A DNA stretch of 64,000 bases from Polychytrium aggregatum (lineage: Eukaryota; Chytridiomycota; Chytridiomycetes; Polychytriales). Positions 1 through 64,000 of this stretch are shown one piece after another; the stretch's first letter is position 1, and the number at the start of each line of letters is the position of its first letter. The notes below the pieces were generated by a model. The model ran no database searches and was not told the DNA's origin. It saw nothing but the letters and a program-made list of their open reading frames with translations. Both the position numbers and the translations under genes were made by a program. Where the stretch lies: the NCBI RefSeq assembly GCF_025602895.1, contig NW_026516307.1:102643-166642 (forward strand), in the 5' to 3' direction.

Positions 1-120
1 TGGGTGGCTGCCGCTTTCCAACGATGCTTGTCCGTCCTCGAGGTGGTGCACCGGTCAGGCCGCCGACGCCGCCGACACCGCCATAAACCAATGTCCATCA
101 GACGGCTTGCGCTTGTTTGG

Positions 121-2744
121 CTATCGACCACGGATGACGCATTCCTCGAGCCACCACGCCTTCTCCCGCACCAGGTGTGAGTATCTTCGAAAGACCGACA
201 GGTCCGATGGTAGCGGGCTCACGACATCGCCTCTTGGCTCAGCAGCGGCCCCACCACATGCCAAGTTGAGGCCTGGAATCAGAATCACTCCAGCCGACAG
301 TCGGAGATGCCGCAGACCGCGATGGTTGAAGAGAAAGGTCATGAACTCTCGCTCCCAGGCCAGAGTAATGGTTGGGACGGCGTTGAGCCCGGTGATCTCG
401 AGGGTGTGAAGACTGGACCACATTGTCTGCAGTTGCTTGATGACGGCAATGTCGATAGTAAAGTGGAACAGCTTGAGATCTTGCAGGCCTGGGCACCGAG
501 CACCGAGACTGGACACAACGGTGTGGTCCAGAGGCGTGGGCTCTCGATGCAGCGCCTCGAGCTTCAGGGACGTGAGTTTGGGCGCATCCTGGACCAAGTA
601 CTCCAGCAAACTGAGGCAGATCGAGTGCGCCAGGAGCGTGATAGCCTTGATTTCGAGCTCGCGCAGGCACGGGAATGAGAGCGGTTTCATCGTCATCATC
701 GTCGAGAGCGCAGGGAGATAATTCAGATGCAATCGCGTCAACGTGGCAGCGCTGAGGTCGTTCAGGAGCATCGAGGGAAACCCAGGCGAAGACCAGATTG
801 ACAACGCCTCCAGCGCCGGCCGCACAGGACCCTCGTGAGCGACTTGGATGCCTTCCAGATCGAATGTCGTGTCGACAGGTTGTGTGTGTTCGAAGCGCTG
901 TGACGAGCACCGAAACTCGATCTGACGAAGCTGGCTACGGGCCGAGATCAGGGTCCGGAGATATTCGGCTCTCTGGCCATGCAAGAGATCGCTGGGGACA
1001 TCGATTCGGATCGATGACAGTCGCTTGAATCGCAACAACGTCTCCAGCACCACGAACGAGGTCGGACGGTCGATGCCATGATCAAATATCTTGAGCGACT
1101 GAAGGGGATGGGATCCGTTGTCTGGGCAGCCTCGGGCCGAGCTCGAAGTGAGTGGCTCGGTCGACCCATGGAAATCAGAGAGCGGCACAGAGGTCAACTG
1201 GCACTGATTGAAGTGCAAGGACCGAAGCTGTGGAAGGGAGCTGGTCAAATACTCGATCAGATGACCATATCCAACTGGACCGTCTGGATCCTGGTTGCTG
1301 GCGCTGGCTTGCTGCAGTTGGAATGGGTTTGGGAAACACACGTCCGTTTTGCCAATCGAAAGGTGTTCCAGCTGACGGAGATGGGCCGTGATGTCGTGGA
1401 CAGCCGACTTTGACAGAGTGGCGTACTTGATCTTCAGCGACGACAAGCAAGGACAGCCCGCGGACAACGACGAAATGAAGCCTGGAAACGAAGCTGGATG
1501 TAAGCAGTGTGAAGTGCATCGCCTCTGGGAGTAATGCTATCGGGATGTGTATCCTCGCTCAAGACACGGGCAGAGCCCGAATCTGTGGATGCCGTCGTCG
1601 ATGCATTACTTCACCCAACACCCCTTCCGAACCATCACGTTGGTCAGCAAATCACCAACGCCACCAACAAATACATATCACTGCATGCGCAGCGGATTCA
1701 CAAACCGGATGGGATTTCGGTGTAGTCGGCATCAAAGATGAAGGTGCGCAATTGAGGGAGCACAGGAGTCGTCCGGCTAAGCCATCGGATAAAATTCGAC
1801 AAGGACCAATTGACCATGGACGAGATACGGAGGTGCTCCAGAGTTGATGGGGAATCCCGGACACTAGTGTTGCGCAGCATTTGATTGTTATCAATGACGC
1901 CGGGGTGGGCATCGCGGCGCCAGAAGATCGGAGACTCGATATCAATCGAACGCAGAGACTTGGCGTACTTGAGAATCATGCCAAGGTTCCGTCGGCCGTT
2001 GATCTTGGCTTCGTTGTGGGCGCTCGACCAGTGATTGTGGCGGGTGAGCTGGCTAAAAGGAGCATCGGAAGCTATCGCGGGAGACTCGGTGATCGAGGTA
2101 AGATCGATGGCGGAGTCATTCATCTGGCCGCTGAGTTCATCATTGTGACCGGCAGTCGCATTGACGTCGTGGTCGTCATAATCGTCGTCTCCGTCAAAGT
2201 CATCAGAGTCATATCCACGATGAATGTGGGGGAGCCGAAGGATCGCGAGGCTGGGACAGAGTGTCAGGGCACTCGGCACAAGGTAGTCGCTACCACAGTA
2301 GAGCTCCATCAAACTGGGATGGCCCTTGAATTGGGCTGCGATCTGGTGAAGCAGGTCCGGATCATGCTCCGAGAGGGTTCTCGGGCTTGGGATCAGAAAC
2401 AGCCTCTTCACGAGGGGATACCGGGCAAGAAGAACGTTGATGTTCTGGGCTTTTACATGCGGAGTCGCTGGGACAACGAGTGTCTGCATGCGGTGGAGTG
2501 AGTGTGTTTTGGTGGCGTTAGCGTGGGAAACGGAAGCCGATCAGCCAACTTCGGTGGACTTGCCGAGCAAGCAGCGAGCGATTCAGGGCCATACATGAGT
2601 GAGATACACTGCGCAGGTCCAGCGCTTGCACACCCGGGCGAGGAGCGGGAACTGCTCGCGAAAGGCGAGAAACGAGAAGATATGCACGAGCACTTCATTG
2701 GGGAGCCCATCGATGTGCATCGGAGGCGAATCGAGGGACGTCAT
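121..2744 (-). CDS. F-box and leucine-rich-repeat-like protein
   Basis: Likely a substrate receptor of an SCF ubiquitin ligase. Three exons are inferred on the minus strand: 2744-2595, 2483-1706 and 1481-121, with matching phases (0, then 1), giving about 762 aa. Residues about 9-50 form an F-box (GLPNEVLVHIFSFL, then an LLARVCKRW segment), the Skp1-binding helix bundle. The rest is a series of leucine-rich segments (RSIDIES, LEHLRIS, LRSLHFNQC, LEALSIWS, LRELEIK, LTSLKLE, LQDLKLFHF, LHTLEITGL) typical of F-box/LRR solenoids, interrupted near residue 150 by an acidic Asp/Gly stretch. The ATG at 2744 was chosen because it precedes the F-box closely; upstream in-frame sequence is low complexity. 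The substrate cannot be inferred. The first intron donor (GTATGG) is the least certain junction. Confidence 0.75.
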
Positions 2745-3128
2745 GGCTGCCAGGGAGCGGGAAGAGCAGTGAACCGAGCCGAGCTGGAGGGGCACGACGG
2801 AGAGCGAAGGCAGGCGAGCGGCAGAGTGCCGAGCAGGAGGGGCGTAAGTCAACAGAGATATATATTTTTAGGACACACAAAGAACGGGAAAGAGTCATGA
2901 AGGCGTGTCTATATTTGGCTGGGGAGCAGCGCGGTCCATACAGAAACATGAACGCAAACAGAAAGTGGGTCCCATGAGCTGCTGGCGAAAATCACAATAG
3001 AGCCCACATTGAGGCCTAGGAGGCTCAGAGGACACGGGGATTGCAGTTAACGACAACTATATGATTAAGCGTCATGGGGGGGGGCATGAATAGTGGACAC
3101 AGGAATGAGCAGAGCGGAGAGGCAGAGC
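2745..3128. other. intergenic region upstream of the F-box gene
   Basis: This 384 bp stretch lies between the F-box gene start and the 3' end of the left alkaline phosphatase gene, both on the minus strand. It should hold the F-box promoter and the phosphatase 3' UTR. A T/A-rich TATATATTT lies near 2860. No coding signal was found. Confidence 0.5.
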
Positions 3129-5791
3129 TTAGTAGCACTGCTTGGGATCACCCAGACCAAGAGACTGAGCGAGGATCTGGAAGACCTCGGTGTTGTCAAC
3201 GGCGCGACGACAGAGGCGAGCAATCGGCGCGTTGCAGTAGAGATCGACGGCCTGGAGGGTGTGGACCGAGGTGACTTCGCCTCCAGAGTTGCGGCCGTTG
3301 AAGTTGAGACCCTCGGGTTCGTCGGGGTCGACGCTGTTGACGGCGACGTTGGGATACTGCTTCTGGAAGAGACCGGTCAGGGCCTTGTTGCTGACGGCGG
3401 GGTTGCGGCCAAGAGGGTTGCCCTTGACATTGTTCTTGCGGATCTGGAAGTTATCGCGGCTCTGGGGGCCATCGACCTTGCCGCCAGCGAGCTTGTACTG
3501 ACCCTGCCAGTTGGTGGGGTTGCCGTTGGCGTCGATGACAATGTCCATCCAGCCAGCAAAGTCGTACTCGCCGATGGCCATGCGCTTCTGGATCTGGAGC
3601 GAGTAGTCGGACGACTGGACGCCGGTCTGGCCGTCGAGGATGCTGCTGTCCGAGGTGGGCTGGTTGTTGAAGAACTTGGTGTCGACGGTGCCCCACACAT
3701 CGTAGCCCTGAGCGTGGTCGGCGGTGAGCAGGATGGCGGTCTGGCCAGGGTAGTGGGCGGCATCGTGGTCAACGACCTTCTTGACGGTGCGGTCGAGCTC
3801 GAGGAGATCGGCCAGACCACGGTCATAGTCCATCGGGTGCATCATCTTGTCGATCGAGGCAGCCTCGGCCATCAGGAACCAACCCTCGGAGCAGCGGGCG
3901 TCCATCAGGTTGATGGCCTTCATGACCATGTCGTCAAAGTTGGGCTGTTTGAGGGCGCTGCCGGTCAGGAAGGGAGAGTTCTTCTTGGTATCGAGGTTCT
4001 CGGTCCAGAGGTTGCGGTCGATCCAGGTCTCCATGTGGCCGTTGGTGAAGACGCCGAGGAGGGGGCCGTTGCCCTGGTAGGAGGAGAGCTGGTCCTTGTC
4101 CGAGACAAAGGTGTAGCCGGCGTTGGTGTAGTCGGCATAGTAGCCGGTGGTGGCATTGCAGGGGCTGGCGCCCTTGCACCAGGCGTTGCCGCCGCCGCCG
4201 AGGAAGACATCGGGGCGGACGGGAGGGGCAGACCAGGGGTACTTTGTGCTGTTGGCGCCGTTGAGGGCCTGGCCGGCAATGACGAGCGAGTCGGAGCGAC
4301 GGCGGGTGTGCGAGAAGACAGCAGCGGGGGTGGCATCCCACAGGGCAGAGGTGGTGACGACACCGACGCAGACGTTGGGGCGGAGACGACGGAGCATCTC
4401 GGCGAGGGTCTCGACCTTGGGGTCGTCGAGGGTGTCGGCCGAGGTATCGGCATAGACGTTGAGGGCGTTGACCCAACCCTTCTGGCCGGTGTGGTAGGCG
4501 GCAGCCGAGTTGGCCGAGTCGGTGATGATGGAGTCGATGCCGTTGGGGGAGACCTTGCCGACGCTGCCGAGGTTCTCGAGGTTGAGGAAGCCGGCACCCT
4601 TGGCGAACTGATATGCGCAATATGCGATGCGTGGTGTGTGATGTGTGGTGTGTGATGTGTGGTATAATGTGTGGTATAATGTGTGGTATAATGTGTGAAA
4701 TGACCCAAGGCGGCGACAGAGTTAGAATGTGGAACCTGATTTCGTGGTCACCTTGGGCCACGATCATGGCCTTGGTCTGAAACTCCACAACAACAGCCAC
4801 AACTACAACACTGATAGTCTTGACTCTTGCTATCGGCTGAACAGGCCGCTCCCACTCCCACTCCCACTCCACCGATGCCGCCAGACTGCTACGCAATCCA
4901 GATTCACACAACGTACCTTGCCGAACTTGGTGGGACGCGAGATGAAGCGCGCGGCGCTGATCATCGCGGGAGCCATACCGTCACCAATGAACATGACGGT
5001 GTTCTTGGCGAGGGGCTTGCAGTAGTTGCGAGTGGACCAGCTGGCCGAGACACGCTCCTTGCCAACGGCAATGGTGACCTGATGGTTCAGTGGAGAGTGG
5101 GCGAGGAGCGAGGCGAGGAACCAGATGGGGAACCAGATGGGGAACCAGATGGGGAACCAGGCGAGGAACCAGATGGGGAACCAGATGGGGAACCAGGGAA
5201 GAGCGAGATGCCGAGTCAGCATTGGGCAACAGGCCGCCGTTGGCTGGCGATCTATGACACAGGCATGCCTGCGAGTACTGAGTGCTGGCAAGCACCGGCA
5301 GGCACTGGCAAGCATCGACAGACCCATCCAGCGACGCACGCACACGCGAGCACAAGACCTACGTTAAAGTCACCAGTGGTCGGCAGAGCAATGTCACGCA
5401 GAGCCAGACGGGTCACACCGACGGGGGTGGTCTTGGGAGGGTTGGCAAAGTACTCCGAGGCGTCCTTCGAGTAGGTGAAGTTCCAGGTCTGGGTGGTCCA
5501 GCTGGTTCCAAAGAACTGGTCCATGGGAACGCCGTTGATCTCGGCGATGATGCCATCAACAGAGGGGGAGGCGGCGTTGCCGTCGTTGTGCAGCTCGATC
5601 GAGATGTCAAAGTGCTGGCCAGTGACAAACTCGGCGCCATCGACAGGGACAACGGCCAGGTTGGAGCCCTGAGGGAGAGCGCGGTAGCGGGAGAACTGAC
5701 CGGGGGTGGGGTTGGAAGGCTGGTACTGGGCAGCGACAGCGCTGACGGCCAGCGAGCCGACCAGCGAGACAGCAAGAAGCTTCATGACCAT
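3129..5791 (-). CDS. secreted alkaline phosphatase, left copy
   Basis: Phosphomonoesterase of the alkaline phosphatase superfamily, probably exported. Exons 5791-5363, 5078-4917 and 4607-3129 give about 689 aa. Residues 1-20 form a signal peptide (MVMKLLAVSLVGSLAVSAVA). An N-terminal domain of about 140 aa precedes the catalytic core. Core motifs are FIGDGM (metal-binding Asp176), TDSANSA (nucleophile Ser228), MAEAASID (Glu445) and TADHAQG (Asp494/His495). The gene is the mirror image of the copy at 8216-10911: both are identical from codon 1 through the codons for the shared CN dipeptide. This copy then reads a diverged tail and stops early, ending KQCY. The start is supported by the signal peptide and by the TATA element about 120 bp upstream. 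Intron 1 holds a 12-bp tandem repeat. Confidence 0.9.
5115..5198. repeat. 12-bp tandem repeat in phosphatase intron 1 (left copy)
   Basis: About seven imperfect copies of the unit GGAACCAGATGG, with two variant GGCGA units, lie within intron 1 of the left alkaline phosphatase. The array is copied exactly in the right gene. Confidence 0.85.
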
Positions 5792-5913
5792 GGTGAAAGC
5801 GAGACAGAGTCTAGAGTCAGAGAGCCAGGTAGCAGAAGGGAGTCACTGTCGAGGCAGGGGACTGTCGGGCAGAGCTGGATCCTTGGCGGCTGGAGGGAGA
5901 GGATCCGACCATG

Positions 5914-5920
5914 TTATATA
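5914..5920 (-). promoter_or_regulatory. TATA element of left alkaline phosphatase
   Basis: TATATAA in the minus orientation, 123 bp upstream of the ATG. It is identical to the element upstream of the right copy. Confidence 0.5.
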
Positions 5921-6301
5921 TCAGCGGAGGCGGGGGGATGGGCCTCGACTTGGGGGGAAGTGATGCACATGCAAGGGGAGGGGCGTCTCGGATGGCCACT
6001 CGCGAGGAGGCTTGGGAGGAGCGTGCAAAGACAGGGTTTTGCTCCTTCTTTCTGTCCTTGGGCCGGGCGAAGTTCGATCCTCAAGCTTGTGGATTCAGAG
6101 GCTGGATGCACGCGCCGCCGGTGTTTTGGCGAGCCAGAGACAAGCCGAGCCGAGCTGTGTACAGAGGCAGGAGAGGCCTTGTGATGCAGCACGGGCATCG
6201 GGCTAAAGTACACAGCCAGATCGAGAGGGCCTGCGCGTTGAACAGAGGCGCATGGTGCGGATCATTGGGAGTGGGGATGATGTATTGTGACAGGTTGGGT
6301 G

Positions 6302-6412
6302 TTGCAGCTGGAGTGGATGGAGTGGATGTAGTGGATGTAGTGGACGGAATGGATGCTGCGGATGCTGCGGATGTTGTGGATGTTGTGGATGTTGTGGATG
6401 TTGTGGATGTTG
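6302..6412. repeat. 9-bp minisatellite (GGATGTTGT), left copy
   Basis: Degenerate tandem array of 6- and 9-bp units (GGATGTTGT, GGATGCTGC, GGATGTAGT) in the promoter region of the left alkaline phosphatase, mirrored in the right arm. It creates long spurious reading frames. Confidence 0.8.
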
Positions 6413-6673
6413 TGCTGGTCGGTTGGGCTGTTGGATAGTGTGTGTTGTTGGTTGGCTCTGCCACTGGAATCGCCGGTGACTGTGGCAAGAGGCAAAATTG
6501 TCAGCCATGGGAGTGCTGTGTCGGTGGGAGATGGGCTCTGTGAACAAGAAGCGCTCCGTGGGCCATCCAAGGCCGCTTGATCTTGCGACTCGTCCCCTCC
6601 CCCCACAAGGACACCCCGGGGGTGGCGGGTGGAGCGCTGTGCTTGGTCGGGAAAGGCGATGACCGCGCGGCAC

Positions 6674-7333
6674 TCGGGGCCGTGATTGAGGAGCAGAACG
6701 GAGCCGCATCTCCACGGGATGCGCTGCTTGCCTACGGCGCATGCTTATCCTCGGTGCAGACGGCTCGCTGGACATGCTGGTCGCTGATGTCGCCGAGTTC
6801 GTCGGCAAGCAGAGAGTGGATCGGGCCCCGCGTGCGAATGGGAAGGGTACCTCGATGTATATACATGCCAAACCTGGGCTTGTTGGGTCGCTCATGGGCC
6901 GCTCAACATCAGCCCACATGCCGACAGCTCAACAGAGGAACCCCAAGCAGGCCAATCCACGATCGAGCTTCTCCCTGACAGTCGAGGGCGTGCGATCGGC
7001 TGTCGTTGTCCTGTCGGCCTGTGTGGGCGGGATCGGTTGTGGTGACGACGGAGCGAACACCCCGATTGGCTACAGCCGAGTGCACACGCTCAGCAACAAG
7101 AGCCCGCGTGCTTCCGCTCCAACGCACGCCGACGGTCTGTCACAAAGCGACTGAACAGGAACGCAAAACCTAGCTGTATATACAACGTGACGCCTTGTGC
7201 GGGTTGCGCCGATGGCCAGCACGCAGGCCGCTTCGCCCTGGCATCCTGCTCCAGCAGTCAAGGTGCCCGGCCTCGTTCTGAAGCTGGACTCACCACAGCA
7301 ATCGATATGGTCGTCTGGCCAACGCTGCCCCCG
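6674..7333. other. unique 660 bp spacer between inverted-repeat arms
   Basis: This is the central segment of the divergent alkaline phosphatase promoter region. It contains a short palindromic TGTATATACA near 6855 and a TATATACAACG near 7175, either of which could act as a core promoter element. Open frames here have no recognisable domain. No mobile-element feature (terminal repeats, transposase) was seen. Confidence 0.6.
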
Positions 7334-7594
7334 GTGCCGCGCGGTCATCGCCTTTCCCGACCAAGCACAGCGCTCCACCCGCCACCCCCGGGGTGTCCTT
7401 GTGGGGGGAGGGGACGAGTCGCAAGATCAAGCGGCCTTGGATGGCCCACGGAGCGCTTCTTGTTCACAGAGCCCATCTCCCACCGACACAGCACTCCCAT
7501 GGCTGACAATTTTGCCTCTTGCCACAGTCACCGGCGATTCCAGTGGCAGAGCCAACCAACAACACACACTATCCAACAGCCCAACCGACCAGCA

Positions 7595-7705
7595 CAACAT
7601 CCACAACATCCACAACATCCACAACATCCACAACATCCGCAGCATCCGCAGCATCCATTCCGTCCACTACATCCACTACATCCACTCCATCCACTCCAGC
7701 TGCAA
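7595..7705. repeat. 9-bp minisatellite (ACAACATCC), right copy
   Basis: Mirror image of the array at 6302-6412, with units ACAACATCC, GCAGCATCC and ACTACATCC. Confidence 0.8.
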
Positions 7706-8086
7706 CACCCAACCTGTCACAATACATCATCCCCACTCCCAATGATCCGCACCATGCGCCTCTGTTCAACGCGCAGGCCCTCTCGATCTGGCTGTGTACT
7801 TTAGCCCGATGCCCGTGCTGCATCACAAGGCCTCTCCTGCCTCTGTACACAGCTCGGCTCGGCTTGTCTCTGGCTCGCCAAAACACCGGCGGCGCGTGCA
7901 TCCAGCCTCTGAATCCACAAGCTTGAGGATCGAACTTCGCCCGGCCCAAGGACAGAAAGAAGGAGCAAAACCCTGTCTTTGCACGCTCCTCCCAAGCCTC
8001 CTCGCGAGTGGCCATCCGAGACGCCCCTCCCCTTGCATGTGCATCACTTCCCCCCAAGTCGAGGCCCATCCCCCCGCCTCCGCTGA

Positions 8087-8093
8087 TATATAA
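8087..8093 (+). promoter_or_regulatory. TATA element of right alkaline phosphatase
   Basis: TATATAA 123 bp upstream of the ATG at 8216. It is identical in sequence and spacing to the left copy. Confidence 0.5.
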
Positions 8094-8215
8094 CATGGTC
8101 GGATCCTCTCCCTCCAGCCGCCAAGGATCCAGCTCTGCCCGACAGTCCCCTGCCTCGACAGTGACTCCCTTCTGCTACCTGGCTCTCTGACTCTAGACTC
8201 TGTCTCGCTTTCACC

Positions 8216-10911
8216 ATGGTCATGAAGCTTCTTGCTGTCTCGCTGGTCGGCTCGCTGGCCGTCAGCGCTGTCGCTGCCCAGTACCAGCCTTCCAACCCCA
8301 CCCCCGGTCAGTTCTCCCGCTACCGCGCTCTCCCTCAGGGCTCCAACCTGGCCGTTGTCCCTGTCGATGGCGCCGAGTTTGTCACTGGCCAGCACTTTGA
8401 CATCTCGATCGAGCTGCACAACGACGGCAACGCCGCCTCCCCCTCTGTTGATGGCATCATCGCCGAGATCAACGGCGTTCCCATGGACCAGTTCTTTGGA
8501 ACCAGCTGGACCACCCAGACCTGGAACTTCACCTACTCGAAGGACGCCTCGGAGTACTTTGCCAACCCTCCCAAGACCACCCCCGTCGGTGTGACCCGTC
8601 TGGCTCTGCGTGACATTGCTCTGCCGACCACTGGTGACTTTAACGTAGGTCTTGTGCTCGCGTGTGCGTGCGTCGCTGGATGGGTCTGTCGATGCTTGCC
8701 AGTGCCTGCCGGTGCTTGCCAGCACTCAGTACTCGCAGGCATGCCTGTGTCATAGATCGCCAGCCAACGGCGGCCTGTTGCCCAATGCTGACTCGGCATC
8801 TCGCTCTTCCCTGGTTCCCCATCTGGTTCCCCATCTGGTTCCTCGCCTGGTTCCCCATCTGGTTCCCCATCTGGTTCCCCATCTGGTTCCTCGCCTCGCT
8901 CCTCGCCCACTCTCCACTGAACCATCAGGTCACCATTGCCGTTGGCAAGGAGCGTGTCTCGGCCAGCTGGTCCACTCGCAACTACTGCAAGCCCCTCGCC
9001 AAGAACACCGTCATGTTCATTGGTGACGGTATGGCTCCCGCGATGATCAGCGCCGCGCGCTTCATCTCGCGTCCCACCAAGTTCGGCAAGGTACGTTGTG
9101 TGAATCTGGATTGCGTAGCAGTCTGGCGGCATCGGTGGAGTGGGAGTGGGAGTGGGAGCGGCCTGTTCAGCCGATAGCAAGAGTCAAGACTATCAGTGTT
9201 GTAGTTGTGGCTGTTGTTGTGGAGTTTCAGACCAAGGCCATGATCGTGGCCCAAGGTGACCACGAAATCAGGTTCCACATTCTAACTCTGTCGCCGCCTT
9301 GGGTCATTTCACACATTATACCACACATTATACCACACATTATACCACACATCACACACCACACATCACACACCACGCATCGCATATTGCGCATATCAGT
9401 TCGCCAAGGGTGCCGGCTTCCTCAACCTCGAGAACCTCGGCAGCGTCGGCAAGGTCTCCCCCAACGGCATCGACTCCATCATCACCGACTCGGCCAACTC
9501 GGCTGCCGCCTACCACACCGGCCAGAAGGGTTGGGTCAACGCCCTCAACGTCTATGCCGATACCTCGGCCGACACCCTCGACGACCCCAAGGTCGAGACC
9601 CTCGCCGAGATGCTCCGTCGTCTCCGCCCCAACGTCTGCGTCGGTGTCGTCACCACCTCTGCCCTGTGGGATGCCACCCCCGCTGCTGTCTTCTCGCACA
9701 CCCGCCGTCGCTCCGACTCGCTCGTCATTGCCGGCCAGGCCCTCAACGGCGCCAACAGCACAAAGTACCCCTGGTCTGCCCCTCCCGTCCGCCCCGATGT
9801 CTTCCTCGGCGGCGGCGGCAACGCCTGGTGCAAGGGCGCCAGCCCCTGCAATGCCACCACCGGCTACTATGCCGACTACACCAACGCCGGCTACACCTTT
9901 GTCTCGGACAAGGACCAGCTCTCCTCCTACCAGGGCAACGGCCCCCTCCTCGGCGTCTTCACCAACGGCCACATGGAGACCTGGATCGACCGCAACCTCT
10001 GGACCGAGAACCTCGATACCAAGAAGAACTCTCCCTTCCTGACCGGCAGCGCCCTCAAACAGCCCAACTTTGACGACATGGTCATGAAGGCCATCAACCT
10101 GATGGACGCCCGCTGCTCCGAGGGTTGGTTCCTGATGGCCGAGGCTGCCTCGATCGACAAGATGATGCACCCGATGGACTATGACCGTGGTCTGGCCGAT
10201 CTCCTCGAGCTCGACCGCACCGTCAAGAAGGTCGTTGACCACGATGCCGCCCACTACCCTGGCCAGACCGCCATCCTGCTCACCGCCGACCACGCTCAGG
10301 GCTACGATGTGTGGGGCACCGTCGACACCAAGTTCTTCAACAACCAGCCCACCTCGGACAGCAGCATCCTCGACGGCCAGACCGGCGTCCAGTCGTCCGA
10401 CTACTCGCTCCAGATCCAGAAGCGCATGGCCATCGGCGAGTACGACTTTGCTGGCTGGATGGACATTGTCATCGACGCCAACGGCAACCCCACCAACTGG
10501 CAGGGTCAGTACAAGCTCGCTGGCGGCAAGGTCGATGGCCCCCAGAGCCGCGATAACTTCCAGATCCGCAAGAACAATGTCAAGGGCAACCCTCTTGGCC
10601 GCAACCCCGCCGTCAGCAACAAGGCCCTGACCGGTCTCTTCCAGAAGCAGTATCCCAACGTCGCCGTCAACAGCGTCGACCCCGACGAACCCGAGGGTCT
10701 CAACTTCAACGGCCGCAACTCTGGAGGCGAAGTCACCTCGGTCCACACCCTCCAGGCCGTCGATCTCTACTGCAACGGCCCCATCGCCGACCTTTGCGGT
10801 CGTGTTGTTGACAACACCGAGGTCTTCCAGATCCTCGCTCAGTCCCTCGGTCTTGGCGATCCCAAGCAGTGCGGTGACAAGCCCTACAAGTGTGTCCCGA
10901 TCAAGAACTAA
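8216..10911 (+). CDS. secreted alkaline phosphatase, right copy
   Basis: Alkaline phosphatase superfamily enzyme releasing inorganic phosphate from phosphomonoesters, probably extracellular or vacuolar. Exons 8216-8644, 8929-9090 and 9400-10911 have phase-0 junctions with consensus GTAGGT and GTACGT donors and give 700 aa. A signal peptide is followed by an N-terminal extension, then the metal and nucleophile motifs FIGDGM (Asp176), TDSANSA (Ser228), MAEAASID (Glu445) and TADHAQG (Asp494/His495). It is transcribed divergently from a near-identical copy at 3129-5791. The C-terminus differs: this copy ends CGDKPYKCVPIKN, with two extra cysteines compared with the left copy. Only the final 45 codons can tell the two proteins apart. 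A phosphate-starvation role is family knowledge; no Pho4-type site was identified with confidence. Confidence 0.92.
8809..8892. repeat. 12-bp tandem repeat in phosphatase intron 1 (right copy)
   Basis: Mirror image of 5115-5198, with unit CCATCTGGTTCC. Confidence 0.85.
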
Positions 10912-11177
10912 ACGCTCGCTCATTTCAGCGATGCTCCCTCTGTCGTTCGGATTCTATCGCTTCCAGCATTATCATCCCGAGCCTATCATACATGTCCTTC
11001 CTCGCCCTCTCTCTCGTGCTCTATAAACGCCGCTGTCTTAATTTCAGTGAGCAGATGGTCTTCATAAAGTGTCTATCTGAATCTTTATTGCATTCCTTTG
11101 AGCTGGGGGGCGGCTTCACTGATGGAGAGGCAGTCACCAGGACGGGCTGCGGGGACATTGGCTCGCCAGATTGCCCC

Positions 11178-13014
11178 TCACATCTTCAGATGCTTCCGGA
11201 AGAGAGCAAACTCACGCTTGACCAAGTGGCTGAGCATGATCTCGACCAGATCCTTGGAAAACTTCTCATAGCCCTGCAAAGTTTCGATTCAACACCGTGT
11301 TTCAGTATCATAACCCGCGCACATACTCATCATATATCATGGACTTCGGTGCTGGCTGGTGCGCACCGATAAGTCCACTGTCCCCCTACATGATGTTGGC
11401 CGCCCACACCAACCGCCCGAATTGCATTCAACCATCCCTTCAACGTATCACCGCGGGTTAGCACGCCAGTCTAACCAGCCTACCTTGAGCGAGAAGTATC
11501 TATCTCTATAGAACAACGAGGGATGTCGATACTCATAGTTGGACGAGTCAAGGCGTGGTCCGACAAAGACACCTTCGGTCTGGTTGCTGGTTGATCCACC
11601 CATCAAGACAGTCAGAAAGGGTAAGTTGGCATATACTTTCATATCGACACTGTCGTTTGTTCCGCTGCTGTGCCGAGAGCAATCTTACTTTTTGAGCCAC
11701 TCCTGAACGAGCTCGTTTCTGCGGGCGTTTTGCTCTGCAACTTCCTTCCCATCGAGCTTCAAGTCTCCCATCGTTGGGAACGTGGACACGTAGACATCCA
11801 TGCCCTTGTTTCGGAGCACTCGGACAATGGCGATCAAGTTCTCCAGGGTCTCTTCTGGCGAGATCGGTGCTTCCCCGCTTCGCGGTCTATGATATTGGTG
11901 CTCATGAGCAAAGCTGAACAGCGGTCTGGGCAACAGGCTGACAATCTACATCAAGCGCAAGCCCCAAATATGCCCAACCGGCAACGATGAGGGAATCCAC
12001 CTGGCGTCGTTGAGGCCCAGGGCAATGATAACGGCGGCTGATTCCTCGATCTTTTTGGAGGCAAAAGTTTTATCGAACAGCTGGAGGGACTTGACACCAG
12101 GTTTCTGTGGATCGCAAGGCGTCAGTGTACGAACCCCACATCACCGCCTCCAGCCAATCGATCATTGCCTGTCGGCGCGACGATCTTGGGTCAGCGTCCA
12201 AGCCAACACCCATGCTTCATAACGACACCCACCCGTTCAGACTGCGGCAGCCTGGGCACCGAGAGATGAACGCCATTAGTATATGCCATCTCGGAGTTCG
12301 CAGCGTGCTTGTCTTTCAAGGTGACTTACCAATCGCGAGTCGTTGAACCACAATATCCCCGGTTGTGAAACCGCCACGACTGCCTCAGACTGCTCTCTTT
12401 CGAGAGGAGCTTTGCCAGATACGTTGCGATACCTGATTCGTTCGTCGGGTTTGTAGCGACAGCGGCGCGGTAGAGTTGCAGCATTAGTGCCGTTCATGCG
12501 CATGCTTTGGCTGCTGAGGCGACGTGTTCGTACCTGGGATCTGTCCAATCCCGACCGAGTCTCCATATCCCCAGGCGATATCATCGCCTGCAGAGACGCG
12601 GCGGCGCGGTATCAGCGGACGACAATATTGTTAGAGCGCCAATTGACAAGTGACCGCGCTTTGGCGAAGCGGGGCATTCCGCATCGATCGGCGGTGAGTG
12701 CCGACGAGCGAGAGCAAATTGACGGTGGCACTCTTACCGATGACGGTAACGGACTGGCGGAACTTTGCCCAGGCGTCTGTTTCGTTCGGAAAGCTCTCAA
12801 AAGCATACTGGCGCGGTTGGGTTCGGGAGCGTCAGCCAGCCAATATGGAAGTTTGGTAAGTCACAGAACAGAACAGGAATCCCAAGCGAGTGGCCCGAGG
12901 CCTGGAGTAAATACTTACCCACTGAAGGAGGCACCATAGGTACTTGGCCCAGATCCAGTACTGATCCCACAGGAATACGACCCAATCGAGGATGGTGACG
13001 AGGAGGGAGGCCAT
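11178..13014 (-). CDS. membrane-anchored SGNH-fold protein, probably catalytically altered
   Basis: Nine exons with fully consistent phases: 13014-12919, 12807-12738, 12587-12534, 12432-12330, 12251-12233, 12104-12001, 11937-11689, 11649-11484 and 11273-11178, giving 318 aa. Residues 1-32 form a Trp-rich hydrophobic segment (signal anchor). The remainder has the order of SGNH/GDSL hydrolase blocks: block I VIGDDIAWGYG (residues 54-64), block II NRGYCGST (about 97-104), block III ALGLNDA (142-148), and a C-terminal YRDRYFSLKGY (about 280-289). Family knowledge expects Ser in block I (GDS) and His after Asp in block V (DxxH). Here they are Asp58 and Phe284, while the block III Asn146 and Asp281 remain. 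The fold is likely retained, but hydrolase activity is doubtful. It converges with the right alkaline phosphatase. Confidence 0.72.
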
Positions 13015-13674
13015 CGCGCAGACGGATGATCAAGGATGGCTGTGTGGCTGGCGTGCTGGCTGATTCAAAGATGAGCCGGAGGAGATGAGTCTCTGGATGA
13101 GCGGCTTCAAGTAGTCGACGACCCGCAACGAAGACGCGGCTGAGCTGGGCTGGGATCGAGGGTCGATTGACGGCGGCGGGTGGGCAGATCAACAGCAGAC
13201 GGCAAGAGCGACGACGGCGGGCGAGGAAAGCGCTTTGGCCATCCGGCGATCCGATCGCGGCGATGCGGCCTGTGTGGCGGTGGCGGTGCGACGGCTCTGC
13301 TGCGCTCTCGGTCGCTCTCGGTTGCTCTCGGTCGCTCGTCGCGGCTTCTCGTAGCCTCTCGCTATCTCCTCGCTCTCTCCTCGCCATGGTTGGCCGTTTC
13401 GTCAAGCCTGCTGACCCAGTTCGCTGACCGTTTTGCCGGGTCGTTCGTTGCTTACCGTCCGGCTTTCCCCCATCATCTACTCGCCAGATCCACCGCTGAC
13501 GCTCGGTCTGCCCTCGGCATCTCATTTGGTACTTGTCGCGCCTTCTGATGCATGCAGTTTCTGCCCCCAGTGGCCGAAGCTCGTGGCGGCTTTCTCGCTG
13601 ACGCAACCTTTGTCTGCGGCTCATCGACCCAGGCCCAAAACCAGATCTATCCTCCTGCTGCTCATCTGCTCGTC
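13015..13674. other. divergent promoter region, SGNH-like / THI6
   Basis: This 660 bp segment lies between two divergent starts. It includes a CTCTCGGT-type direct repeat at about 13312-13385. No thiamine-pyrophosphate riboswitch core could be recognised. An in-frame upstream ATG at 13552 could extend THI6 by 41 residues. Confidence 0.5.
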
Positions 13675-15834
13675 ATGACCAAACCCCAAGTTGACTACAC
13701 CCTCTATCTCGTCACGGATCGCTCTTTGCTTCCCGCTGGCACCACGCTTGCCTCGTCCGTCAAGGCTGCCATCGAGGGAGGCGCTACCCTCGTCCAGCTC
13801 CGCGAGAAGAATGTCTCTACCAAAGAATTCGTCGAGACCGCCCAGCAGGTCCTTGCGATCACCCGAGCTGCAGGTGTGCCGCTTTTCATCAACGACCGCA
13901 TCGACGTTGCCCTGGCGGTCGACGCCGACGGTGTTCACATCGGCCAAAGCGACATGCCGGTGGACATTGCCCGTGGCCTCCTTGGTTCGACCAAGGTCCT
14001 CGGCGTGACTGTCGAGAACCCGCAGCAGGCCTGGGATGCCATCCAGAAGGGGGCCGACTACATCGGCACCTCGGCTGTCTTTCCGACCGGCACCAAGAAG
14101 CACGCCGACGACCACCAGTTCCTTGGCCCTGTCGGTGTCAAGGCGATCCTTGAGTCGGTCCGCTACACCGACATTCCTGTCGTGACCATTGGTGGCCTCA
14201 ATGCCGACAATGTCGAGCAGGTTCTGTTGGAATCGGCCGTCGAGAAGAGCGGCCACAAGCCCGCCAAGCGACTCTCTGGCGTCGCCATCGTCTCGGCCAT
14301 CATCGCCAAGGAAGACCCAAAGGCCGCTTCGCAGGTACTGGCGGCCAAGATCCGTCCGATCGTCTCGGGCACGGCCCATGCCGCCGTTGAGCGATCGCTC
14401 GTCTGGAAGCGCCCCGATGCCGAACAGGCGCTCGTCGACAAGATTGCCAACGCATTCATTCAGCTGCGTGAGCGAAAGCCTCTCGTGCACAACATCACCA
14501 ACTACGGTAAGGTCTGCGCCTCTGGCAGGGACGCGGTTGAATATGTATACCACCATGTCGGGTTTCCCGAGATCCATCGCCAGGGTCCGAGACGGCTCTT
14601 ATAAGGGCACTTGAGTCGATCTGGAGAGTGTTTCCGCGAGCTTGGAAGTCCGCTTGTCGATGTCTTTGCATATTCTCTGCGGCGAATGTGCCCCGCTTCT
14701 CATGGCTGTAGACGATCTGACCGAACGGACCATGTGCGATGTCAAAGGCGCATGTCAAAGGCACAGAGTCAATGTCTTCGCACGAGCACTCTGCACAAGT
14801 CATGCTTCCTGACCATCATATTCTCATTCCTTCGCCCGACAGTTGTCATGAACGACACCGCCAATGTCATTCTGCACATTGGCGGTCTTCCTGTCATGGC
14901 CCATGCGTAAGATGACACTGCCTGCGAACGCTTGTGCGCACGAACGCATGCACATGCGACCCGCCGGGTTGATCGGGCCCGACATCGCTTGACGTTCTCT
15001 GCGCTGTCCCCTCGGTCCAGTCACAACGAGGCTGCCAAAATCACAGGCATCTCCAATGCCCTTGTTATCAACATTGGCACGCTCGACGACCCCAAGGTCC
15101 AATCGATGCACATCTCTGCCAAGCAGGTATGGCCCTTGAATGATACCCGGTGCTTACAGGCACCCTCCCTGTCTGCACGACGCATATCGATATGGCTCTG
15201 TGTTCGATGCTTACAACCGCAATTTGCTTCCAACACATAACCAAACGCAACGTCGCGGCTCCAGGCCAACGAAAAGGGAATCCCGATCGTCCTGGATCCA
15301 GTCGGTGCTGGCGCGACATCCTACCGCACCGAAACCACCCTTAAGCTCCTGACCGAAAACAAGATCGACATTGTCAAGGGCAACGCCGGCGAGGTTGGCA
15401 TCATTGCCGGCTGCGGTGGCGTCGAGATGCGGGGTGTCGAGAGTGTTGGAACGCTCTCGCAGCCGGAGTTTGTTGTCGAGAGCCTGGCCAAGCGCTTTAG
15501 CAACGTCTTTGCCATCTCGGGCAAGACCGATTACATCTCTAATGGCGCTCAGACTGTGGCCGCCTCCAACGGAAACGAGTGGCTCGGAACCCTGACCGGC
15601 ACGGGCTGCTCAACGACGACCCTCGTGGCCAGCTTTGCCGCGGTCGAGAAGGACCATGTTGTCGCCACGGTTGCTGGTATCGTCGCCATGGGTGTTGCTG
15701 CCGAGCTTGCTGTTGAGTCTGGACGTGTTGCCGGTCCTGCAAGCTTCAAGGCTGCCCTCTACGATGCCCTGTACCATTTGAACGCCGATGCCATCCGACT
15801 GCGCGCCCGCGTTGAGATTTTGAAGAGCGCCTAG
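13675..15834 (+). CDS. THI6: bifunctional thiamine-phosphate synthase / hydroxyethylthiazole kinase
   Basis: Fungal Thi6, catalysing the last assembly step of thiamine monophosphate (N-terminal ThiE domain joins HMP-PP and HET-P) and phosphorylation of hydroxyethylthiazole (C-terminal ThiM domain). Exons 13675-14506, 14843-14906, 15021-15126 and 15265-15834 give 523 aa, close to the approximately 540 aa of yeast Thi6. ThiE features are YLVTDR at the start, VQLREKN, FINDRIDVA, GVHIGQSD, YIGTSAVFPTGTKK and PVVTIGGLNADN. The ThiM half begins at PLVHNITNYVV and MNDTAN and includes NIGTL, VLDPVGAGA, NAGE and the catalytic-loop motif GTGCSTTT. Exon phases agree at every junction. The ATG at 13675 places the first beta strand at the usual distance; an upstream in-frame ATG (13552) could add a 41-residue leader. 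Confidence 0.95.
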
Positions 15835-16382
15835 GTACACACCCAGAGGGTATGGAACGGGGCTCAAGTGTCTCGCTTGTGCTCGCCTGCGTGATATGCG
15901 GAAAGCGTATGGCCGCACCAAGAGCGCGTCAGACCCAAAGCAATATAGGAGCTCAATCCTCATTGATGAGAATGTCGAGACAACCATTGTGTCTGCAACA
16001 TGGCGATTGGCATCTCGTTGGGCTTCGTTGCTGCGGCACGATCCTTTGCTGCGGCACGATCCTTTGGTGCGGCACACAATATATCGACAGCGTCTGACTT
16101 TGGAAATGCTAGCCATGGTGTGCCCGGCGACCGGGCTCAGCCCCAGCCACTTATGCCTCTGGGCTTCTAGGTTGCGAAAGCAGTGATGCAACCCCTGCAA
16201 TTGTCTGCTGCACAAGGGCGGGCATCGGACACGTCTCCCTTCGATCGGGGCCAAGTGTATTTCGTACATCGAGTGTTCCTGACAAAGCGACTCGTTCGGC
16301 CCCCCCCCCAACAGGCCGTATGATACATGTTTCTCCTGGCTCGCACAGACCTGGGTGCTTTAGGTCGGCTCCACTGCAAATC
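15835..16382. other. convergent intergenic region with a short tandem repeat
   Basis: This region lies between the 3' ends of THI6 and the serine-rich gene. It holds about three copies of an 18-bp unit (TGCTGCGGCACGATCCTT) at 16028-16078 and a poly-C tract near 16301-16309. No gene was seen. Confidence 0.55.
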
Positions 16383-17255
16383 TCAGTCCCCGGTCGTGGC
16401 GTAGCTGAATTGCTCGTCTCCTTGTATGACCCCTAGAGTGGATCTCCGGGTAACAGGTGCTCTCCTGCTGGATCCGGTGCCCGACCCCATCCGGACGATG
16501 GTTTCGCCTCTCCGCTCGTGTGTCTCACCAGACTCACTGATGGGAGCAACTTTGTTGGTCCTGGATTGGGACTTTTGAAGCAGCTCAATGTTGCGACTGC
16601 TCTTTCGCCGGTAGATTGCGCTGGCAACGATGATATCGCTACTGCTGGCCAGGCTCGTGTGGCTCGAAATGTTGCCTTTGCTGCCGAGGTTATTCTTGCT
16701 TCCCAGACCGGCCTTGCTTGCCAGAGTCCCGCGGCTGCCAATATTTGTGTGGTCTGCAACACTGCCATGGCTGCCGAGGTTGGCGTGGCTCCGTGCTAGA
16801 ATCTTGTGCTGCATGTTCAAGACCAGCGCATTGGCTGCCATAGTCTCCTCCTCCTCGTTCATCAGGTCGTCCGTGGTAAAGCTGCCGCTTGCCAGTTTGT
16901 CCTGGAGCTTCTTGAGATGCTCCGTACATCCAACCGTGTACTCATGCCGCTCACCAAGCTGCAGACGGTATGTTTTCACGAATCCCTCGATGAGCGGGAC
17001 CGTCTCCTTGATGAGGTTCAGGTGGATGTTTTGGGGGACGTCGACGGCTGACTGGGCCTCGACTGCGGCAAGATACTCCTTGCGCGGTCGCTCTTTCTCC
17101 TTGGCGTTGACTTTTTCTTTGGCCCATTTTTTGAGTTTGAGGATCATCTGCAAGGTGGATGTGTCTGGGGGGGGGTTGAGGAGAACAGAAGTGACATGTC
17201 AGCAACAGCAAGTACCACGCCTCGTCTGGCAGCTCGAGGAGCAGTGCGAGCCCCT

Positions 17256-17310
<55 letters not shown>

Positions 17311-20206
17311 CTTCGTTTGGCTCAGCCGCGCCAACACCCAGTACCCCAGTACCTGTTTGTTTCTGGTAATTTGGACCAGGATCCGAGCCATGTTGTAAAG
17401 CACCGACCAGCGATTGGGATTGCATTCAAGAAGGATCGTCAGTCAATTTGCGGGACTCTGTTGCCATCGAGGGATCATGAGGAAAGGCTCTTACCGCGAG
17501 TTCGAGGTTCTCACCGGCCTTCTTCAGCTCAGTCAGAACCTTCACCACGCTTCCAATGTCTTTGAGCTTGCTCTCCGTTTCGCCGTGCTCGTGTGACTGC
17601 GTGGCTTTCATGCGACTAATGATGTCCAGATAGACAGGTGCGCTCGGGATCTCCAGGTTTTTATGGGTACTGACGCGGCTGCTTCCGGCCTTGATCGACA
17701 TGGACGATATGACACTGCTGGATCTGCCACGGTTGGTGAGGCCAGGACTGAGTGACTGGAACACAACGCCATGCTCGGCGAGAGAATCCAGAACGTTGAT
17801 CTCGCGCTCGCGACCGCCGTCGGGTTGATCAGCATCGGACATCTCTGCTTCGACATCGCCAGCGATCTCGATGGTCGGGATGTTGGGATGGCCTGGATAG
17901 TCGAAGGTCCGAAAGCTTGTGTCGTGTGGAGAAAACACATCCTGAGACTGTGCGTCCGGAGACTGGCCCAAGTTTGCTGCGTCGAGATAGATGCATATAT
18001 GAGTCAGTGCGGACCAAGGACGATAACTCTATCAGGCTTGCAGCCGCTCTTCAACTTTTCGCATCTGCACATCTGCGCTTGTACATCTTTGGCTGGCGGG
18101 CTTACCGTTGACACTGAGACGTGGCTTGTCGTCCAAACCAAAGCTCTGTAACGAATTGAGGTTGATGGATGGCTCTCGTGAGCGCATTAACGGGGTCGTG
18201 GGCGATCCAACCAACAGATTTGACCATGCGGACAGTTGCGCTGGCGGTTTCGGTGGCTCTGGGAGGCTCTGTGCTCGATCAGAGACGCCTTCTATCACCA
18301 GAGCCGGCGCACTTCCGGCCTGCCAGTCTTCAGCATCGTGCGTTGTTTCAATCCAGTTTTCGATCTTTTTTGCTTTCGCCATTCTTTCCATATGCTGATT
18401 CAGTTCTGGCGTCTCATCACTCCTCCGGTCGACTACATCTGCAAGACTTTTGTGGCTCTTGTTCAAATGCTCGTCCGAGGTCTGTAGTGGAGAAATGATA
18501 CCACGTCGCAGTTCCTCGATGAGATTGTGGTAGGAACGAGAGCTAGCTCGGACCCGGTCTTCCTGGGGCAGGTTCTCCTGCGAATTGTGGTGGTCGGTGA
18601 GCTTCTGCTGTATCAGGCTCGATAAACTGGATAGGCTCTTGTTATGCTCCTCGAGGGCCTCTGTCGTCAGCTGCGAGCGCTTGTGGACGACGCTGATGCC
18701 CAGTGTGCGTGCCGACTTGATCTCATCGCCCAGTTTCTCTGGGTGCTTTTGCAGAAGCTCCTCCTCCGGATCGGGGATCGAAATGAGCGGCCCACGTCCG
18801 GCTGCTATCGGTGCCGATGGTGGCAGGGACTCGGGCGAAAAGCTCTCCATGTTGTCCCGCGGCGCCAAACGCTTCACGACGGCCAGCTCCGTTGCGGATG
18901 TTGCTCCAATATCGCCCGATATACTTCGGACTGCCGCAGAAGATCGCGCACAAGAGTTGCGGGACGAATTAAGCATGGTGATAAACCCCGTGGTTGGTGT
19001 GAGTTGGTTCAGGTCGTAGGTATCGTTCACTCGGGTGAGAATGCTCTTGAAGCCTCCTTGAGCCTCGGAGGCAGCAAATATGCTGGACTTGCGCCGCATT
19101 CGCATGTGAGATTCTTCTGTCTTGACCTCTGCTTGCAATTAGCGATGCAAAAGTATTCGCATTAGGCACGCAGCTATGTGATCTGCATTCCGGCAGCGCC
19201 AAGTCGCTTGGCCTGTCGTTGCTTGGTAGTCAAGCTCTCACCACCCATACTTTGACAGCGGTGCACACAGGCACCCCTCATGTTTCAACACCGATACCAC
19301 ATGGGCTCGAAGCCCACAGACCGTCCGGCTCTGGTAGCCCATCAACGAACACTACCCACTCGCAATGTGACACTCCCCCAAGCGCCGATACGTCGGTATG
19401 ATGGCCCTCGCCACATCCACCGTCTGTCCCTTGGGGATTGCTCTCGACCTCCGTAGCCCACCTTGTGCTTTCCACAGCTTGCTGGTGTCCTGGTCCATGA
19501 GACTGACCGCCAGACTCTTTCGGCGGACCGATTCTCTGCGTCCGATGATGGCATCCAACGCGACGGCGCCGCTTGGAGGGAGATGCTCGCTCGAGGGCTC
19601 GCGGTGGTAGATGGGGAGAGCCACGTCCATCGGCTCATGGAAGGAGCGCCGTTTTGACTGCAGCCGCATTGCGGTCGAGTAATCTGCCGATGCAGGCGTC
19701 AATTGGTTTTGAAGATCAGGCTTTTGTGGTCGTCTCAACACCACGGGCGGCGAGGTCCGTGAGGAGCGAGGCGAGGAGGTGGCCGTAGCCATGTTGGAGA
19801 GGGCCAGCGAGGTTCTGGGCTCGTTAAGCATGTCCTGCGGAGGCTTTGGGGCGTTCGTCAAGGCCGGAAGATGGCCGAGCCCCCGGAATGCCGTCGATGC
19901 ATCTTCCGGATGCCTGGGTTCCAAGGCATCAGAAGTCCGCGGCGATGCCGACGCGGGCGAAGACTGCTGCGATGGTGGCTCCGATGACAGCGTCGATGCA
20001 GGCCTCGACGATGATGATGACGATGTCGATGCTGGCCCTGGTATTGGTGCTGGTACTGCTGCTGGTGCTGGCTCCTGTTCCAAATCCGGTGTGATAGCTG
20101 GCGAATGGTGTTGCTGCCGCCGCGGCTCATCCTTTGGCTCGCTTCTCTCCTCGGCCTGTCCATTCTTTGAAGTCAGCGATGTGCGCTCAAGCGGAAACGG
20201 GTGCAT
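16383..20206 (-). CDS. large serine-rich low-complexity protein, function unknown
   Basis: Five exons inferred with matching phases: 20206-19360, 19128-18106, 17976-17495, 17362-17309 and 17147-16383, about 1,056 aa. I do not recognise the family. The first approximately 200 residues are Pro/Ser/Gln-rich and probably disordered. The middle has charged helical segments (HMERMAKAKKIENWIE; LVIEGVSDRAQSL). The last exon starts with a basic helix (LKLKKWAKEKV), then a helical region (LIKETVPLIEGFVKTY, HLKKLQDKLASG), followed by about eight degenerate repeats of the type (L/I)GS(K/R/H)xx(L/I) at roughly residues 920-985, and a basic Ser/Arg-rich end. The small fourth exon (18 codons) is the weakest part of the model. 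A scaffold or signalling-adaptor role would be a guess. Confidence 0.55.
17256..17310. repeat. CCCATA hexanucleotide array
   Basis: About nine perfect copies of CCCATA (GGGTAT on the other strand) inside the last intron of the serine-rich gene, starting at its splice donor. The unit resembles but is not the canonical telomere repeat TTAGGG/CCCTAA. Confidence 0.9.
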
Positions 20207-21475
20207 GGCCACTCTATTGGAGGCATAAAATGCGCTCCTTGAGGTCGCCTCTTCGATGTGGCAGGATCTGGATGGAAGACAGCCGGTTTCAGGTCAAAAT
20301 GGTGCGCGAAGACTCCAGAGAGCCAATGGGTACGATGATGCCCAGCAACGATTCTCAGTCGACGGAATGAGATAGTGAGCAATGAGGGGACCGAGAGGGC
20401 GTGTGAGGGTGGTCTAAGGGCTGAAAGCAGCAATCCCTCACCCAGCGGATGCAAGAGGGAGGGCAGATGCGAGTGGCCGCTGGCACTGATGCAGATACGA
20501 GTAGATTCCACTGGATCAATGGGTCCGCTTGCTCTCTCGGAAGATTTGTCGTGCTTCAGCATGCACTGACCGCTGCTGGGATGTGCCGTATGTACAGCAA
20601 GCCAGTCAGCCCTCGAATGGCCAACTGTAAAAAAACGGGGGCAAGGGACCAGGATCTGCCCGAGCATGATTGGGAGGGCCAGTGGAGAATCGGAGACATG
20701 GATGGCTGGCCGCTCTCAATCAGCCATCCACCAGGCATCCTGGCAGCCTCAAGGCGAAGGCCATGCCCAACGCACGATGTTTTGAGGCAGTAGATCATTT
20801 GATCGTGTATCAAGAAAAGTGGGCCTGGTTTTTAGTCCATATGCTTGGCAAGACAAAGCAATGGATACAGAATCTGGATGCAGGCAGTGGACGCTCCATC
20901 ATGAATCGCGGCCCTCGATATGATGCTCACTCGCCAAACATCTATGTTGCCGACGGAAACAACAATTTTGCTTCAACCCTGGACAAACGAACCGTAAAAT
21001 ACACCATTCCGGTATCAGTCACTCATTTAGATCCCAGGAGGGCAGCTCCGAAGTCATCGATGTTGATGAGGACGCACTCCTGCTCCCGATAGTCTCAGCA
21101 GACACAGCCTCCTTTGTGTCGATGGAGCCGGGAGAGTGGAATCGGGATATGAAACACTGGTTGAGACTGGGTCCTTGTCTGTCGAGATGGCTCAGAGCCT
21201 GCCACAGCGGGTCGCAAAGAAAAATCAACCGTGTTCACATCAGAAGGCCCAACATGACTCGACCAAACATGACTCGACCAAAGACCAAGGACGTCCATGA
21301 TCACTAAAGGAATGAACATCCACAAGCTGCGGGATGTTGGAAGCGAAGGGATCGGATCAATTGAGTGATCCGCCGTTTATAGATGAAAAGAAAGGAAATG
21401 AAAGAAGAGACTCAAGCAGAACGCACGAGGGACGAAACAACCTGATCAATCTATTGCTGAATCACCGTCCGCTGA
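20207..21475. other. intergenic region between two minus-strand genes
   Basis: This 1,269 bp segment holds the promoter of the serine-rich gene and the 3' end of the reductase gene. A 14-bp direct duplication (AACATGACTCGACC) occurs near 21252-21281. Open frames here lack domain features. No RNA gene was recognised. Confidence 0.5.
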
Positions 21476-24400
21476 TCAGTTGCGGCCGGTGCGAGTGAAG
21501 ATGCTGACTTCGGGATACTCGTCGTCCTTCAGCTCGCTCGATGGCGTGATGGGGTTGGGAAGGAAGTGAGCATGGTTCAAGTAGCTGAGACACTTCTTGG
21601 CAATCAGCACAGTCGAGGGACAGGGCGTTGGGTAGATCGAGCGGGTGTTGGCGTTGTCGATCTTGAAGGACATGTCCATCATCATGTGCATGAGGGGGGA
21701 CAGGGCATTTTGGTTGTACAAGGGGTTGGTGGAAAGGATGTACTTGAACTTTTCACGAGTTTCAAAGAGGACGGGCCAGCCAAAGGAGTTGACAATCTCG
21801 AACAGCTTGGTCTCAGTGAGGACACTGCGGTGAGTGGTTGAGTGAGTGAGTGAGTGAGTGAGTAATCAGAGTCGGAATCCACCATCCATACCACATCGCA
21901 CACCATATCATACTTCACACCACATCACACAGTCCTCACCTGTGCTCCGAGTCGCTGATGTGGAACACAAACTTGGACAGGGACTCCACCGAGCCGGCAA
22001 TCTCGGCAACCACCTTGGCAACATGGTCGACGGGATCCATGGTCAGGGTGACGGGAGTGGCATATGAAGGAGCAAGGCCGAGCTGGATGCATCCCTTGAC
22101 ATATCGCCAGATGTAGTCATCCGCGTTGGACACTGGAGCGATGGAGGGTGTGAAGGTGTCAGTTGGTGTCAATTGGTGGGTGAGTGGCACTTGACAATCG
22201 AGACCATCGATTCATGGCCAGTCCATGTGAGCGAATGAGACATCTACACCACATCACATCACACCACACCACACTCGACTCACCTCCGTATTTGCTGTCA
22301 CCAGCAATGACGGCTGGGCGAATGATCGTCACCGGCACTCCCCTGGATCGTGCCTTGTTGACCAGCTGCTCAGAGACCCACTTGGTCTGGCCATACCCGC
22401 CAGAGATGTTCCAGGCCGAGTAGATCTTCTCCTCGAGCGGCTTGTCTGACTTCTTGGCCATCGGGATCGTGCCGATGGTCGAGATGTAGTGCACCACCTT
22501 GAGGTGGTGGGTTGTGGCCAGTCTCAGGGCCGTCGCAGTGCCGAGGACATTGGGTCCCTTGAGTCTGTCATAGTCAAACAGCCAGTGAACCTCGGCGCCG
22601 TTGTGGACAATCATGTCGGTCTCCTCGCCGATCTCCTTCCATCGCTCGTCCGAGAGTCCCCACTTGTCCTGCGACAGGTTGCCGCACAGTCCAACGAGTC
22701 GAGATTTGAGGTTGTGGTCAAGGAAGGCTCTCTGGCTCGGATCGAGAACCAGCTTCTGAGCCGTGCTGATGATGCGCTCGACAGCCTCCTGATCGTCCTT
22801 GGCTCGGACCAGGCAGTAGATCTTGGCCCGAGGGAACTTGTGGGCCAGCTCAAAGACCAAGAAGGCACCGAGGAAGCCAGTGGCACCGGTCAGGACGATG
22901 CCGCGAGGGTCCTTGGGATAGACAAACGGAGGAAGACCCTCGGCCGTCACACTCGCATCGTCGAGCTTGGCGGCCTCGGCAGCCAGATCAACAGTCGGGG
23001 GAATCATCGGTCTGTCGTCGAGGATGTCGACAACCAGCTGGGCGACATCGAGCGGCGTCATTCCGTTCGACAGCAATATCATCGGTGATATCTCGACATT
23101 GAGCTCGTCCTTGATGGCGAGGGCCAGACGGACGACACTCAGCGAGTCAAAGCCGACGCCGCCGATGTAGTAGTTGCGGCCGTCGAGGGCGGGGTTGTCG
23201 ATGATCTGGCTGCCAAGTGTGGAGATCTTGGCGGCAGCGCGGGACAGGGGAGTGTTGACGAGTGTCAGTGGAGGGTACTCGACTGACCTACCGAAGTACT
23301 TGGCATGCTCGGCGAAACGCCTGAGCTTCTTGAGATCACGCTTGCCCGAGTCGTTGAGGGGGAACTGGTGCAGTTGGAAGACGTTGTGGATCGGGAACTT
23401 GGCGACGTTCTTGAGGGTAAAAAAGTCCTCGACGATACGAATCATCTCGCTTGGAACAATATCGGTGTTGGATCCGCTCCGACGAACGTAGAGCATCACG
23501 ATCTCCTTCTCGGAGGTCTGGACAAAGGTGCAGTCTTTGATGGTATCAGGCATGTGCTCGAGAACCAACTCCTCGAGGGCGTTGAGGTCGACATAGACGC
23601 CGTTGACCTTGATCTTCTGGTCGAATCTGGAGGGTGATGGTGTGGAGTGAGGGAGTGGATGGCGTGAGTATCCGGGATACAGTAGTTGGATGTGTCCTCA
23701 GGGTACCAGATGTGCACTCGCCATCAATGAGATGCAACGCCCAGCCATTGACCTTACCTTCCAATGACAGTGAACTGGTTCTCGTAGACCATCTCGACCC
23801 AGTCCATGGTGCAGATTCGAGGTGAGCCATCCTCGAGGAAACCGAAGGGTGCGAGCTTGTTGTTTGGATCGGCGTTGACAAAGTTGGGATGGTTCTTGAC
23901 AGGGTCGTCATTGTTGACGGCAAAGACGAGCACACCGCTCTTGGAGACTTTTTGGTCGACAATGTTGCCCTCCTCGTCGAAGAGGAGACAGCGCACTCCA
24001 GGCTTGGCCAGCTTGTAGACCAACTTGTCTGGAACGATTTGGCTGGTGGCTGGGAGGAAGCAAACCGAGAGGGCACCAATAAGGCCAACCTGTAGATGAA
24101 GCTCTCATCAGAAACAATTCAGGGGCAGCTCATTAGCAGGCTGCTCAAATCGAATTATACCTCGCTCGATCCATAAAGGATCTGGATTCCAGCCTTGGGG
24201 AATGCCTTCTTGACTTGTGCGACGACGCTTGATGGGACGAACTCCGAACCTAAGCCGATTTTTCTCACCGTATTCCACTTGACATTCGAATTCTGACTCT
24301 GAGCAACGTTGATGATCATCTTCATGAACGAGGGCGTCTGTGAGGAGAACATCAAATGAGTACCACACGTCCGCACTGGAACGAATGTACTTTGTCGCTG

Positions 24401-26001
24401 ATGATTCCAACTTACCAAATACATATACCACAAGCCATCGTTCAGCATTCCGATGATACTCTTGACTTTGTCGACGGTGTTGGGTGTGGGCTCTGGAAAC
24501 CAAAAGGATCCTTTGAGGCTCAGGGTGCAGAGCATTATAGTGAGAGTTGCGGTAAAAGCAGGTGCCTGATGGTAATTCCGCGTTAGTTCTCAATCTATAG
24601 ATGGATGGGTCAAATTTGTTGTTGTTCAGAATCCTGCGGTTTACCTGGCACAGCCCGGTTCTTATATACTCGAGTCCCAGCGCACCTCGACCAGCGATTG
24701 CGCCAATGTGAGGGAATTTGAATCTGAAGAACCACAAGAAGGCACTGAGTGTGAGATCCTTCATTCGATCCGAGTGAGGAGTATGGATGCAATGCCATCA
24801 GTCACTTACGTCTTCGGAATGCCTTTTGGGTTGATCAGGGGAGCAGCATCGAGGATTGAGACACAGAGGTCAAATACATTTCTAACAGGTAATTCGCTTT
24901 CTACCGTAACTATGCAGCCACCATCTCGAGTTTGACTGCCCATGCTCGACCTTTGTGGCCGGACTTTGGCTTGTCAGCAGCCACATCCACTCACATACTC
25001 CACTCACATACCAGTTGTTCCGGAAGTGCACTGATACACAATAAACTCGTCAAGCGGCTCACAGACTTCGAGACATGGAGACGGAACGTCGTCCAACACA
25101 GGGAAGGTGGTGGCATCGATCAGAGTCACGCCTTCGGTGCGGCCGGGCTTGGTGTAGTGGTGGAGGATGTACTTGATCGCATGTCTGTCGGTTGGTGGTG
25201 ATGTGAGTGTCAGGATCTCAGTCGACCAGCTCAGAAGAGAAGCTGGCTCAACCCAGGACGCAGGAACCAGCCTGCTCATCCTAACGATAGCAACCAGCAC
25301 AAACCTCTCGCACAGGGCCTTGCGAACGGCAGGAGGCAGGTTGAGGGCAAAGTTGAGTGTTTTCCTGGATGGAGTTCAAAGGACAGGTGAGACTCGACCC
25401 TTGACATGGCACGGAACAAGGGTTGAACATGTCCCTTGCTTGAATCGATGTTCATAGCTCCACATCCCAACATCACATCGCTGCAACAGACCAGAGATAC
25501 TCACTTGCCAAGCATCCACACAGCAAACGAATAGATCATCCAGCTGGATTCGGCCTCACAGAAGGTGCCGACGGCCTCGTGGCCGTCGTCGTTCCAGCCA
25601 GGGAGAGCCTTGAGAGCCTGGGCGATGGAGTAGGCTTGCTTCCACACACGGAGATAGCTGAAGCGCTCCGAGGCACCGTTCTCGTAAGTGTTGATCAGAA
25701 GGGCATCGGGTTCATCGCGGGCCATGTTGATGAGACACTCGACGGGATGGAGCCAAGGGCCAAACGGATCGGGCGGAGGAGGGAACTTTGGCTGCTGGGA
25801 AACAGGGGTCTGGGTCTGGGGTTGAGTGTCAGCAGATTGGGCGACGACATCCTGGGTCTGCTCGGAGACAGGAGGCTGGCTCTGTTGGGCTGCTGGTGGG
25901 TGGGTCTGCTGGTAGAGGTAGATAGGGGTCTGCTGGGAGACATCTCGGTCGTCGACCGGGTCTGTGAACCCTCCAAAACAACAGGAGATGGCCCTGAGCA
26001 T
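21476..26001 (-). CDS. NRPS-like adenylate-forming reductase (A-T-R)
   Basis: Eleven phase-consistent exons: 26001-25505, 25364-25305, 25184-25012, 24924-24810, 24723-24645, 24565-24416, 24337-24161, 24089-23758, 23626-22284, 22132-21940 and 21824-21476, about 1,155 aa. Such enzymes adenylate a carboxylic acid, load it on a phosphopantetheinyl carrier and reduce it with NAD(P)H to an aldehyde or alcohol. Adenylation: P-loop YQCTSGTT (about 236-243), YGSSE (413-417), and VIGRFDQKIKVNG around 525-538. Carrier: GVGFDSLS with attachment Ser689. Reductase: LTGATGFLG nucleotide-binding loop (about 773-781) and catalytic Tyr939/Lys943 in YGQTK. A 100-residue Gln/Pro/Ser-rich N-terminus precedes the A domain. 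The substrate cannot be read by eye, and it is not Lys2-like in the loop sequence. The exon 3/4 junction changes the usual TSGTTG-x-PK loop, so that junction needs RNA support. Confidence 0.85.
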
Positions 26002-26757
26002 GGCGGAGAGGCGGGGTGAGAGCCGAAAGGGCGAACGAGACAACGACGACGAGGGGAAAGTGTGAGGGAGCACCTTTTGTCGTCTGGGCAGCCAGGGGAG
26101 AGCGTCTTTGGCCTGGCTGATTGCCAAATTGCATTGAATGAGTGCCCTTGCTTCCTCTCGGCTGTCCTCGATGCTGTGCTGTTGCCTCGCCCAGCAAGCT
26201 GCTTGCAAATCCACTGTTCGATGAGCGAACAGTTCACTCGGTGGGAACACATGGGCATGTTTGACACTCTTATATCTTTGTATCTGGCTGCAGATATGCA
26301 CGTCATCCCACAAGTCGACCACCTCCTCGTGCTCTGGCCTCGTTCTGCTGGTCAAGCCCTGATCGGTCTCCAGCCTTGCCAGTCCATCTGGCTCCGCTGT
26401 TGACGATCAACCGGCCGATTGTTGATGCGGATGCTGAGTGCCGAACCAGCGGCCGGAGTGCTGCCTGCCACGCGGTTTGACCATCGACGCACCGTCGTCG
26501 CACTGTCCCACCATCGCAGCGTCACACCAGTTGCGCGATTGCCTTGTGTGTGTGTGTCTCGCTGCATCTCTCGCCGCACGTCTCGTCCTCGCTGCGCCTG
26601 TGTATCTGTGGCTCACACAAGCCCCGCAGAGACACCGCCCTCGTCCCGTGACCGTGGCTGCGCACGGACTCATCGCCTTCGTTGTGGAAAAATCGCTGTC
26701 CTTGGCCGATTCGCCAACGCCCATCTTCCCTCATCTGCGTCCTGCCCCCCCCGGTGC
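26002..26757. other. bidirectional promoter, reductase / CysRS
   Basis: About 756 bp between divergent genes. No TATA box is prominent. The sequence near CysRS is pyrimidine-rich. No additional gene was found. Confidence 0.5.
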
Positions 26758-29700
26758 ATGATCGGATTTGCACGTCGACGCATCGCTCGGCCGTCCCTCC
26801 TGTTTCTGCCGGCTGCACGCCCTTCTGTCTTGCGCATTTCTGCACCTGCACCTCTCTGCATTTCCGTCTGGATCGCTCTTGCACCCATGTCTTCGTCGGC
26901 CTCCCAGATCAAGCAGCCCAAGTGGCACAAGCCCGAGCCCTCCCAGGCCAACCTCAGGGTCCTCAACTCGCTCACCCGGGGCAAGGAGGAATTTATCCCG
27001 GCCAGATCCAAGCTGGTATCTTGGTACTGCTGCGGTCCCACGGTCTACTCAGACTCGCACATGGGTCATGCCAGGTAGGGCACGTCGGCAGAGGCATTTC
27101 TGAAACGTCCTTCTCCCAGTTTGCCTGTCGCATCAATCGGATCCGATGATCTGGCGTGTCCTGGAGGAGCTCCCGTCAAGCCTCCATCACATTAACGCAC
27201 TTCCGAATGTGCTGCGTAATCTTCACCCCTCTCTTTCCGCTTTATCATCGCGTCTCATTTATTCCCGCTATCATCCAACACTCGATCCCGAATGCTGTCT
27301 CGGTTCATACGTGCTTCCGAATACTATTGTAACGACAAACTGTGGTCACCGTGCTCAACCAAACGACCATTTCGACCGCAGAGCCTACATCACCTTTGAC
27401 ATTCTCCGCAGAATCATGGAAGATTACTTTGGGTACGATATCAACTATGTCATGAACATCACCGACATCGACGACAAGGTAGCGATGAGCCCCCCCGAGC
27501 GGCTCGTGTGCTGCCCAGAGCATCCGCCGGATTGCTACGCCTGCCATGCTACAGCACCTTTTGCTTTGAACCCCATCTAGATCCACCCGACCGTCGCACG
27601 CATCTCCTCTGGTCTCGCTTGCGAGCGGCTCATGCATATACCACAGCATTAACCCAGTCGCGATGATATCCCCCTGTCCAAGATCATCCTGCACGCCCGC
27701 TACAAGTACCTCTTTGATCAAGCCAAGTCTGCTGCCTCTGCCCTGACTCCTGAGCTCCTCGAAGATGTCTCCAAGGCATGGAATTTCTTTGTGGAGAAGC
27801 GCCTTGCCAAGTTCGATCCCAACGCTGCGTCGCAGTGGGATGCTTTTGCCACCAAGATCGAGACCGGTGGCGGTCCAAACCCAGCCGACGAGCCCAAATT
27901 CCAGATGTACTTCAAGGCGGCGGTAGGCAATGCCCGGCGACACTCGTTCCCGCGTGCGCTGTGTCAACCCAGACGTGGCCATCGCTCCTATGGATCGTCT
28001 CTCATTGGTATCCACCCTCCACATACAGGCTGCTTCCAACGAAGCCATCGAGCTCGCCAAGCGGCAAATCGCTAGCGGCACTTCAGGGCAAGAGCATGCC
28101 CATGCGCTGCTCGACTCCAGCAGAGATGTCTATTCTCTCTATCTTGATTCAATCAAGGGCTCGACCGTGACCGATCCCGCCATCTTCCGCGACTATGCTG
28201 CTTTCTGGGAAAACGAGTACTTCAAGGATATGGATGCCCTGAATGTAAGTTCGATACCGATGCCAGTTTCTGCTTCAAGTCAGACTGTTTTCCATTGATT
28301 GCGTATGCTAGCTTGCCTTGGACTTTGACGCGACGACATCCGAATGATTCAGCATGGCCGCTGCGATTGAAAGTCCCTTTTTGCATATTTACTGCCGCAT
28401 ACCGCACCATGCACCTGCTTGTTGTTGATTCCAATGGCATCGCCATCGTCATCGTCACTCGTGATCGCTGCAGATCCGTCGCCCCGATGTCCTCGTGCGT
28501 GTCAGCGAATACGTTCCCGAGATTGTGTCGTTTGTCGAGCGTATCATTTCCAATGGCTTTGCTTATCAATCCGAGGGATCCGTCTATTTTGACACGGCAA
28601 AGTTCGATAAGCATCCAGACCACAACTATGCTAAGCTCGAACCCTGGTCTGCTGGCAACGTTAAGCTGCTGCAAGAGGGCGAGGGTGACCTCTCCACCAG
28701 CCATCCGCAAGGCAAGCGAAACCCGTCGGACTTTGCTCTCTGGAAGGCATCCAAGCCAGGAGAGCCCGCCTGGCCCTCTCCTTGGGGAGAGGGCCGGCCC
28801 GGATGGCACATCGAGTGCTCGGCCATGGCTGGCGAGATCCTGGGCGAGAAACTCGACATCCACAGCGGCGGAAGCGATCTGGCCTTCCCGCACCATGACA
28901 ATGAAATAGCCCAGTCAGAGGTAGGCACCGACACCGACACCGGCACTGGCACTAGCGCTGGCATCCGCTTGAGGCAAACGGACCTGCGGCTTGCACAGGG
29001 AGCGGCTCTGTGGTCCAGCGATGGTCATACTGTCTCTGGCAGCCATACATGGCACTCAAGGTGCACGGATGGTCCGGGCAGCTCTGCTTCGGTGCTGCGC
29101 TGGCGATCGACAAGGCAGTGCATCCGCCCACTGTCCTTGCTGTACCCGACATCCAAGAGTATATTGGGGGAGGGAGACCAGGAAGGTTCATGAAATTGTC
29201 GCCTCAGTGGCAACATTTTGGCTGCAACGATGGCCCTTCGGTCCCACCCCCCAATGCGAGACTCTCTGACAGTGTATCGCAAGTAGCGGATACTGCTGTT
29301 CGTTAAAGCTCGCACAGGCACTGTCAAGAATGTGTGGAAGGGCAGCACGTCTTGATGCGTTGCGGTTCTGTTGTCGCTGATGTGTTTCAACGGGCGAGAG
29401 ACCAGCCCGTGTCGACGTAGTGGTGGCTTGAGGACCCTCAGTGTCTACTGACAAGACCTCCGACTGCCCTCCGCACAGCGGTATACGCTTTGGCGGCAGC
29501 GCAGTTTGAGGAGCTCAAGCTCAGCTCGCCGACTAACCGATATTTGCATCTCTTCCAGGGTCATTACAACTGCCACCAGTGGGTGAACTACTTCATCCAT
29601 GCGGGCCATCTCCATATTGAGGGCCAGAAGATGTCAAAGAGTCTGAAGAACTTTGTCAAGATTCAGGAAGCCCTTGCTAAGCACTCTGCGACGCAGATTC

Positions 29701-31362
29701 GATTCCTATTCCTGCTGCACCAGTGGAACTCTGTCCTGGACTTCAAAGAGAGCTCGATGCAAGAAGCTCGCGCTTACGAATCCGTGATCAACGTAAGAAC
29801 GGGAGCGCACAAGGAGCAAGCGTTGTAAACCCGCGTGTCGAGGGACAGACTGGTATCCAAACACATTGTGCGATTCAGACGAATGACATGGCCGTGATCC
29901 GCGCCATACGCTGCAGAAATCCCCTCACTCTCCCTCACTCTTCCTCACTCTCCCTCACCTGACCCCTCTGCGTTTGCTGCAACAGAACTTCTTCGACAAC
30001 GTCAAGGCGCTGATCCAGGACGCCAAGAGCACCCCCGAAGTCTTCACCGGCAACCACAACTTCCACGATCTCGAGAAGAAACTCCTTGCCAGGTTAGACG
30101 CCGCAGTCGGCTACTGAGAACGATGGCATTTAGTTTCATGACCAACAGCTCGATTCGTGGACCGCTCGCCCTCCCTCCCTCAGCCTTCCTCACTAATATG
30201 CCGTACTCCTGTTTTCAGCCTCGAGGTCTCGCAGGTCAAGATCCACAACGCCCTCTGCGACAACTTTGACACTCCCACAGCCATGCAAGAGATCCGTGAC
30301 CTCATCACCGTGACCAACAAGTACATTGCCGAGAAGAAGGACACCCCAAACACCGATCTCCTGGCCAAGGTTGCCAAATACATCACTCGCCTCGGCAGAA
30401 TCTTTGGCATCGTTCGTGACGGCAACGCCGACATTGGCAACTCGGCAGCATCCGCCGCGGCTAGCGTATGTACACCGAGACGTATATCGACGAGCGCGAC
30501 TTGGATTATTGCCCACGACCGAACCATGCTCATCAACCCATGTGCCTTTACAACCCCTTCAGTCCGACGAGGCCATCATGCCGTACCTGCGCGCCCTCTC
30601 GAGCTTCCGTGACGGTATTCGCGAGTTGTCCCAGAAGAAGGCTGGTAAGTGGATCACGGCAGTTACCAGATGGCCCAACGACGGGTGCTGAGAATACACA
30701 CGCAGGTGCAATGCTGTTCTTGGCTCTTCGTTGTGCTTACGTTGTGCACACTCCCTACGTCTATGGCTATTCCCCCCCCCACACCGTGTCAACAGATCAT
30801 CGCGAGCTGCTTGCGCTCTGCGACAAGCTGCGTGATATTGATCTCGTCGAGCTGGGCGTGGCGCTCGATGATCGTGAAGACGGCAAGGGCGCCCTGGTCA
30901 AGCTTGTGGACAAGGAACTGTTGCTGAAGCAGCGACAGGAGAAGCTCGAGCGTGAGCAGCAGAAGCAAAGAGAGAAGGAGGCCCGTCTTCAGCAGGCCCA
31001 TGCAAAGAAGCTGGAGAAGCTGGCCAAGGGCCAGACTCCCCCCGAGCAGATGTTCAAGAACGAAGAAGGTCTGAAGCTGTATTCGAAGTGGGACGAGAAG
31101 GTGGGTAACAGCATGTTGACGCAGGAAGCTCAATGTGCTCGGCTGTCGCTGAGGATGTGACCGAGGGTGCTGATGGGTGCAATGTCGCCTCACGAACGGT
31201 GCATTGACGTCCATCTCTTCCGCCGCTCAGGGTCTTCCCACTCACGACATTGGCGGAGAAGAGATCTCCAAGTCCAAGGGTAAGAAGCTTCAGAAGGAAT
31301 ACGATGCTCAAGTCAAGCTGCACGAGGAGTACAAGGCTTTCAAAGCCTCAGAACAGGCGTAA
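26758..31362 (+). CDS. CARS: cysteinyl-tRNA synthetase
   Basis: Charges tRNA-Cys. Eleven exons: 26887-27074 (optional start 26758), 27382-27478, 27683-27922, 28029-28244, 28474-28920, 29559-29792, 29986-30092, 30219-30465, 30563-30644, 30796-31100 and 31231-31362, all in phase. This gives 764 aa from the inner ATG or 807 aa from the outer. Class I motifs: [16 protein letters not shown] (HIGH-type loop), NITDIDDK, zinc-site residues in WHIECSAM and [12 protein letters not shown], and [11 protein letters not shown] (KMSKS). A charged coiled-coil-like tail ([20 protein letters not shown]) is typical of eukaryotic CysRS. The 43 codons between the ATGs at 26758 and 26887 are in frame, Arg/Ala/Ser-rich and free of acidic residues, like a mitochondrial presequence. 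One gene may therefore serve both compartments. Confidence 0.93.
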
Positions 31363-31669
31363 TGGCGCGATGGCAGTCCCTCCCCTCCCGGCCCTGCTTC
31401 CGCTTGGTTGTGCTGGGCTAAGCTTTGTCATCTGCTTTAGCAGCAGTTGCGAGGAGCAGCGGAATACGGCTGGGGTCCCGGCCACTTCTCAATAAGTATT
31501 GTTATTCGGTCCCACATGATAAGACAGAGAGGCGCACTGGCTCGTGGGAACCCCGGGGTGCTGGAAACAGCGAGAGTAGCTCTTTTCCGTGCCTGTTGTC
31601 GGTTGTGGGGCTGGCTGAACAGGGTATGGAACGGGCGTTCAGTGATCGGGAGATGAACGTCGCCATCGC
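31363..31669. other. convergent 3' region, CysRS / PA-RING
   Basis: This 307 bp stretch lies between two converging stop codons. No gene or structural RNA was recognised. Confidence 0.5.
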
Positions 31670-33133
<1,464 letters not shown>

Positions 33134-33983
33134 GGTGCAGGGATCAAAGAATGCGACAGTGGAGAGACACAATTGCAGCCGCTGGAGAAATGGTGGTAGT
33201 CGTGCTAGAGCAATGCGAGGAACGGAGCAGATCTTGGTGGACAGGCCGTGGGAAACCTCCGTTTTGGTGGTCGAAGCGCAACTCGTTCGCCTTTGCCCAC
33301 CCGTCTCCAGCGGCCGCTTCTGACTTTGAGCAACCTCTTTACATCTCTTCACACAGCTCCCCGGGGCAGAGACAATCCGTGCTCTTTTGAGAAATCCTGA
33401 ATCCGACAGGGCCCATGAATCACGACACTGCCCGCGTGCCAATGGGTAGGGGGAGCAGGCGGCCATTCCCCAGGGCCAAGATGATTTTCAAAAATCTATG
33501 CTTTCATTTGTCGCTGCGATGGATTCGGACTGAGGTCAGAGAATGCACAGAGAAAGAGAGAGGAGGACCCCGACCCCGACCAGAGACCCCGACCAGAGAC
33601 ATCCATGCGAAAAACAGGAGCGATAAAGAGGCCAGTCAACAGGATGGAGATAGCGAGATCACATTGCGACAGCGGGACGACAGAACCGGAGAGAGGGGGA
33701 GCACGGTGCAGACGGTGCAGACGGTGCAGACGGTGCAGACGGTGCAGACGGTGCAGACGGTGCAGAGGGCTGGTCAGTGAGCGGCGGCCACGCTGCCAGG
33801 ACGACATTCATCTTTGATGCCTCCCTTCGTTGCCGCACATTCACTCTCTCTTCACTCTCTCACGCTCGATCCAGCGTCAAGATATGTGAGTGTGTGAGCG
33901 AGGGGAAGGTGTGGAGGTATGGGGCAGCAACGAGGGAGTGAGCCTTTGAGAAGAAAAGCAGGCAAAAAAAAAAAAGAATGTGC
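33134..33983. other. intergenic region with GGTGCAGAC minisatellite
   Basis: This 850 bp segment separates the PA-TM-RING gene start from the SPC24 3' end. It includes the 9-bp array at 33703-33766 and a poly-A run at 33966-33977 just beyond the SPC24 stop. No gene was seen. Confidence 0.5.
33703..33766. repeat. 9-bp tandem repeat GGTGCAGAC
   Basis: Seven near-perfect copies, non-coding. Confidence 0.9.
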
Positions 33984-35249
33984 TTATGTTGATGCCAGCT
34001 CCCAGATGTAGTTGGCGTAGAAGAACTGGGAATACTGTGGGTCGAATTCGACGGTGTGGATATCGTTTTGGATGGGCGACCGCACTTGGCAGCTGCTGAA
34101 ATGGCCGCGGGCGTCCTCGATCATATCAACTCCCAGCTTGCGGTAGATGTTCAGCTTCAGTCTGGATGGAGACGAATGGACATAAATAAGTAGCAAAGTC
34201 AATACAAGCGAGCACCCTGGCCTCTGGGAGATGCCAATCGACGCAAACCCAAAGGAAACTGAGGAGGGAGGAACGAACCGCGGCCCTGGTCGAACCACAG
34301 TCTCTCGGGGATGCAGAGGAAACCGGATACCTACCCTGCTGCGGGCGGGGGCTGGTTCCGTAGCGTGCGTTCTTCCTCCTCCAGACGATTCATTTCCTCG
34401 GTCATGAGTCGATATTGTTCTTCCATATCTGTATTCGAGAAAGGAGCGGCCCGTCGGACACGGAGAGTTAAGGATATCAACGACCGATGCTTGCGCTCTG
34501 AGCCAGAGTGCCGGGCCCATGCAAGCGGGCGAGAACACAGTCGGCAGCCAATACGGTGGAGGGACGACGCGGGGAGGGGGAGGAAGGTAACAAAAAGGAT
34601 ATCCTATGGCCTTCTCAATATCCTGGGTGGTCTTCTCGGTGTTGAGCTGGTTGCGGCCGAGCTCGATGATCTTGCCCATATACTGCTCCGACTCGTGGGT
34701 TGCCTTCAGCTGTTTGACGGTCTCCTGAGCAAGATTGAGCTTGAGGGTGAGACCTGCCGAGGTGCCACACCGCACCACACCGACATTGGGTGAAATTGAT
34801 GGCATCGAGCAAAGGGCCCAGAGTTGGGTTGGGAAGGGGGTCTCCGGGTCAGCAACTGAGTCAACATCAGCCGTCGAGAGAGACTCGAGCCAAAGATCGG
34901 ACCGTGGGGCGATTCGACCATGACCAGATATATATCCTCCCGATACCAGCAAGCCAACGGCCGGGGCCATGAGGCTCAGAGGAACCGGTGAAGGGCCTTC
35001 GGCGAGCATCTAAGGCAAATGGAGGCCATCCAAGGCAAAAGAAGGCCATTCAAGGCAAATCGGGATCGCCCTACCATTGACCTGGTACGAGACTTCCTCG
35101 AGCTCTCGCTTTCGTGCCTCGTCAACTAGCCTCGACTTTTCCTTGATCTCTTGGATAAAGGCCAGATCCTCGGTGCAGTCGATGTAGTCGAGCACGCAGG
35201 GCACCAGGCCCAGAATGGACTCGAGGCTGGAGGTGACGTTGTTGGCCAT
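33984..35249 (-). CDS. SPC24: kinetochore protein Spc24
   Basis: Subunit of the Ndc80 complex; with Spc25 it links the complex to the inner kinetochore. Exons 35249-35075, 34753-34592, 34428-34335 and 34161-33984 give 202 aa, the usual Spc24 length. The N-terminal two-thirds are coiled-coil-like (LAFIQEIKEKSRLVDEARKR; LNLAQETVKQLKATHESEQY; YRLMTEEMNRLEEEERTLRN). The C-terminal globular domain begins LKLNIYRKLGVDM and ends with the family signature FFYANYIWELAST. Junction phases agree; the second donor (GTTACC) is weak. The assignment rests on the C-terminal domain pattern together with length and coiled coil. Confidence 0.8.
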
Positions 35250-36138
35250 GGGGAGAGGATTGTGGATGCGGCTGGGGATGAGGCTCAGTAGACCGAGCGT
35301 GAGTTGAAATAGTAATTACGGACTGTCGGACGATTGATGCGCCGCTGTCGAGCTCTGGGTGCTGGCGTTTGTGCAGTCGGGTATCCAGAATCCAGGACGA
35401 GACGGATGGGACGGCGATGGAGACGACTCCCAAGAATCGTGTTGGTTGGCGGTTCGTCGCAAGGCGGGAATCGAGGCCGAGAACAGTTGCCATTTTTGGA
35501 CAAATATGTCCACACACACACACACGGCCGTCACTCAACCAGGGATACTGCTCGCTCGGCTGTCCATGGGCATCCCCGAGTGCCAGAGCCCATAGCAGCA
35601 TCAGGATGAGATGCAGCCACAGTGCTCCCCGAGCGGTCGCCGTTGAGATATCGGCCACGTTTCGGACCAACGACAGGCAAAGGGAGCCGCAGTCCAGAGA
35701 CGATACTTCCCTCTTGGATTCACACTTGTTGCGATGTATTTTGAGAGGAGCTGCATCGGTTGCACATATGAGGATTTCGTGGGATCAAGGACCACCGCCA
35801 ATCCAGCCATATCGAAAAGTTTTATTCACCCTTCGGCTACTCGGCATTCACCGAAACCAGCATCTGTGTCGCTGGCGAGCTGGCAGACACTCGGCGACTC
35901 ATCGAGTGCGCTTGAGGGTGTGGGAAACGGTGGTAAGAACGGAAACGTGGCCACGGAAGAGTGGGAAAGCGGGGGAAGCGAGGAGATGGCTTTGGGAAGT
36001 TGTAAAGGAGTGAGGCAAAGGTACTTATGGAAGGGGTTCATATCACAGCACCATAATCGAGTCTTTGGTCGAGTGGTCAAGGAAAGGGGGGTAAGACAGG
36101 TGTAGCACGAATGATCAGGTATCCTTCGGCGTCTGGGC
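35250..36138. other. intergenic region SPC24 / Ctr
   Basis: This 889 bp segment contains a CA/TG dinucleotide run at 35513-35524. Open frames show no recognisable domain. Confidence 0.5.
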
Positions 36139-37327
36139 TCAGTGGCAGCAGGCATGGTCGTCGCCCGAGATGTCCTCCTGCTGAAGCGAGGTGAGCGTGA
36201 ACTGGGTCTTGGCCTCTTGGGAGAAGCGGATTCTCTGGTTGGTGATGGCCTCCTTGCTCCACTGCCCAAAGACCATGGTACCAAAAACGAGGCCAAAGAT
36301 GACAGCAAAGAACAGGCCGTAGTTGAAGGTCATGGTGATGAGCATGATGGAGTAACCGAGGGTCGTGGTGAGGAAGCGCAGTCCACCGCGGACGAGGGTG
36401 ATGCGGGTCTTTTGGATTCCGGACAGCCCCTTGGCGGAAACCGAGTGCTCTTGATCAAAGGCGCCTGTGTGCGATAAACAGCAGAAATCGTTAGGACACT
36501 TGTCAAGGAAGCAGACCAGGGCTTTGCTTGGACAGTCGAGCAGGCGGGAGCGACTCACCTTTGGCCTTCAGAAGCTGGTGGTTCCATTGGCTCTCCAAGA
36601 CCTGAGAGTAGGCGACGATGCCCTCGTACACAAAGCTTACCAGGAGCGTGGCGACGATGTAGCCAATGTACTGCAGAGTTGTTCTGGGCACCCACGACTC
36701 AAAGAGGACATAGTCCAGGATGCCGGTGTGGAAGTACATCTTCATCGTGGGCGGGTCAAGGGCGGTGGAGACCTGGCAGAGGGTGAACTCGGGATGGGCG
36801 GAACAGAATGAGGAATAGATGGCGCACTGCTGCATGCCAGGCATCTCCTTGCACAGATTGAAGTAGGTGGTGAACATGTCGCAGTCCGAGTAGCTCGGGG
36901 GCGAGGACTTTGGCTGGGACAGGGTCGGGCACGCCTGGCAGCTGGTCATGGACATGGAGGTGCAGATGGAGTAGATCTGCTGGGCCAGACCCTGGCTGGT
37001 GGGCATCCCAGAGGGCGAAACGCAGGAAGACGTCTGGGAGGAACAGGTCGAGTTGTAGGAGGAGCAGCCAGACATGCGACCCATGCCGTCAGTGACGCAG
37101 ATGTCGGTGAACAGCGACTGCGACGAGCAGTACGGGCTGGCGATGGCGTTGCTGTTCTGGGCACACAGGTTCATCAGGGTGCAGCCAGGCATGCCGGGCA
37201 TCTGCGAACACAGGTCTGTGAGGGCTGCAGAGATGTTGGTGGCCTGGGCTTGAACGGAGGAGGGAGCCAGGAGGCCGACCCAGATGGTGGCGAAGCTGGG
37301 AGCCAGAGACAAGAGGGACAGCTTCAT
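36139..37327 (-). CDS. Ctr-family high-affinity copper transporter
   Basis: Trimeric plasma-membrane Cu(I) importer. Exons 37327-36559 and 36464-36139 give 364 aa. A signal peptide (LLSLAPSFATIWVGLLAPSS) is followed by about 170 extracellular residues rich in Cys and Met (MPGMPGC; MGRMSGC; KEMPGMQQC), a possible copper-collecting domain. TM1 is YIGYIVATLLVSFVYEGIVA after MKMYFHTG. The second and third segments contain the signature Met motif MLITM followed by FNYGLFFAVIFGLVFGTMVF with the GxxxG packing motif. The C-terminal tail ends HACCH, a Cys/His copper-handoff motif like those of yeast and human Ctr1. The ATG at 37327 was chosen for the signal peptide; the upstream open frame is GC-rich and lacks domain signals. 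Confidence 0.88.
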
Positions 37328-38409
37328 GGCGGGCTGAGGAAGGAGAGGTGGACTGGACAAGACGGAACCATGAGCAGAGTCGGGTGAGATCAAGAAGCCA
37401 TCGAGAGCGCTTGCCGACGGCGAAGCCAGGGACTGCAGGCACGAGCGCCCTGCTTGGCTATGGACTCTGACTCCAGCGCAGAGGCGGAACGGAGCCAGGG
37501 GGAAGGCGGCGACAGGCAGCGTAAACGCAGCGCTGCAAGAACAGACAGGATCGAGCCCTAGCAAACTGGGCAGCGGCGACAGAGCGGCAGCACATACCGC
37601 GGTGCCGGTCGAAAGGGAGCCGAGACGGACAGTGGTTGGGCCGGAAAGACGGGCCAGAACGACGGGCCAGGGAGGAGCGGGTGCGATATTTTTGCGACGA
37701 GGGCGAAAGAAGCGCATTCATGGGCAAAGGGCGGGCGGACGGATGGACGGCGGCTGCGGCCCGCAGGCTGGGCGGGAAATGAAGCGATTCTGTGTCGGGA
37801 GTGTGCCTGTGCATGCGCTGCATCATGTGATGCCATTCTTGTCACGTGATTGGTTCTGTGGCTGTGCTGGCACCACAGGGCTTGTGCGCGGCGCTTGCCG
37901 GAAAGGGGTGAGGGGCAGGCACACGTGGCCATGACGGACCCTGAGTCATGCTCGGTCAGCAGCAACGGAGAGGCTGGCAGAATGGCGAAACGCAGTGCCC
38001 CTTGTGCGCCGGCTGGGTGTCTGTGCGTCTGGGCGGGAGCAAGCAAGCAAGCGAGCAAGCAAGCGAGCAAGCAAGCTGGTGGGCGACTGGCGGGATGCTT
38101 GCGGTGGCATATGCACGGGCCAGCGAAGACGGGAAAGGGCCGGCCTTCTTTGGGCGGGGTGTCCTGGCGACAAGGCACGGTGATCGAAGCCAGGCGTGGG
38201 CTTGGGGGAGACCGGGGGGCCTGCACTCGGCATCGGGAAAACGGCCCAGCGCGAGCAAGGCGACCAGCAGCAGCAGCAGCAGCAGACAAGCCCAGAAATC
38301 GCAGGCATGGCCGAGAGCAGGGGCGCCAGCGGGTGACAAGAAATTGAGGCGGATCTGCAGCAAGAACCAAAGGAGCACAGCGATAATGCCCGGGCTGACA
38401 GCGGCCCAG

Positions 38410-38460
38410 AGCTGCTGGTGGTGCTGGTGGTGCTGCTGGTGCTGCTGGTGCTGCTGGTGC
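38410..38460. repeat. CTGCTGGTG tandem array
   Basis: Units of CTGGTGGTG and CTGCTGGTG repeated about six times in the Ctr/globin intergenic region. Confidence 0.85.
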
Positions 38461-38639
38461 TGCGGGATGATGCATTCGGCATCGCTCGTCCGGACGCACG
38501 ATGCGGTTGGGGGGCGGGCCGTGGCCCGATGTCTGGAAGGGGGGCAGCGCCGGCGACAACAGGCATCGATGCATATCCCGGACAACATTGGCCCGAGAGC
38601 GGCGAACGTGGTGCGATCGGCAACGGGCGTGACGGACGA

Positions 38640-38647
38640 TGAGCAAA
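38640..38647 (-). promoter_or_regulatory. possible copper-responsive element (TTTGCTCA)
   Basis: On the minus strand this reads TTTGCTCA, an exact match to the Mac1-type element TTTGC(T/G)CA. It lies about 1.3 kb upstream of the Ctr start, and one match in a 2.2 kb region could easily be chance. Confidence 0.2.
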
Positions 38648-39543
38648 CCTGCTGCGGTGCGCCGCCGGTGGGTGTCTGGCCACGAGTGGCTGCAGCGTTC
38701 GGGGCCGTTGTACCTCCTGGGTGCAAGGCGCTGTGGGCAATGTTAAGCGCCGTGGGTGGTGTTAAGCGCCAGAGTTACTTGAGTGTTAAATCGCTGTTGT
38801 TAGCATCGAGTGGTCAACACCCCGAAGCACCGCCGTCTGCTTTCGATGCCCCATATTCAACGGCAACCGGTATCGCAATGCCTCCAAGCCGCATCCCCGG
38901 CGCATCCAAACGCCTTTCCCGCAACGCAACCCGCCCGCCACCCACAAATTCCTCCACAGCGCCATTGACACCGCCCACCCGGCATTGCCTGCTGGTATTG
39001 TTAAGCGCAGCACTCAGTGTGCATCTATCTTATCTTTCTATCCATGAATCTATTCAATCCATGTATCTACATCTCACCCATGTATCTACATCCCATCCAC
39101 ATCCCATCCACATCTCACCCATTAATCCACATCTCACTCATGTATCTACATCTACATCAATCTCGCCCAGGCCAGGCGCCTTGTCGCCCCTCCCCAGCAA
39201 AGACGCCGCCACTGCGGTACCGCACAAAGCCCCGGCACAAGGACTGTCCGCCGGGCCGAGCACCAACTCTGCCCGCCGCGCCCGTGGGCGTTGTCAGAAA
39301 TTTTCATCGCTCCATGGGCCCCCCCCCATAAAAGATGACCCACCGCCCCAGCACCAGAGTCATCCTGTCGCTCCGACCCACCGTCCATCGCCTCGTCCGC
39401 AATCGCCCTGTCTTGGCACCCCGTCTGGCCTATAATTTGCTCTGGTCTGCCCTCGCCCATCGCCATAGCGTTTGACTTTTGACCCTGCTGCCACGACCAC
39501 CCGTCCGCACATCCCATACCCACATCCCACGCCGCTCGACGCC

Positions 39544-41158
39544 ATGAATTCCCGCGGGAACTACGTCTATCCCACTCGCGAAGAGTGCATCATCATCCGT
39601 CAGGTTAGTGCCTGCGAACAGTCTCACCACCGCCGTACCATGCGTATTCACCACGCGTGATGTTACTGCTCTTTCGATCGACATGGAACCCAACAAATCG
39701 CCTTGTTACCACATTGTCATCTCGATCTACTCTATCCCCCGGCTACTGCCACTCCTCGCCGTGTGCCTCGTCGTGTGCCTCGCCGTGTGTCTTGCTCCCA
39801 CCATGCCCTCGTTGTTCTGCGCTTTGTCCCGCCTTACTCACCGACCATCGTCTCTGTTCTGCTCTTCCGCCTGGCTCGACACTCTCAGACCTGGAACGAG
39901 ATCTTGACCCCGCTCCCTGAAGACCGGGACCCATCTCCCACGACCTCGTCTTGCGGAGACTCGATCCATCAGGCCCCTATTCATGAGCCCATGCCCGAAT
40001 TTTGCCCCGTGGCCCACACCAGCCCCAATCTCTCTCGCCATCCGCCAACCTCCTCCGCCACGTCCATCCACAGGGTGTATCCCAGCCCCGCAAATGGGCG
40101 GGTCGTCCAAATCGCGACCTACAACACCATTCCCGACAAGGTCCCCAATCGCCTGGTGTCTTCTCGCTCGTTTGCCGGCAGCGTCGACTCCCATCCGGGC
40201 ATCTGCCCGGCCATGGGCTCGTATGTGCAGCCCTACTCCGATACCCAATCCATCCGCTCCGAGGTCACCGGCAACACCAACACCAAGCCCAATCCAGCCA
40301 CTCAGTTCACCATGCGTTTCTATGAAAACCTGTTCGTCTCCAACCCAGAGTACCGCCACATGTTCCCGGACGTCTTTCGCCAGAGTGCCGCCCTCTCCGG
40401 CATCCTCATGAAGATTGTCCGCGATGTCGATCGCATGGAGCTCGGCATGGATGCCGCCCGCCACCTCGGATACCGGCACTTCCACAGTACGTATCCGATG
40501 CAAGTTACCGGAGTTTGATCCACACTGCGGCACATGCCTCGTACTGTGCTGTTGCTCGATTGATCAAAGACCCCCACATCGTATGATAGCGCTTCCCCCA
40601 GCCAACGGAGAATCTGCCTGCATCGATTTGACCCTTTCGTTCCCGTCCTCCCCCCCTCTGCCCGCAGTCTACAAGGTCACCCCGGACATGTACGATACGA
40701 TGGGTCGGAATCTCGTCGGTACCGTCCGTGAGTTCCTGATCATCCGTAAGTCAGAGCAGGCAGAGTCGGAAGGCGCTTTGGTGGCGACGACAGGGATGCA
40801 GGCTGTGTCCATCCCCCTGCTGTAGTCAACCACTACCAACCCCGTTGTTCATCCATCCCTCCATCTATCACTCCATCCATCCCTCCCTCCGCTTGCCGCC
40901 AACCATCTTCCCACGTTACTCATCCTGGCTTGCTCATCCTCAGGCGGAAAGTGGTCCCACGAAGTCGACTGGGCCTGGATCACGGTCTGGCGCTTGCTGT
41001 CGACCTGGATGAAGGAGGGTGCCGACACCAGCTTGATCCCAGGACCATTCTCAAGTCCATATGCCCGTGACGAACGCAGCGATCGCAGCGACCGCGGCGA
41101 CCGCAACGACCGCGAGAACCGGTCCCGCGATCGTGAGAAGCACTGCATCATCTCCTAA
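39544..41158 (+). CDS. globin-like protein with CaaX box
   Basis: Four phase-consistent exons (39544-39603, 39889-40486, 40668-40745, 40944-41158) give 316 aa. Globin helix A appears at residues 10-25 (EECIIIRQTWNEI). About 110 low-complexity residues follow before helix B (MRFYENLFVSNPEYRHMFPD). After that come helices E-F (LGYRHFH, with the probable proximal His), G (TPDMYDTMGRNLVGTVREFL) and H (VDWAWITVWRLLSTWMKEG). The tail has an Arg/Asp-repeat (DRSDRGDRNDRENRSRDRE) and ends CIIS, a farnesyltransferase-type CaaX box. Heme binding is inferred from the globin pattern and not shown. Membrane attachment through prenylation is an inference from the last four residues. Oxygen, NO or redox sensing is possible; no reductase domain is present. 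Confidence 0.75.
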
Positions 41159-42323
41159 ATGCCTGGGGCTCTCCCCTTCGGAGTCTGACACAAGCCTCAC
41201 ATTTGATCTACCAGTGCGCCTCCTTACCTCAACTTCTCCTCTCAGCGTCTCCCTCTCCCGCGCGTCTCTATTTGTCTGCTCTCTCCGTCCCAACTCCTGG
41301 TCAATGACGATCTTCCTGCTGCAGGTAGTTGCGAAACGACTGCCGCCGTGATCAGCCCCTTCCAGCAAACCCAGTTTGGCCCAATACGGTGTCTCTTCGA
41401 TATATTCTTCCTTTCGCCCGGCGCCATTCTTATCCGTCATGGATGGGAACATCCCAAAACCTCCGAGCACCTCCGGTACCAGCATCAATACCGCCCCTCA
41501 CTCTCGACCAAGACCCCAATCTATTCGCCCCCCCCCCGTCGCAGACTTGCATGTCTGCCAGATCGTACTGCGCCACTACCAACTCTCGCTCTCAGCAATG
41601 TCGTGCAGTCGGACAAAGCTCCCGCTCCTCACAGGTTACCCGCCGAAGCAATAGCACCGCCGCACACGCGGCCATTCGCAGGATCAATCCTCCCCCCCTC
41701 GGTTTCTTTTGTTACTTTGTGCTCTACTGCCTTTGCCTCTCTCTCCTATCTCTCTCTCTCCTATCTCTCGCTCCTATATCTCCTTCTCTATCCATGTTCA
41801 CGTCCCAATATTGTTTCTTTACCGCAATCATTTCATCGCAAGCCATCTGTAGTTTGTTCATAGAGACTCTGAAAGCACAACACAACACAACAAAACACCT
41901 GAACTACGAAGCAACAGCGTGCAGGCACATTTCCCGCTCATCCATTTATTCATCTCTCCAAACTATTGATCCATATATATCCGCCCTTCCGCAACCATCT
42001 TCTCGTTTTCTCCCCATCTCCCACCCGCTCATTTACACGGACCCGATCGACCGCCACTCTGCCTCGCGGCCGGTCTAAACTCGGCTCCACTCTTCACCCT
42101 CTCTCTCCTCGCATACACACTAGAACTCCGCCTGTTGTGCTTCGATTACGTTTTCGTTTGTTGCTGCTGTTCACTTTGGAAATATATAGTTCATCATAAA
42201 TGGAAATGGCATCTCACGGAGTGACTCCCTGGAGAGGCCTCCCCAGGCGATTCTTTCGCCAGGAACATAAATATGGTGTATATTCATTCGCTTGCTTACA
42301 CTACTTGCTTACTAACGATTCGC
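41159..42323. other. convergent intergenic region, pyrimidine-rich
   Basis: This 1,165 bp stretch separates the stop codons of the globin and NCS2 genes. It includes a CTCTCCTATCT direct repeat at about 41738-41790 and general C/T bias on the plus strand, suggesting long 3' UTRs. A 71-codon frame at 41439 has no recognisable feature. Confidence 0.5.
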
Positions 42324-45234
42324 TCAGCGGCGAGAGCTGCGAATCTTGGGTGCCCGCTTGCCATGGTGGGCCTTCGTGCCTGTTGGACTGTCCTCGATGT
42401 CATTTATTCGCACAGCCGGCTGCTGCGGCTGACTGACGGCCGTGCTGATCACCGCGTCATCTGCGGGACCGGTGGCCGTCGCTCTCTTCTCGCTCTGCTC
42501 GCCTTGATCACCTTGATCACCTTGATCGCCTTGATCGCCTTGATCGCCTTGCTCGTCATCACTCAGGATAAAGTCAGAAATCCGGGCACGCAGGCGCTCG
42601 AGATTGGACTCGTCCCGAACAAAGGTCGGGGCTATAAAGTCGCGGTTGATGTCGCGTGCCAGGTTCTGACAGGAGTAGCAGAGCTGCCGGATGAGGTCGT
42701 CGGGGCTGTCGCTGGTGTCGTCGCGATGGGGCGGAAGAGTTGCAACGGTTCGATGGCTGCGCCAGCGGTGCGCATCATTCTGGACGGGACTGGAGGGCCG
42801 AGGCCAAAGAGGGAGGGGGGGTAGAGTATTGGCCGCATGAAAATAAGGAGGAGGAAGTGAGCGAATGCACGATCGTTGACTTTGAGATGAACCGATTCCA
42901 CAGCCGGTGCGACAAACAGCACCAGCAAGCAGCATCCCAGCATGAGATGGGCATGTGCGCCACTTACCCTTCGCAAATGGAGCAGCGCAAGATATCGCGA
43001 TCGGTGAACCGAGTGGTCACCTTGTGGGCTGTGCGAGTGACAGTGCTTGCCGTTGACGGAAAGTCCTTTTGCAACGCCACGATAAACTCTGGAGAGCACC
43101 ATCATACCAGGCGGTCAGCTGCCTTTGCGATCACCGTCAGACCATCCAGTCCGGGCGGCGCGAAGCACATTGCAGCGATCTAGATTTCTGATAGCGACAG
43201 CATATCAGCGCCCTCCTAGGCCCGGGGAGCTGAGCGGAGGAGATCTGTGGCGATGGCGGTACCTTCGGTGCAGCGGTCAATGCTGGCCTTGACGGGCATT
43301 TTTGAGGTCAGCGAGACCGACAGTGGAGGCCGAATGTCCATGAAATGGTTGAAGATGCCGATTTCCTTGGCCTGCACGTCATGCAGAGGGCGAACGACTG
43401 TCACATCTGATGAAGGAGATCGGATAGGACCACACGAGCGGCGTTGGATGGTGGGCTGTGAACGACTGTGGACGGCTATGGTTGTCGCAACCGGACAGAC
43501 CCACGCCTCAGCCCGAGAGCCACTCACCTTTGTACCAGTTCGTTTCGATAGCACCGTCGACAGGGAGGGCGAATCCCCGTCCCTTGCTCGTGTTCGCAAT
43601 CACGTTGATGGCCAGCCTGGTGTTGCTGTCGCCAAGCAGAAGAACAGCGCACCTGTTTGTTGCCACAAAAGATGACCCCTGTTAGAACCGAAACAAAGCC
43701 TCTGCATTTTCTTGCACAGTCCTCGCTTCAGCCGAAAACACCGGTGCTGCTTGATCCATAGACATGGAGACTAGAGCCAGACTTGAAGCGACAAGTTTTA
43801 TGCGCAGACCGACGGGCCTAGAGATCGCACTTACTGCTCGCGCCGAGCACATTGCAGAAGCAGTTTGTGTCGCAGATATCGCAGCAGCTCTTCACGAGAC
43901 GTCATCTTGGTGATGGCTCCGAAGGCAGCCCGGAGCTTCTCCTTGTTGCTGAGCGACCCCGACGACAGGACCATCCGCATCTTGGCGACATCTAGATGCA
44001 AGTGAGAAATGGAGCATGAGCCGGATGAGACCGGGGTGTGCGTGTGTGTTGCAGAACACAGTGCTGGTCTCGGTCGGGTCTGCGAGTCGGGGTTTGTATA
44101 GGTTTGAAGATAGTGTGATGCAGCGGCAGTGCCCAACAACAACACACACTGGACGCAGAGTGATCTGATGGTGGTGCTCCTGACATACCTTCCGCCGTGG
44201 CCGACTCGGCGAACGAGAGCCAGCTGTCCGGATCGCCCTCGCCAAAGACGTCTTCGAGCGGCACCCGAGCAACCTTGTAGTACTTGTCCTCGATCGCAGC
44301 GAAGCCCTCCTCCATCAGCGCTCGTTCTGCCTCGCTGAGCGGGATAACCTCGGACTCGTCAATGTGGCAAACGACGATCTCGCCGAATCGCATCGGCTTT
44401 CGTGGATCGCCAGACTTGTGGAAATCCTTGACCGCATGCAACAGGGTGCTATGGTTGTGACGGCCCCATTGCGGCAAGCGAGTTAGTACTCAACAGCCCG
44501 GCGAAATTGCCACAGCTTTGCCCATACAAGGCGGCAGTCCGCACAATCCTAGTGATTCACTTCGCCATTGCCAGTGCCGAGAGCTGAATGAGAGCGAGAA
44601 AAACGACAGCGATCGCCCTCCCCACTCCCTAGACAACAGGCAGAGACTTGCCTCGAGCTCGGCCCGCCCGAGAAGGCAATCATGATCTTGAGGCCGCCCA
44701 TGACGCTCGGGACCAGCTTGCCCTTGAGGATATTCATGCGGAAGCGGTGGATGAGTGCGCTGATGAAGCAAGATCTGTCCGAGTGGAGATGGGATAAGGC
44801 CAAAGAAAGAAAGGTCCACAGTTGCCAAGGTGGAAGGATCAGCCCACGAGTTGATTCTGAGTAAAGCGATAGCTAGAGGGTACATTGCGCTGCCGAAACG
44901 GATGGCGGAGAGCCGCTGGTTCCGTGCGGATACGATACCGACCGACACCAGATCGTTCGTCTGGCCAGAACAACCGCCCTCTCGATCTTGCATTTGGCGC
45001 AGATCTTGGAGTCGGGCTTCGCTTCTGTCGACGGGGCAGACCATGGCGGATCGGGCGAAAGACACAGCGAGTCCGAGCAGGAAGTTGAATCAGTGCATCG
45101 CAATCGGCGGCGACGATGAACAGAGCCAATCGACAGCATCGGTCCACCAGCGATAGCCAAAGCGCCCCAGGAGCCGTGGCTGGTTTCAGACCTTTGACCA
45201 TAACGGGCTCGTCGATGCCGCACGAGGTGGACAT
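42324..45234 (-). CDS. NCS2: cytoplasmic tRNA 2-thiolation protein 2
   Basis: Ncs2/Ctu2 partners Ncs6/Ctu1 to thiolate the wobble uridine of tRNA-Lys, -Glu and -Gln, using sulfur from Urm1. Nine exons with matching phases: 45234-45192, 45024-44943, 44774-44652, 44448-44189, 43991-43835, 43652-43528, 43406-43263, 43088-42968 and 42789-42324, about 506 aa. Visible features: an N-terminal zinc ribbon C23-x2-C26 and C41-x2-C44; SGGPSSS (77-83), the degenerate PP-loop of this subunit; MTSREELLRYLRHKLLL; LLLGDSNTRLAINVIANTSKGRG; TVVRPLHDVQAKEI; DFPSTASTVTRT; and a C-terminal CSIC plus CYSC pair. Exon 3 ends with AG|GCAAGT, a GC-AG intron. Near the C-terminus is a Gly-Asp-Gln repeat. It is divergent from the telomere protein gene. 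Confidence 0.9.
42501..42552. repeat. 9-bp repeat encoding Gly-Asp-Gln
   Basis: About five copies of CCTTGATCA or CCTTGATCG in the last exon of NCS2. They translate on the minus strand as GDQ repeats. Confidence 0.85.
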
Positions 45235-45724
45235 GGCTGTTTCGACTATCGATGCGAGCCGGGCAGCGGGAGTGAGTGAATTGGAGATGCGCTTGACGGT
45301 GGTTGATCCGGGCGGTCCTGTCCTGGCCCCGATGCGACGGTTTTTGTTGCATTGCAGCCGGCCTGTGTCACGTCGTTGCCTGGGACTGGACAGGAACACT
45401 TCCCTCCCGGCCCCGACATGGACCGCTGCTCTGGATGCCCGGGCGGTGCCGGGTTAATGCGATGCAATACAATGCGATGCTATGCAATACAATGCTATAC
45501 GATGAGATCCGATGCAATGCATGTCCCCGGGCGGCGGGAGGGCCAAGGCAGCGTCTGGGTTTTGGTCGGCCTCGCCAGCCGTCCCGGCTTTGCTGCCTTT
45601 TCTTTGCCGCCCAAATCCGTCGTGCCCTTGCTCTCCGTCTTCCCCCCTCCCAGGCCGCCTCACCCGGTTCCTCCCCGTCCACCAGCTCGCACCGCATCCG
45701 CCACGACGACAGTGCCGCAAGAGA
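45235..45724. other. divergent promoter, NCS2 / telomere protein
   Basis: This 490 bp stretch includes a degenerate array of 5-bp steps (GATGC/AATAC/TATGC) at about 45458-45530. No TATA box was found. Confidence 0.5.
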
Positions 45725-48231
45725 ATGAGTCTGATCATGGATGCGATCTCGCTGTCTCTCGATCTCAAGCTCTTCATCGTCCTGGATGTGCTGCTGGTGC
45801 GCAAGTTCCATGCTCCCGACGGAACTGGCCAGCCCGTGCGAGGCTATCTCGCCAGCAAACTTGGGCTCCGGGACGAGGAAATGGCCCTGCGCGTCGCCAA
45901 CGACAACCTCCAGAGCATCCTCGGTGCGTCCAGAGAGCTATCCGGCCCGATCCATATGGACTCCAGCATCCCCTCTCCCACCATCGCTCGCGGATATGCT
46001 GCCCCGCAATCGTCGATCGCCCTGCTTCTCTTCACTGCTGCCGATCCATGACATCGATCGACATCCAATCCATCTCAGACCCTCATCCAGTCGGCCATCG
46101 GCTTCTGCTGGCCGTTTCCTGATCCTGCTGACCTGACCTGATTTTGCCATTGCCCTGCCGTGTCCCTCGTCTCTGCTTTGCAGCCAGCACCGCATTCGAG
46201 CAGTGTCTCCGCACACCTGAGAGTTTTGATCCGGTGCTGGTCTCGCGGGCACACATACTCAAGTTGGCGATGCTCTTGAGAGAGCTGCTCGAAGACAAGC
46301 CCCACGACAACAGCGGCGCTGTCTGGACCGAGGCCTACAATATCTTTGTCTCGCACAAGCACATCCCGAACATAGAGCGGGATGATCCGGAATACTATGC
46401 CCTCCTGACTCACTTCAAATATCAGGTAGGGCTGCGCGCTGGGCCATCCTGATCCAGACCACTGCCATCGGATCAGCCCAAGGATCACCGACCTTCAAGC
46501 CGATACCACCGATCGACATGGCAGGAGCTTGGATCAGGGACTGCGGTGGTGTTCCCTCGGACTGATGATGGTGGCGGGGTCTGCCTGTCAGCCAAACGTC
46601 TCGATAGCGCACAGCCAGCCGGATGCCCTACTGTCAAATGACAGGAGCGGCCGTCGTCCTCGCTTGGCACAGCGCCGTCCGGAGCCACCAGCAACTGACG
46701 ACCCGCCATTGACGTCCGGCAGGTTTATCGCCGTCTGAAGCAATCCGAGCCCGACAAGGACCTGCTCGATCGGATCTTTCCTTTCAACGACATCTCCAGC
46801 TCTCATCTCACCATGCCCGCCCGCGACTTTTACGCCGTCAGCAACAACGTCCGCGATCTGGTATGGAGAGCGAACATTCGCTTTGAACCAGCCACCTCAC
46901 CGTCGGTTGCTCCGACGTGACGCCCATGTTGCTGCCAGTATTGGTGCTCGCACTGGCATCCACGACGGCGTCCATGACGGCATACATGACGGCATCCGTG
47001 ATGTCCATTATGTTGTTCAAGTCAGCAAACTACTCCACCGCTAACCCATGCTGTTTCGCCCCCCCCCACCTGCCTAGATCCTATCCGGAGAATACACCGT
47101 TGATCAAGCCGCTGCCGTTGTGTCGTTCTTTGACCTGATATTCTCCTTTCTGGCCCTGACTTGCGGCGAGATGGAACTCCCTTTGCTGCTGCAGGTACAG
47201 CCTCTCACCGCATTCTGTCCATTGGTTGGCATGGAGTCGACCTCGGTATTGACATCTATCCTCCAACGGCAGCAGCGAGAATCAAGCCACACAGCCAGAT
47301 CGCAGCCACCGGCGGTGCCCGAACGAGCAGCATTTGCTCACCGCGATTCGCCCAGGATCGATAACGCCCCAGTCGAGGTCAACGAGTATGACGATTCGGA
47401 CAACGAGTACTATGAAAAGTCGGCTCTGTTCTTTGCCTTGGATCGTGAGCGAGCAGGGCAATCACCCCAGCAACAGCAGCAGCAACAGCAGCAGCAACAG
47501 TCACAGCCGCAACGGCAGAAGCCAATGCAGCAACGACCGGACTCTGGCGGGGAGGAGGTGCACACCCCGCAGCGCAGATCCATGGCCCGACGCTCGCACA
47601 CCAGCCCGCCAAAGTCTCCACATGGCCAACATCACCCTCACCGGCCGCTGCTGATCGACTCACAGTCCGAGAACGAGTCAGACCACAGCTACAACGATCC
47701 TATCAGGTGGGTGCGATCGGTCCCTTGGGCAGACATCCACATTGTCGCTGTTACTCCTCTGGCTGTATCGTGGGATTGCAACATAGGGCCACAACCCAGT
47801 TCCGTCGCGTTGCAAACGGCTCCGCTTCCTAATCTCGAGCATCGATCATGTCGGTTCCCAGCGACAGCGAAGCGCCGCCCTCTGACGACGAAAAGTATGC
47901 CGTGAGCCCCTTCCCGCTTCATCCCAAGTTCACCCCACTGGTTGCTACCAATAGCCCACGCGAGGATCGCAAAGCCAGCCCTTCAAGCCGACAGATCGTC
48001 CGACGCCGCAAGTCGCGCCCGTGGACCCAGCAAGAGGTGCAGGCACTCGAGGATGGGATCAGGATTCACGGAACCTCGTGGCGCAAGATCCTGGAGATGC
48101 ACGGCAAGGAAGGGACCCAGATCCTGGCGGACCGCAGCCAAGTCAATCTGAAAGACCGAGCCCGGACTGAGAAGCGGCTGCGGCTCAAGAACAACCAGCC
48201 GCTTGGCCCGTTCGAGATTATCCAGTGCTAG
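45725..48231 (+). CDS. TRF/Taz1-like telomere-binding protein
   Basis: Probable double-stranded telomeric DNA-binding protein. Exons 45725-45923, 46184-46425, 46723-46860, 47078-47706 and 47862-48231 give about 525 aa. The N-terminal approximately 240 residues are helical and leucine-rich (LKLFIVLDVLLVRKF; ILKLAMLLRELLEDK; AAAVVSFFDLIFSFLALTC), consistent with a TRFH-type dimerisation domain. A disordered middle holds a Gln-rich tract (CAG repeats, 47468-47500) and acidic/Ser segments. The C-terminus (about 450-510) is a telobox Myb domain: RPWTQQEVQALEDGIRIHG, TSWRKIL, then a VNLKDRARTEKR-type recognition helix resembling the family VxLKDxWR pattern. It may recognise TTAGGG-like repeats or act as a Tbf1-type general regulator. 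Within exon 4, an intron could be removed at 47196, so the exact length is uncertain. Confidence 0.75.
47468..47500. repeat. CAG/CAA repeat encoding polyglutamine
   Basis: Eleven consecutive Gln codons, interrupted only by CAA, in the telomere-protein gene. Confidence 0.9.
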
Positions 48232-48596
48232 ATCCGAGTCCTGCCCTTGTCGCTGATGCAAAGAGGGCCGTTTGCATCCTGGCACACCAAAACACCATGC
48301 TGCGCTGCTGCTTATTTGCTCGTCAGATCTGTATATCTCGTATCGGCAGGGCGGGAACAATGTACAAATCCGTGTTGCCGAAACTATCCAAGCGTGTCGG
48401 AGACAGAGCAGGACTTTGACCCCCCCTTCGACAACTGGCGGGGAGGTTTGAGTCTTGTGAAATGGTGGTTGCGGGTGACAAGTACACGGGTGCATTTACA
48501 ATCTACAATCCAGACAACAACGCCGTCGCTGACTATCGGCGCGGGGTGACTTTGCGATGCCGCTGGCACAATCTCTGGGCTGCCTTGAACCTCGGG
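48232..48596. other. convergent 3' region, telomere protein / BBS5
   Basis: This 365 bp stretch lies between two converging stop codons. No gene was seen. Confidence 0.5.
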
Positions 48597-50522
48597 CTAC
48601 GCATTCTTCCAGAGCTGGGAAACTGAGGGCTGCTCTGGCGCAGGCATTTCGATTGCCAGGCCCAGCTCCGGTGACCAAACGATCGACGGCGCTGATGGCG
48701 GTGGTGGCGACACATCGTGCCCAGGGGTGGGGTCCTCGACCTCAAAGTGGTCCATCTCCGGCGATGGCTCGAGAATGGCCAAATCTTCCTGCGGGGTCTT
48801 GAACTGGCGTACGGAGGGCTCGGTGACCTAGACGGCATATACACACTCAGTCAGCGTCTGGATCAGAGTTGTGCCGGACCAGCGTCGATGTAGTTTCGAT
48901 GCAGGAGTGACTCGAAGCCACCAGAAGCGAATATCGGATCGCAAGAGTCTAATAACCGGGATGCACTTGGACCACACATATCCACCAACTGTAATCGCGA
49001 TTTGGAAGAGGAAGAGAGCGCACCGACCTGGGACTGTGGATCGACCTCAAACCAGACTCCGAATATCGGCATCTCGTGATAGATCTCGCAGAGTCTCAGA
49101 ATCAGATCGGCGATTCTCTTGAGTTTCTCGGCGGGATCGATGCGGAACCCGAGAACCATGGTTCGCTGCTCATAGACCGAATGGATCGCAAGAGCCGTCC
49201 CGTATTTTGAAGCCTGCGTCACTATGCGTTTCTGGTCTCGGGAACGGACGGAACGCAGGGACAGCGGGACAGCGGAGACAGCATATCAATGAGAAGAACG
49301 GCTGTGGGAGAAAGTGGGGTAGCATTTCAAGTCTCGGATCAGCTCAGAGCTCATTCGATCCTGGCACCCGCTCACCATCTGAAGATACGGGAGGCTACAG
49401 TTGAGCGTCTCGTCCGAGACGGCATGCCAGACCACTCGGATGTTGGTGATGTGCAGCACCCCGAGGTTGCCGTTCTCGCTCGAGAGATTCCAAACACCCT
49501 CGACGATCTCGCAAATGTTCTCGCCAGGAAGGAGGTTCAGACTGCCGTTGGTGATTACGAAGCTGCGGAGCCTGGGTTCGCGATACACCCGACTCGAGGA
49601 ATAGGCCCTGCGGCGGATGGAGTGCGGCGGATGGAGACAAGCACCACGGACCATCGACATGAACGACGCGTGGGAATTGTGTCAGCCAGGTGCGGTTGGA
49701 GGTCCAGACTGACGGATTTGCCTGTGTCCGCGAAGACGCAGACCAGCGAACATCTGGACCAGTGCTGACTTGGATCAATGCTTACCTGTGCATCCCGACC
49801 ACCGTCGCAAACAGGGAGCCGGCTTGCGAGAGCATTTCGCCACGGACCGTGAAGTGAAACTCGAACTTGCCATCGCTCCCGCGCTGCCGGCACGATAGAC
49901 AGAGACTCTCCCGTGCGGAGTAGAGCTTGGATTCGGAGCGCTGGATGGAGATGGCACGAATGGTGTGGTATCCAATACCTTGGTTTTTCGATTCGGATAC
50001 CCAGAACGGAAGCGCGTGCGGCATGAAGGGAGGAGTGAGCATATGGATCGATCGAGGCCGCAACTTTGGCTTTGGCAGGATATGGCGAACGAAGTGTGCA
50101 ATGTCCCATGCGTGCAAGAAGTACTGCTGTCGAAATATGCTTCGCTGAGGCTGAAAGAGTCTCAATTGGTGCTCATAACACCAACACCTTCTCCCAAGCG
50201 CATGGACGCATTACTCAGGTTACGGCGGGAGTTTCGGTTCGATGTCCAGAGCAGACGCAGGGTGGTCACCACAAAGGAGCCAGGATCCTTCGAGACGCCC
50301 TTCGAGTCTTCGACGCCATCCAAGGATGTGACAATTTCCTCGCCGACGAAGAGTCGATGGCTTCAGAATGGCCGATGCAAGATTAATCGTGAGAAGGAGG
50401 CTGCCGTGACGACTGGCGTGCAGACCGAGAACAAGCAGAGTACATCATGCAATAAAGCGAGCGTGAAGTTACCCTGGAACAACGTCGACCCGAATTTCAC
50501 GATCTTGGTTGTGCAGGTTCAT
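48597..50522 (-). CDS. BBS5: BBSome subunit BBS5
   Basis: Component of the BBSome coat that moves membrane proteins in cilia and flagella. Six exons with consistent phases: 50522-50473, 50360-50215, 49978-49786, 49607-49376, 49213-49028 and 48827-48597, 345 aa (human BBS5 is 341). It contains the two PH-like BBS5 repeats. First: VGEEIVTSLDGVEDSKG, TTLRLLWTSN and NLSIGYHTI. Second: EGVWNLSSENGNLG, ITNIRVVWHAV and SLPYLQM, then SKYGTALAIHS, VLGFRIDPAEKLKRI and PIFGVWFEVD. The conserved C-terminal ELGLAIE and LW are present. The start MNLHNQDREIRVD matches the short N-terminus of the family. The gene is intact and indicates an organism that builds a flagellum at some stage. Confidence 0.93.
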
Positions 50523-51608
50523 AGTGTGGAAGCGAGAATCCGGGCAGATGGGGTGAGAGAGGGCACAGACCGGCGCAGGCAGCAACCGTGCCCCACCCCG
50601 ATCAACATCAGGATGGATCTGGACAGATCTGACTGGCGACTCGCAGTCTTCATCCGGAGATTGCCAAAGTGGTCAGCCCAGGCACTTGGAGCACACTTGC
50701 GAGGTGTTGAACTCGTTCGTCGAGACTATTTTGCGTTGGCTATGAATGATGGTATTGCACCGCATCACAGAATGGTCATGACCAGCCCGCGATAACATTG
50801 GGTAACAAACCATTCGGACAATGACCAAAGTGTTCAAGGGCTCATCACGCCTTCGGCCGCAATCGCAGCTCGCCCTGGCCACATCGTTCCCACAGTCAGA
50901 TTGCCACCTCCTCCGCCATCGAGTGTTGTTTTGCCTTTGCATCGCTGATTGGCACTGTATCGACAGTTGAATCAACCGGTGTGCTCAACGCCCGCTTCTC
51001 TGACTATCGAGTTGACATCACTTTTCTTGCTGCATCATCCCTTTGCTTAGCGGTAGTGCGTCCCCACCAACTCAAACAGCATACTCGAGGGTCCTCTCCA
51101 ATCGCCACACAACCGCATGCAGCTTTGTCAGGCATTAGGTTTGCGTCGTCTCGGATCGCACAGTATCCCCCCCCTCGCAGGCATCCTGCGTCCTCTCGAG
51201 GGCATACCGCTTCGATTTGGAAACGTCTGCTCAGAAATGTTTGGTGCTGGAGGACAGCACATCCACCGAACCGTTTCCTTCCTCCGAACAGCAATCAGCC
51301 AAACTCTCAGAGTCCTCAGCGAGGGCAAGCGGCTGATAAGCCCCCAAGAGCAGATACACCCTCGGCAACGACGGTCGCCTCCCACTTCATCTCCCATCCG
51401 TCTCAGGCTGGCTGGCACCGACATTTACGATTTGCAGACGACTCTGTCGATATACATCCTGCTTCAGCGGCACCAAGCCAAACCTGGAAACCCATCGCCA
51501 GCGCTCTGACCATCGCAGCAGCAGCCACATTCGCATCCGCGCTGACCGAACCAGCCTGCTGTCCAGCTCGATTCAGAATCACTTACTTCCTTGTCAAGAA
51601 CTCAGTAC
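50523..51608. other. divergent intergenic region BBS5 / PA-RING 2
   Basis: About 1.09 kb between divergent starts. Large open frames at 50.9-51.6 kb lack domain features and run into the RING gene in another frame. No RNA gene was seen. Confidence 0.5.
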
Positions 51609-53340
51609 ATGTCCAGGGTCGAAATCATGTCTCTCATCCTGACACTCGCTATTGTGTCATGGCTCAGCATCGCCAGCTGCCGTGCCAGCTACAAACCAGT
51701 TCTACTCGACACCACCGTCAACCTCACCATCACGAGCGACGTCCTGGAGGTCTCGGAGGGATACAAAACAACAGTCGGCATCCCTGCGCTCTTTGGGGTT
51801 CCCTTGACCGAGACCCAAGCTTTCCCAATCTATCCACTATCGACGGATGCTTGCGAGCCCTTCTCCGTCACGCTGCCAAACAACAAAGACTCTCGCTTCA
51901 GCAACATCATTAGGACCCAACCACATAACCTCTCGGCCAGCGAGGAAGCCTCGCTCGGGTGGTTGGCGCTGGTGATGCGCGGCAAGTGTCCGTTCGATGT
52001 CAAGGTACTCAACATCCAAAAGGCCGGCTTTGCAGGAGCCGTCATCTACAACGACGGCCGGCGGTCGCTCTCCGGAATCGACCTCCCCGTCCGCATGGCA
52101 GCCAGCTCAGAGCCCAAGTTGCAAGACCAGATCCACATCTGGTCCATTTTCATTTCACACTTTCAAGGATTGCTGCTCAAGGAAGCCCACACCACCATCC
52201 AAGGGTTCTTTGGCCATCAGAGCCGCCTGGTTGTCACAGCATCGCCCGGCATTGCCCCGTCCTGGTACCGCGACAACGCCGACCACTTCACCCATGGTGA
52301 CTCTGGGTTCTGGGGTGATATCTTCTTCCTGGTCACGGTCTTTGTCCTCTGCGGATGGGCATCGATTCTCACCTGCCTGGTGGTGACCATCTGCCGAAAC
52401 TACCTGCTCTACCGCCGCATCATTATCTACGAGCTGCAGGGGCCCCCCGTGCCGCCCAAGCTCAAGACAGTGGATTTGCCCATCAAAGTCATCACCAACG
52501 AAGACCTGGATGCCCGGCGCTCCGAGGAATCTTTGGCCGAGAACGAGCGGCTCCTTGAGCTTGGCCTCAGCATCGGCAAAGAGTGCTGTGCGATATGCAT
52601 CGAGGAATTTGAGTGCGGCAGCCGGGTCCGTGAGCTGCCGTGTCGCCACTACTTTCACGATACTTGGTGAGTCCAGGCCAACCGAATGCGATGAACGCAT
52701 GTGCATCCCTTTGGCAACGGCTGCCACCCCGATGCTACTTTCCACAACAGCGAGGGTCTTGAATCACAGGCCACTCCTGGTTACGGTGTCCCAGCCCGGA
52801 TAAACAGTGTCACCAGGTTGCTAACTGCCCTATCTCGTCCATGTTTCTGCCAAACGGTCGCTTGGATTCATCGTCGTTGTGGCGATGCTGTCTGGAATGG
52901 CTGTATCGCGGTCGGTTGATATCGTTGTTCCGGTGTGGTGGCCGGACATCACCGATCCGGCATCGCTTGGTCTGGCGGCACCCATTCCATATCTCAGCGT
53001 TGATCCTTGGTTGACCAAGCACACCCGCCTGTGCCCCATCTGCAAGCAGGACGTGGTCGAACTCCAGGCCGGCACATCCTCTGGCAGCGGCTCCGAGACG
53101 ACGCTCGCAAGCGGGGCCGATGCCAACGACAACATCGGCACTGCCGCCACCCAAAGCAGTCGCACCTGGATCGGGTTTTTCAGGGAGGTGCATCGGTCAC
53201 TGCAGTCATCCCGACACGATAACGGCGAGCGCAGAGAGGGCTCTGCCTCGGTTCCGAATGGCATGGATCAGCCGAGCCCGGCCACGACCCTACTGTCGAC
53301 TGGCAACGATGGCCAGAGCACTGTTGAGATCCATTCGTAA
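51609..53340 (+). CDS. PA-TM-RING-H2 E3 ubiquitin ligase (second copy)
   Basis: Same family as the gene at 31670-33133. Exons 51609-52666 and 52998-53340 give 466 aa; the intron again splits the RING right after the DTW/QEW position, so gene structure is shared. A signal peptide (LTLAIVSWLSIASCRA) is followed by a PA domain (LALVMRGKCPFDVKVLNIQK, FAGAVIYND). The membrane helix is IFFLVTVFVLCGWASILTCL. The cytosolic side has RING-H2 CAICIEEF, LPCRHYFHDTC, PW and CPIC. It carries a Ser/Gly/Thr-rich tail after the RING that the other copy lacks. There is no Ser-Asn tract. The start could be the ATG at 51609 or 51627. Likely role: ubiquitylation of endomembrane cargo. Confidence 0.88.
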
Positions 53341-53488
53341 GATACTCATCGTTACAAGATCCGAGCGACGGCAGTCACCCAACCGCTTCGCAACGGGGGA
53401 GGAACCAAGCGGCGGATGCTGGGATGAGGGCACAGGCCCGGTGGCCTGTTCACAACAATCTTGGCTTTCTTGCGGCAGGCTTGGCCTT

Positions 53489-55009
53489 TCACAGCAAACT
53501 CTTGGTGGCAAACTGGCCGATGAATTCCTTGTAGATGGCTCTCTGGTCGGCATCCGTGGGAATAAAGTGACTTTGCGCATTCAGAGCGACAACGAGGACA
53601 TTGAGTGGAAGTCAGTACGGGATGCTCCTGGATCTGCCTGGTGTCCTGTGCAGCAAGTTCGAGGCGAACTAGGCCTAGCACACTCCAGATGTGCTCGTAT
53701 ATCGATACGACCTGGTCCGAGCTGTCTTGCCGCTCTCGATAGGAGTCTCGCCGGATCTCGTACACGCCAGATGCTATGTTTGCTTACCCGCCCTCGTGAA
53801 AGACGACCTTGGGGTCATGGAACACCCGAGAGAGCTCCTCCGATCGCGACGGGACAATCAGGGCGTCGCTCTTGCCAATGACATGCAGCGACGGGATCGA
53901 GATGCTGTGCTCGACGAGCATCTGCTGGTGCTGCGTCGAGCGCGATCGAAACCCTGAGAATATGACCACAAATCGGGGAGCGAGACCAGCCTGCAGGAGC
54001 TCGTACGATATCAAGGGCACCAGCGCAGCGCCTGTGGAGAACAACATGGCTCAGCACATCGGGACTTTCCCTCCGACACTCGGTGAGAGAGCAGCGCAAC
54101 GGAATGGGCATCGAAGTGGCCTGGATTTGGCTCGGTCTGAAACATACCTTGACTGAATCCCAAGATGCCGTCAAAGGGGCCATGCTCCTGCCAGAACCTG
54201 CCACACAGCGCAAGATTTACTCAGCGTCAGACACACTGCCGATTGCGGCCCGTCATGGCCGTGGTCTTCTGTCTCCAAAGACTGCCCACGATACCGGTGC
54301 TGATGGTCGAGGTCGCCTAAATCGTCTTCAGCCCCGGCTCTCAGCCAATGATGCCGACTGCTGCCTCGGAAATCACATGTGAAAACATACGATTTCAAAT
54401 ACTCGATGGTTTCCTCATATCCCTCGTAGAAGGTACCCTCAGAATTGGCCCTCCACCAGGTGCACTGCTTCTCGTCTGAGGGGTAGGAAGCAGACGGATT
54501 GGCGATTCTATGTCAATGCCGGCGCCAATGGAAGCGTCGATCTCAGTGCCAATGGAGGCGTCGATCCCAATGCCAGGGGATGCATGGGGTTGTGAGATGT
54601 CCGGCTGGCGCGACGGACGCACCTTCAGTGGGTGGAGGCCGGAATACCTGCGGATTGAACGAAGGAGCTTGGGCAACCTCGAACGGAGCAGAGACGTACA
54701 CTGGCAGGATGCAGACGAAGGATGAGTGGGGTGGGAGGAGAGCCACAGGGATGATATCTGGGCGGGTTTGGGGCCGGATGGCTCGGCATGGCCAGGGCAC
54801 GATGCGGCTCCAAATGCCGCGGTTTCCATCTACGCATCAAGTCGAGCGAGACGAGACAGGTCGAACCCACACCACCAAGCCGATTCGCAGACCCGGCGGC
54901 ACCCACCGAGCTCGGCAAGGCTCTTCAGGTCCTTGCGCAGGACGCCTGTCCGTTTGCGGAGGACGGAAGCGTTCTGGGTGTATCCGTGGAGGCAGAGGAT
55001 TCGCAGCAT
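53489..55009 (-). CDS. FSH1-family serine hydrolase
   Basis: Alpha/beta hydrolase of the FSH (ovarian tumour-suppressor OVCA2-like) family. Exons 55009-54907, 54700-54623, 54475-54391, 54197-54148, 54031-53788 and 53570-53489 give 213 aa. It starts MLRILCLHGYTQNASV, the family's first strand and oxyanion region. The nucleophile elbow is GPFDGILGFSQGAAL (Ser in GFSQG, split by an intron). The catalytic Asp is in GKSDALIVP and the catalytic His in HEGGHFIP, which is complete only after splicing of the last intron. Yeast Fsh1 is 243 aa. The substrate is unknown; family members hydrolyse small esters. It is divergent from RRB1 across 330 bp. Confidence 0.88.
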
Positions 55010-55339
55010 GGCTGGACTGTGTCGGCCGAACGTGTCGATCGTATCGCCGCGGCAGACGAGTGGCTTTCTCTGATGAGTGGTCTGTGCCGATGCCGAATGG
55101 CGAGCCGCTCTCGTCGATGGATTGTGTCGACAGGCAAACGTGCCGGCCATCGTCGCAGCCGTTGTTGTTGTCGGCCCAGCAGGAAGCCGTAACCGGCCGC
55201 TGATTGGCCGGGCTGAGGTTGCCGGCTAAGCCACACTCGTTTTTCTTTTTCGCAGACGCGAGCACCGGCCTGGTCTTGGTCTCTGGTCGACAGCCAGCAA
55301 CCCGTCAGCGTTCCAAGCACCCGCCCAGCACACGCACCG
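55010..55339. promoter_or_regulatory. bidirectional promoter, FSH1-type hydrolase / RRB1
   Basis: A 330 bp gap between divergent ATGs. A T-rich tract (TTTTTCTTTTT) lies near 55241, on the RRB1 side. No TATA box was found. Confidence 0.4.
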
Positions 55340-57598
55340 ATGCCGCCAAATCAAAAGAAGAGAATTGCCGAGGCCGACGAGACCCAGGATGTGGCCATGG
55401 GAGACTCGCCGCGAAAGGACGCCAAGGCCACCGAGGGTCTGCCAGCCCGCCTGACCGCCGAGCAGCTGGAAGAGATGGGCGAGTTTGAGGATGCCTGGGA
55501 AGACGAAATCGAGGACGACGACGAGGGCGAAGTCGTCATGGCCCCCGATAGCGACGACGAAGACTACGAGGGCGACGATATTCCCATGGAGGAAGACGAG
55601 GAAGAGGAGGAGGAGAAGCTGAATGTAGGTGTGCCTTTCGCGACTCGGTCCTGGAGCCATCCCCAATCGAGATCGACTCGAAGGGCACATACGCTGCCGT
55701 CAACATGGCGCAAAGGGCTCGGGCCCTCGCTGTCCATGCAATTTCTGACGTGCTCGTTCTGGTGCTGCATCATTCGTCTTTATTTATATCATGCTCTGTG
55801 GTGACATGGTGCTTTGGAATCGATCCGGCGACGGGTTCATAGGTGTATCTGCCCGGTCAGCAGCTCGGTCCCGACGAAGTCCTCGTTGCCGACAACAGCG
55901 CCTATGACATGCTGCACACCATGAATGCCGAATGGCCGTGCCTCAGTTTTGACATCCTGCCAGACAAGCTGGGCTTGAACCGCACGACCTATCCCGCCAC
56001 AGCCTACATCGTTGCCGGCTCGCAGGCGGAGAAAGCCAAGGACAACAAGATCTACGTCATGAAGATGTCGCAGCTGCATCGAACAAAGAACGACGACAAC
56101 GGTGAGTCCATCGCCACAGCCTTCCATCAGCCTCTGTAGTGCGAGTCCGGAATCCAAGCGATCGCCAGAGACACAGCACGAGCTGACCCGCTGCTTGTGC
56201 AACCCCGATACTGCCTTTCCATGCCATGCTCCGTGCTTGGGCCGGATACGATCCAAAAACCGAAAGACATGGACGACGACGACGATGACGATAACGACGA
56301 CCTCGACGATGATCCGTTGCTGGAATCCAAGACCGTGCCCCATTTTGGTGGCATCAACCGGATCCGCCGGATGCCCCATCCCGAGGCCAAGATTGTCTCG
56401 ACGTGGGCCGAGACTGGCAAGGTGCACATCTGGAACCTCTCGGAGGTCGTGGACTCGATAGACACCCCCGGCATGGCCGCGCCGCGGGATCTGAAGCCAA
56501 TCTACACCGTCAACAACCACAAGACGGAGGGCTATGCCATGGATTGGTCGACCCTTGGTGTTGGAAGGTAAGCCCACCTTGATCAGGAGCAAGCAAGGCA
56601 TATCCACGGAACGGAGAACCCAGCACCGATCCGATGCATTCAACCGGCCACGCCACTGACAGTATATGCTACTTCTGGATGGCACCTCGCTGCTTGCGGA
56701 CACCAACATCCCCCCTTCCCCGACCTGAAACGGCGTGTTGTACACCTGCGGCGAAATCTCCGATTCCGACCAACCAACCCCCATCCGCAAGGCTGCTTAC
56801 TGGCGATTGCTCAAACAAGATCTACATGACCACCAGCAACGAAACCAGCTTTGTCACCGAAAGCCAAGCCTTTGTGAGCCACCAAGACTCGGTCGAAGAT
56901 ATCCAGTGGTCGCCGACACAGAAGGGCGTCTTTGCTTCGGCCTCGGTCGACGGCACCATCAAAGTCTGGGACACGAGAACGAAACAGAAGGCCCAGATCA
57001 GTGTCCTGGCACATGACAGCGACGTCAATGTGATTTCTTGGAACAGGTAGGCTTGACCAGAGAGCGGGCTGGTGATCGTCGCCCAAGGTGTTCGATCTGC
57101 GGACTGTGGAGTGGTACAAGTGGCATAAGTGACAGTGTAGTCGAGTGGATGCTGACCGCGAAACTCTGCGTCTCGACCTGCAGAACCGCCGACCATCTGC
57201 TGGCCTCTGGCTCGGACTCGGGTGTGTTTTCGATCTGGGATCTGCGCAAGTGGCTGAGCCTTGGCCCAGGAGCACAGCCGGAGCCTGCCGCGACCTTCAA
57301 CTGGCACTCCAAGTCCATCACCTCGATCGAGTGGCATCCCTCGGAAAGCTCGGTCTTTGCTGTCGCCGGAGACGATGACCAGGTCACCATCTGGGATCTG
57401 GCGCTCGAAGCCGACCACGAGGAGGTCACCATTGCCTCGGGAGCCCAGGGCCAGCAGGTCACGGTGCCGCCACAGCTCCTGTTCATCCACCAGGGCCAAA
57501 AGTCCATCAAGGAGATCCACTGGCACCCGCAGATCACCGGCGCCATGATCACCACGTCCCTGGACGGATTCAACGTCTTCAAGACCATCAACTGCTAA
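55340..57598 (+). CDS. RRB1: WD40 ribosome-assembly protein Rrb1/GRWD1
   Basis: Nuclear chaperone for ribosomal protein L3 (uL3) in 60S assembly. Exons 55340-55624, 55843-56101, 56267-56567, 56792-57046 and 57184-57598 give 504 aa. The N-terminus is basic, then strongly acidic (residues about 50-95, runs of Asp/Glu). The CAF1C/H4-binding-like segment is AEWPCLSFDILPDKLG with NRTTYPATAYIVAGSQAE. A second acidic insert opens exon 3 (DMDDDDDDNDDLDDD). WD repeats: AETGKVHIWNLSE, HQDSVEDIQWSPTQKGVFAS with GTIKVWDTR, AHDSDVNVISWNR, SGSDSGVFSIWDLR, SITSIEWHPSESSVFAVAGDD with VTIWDL, and a terminal IKEIHWHPQITG, characteristic of the GRWD1 group. All junction phases match. Confidence 0.93.
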
Positions 57599-58098
57599 CA
57601 CGAGTTTGCTTTCGACCAAGCACGGGCAGCAGGCGAGAGGGCGGCGGCCACCCAGTCGGGTTCTTCGGAAAAAATGGCCGCCCTGGTCGTCTCGTGCCTC
57701 CGGGCAATGCGGCTGGGTCGATGCTGCGACCGGCCAATACGGCGATCTTTGGTCTGTTGTGGGGTCGTCCGACAGACCTTTCTTTCCTTCCCTCTGAGAA
57801 ATCAATACACATTCATATCCTCAACAGGCACGATTGCGTCGTGCACCTGGCTCCTGCGGATGGTTGGGGCCGCGGGCCGCTTCGGCGGTCCTCGATATGG
57901 GCCGATCCGCCCAACACCAGACCCACACAGAGAGGGCCGGGCTGGTCGCTGGTTCCGCCGCTCGTTGATCGGACACACGCGAGATCATGTGTTGCAGAAG
58001 AAGAAAAAAAAATGCGACTTGCATTCGGTTGACCCGACTTGCTGCACATTGCCCCAGATCGATCGCCCCCTCCCTCCTCCATCGACAGCTGAGCACCA
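57599..58098. other. intergenic region RRB1 / DUS3
   Basis: This 500 bp stretch includes a short poly-A run (58004-58012) about 90 bp upstream of the DUS3 ATG. No gene was seen. Confidence 0.5.
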
Positions 58099-60126
58099 AT
58101 GGCCAGCGATACCGTTGCCGCCGAGCTGCGAGGCGTTGTTCGGATCAAAGCACAGTATCTCCAAGAGAGTATCGAACTCGAGACCCCAAGCGCTCCCGCC
58201 AAACGCAAGGCCAACGAGGAGCCCCAGCCCGAGTCAGGCGAGCCCAAGGACGATGCTGCAGCCCCAGCTACTGCCGACGACGATGCTGACGAGCGCGGAT
58301 CCAGCACGGATCGCAAGCCTTCCAAGGCCAAGTACCAGAACCCCAAGCACAAGAAGAAGCTCAAGGGCCAGAACAAGACCCGGCCCATGACCTATTCCCG
58401 GGACGATCTGGAGCTGTGCGTAGACTTGTTCCAGGGCAAGCCGTGTCTGCGTGGCGAAAAGTGCCGCTTCACCCACAACATCCAGGAATATTATGCCGCC
58501 AAGGAGAAGGACATTGGCCCCAACTGTCATCTCTTTGACACCTTTGGAAAGTGCCCCTACGGCATCAAGTGCCGCTTCGCGCAGGCCCACACGACGCCTG
58601 ATCTGACCGACGTCGTCGACGAGGCCAAGGCTGCATCCGTGCCGCAGCTCAGCGATCTCATCAAGAACCGAGTGTCGAAGGAGACCCAGCGCCTCATCCG
58701 CGAGAAGACCTACCCGACTCCAAAGTCTGACGAGTTCCTCGAGTGGAACATCCAGGCTAAGAAGGAGAAACGCGCGCTCATTGATGTTGTTCTCGAGCGC
58801 CAGCGGATCGTCAAGGAGCAGCAAGCTGCTGTCGTCGTCGCTGCTGGCGGTGCTGATGCTTCGGATACTTCGTCTCAAAATCAATCGGACCCTACCGAGC
58901 CCACCGCCAGGCTCGCGGCCGATCCTGTGCCCAAGACCGAGTCTGGCTACAATTTGGACGATGATCTCGGCGTCAACGACACAGAAGTCAAGATCTTTGA
59001 TGCCGCCCTGGAAGAACACCGCCGCAAGCTCGCCCGCTTTGAGGCTGACTTTTGGGAGACCAAGCTACGCAAGGAGGAGAGAAAGCAGATCGACTTCCGC
59101 GGCAAACTCTACGTCGCCCCTCTGACGACGGTCGGCAACCTCCCCTTCCGCCGTATCTGCAAGCGCTTCGGGGCGGATATTACCTGCGGCGAGATGGCCC
59201 TGGCGGGCAACCTGTTTTCAGGACAAAACACCGAGTGGAGTCTGGTTCGCCGGCACGTCTCTGAAGACATCTTTGGCATCCAAGTGACCGGCAACCAGGT
59301 CGAGCAGATCGTCAAGATTGCCGAGTTTGTCGAAAACGAGCTGGACGTGGACTTTGTGGACATCAACATGGGCTGTCCCGTCGACAGCGTTTGCAGCATG
59401 GGCGCCGGCAGCCAGCTCATGGATCGGGCGACCAAGGTCGGTGAATATGTACGTGGCATGAAGCACGTCATGACCAAACCGGTGACTGTTAAGCTTCGCA
59501 TGGGTATCGTCGACTACAAACCCACGGCTCACAAGCTGATGCCCAAGCTGGTCAGCTGGGGCGTGGATCACGTCACGCTGCACGGGCGGTCGAAGCAGCA
59601 GCGCTATACCCGGGCTGCCGACTGGGAGTACATTGGAGAGTGCGCCAAGCTCGCCGGATCCCCCATGTCGTTCTTTGGCAACGGAGACTGCATGAACCAG
59701 GAAGAGTACTACCACAATATCGAACAGTACAAGGTGGACGGCGTCCTGCTGGGGCGAGGTGCTCTGATCAAGCCATGGCTCATGACCGAGATCAAGGAGC
59801 GCCGGACCTGGGACATTTCCTCGCGCGAACGGCTCGACATTCTCCGCGACTTTTGCAGCCATGGCCTCGAGCACTGGGGCTCTGACACTCAGGGCGTCAA
59901 CAAAACCCGACGGTTCTTGTGCGAGTGGATGTCGTTCCTGTGTCGCTACGTTCCCGTCGGGCTCCTGGAGGTACTCCCGCAGCGTATTGGTCAGCGACCC
60001 CCGCCATTCGTCGGTCGCGACGACTTGGAGACATTGATGGGCAGCACGAACGCACAGGATTGGGTCAAGATCAGCGAGATGCTGCTGGGTCCAGCCCCCG
60101 AAGACTTCAAGTTTGTTCCAAAGTAA
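58099..60126 (+). CDS. DUS3: tRNA-dihydrouridine(47) synthase, DUS3-like
   Basis: FMN-dependent enzyme reducing U47 in the tRNA variable loop. Single exon, 675 aa, the usual size for fungal Dus3. A basic/acidic N-terminus is followed by two CCCH zinc fingers: CVDLFQGKPCLRGEKCRF and CHLFDTFGKCPYGIKCRF (about residues 115-175). The TIM-barrel starts at GKLYVAPLTTVGNLPFRRI. NMGCPVDSVCSMGAGSQLM holds the active-site Cys and the substrate loop. VKLRMGI, HGRSKQQRYTR and FFGNGDC are FMN and phosphate-binding elements, followed by GVLLGRGALIKPW. The C-terminal helical domain follows. It is the only intronless large gene in the window. The ATG at 58099 directly follows the leader and no other upstream ATG fits. 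Confidence 0.96.
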   Translation: MASDTVAAELRGVVRIKAQYLQESIELETPSAPAKRKANEEPQPESGEPKDDAAAPATADDDADERGSSTDRKPSKAKYQNPKHKKKLKGQNKTRPMTYSRDDLELCVDLFQGKPCLRGEKCRFTHNIQEYYAAKEKDIGPNCHLFDTFGKCPYGIKCRFAQAHTTPDLTDVVDEAKAASVPQLSDLIKNRVSKETQRLIREKTYPTPKSDEFLEWNIQAKKEKRALIDVVLERQRIVKEQQAAVVVAAGGADASDTSSQNQSDPTEPTARLAADPVPKTESGYNLDDDLGVNDTEVKIFDAALEEHRRKLARFEADFWETKLRKEERKQIDFRGKLYVAPLTTVGNLPFRRICKRFGADITCGEMALAGNLFSGQNTEWSLVRRHVSEDIFGIQVTGNQVEQIVKIAEFVENELDVDFVDINMGCPVDSVCSMGAGSQLMDRATKVGEYVRGMKHVMTKPVTVKLRMGIVDYKPTAHKLMPKLVSWGVDHVTLHGRSKQQRYTRAADWEYIGECAKLAGSPMSFFGNGDCMNQEEYYHNIEQYKVDGVLLGRGALIKPWLMTEIKERRTWDISSRERLDILRDFCSHGLEHWGSDTQGVNKTRRFLCEWMSFLCRYVPVGLLEVLPQRIGQRPPPFVGRDDLETLMGSTNAQDWVKISEMLLGPAPEDFKFVPK

Positions 60127-60616
60127 GTTTGGTGCTGGGACATGACGGTGTCGCCCCCTCCCATGGATGAATAGAAATGAATCACAAGTCGACTGTGACG
60201 GCTTGATGTGCAGAGAGCATGTCGTAGCCTCCTCTCGCGAGCTAACTCGACTCGGATGCTGTCATTCGATGCGACACAGACACAAATCCAACTCGTACGA
60301 TCCCGAGGCCCAAGGCTGAATAAGCCGGATCTTTGGAAGCTTGCGCAGGCTCGGCCAGTCCGTAGAATGTGGCATTTCAAGGCGGTAACTGCTATCGCAA
60401 ATGGCCGGCCGAGATCGTTACTCTCAGCGCATCACCGGCTTCGTCGCTCCCACTGGAGACCGCGATCAGTCTCTGAAAACATATGCTGTGTATGAACAAG
60501 AATCATCCCTCTACCCACTGGCTTTGTCTGCGCAATCGATTCCTGTCGCAGGCAGATCGCTTCGAAATAACACTTTATTGCGCATCGATGCTGGGTACAA
60601 TGATCGCAGCGGCTCT
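60127..60616. other. convergent 3' region DUS3 / cysteine-rich protein
   Basis: A 490 bp stretch between converging stop codons, without recognisable features. Confidence 0.5.
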
Positions 60617-61121
60617 TTAGCACACAGCCGTCAGGCAGCGACAGTCAAGGTTGTCGGCAAGGCAGGTCCAGCGGGTGCACGAGTACGAGCTGCCACAGCT
60701 GTTAGGATAGCCGTTAGCGGTGGCAAGATAGTACGGCACACAGTCGCAGGCCGTGGCGGTTTCAAAGTAGTATCCGTCGCGGCAGCCATATCGGGTGCAA
60801 ACACCGTTTACAGCGAGGTAGCCTTTGGGGCACTCGTTGCTGCACTCTGGTGCCGATCGGGAAGAAGTACGGGTGGATCAGCGCAAGGGCAGCAATGAAG
60901 TGACAGGCTAGCAAGGCTTGTCAACGATAGATCAGAGCAGTGCCAGCCAGACGGCATAAGCATCGTGCGATCTGATGCACCGAACAGAAGCGCCGAATGG
61001 AAGTACCGAACGGAAGCACCAATATCCCACTCAAGCCGGACCACTACTCACGGGATTCGGCGGGCACAGCTGCAAACAAGATTGCGGCGGCGACAACAAG
61101 CACAGACTTGATGAGATGCAT
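60617..61121 (-). CDS. small secreted cysteine-rich protein, family unknown
   Basis: Two exons, 61121-61052 and 60846-60617, are joined in phase 1 with a GTGAGT donor and CACCAG acceptor, giving 99 aa. Residues 1-23 are a clear signal peptide (HLIKSVLVVAAAILFAAVPA then ES). The mature part of about 76 residues has 12 cysteines, including EC, ACDC, SSYSC, DCRC and the final VC, plus many Tyr/Gly/Asn. Such spacing suggests six disulfides in an extracellular mini-domain. I do not recognise the family. Cysteine-rich secreted proteins in zoosporic fungi may serve adhesion, wall or host/substrate interaction, but nothing here proves a role. The even cysteine number, signal peptide and in-phase intron make this a real gene despite its size. 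Confidence 0.7.
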
Positions 61122-63212
61122 TGGGCAGAGGAGATTCGGTTGATTAGGTGGAAAGAGAAGTGTCAAGGCAAGCTTGGTGAGGCGAAGGTGCTTAGATTGC
61201 GGGTGGTGACGAGGACTAGATCGAAGCAGGCGGCCATTTTATACCCGAGCCGCGGCGGGATGATCGTTTTGATGCAGCAGTGGGGGCCATGCAGCAAATG
61301 GGAGAGGCCGCGTCGCCTCCGAGTACTCCGTCAGATGTAGTAAGCCGCATCTGATCGAGAGCGCGGGAACGACGGGTGCGATACCGCGGGCCACGAAATG
61401 CTGAGCGAAATACTGAGTGAAATGCTGAGCGAAACGGAGGGAAGACAGAGGCAACGGAGTTGCCAAGAGCTGTCAATTCCCGCCAAAAAGTGGCGACGTC
61501 CTTGGAGGCCACGCAGTTCATGTATCATGCTGGGCAGGACCAGAGGAGGCAGCGTTCGCTGCGGCCCGCGCCAAAACAGTGAGGGGACAAGGCCGTGCAC
61601 AAACGGATCCGAGCGGGTGTGGGGTGATGTGGGGTGATGACAGACACGGAAAGATGCAGAATAATGCCACCCATATGGACGTTGGTGGACGCAGGCGGGC
61701 GGACACCCAGCTCGGATCGATATGCGAGGAAACGAGACCGCCAAGGAAAACGAGCGGGACGATACGATCGCTGGGCTCCTGTATGAATTCAAGTGCCACT
61801 GGAGACTAAGCCTCAACTCGAACGACCTCGACTCGAACGACATCGACTCGATGATATCAGTGTTGGTCGGTGGATATCAATGGAGTCGTGGGACTTGGTT
61901 CGGTGCGGCTCGCAAGCCAACTCCGACCCAACCCGGGACAGATTTCTGTGTCGCGCTGCTGACACGCCCGGCTGGAGCCGGCTCGAGCCGCACTCGACCC
62001 GGGCTGGAATGCGCCTTTGCCTTTTTGCCCTCCGCGCAAACGCAAAAAACGAAAACAGAGGCCAGCGCCGCTTGGTTCCTGCTCTCTTGCATCTGGGACG
62101 ACGCCCGCCTCGAAGTTTGACATCTGGGTAAGCACGCCGCCGACTCTGCCGCCGGCCCTCCATGCGGCAACACTCGCTCTGTGCACTAGCGGCCCGGCCA
62201 GGGGCGATTTTGCGGTCTTGCTCGACGGCGCTCGGGGGCATGCCTGTGATGCCTGCCTCTTGGATCCTTGGATGGCCATCCCGGGCTGCCATTGCGACGC
62301 CCTCGTGGCAACCGCCCTCGATCTTGCGTTCTCGCCATGCGTCCTCGCGTCGAGCACTTGGTCATAAGCACCGGAAGCTATGCATCTTGCAGCTGCGCCG
62401 GATTCCGCACATAGCTCCGCTGCGAGACCTTGGAATCCGACAGCCTGCCACTGCGATCATAGCTGCATCGACGGATCTACGCCCAAACAATCCTGGAACA
62501 AACCTCACTCTCCGGACGAGTCGATTCGATTCAACGCTTGCAACAGTGCTGCATCATTGCTTGGGCAGCTGCACGGAATAGACTCTACCCGCCCGCGTCG
62601 GCAAATCCCTGCAAGTCCGGCGTGGACGCGGAGAAATCCAAGGGTGCAGACAATCACAGCCTCGGCATTGGACACCGCCTGCGCCGATAGAACATCGTCA
62701 GGCTTGTGCAGGAATGGACGGATCGCAGGCACCGGTCAACAAGCGTCGAGCGCTGACTCGAAGCGCAGGACAGCGTTGCGAGGACCAACGCGATATCGCA
62801 GGACGGAGATCTGGAGCGGACTGGAGGCAACAATCGTGAGGCGACCAAGCCGATCCTGACCGGAGCGACTCGACCCGAGCCTGTTTTTTCCGCGCAGCCA
62901 TGGAATGCGCCTTTAAAAAGCATTCCAGTCCAGCGTCGGGCCCGACTCCGTGCCTCATCCTGTCTGCTCGATCGACCCCGGCCGGGCTGTGTCAACCATC
63001 GGATTCCCACAATCGCCTGCGATTCAGCTCCTCCCCTACCAAGCGACCGCCCTCTCATCACCTCCCTGTTAGCCTCATCGATTTCACCTGCAGCTCCACT
63101 TGCGCTTTCGTGTGATCGCCCTGGCCGGCCGCTGCTAACCCGTCCCAACAGACCAGATCTCCTGTGACAATCTCGAGCACTAACTCTTGCCCATCTTGAT
63201 CCCAGCCCAAAC
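61122..63212. other. 2.1 kb intergenic region
   Basis: Separates the cysteine-rich gene start from the complex I subunit start. It contains a TGAGCGAAA(T)ACTGAGTGAAATGC direct repeat (about 61398-61436) and TCGAACGACC(T)CGACTCGAACGAC duplications near 61815-61845. Several open frames of 60-225 codons overlap on both strands, with Arg/Ser-rich composition and no domain features. I see nothing supported as a gene. Confidence 0.5.
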
Positions 63213-64000
63213 ATGCTCCTATCCAGACAAAGCCTTTCCCTGGCTGCCTCGCAGGCCTCCCTCGTCTCGGCCGCCGTCCGTGTCCCTCGGGCAGGCCTCG
63301 CCACAGTGGTCCCTGCTGCTGCCACTTCGCGCACCTACGGCGGTCTGAAGGACGAGGACCGTATCTTCACCAACCTGTACGGCCGCCCACGACTTCAAGC
63401 TGAACGGAGCTCTGAAGCGCGGAGACTGGCACAAGACCAAGGAAATCCTGCTCAAGGGCGACAAGTGGATCATTGACCAGGTCAAGACCTCTGGCCTCCG
63501 TGGCCGTGGTGGTGCCGGCTTCCCTTCCGGCCTGAAGTGGAGCTTCATGAACAAGCCCCCCGGTGGCCCCGTCGATACCCGTCCCCGCTACCTCGTCATC
63601 AATGCCGATGAGGGCGAGCCCGGAACCTGCAAGGATCGCGAGATCCTCCGCCACGACCCCCATAAGCTCGTCGAGGGCTGTCTCGTTGCTGGCCGCGCCA
63701 TGAACGCTAACGCCGCGTACATCTACATCCGCGGTGAGTTCTACAACGAAGCCTCGAACCTCCAGATTGCCATCAACGAGGCCTACAAGGCTGGCCTGAT
63801 CGGCAAGAACGCCTGCGGCAGTGGCTACGACTTTGATGTCTACATCCACCGTGGCGCCGGTGCCTACATTTGCGGTGAGGAGACCTCTCTGATCGAGTCG
63901 ATCGAGGGCAAGCAGGGCAAGCCCAGACTGAAGCCTCCGTTCCCTGCCGACGTCGGCCTGTTCGGCTGCCCCACCACCGTCGCCAACGTCGAGACCGTTG
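63213..64000 (+). CDS. NDUFV1: NADH:ubiquinone oxidoreductase 51 kDa subunit (complex I), 5' part, with +1 frameshift
   Basis: FMN- and NADH-binding subunit of mitochondrial complex I; the window ends after about 260 of the expected approximately 490 residues. Residues 1-40 are a mitochondrial presequence rich in Ser/Ala/Arg. The mature start [16 protein letters not shown] is conserved. Directly after it the frame shifts: [14 protein letters not shown] continues one base later, because the run GGCCGCCCAC holds one C more than expected (about 63383-63389). Downstream frame features: [13 protein letters not shown] (FMN/NADH glycine loop), [34 protein letters not shown] and PRLKPPFPA. No splice signals can absorb one base here, so it is either a sequence error or a damaged allele. 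Confidence 0.9.
63383..63389 (+). other. apparent one-base insertion (frameshift) in complex I gene
   Basis: The presequence frame reads Gly-Arg-Pro-Arg, while the conserved protein requires Gly-Arg-His-Asp. Removing one C of the CCC run restores conservation on both sides. This is typical of a homopolymer indel. Confidence 0.8.

Follow-up and report, generated by a model that had tools for sequence, protein, structure and literature searches.

A seemingly old inverted pair of alkaline phosphatase genes in Polychytrium aggregatum, likely homogenized by recombination between its arms, with a spacer assembled in both orientations

How do two divergent alkaline phosphatase genes come to lie in an inverted repeat that is free of mismatches over 3,444 bp, introns and minisatellites included, and yet end in different C-termini? 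The locus belongs to a stretch of 64,000 nucleotides (the window), which corresponds to C8:102643-166642 in an assembly of 64.7 Mb and 418 contigs; this one assembly of one genome is the whole data set. The original prediction, made from the letters of the window, had attributed the identity of the arms to a very recent duplication, to ongoing gene conversion between them, or to an assembly fold-back. We weigh these readings using a second contig, C135, which contains the same region in the same order with the same inverted pair.

The symmetry is as exact as predicted: from 3230/10777 to 6673/7334, every pair of positions with a sum of 14007 is complementary. A repeat search without gaps carries the homology past this core, and all 19 arm-versus-arm mismatches fall outside the core, 17 at the outer end and two at the inner edge. 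The parts of the repeat, none of which is assigned a strand, are as follows.

3135..6680: left arm, homologous extent; 3,546 nt, differing from the right arm at 19 positions
7327..10872: right arm, homologous extent; likewise 3,546 nt, from the repeat search and the four-arm alignment
3230..6673: left homogenized core; 0 mismatches in 3,444 bp to 7334-10777, inverted
7334..10777: right homogenized core, the mirror of the left core
3135..3229: left outer tail, which escapes homogenization and codes for the C-terminus; 17 arm-specific sites, all common to the C135 haplotype
10778..10872: right outer tail, which escapes homogenization, from the four-arm alignment and dS/dN counting
6681..7326: unique spacer of 646 bp between the arms; two assembly matches, C8 (+) and C135 (-)

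The prediction that the outer ends differ holds, but the outer 95 bp of each arm, rather than being just unrelated DNA, are coding sequence whose homology persists despite divergence. In a blastn scan of the 64-kb window (word 16, E<=1e-20) this was the sole repeat pair, in either relative orientation, to reach 200 bp; as such, the inverted repeat is far beyond chance. The scan took in the window plus 57.7 kb of C135 and 10 kb of C8, and the only pairs of this size in it were the present one and its C135 counterpart.

Each arm encodes one gene, transcribed outward, with different C-termini. The start codons, at 5791 (-) and 8216 (+), both face the spacer, so the genes are divergent. The exon borders of both genes were placed by hand, from sequence alone, giving the following features.

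3129..5791, minus strand: left alkaline phosphatase gene, 689 aa; exons 5791-5363, 5078-4917 and 4607-3129, with the PF00245 match within exon 3
8216..10911, plus strand: right alkaline phosphatase gene, 700 aa; exons 8216-8644, 8929-9090 and 9400-10911, with the stop at 10911
5079..5362, minus strand: intron 1 of the left gene, GT-AG, with a 12-bp-unit array at 5117-5196
4608..4916, minus strand: intron 2 of the left gene, GT-AG, with 12-bp- and 7/14-bp-unit arrays at 4626-4697
6313..6414, no strand: array of 9-bp units upstream of the left gene, with its mirror copy at 7593-7694

Both introns are mirrored on the right. This gene model bears out the divergent phosphatase genes, the two introns per gene and the 9-bp promoter minisatellite of the original prediction; its intronic 12-bp array is also present, though in both introns and not in one.

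The right protein matches PF00245 over residues 167-680 of 700 (E=1.2e-45; 156.6 bits versus a curated cut-off of 24.4). Among solved structures, its closest relatives are chains of alkaline phosphatase, for example 1kh4 and 1alk, presumably E. coli PhoA. The motifs IGDGM, TDSANSA, EAASIDK..H and TADH align to the 1kh4 chain, while the position of the final histidine, in SVHTLQ, was judged only by eye; residues in these aligned motifs may act as the catalytic nucleophile and metal ligands. By eye, the N-terminus looks like a signal peptide. The body of the gene, the introns and 0.9 kb of upstream region are the same in both genes. Four of the 32 final residues that align differ between the proteins, whose ends are also unlike (QCY versus QCGDKPYKCVPIKN), and beyond the outer tail the two C-termini are unrelated.

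A search of the genome returned 12 exon matches, equal to three exons in each of four genes, two here and two on C135, and as far as this search reaches there is no third phosphatase paralogue in the assembly. A wider phosphatase family was considered as a conversion donor and rejected, as the search gave only these four genes. We also scanned the 889 bp upstream of the left ATG together with the spacer for CACGTG and CACGTK, which we assume to be phosphate-response motifs; CACGTG is absent, and the spacer contains one CACGTK-type match.

Some neighboring features were recorded along the way. The intron-2 array (4619-4698, and its mirror copy) resembles minisatellites elsewhere in the genome, such as C57:297134-297366 and others on C359 and C261. 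Adjoining reading frames contain TMP-TENI (13552-14601) and HK (15427-15831) domains, a side-by-side arrangement that resembles the THI6 fusion and suggests a fungus. A gene for the NADH dehydrogenase flavoprotein 1 subunit (63601-64000) is cut off where both the window and contig C8 stop, a point past which C135 extends. Searches of the window gave no tRNA and no Rfam family that reached the gathering score.

Beside the repeat, the flanks of C8 and C135 have the same orientation and differ by 4 SNPs in 3,134 bp and 13 in 9,980 bp, or 17 SNPs in 13,114 bp, with five gap runs besides. As 12 of the 17 are transitions, these look like true allelic differences. Among the matches listed for 2 kb of the window well away from the repeat, one is nearly identical over the full length, on C135; for a 3-kb piece of contig C57 there is no such partner. 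On these sequences, the simplest reading is that C8 and C135 are alleles in a partly phased assembly of a diploid, and we call them haplotypes below; it is possible that they instead represent a recent segmental duplication.

Divergence between the two contigs is patchy. Over the 3.6 kb that immediately precede the window, they are 3.3% apart (118 mismatches in 3,619 columns), versus 0.13% beside the phosphatase pair, and over the 74 kb of C8 compared the longest gap between neighboring variants is 3,527 bp. The more divergent stretch surrounds an 809-aa reading frame (L030:6805-9234; C8:99447-101876) with a Cas12f1-like TNB zinc-ribbon domain (PF07282, E=1.7e-9) and no PDB sequence match at E<=0.1, which to us is reminiscent of Fanzor/TnpB proteins. 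The zinc-ribbon part of this frame includes, at L030:8990-9040, a copy of a 51-bp stretch that also occurs in the window (50678-50728), where by eye it stands alone without the remaining Fanzor-like gene. The window copy is matched exactly at 26 or more other places in the genome besides its C135 partner (40 of 685 candidates scored). Near this fragment is a second dispersed repeat (50731-50843), 81-90% identical at 16 or more other places.

Aligning both arms of both haplotypes divides the repeat into zones with distinct patterns of variation. In the outer tail (3135-3229), all 17 variable sites are arm-specific and common to both haplotypes. In the core (3230-6673) the pattern is reversed: nine SNPs (3711, 3714, 3747, 4652, 4654, 5161, 5162, 5164 and 6056) are haplotype-specific and each is common to both arms, as are two haplotype-specific indels, one of 1 bp and one that makes intron 2 of the left gene 58 bp longer in its array on both C135 arms. 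No core SNP is arm-specific across haplotypes. One is private, at 5905 in the right arm of C135, and the intron-1 array differs in length by 48 bp between the C135 arms. At the inner-edge sites 6674-6675, the left arm of C8 agrees with the right arm of C135, and the right arm of C8 with the left arm of C135. Minisatellite arrays contain or border five of the nine core SNPs; only four shared SNPs lie outside arrays, and three of these, within 37 bp, perhaps represent one event.

When whole arms are counted, there are 11 and 12 differences between same-side arms of C8 and C135, and 19 and 20 between the left and right arm of a single contig. Same-side arms are closer by this measure because of the outer tails and inner edge; greater likeness within a chromosome than between homologues is found in the core only and not in the outer tails. 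The border between core and tail is sharp, mismatch rising from 0% to about 45% (13 differences in the 29 bp adjoining the core).

The outer tails provide an indication of age. In the outer 96 aligned coding bases, Nei-Gojobori counting gives 12 synonymous and 5 nonsynonymous steps, with dS about 0.83 and dN 0.07 from the small sample of 24 synonymous sites, and this coding tail seems to have been under purifying selection. Because the diverged tails are common to both haplotypes, the duplication appears old; the sequences indicate that the pair is much older than the identity of its core implies and that it predates the haplotypes.

The core, whose variants are haplotype-specific yet common to both arms, has therefore been homogenized, and the comparison makes gene conversion between the arms, the second of the predicted explanations, very likely. 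With sites taken as exchangeable, the perfect 17/9 split would arise by chance with a probability of 3e-7, a value that serves as a guide only since the sites are not independent. Had the arms evolved without conversion since the haplotype split, the divergence of the flanks would predict about 8.3 arm-private SNPs outside arrays; one is seen (P=0.002). From the four shared SNPs and the one private SNP, a simple neutral model that takes the contigs as alleles, conversion as unbiased and SNPs as independent gives a maximum-likelihood per-site ratio of conversion to point mutation of about 1.3e4 (interval 3e3 to 2e5), which is an order of magnitude at best because three of the four shared SNPs lie within 37 bp. 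The number of conversions required after the haplotype split is at least one, not many. The original prediction took persistence of the repeat as a possible sign of selection for phosphatase dosage; conversion alone would explain the persistence of arm identity. The G+C content is 60.8% in the core, 61.3% in the spacer, 56.4-56.9% in the flanks and 57.8% in the whole window; GC-biased conversion as the source of core G+C is suggestive at most, because much of the core is coding and the unhomogenized spacer is equally G+C-rich.

These observations bear on two readings in which conversion has a smaller part. The 3,444 mismatch-free base pairs are what a very recent inverted duplication would give with conversion unnecessary, but the outer tails of these arms show 17 differences, the same ones on both contigs, which places the pair before the haplotypes, and within each haplotype the core SNPs are common to both arms. 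With these tail differences and their dS, the recent duplication of the original prediction is not sustained and must be regarded as highly improbable. In another reading, one old paralogue was overwritten by the other in a single recent event, with no continuing process. The sharp mismatch border at the core edge is what the end of such a tract would give, but core variants that separate the haplotypes are found in both arms, so at least one further homogenizing event followed the haplotype split, and we consider a lone overwrite improbable.

Beyond conversion, the spacer differs between the contigs in orientation. Together with its edges, the C135 spacer aligns to that of C8 without mismatch over 668 bp, with one terminal gap base, when inverted, versus 324 mismatches in 582 when not inverted. 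In the whole-genome search all 646 bases match at 100% on C8 (+) and on C135 (-), with both flanks on the same strand, so at the level of the assembly both orientations occur, one per contig. Inner-edge sites 6674-6675 switch arms together with the spacer. A mobile-element origin of the spacer was considered and set aside, as it has only the two genome matches, one on C8 and one on C135.

The inverted spacer and moved inner-edge sites fit a crossover between the arms, but a wrong walk through the assembly would leave the same pattern. In that case conversion would be real and the inverted spacer on C135 (or C8) would result from a graph walked through the wrong arm. The arms are 3.5-3.6 kb long with cores identical or nearly so, the letters of the spacer are the same in both contigs, and its orientation is taken from contigs and not from reads; repeat-induced misassembly would randomize exactly this orientation, and an assembler unable to span a 3.5-kb arm could flip the spacer, a switch to which the core variants are blind. 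Mild evidence against such an error is that the contigs were kept apart across about 3.5 kb without a variant and that in the C135 arms the assembly preserved a private SNP and unequal lengths of array, so it may well have been able to resolve arms this long; as the longest variant gap is 3,527 bp, phasing is no proof of overlaps longer than an arm. On balance we regard an assembly error as unlikely, and the assembled contigs suggest that the spacer inversion is probably real in the organism. The mirror symmetry of the window could also reflect a fold-back, in which a contig with one arm only was mirrored in assembly. This can be set aside with near certainty: the 646-bp spacer is unique and asymmetric, the outer flanks and C-termini are different, and a second contig has the same structure, with C135 arms whose cores are told apart by one SNP and a 48-bp difference in array length.

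Taken together, the sequences make it likely that an old inverted gene pair has been homogenized by recombination between its arms, through conversion and at least one spacer-flipping crossover. As a possible mechanism, a break in one arm would be repaired with the other arm, on the same chromosome or the sister, as template. Most repairs would copy sequence, that is, convert, and the arms would stay identical. A crossover outcome would invert all that lies between the exchange points, flipping the 646-bp spacer and the inner arm edges. Since about 0.9 kb of identical upstream DNA precedes the spacer at each gene, a flip changes distal surroundings only, and we infer that it is probably near neutral, changing only which gene adjoins which end of the distal spacer. 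It is very unlikely that the flip is a frequent reversible switch in which distal control elements in the spacer set which phosphatase is more expressed.

Several known systems have features in common with this locus. On Saccharomyces chromosome XIV there is a 24-kb flip/flop region with homogenized inverted repeats of ~4 kb (Salzberg et al. 2022, PMC9731477), for which the authors propose conversion with occasional crossover; the paper also reports 0 flips among about 53,800 mitoses and 950 meioses, which makes flipping there a rare event on a laboratory timescale. As in Saccharomyces, the repeats here are gene-bearing (there about 4 kb and homogenized within strains) and the interior occurs in both orientations. 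However, the Saccharomyces interior is 24 kb with 15 genes and its pattern, as described there, is genus-wide, whereas the present interior measures 646 bp, the genes code for alkaline phosphatases, and a single assembly has the two orientations in two of its contigs. As far as the assembly shows, the present locus belongs to the known Saccharomyces flip/flop type, and its particular features are the small spacer and the presence of both orientations within one assembly.

In Drosophila, Hsp70Aa/Ab, Hsp70Ba/Bb and Amy-p/Amy-d are palindromic pairs with ectopic conversion, and the Hsp70 pairs are reported to predate the species split (PMC3924832). These are likewise mirror-image duplicate genes that have been homogenized, but Amy homogenization is described there as confined to coding sequence, whereas here it extends to introns, arrays and 0.9 kb of upstream DNA and spares only the coding tail at the 3' end. 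Human inversions, according to PMC3961182, have breakpoints inside highly identical inverted repeats, some with gene pairs, and are often recurrent; here, by contrast, the inverted segment comprises just a small intergenic spacer with the inner portions of the arms. In the diploid fungus Candida albicans, long repeat sequences are sites of rearrangement (PMC6591007), and the present locus likewise has long repeats at a probable rearrangement site. One literature search surfaced a dinoflagellate review and no earlier report of a fungal alkaline phosphatase gene with an inverted repeat and gene conversion.

If the switch reading were true, one culture would be a mix of both states, resembling phase variation but arising by ordinary homologous recombination in a eukaryote. 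A single assembly presents at this one locus three signatures that usually need many strains, namely old edges, homogenized cores and an inverted interior, and the spacer is small enough for flipping to be traceable by single reads or PCR. The locus is also a warning that near-identical gene pairs are not to be taken for recent duplicates.
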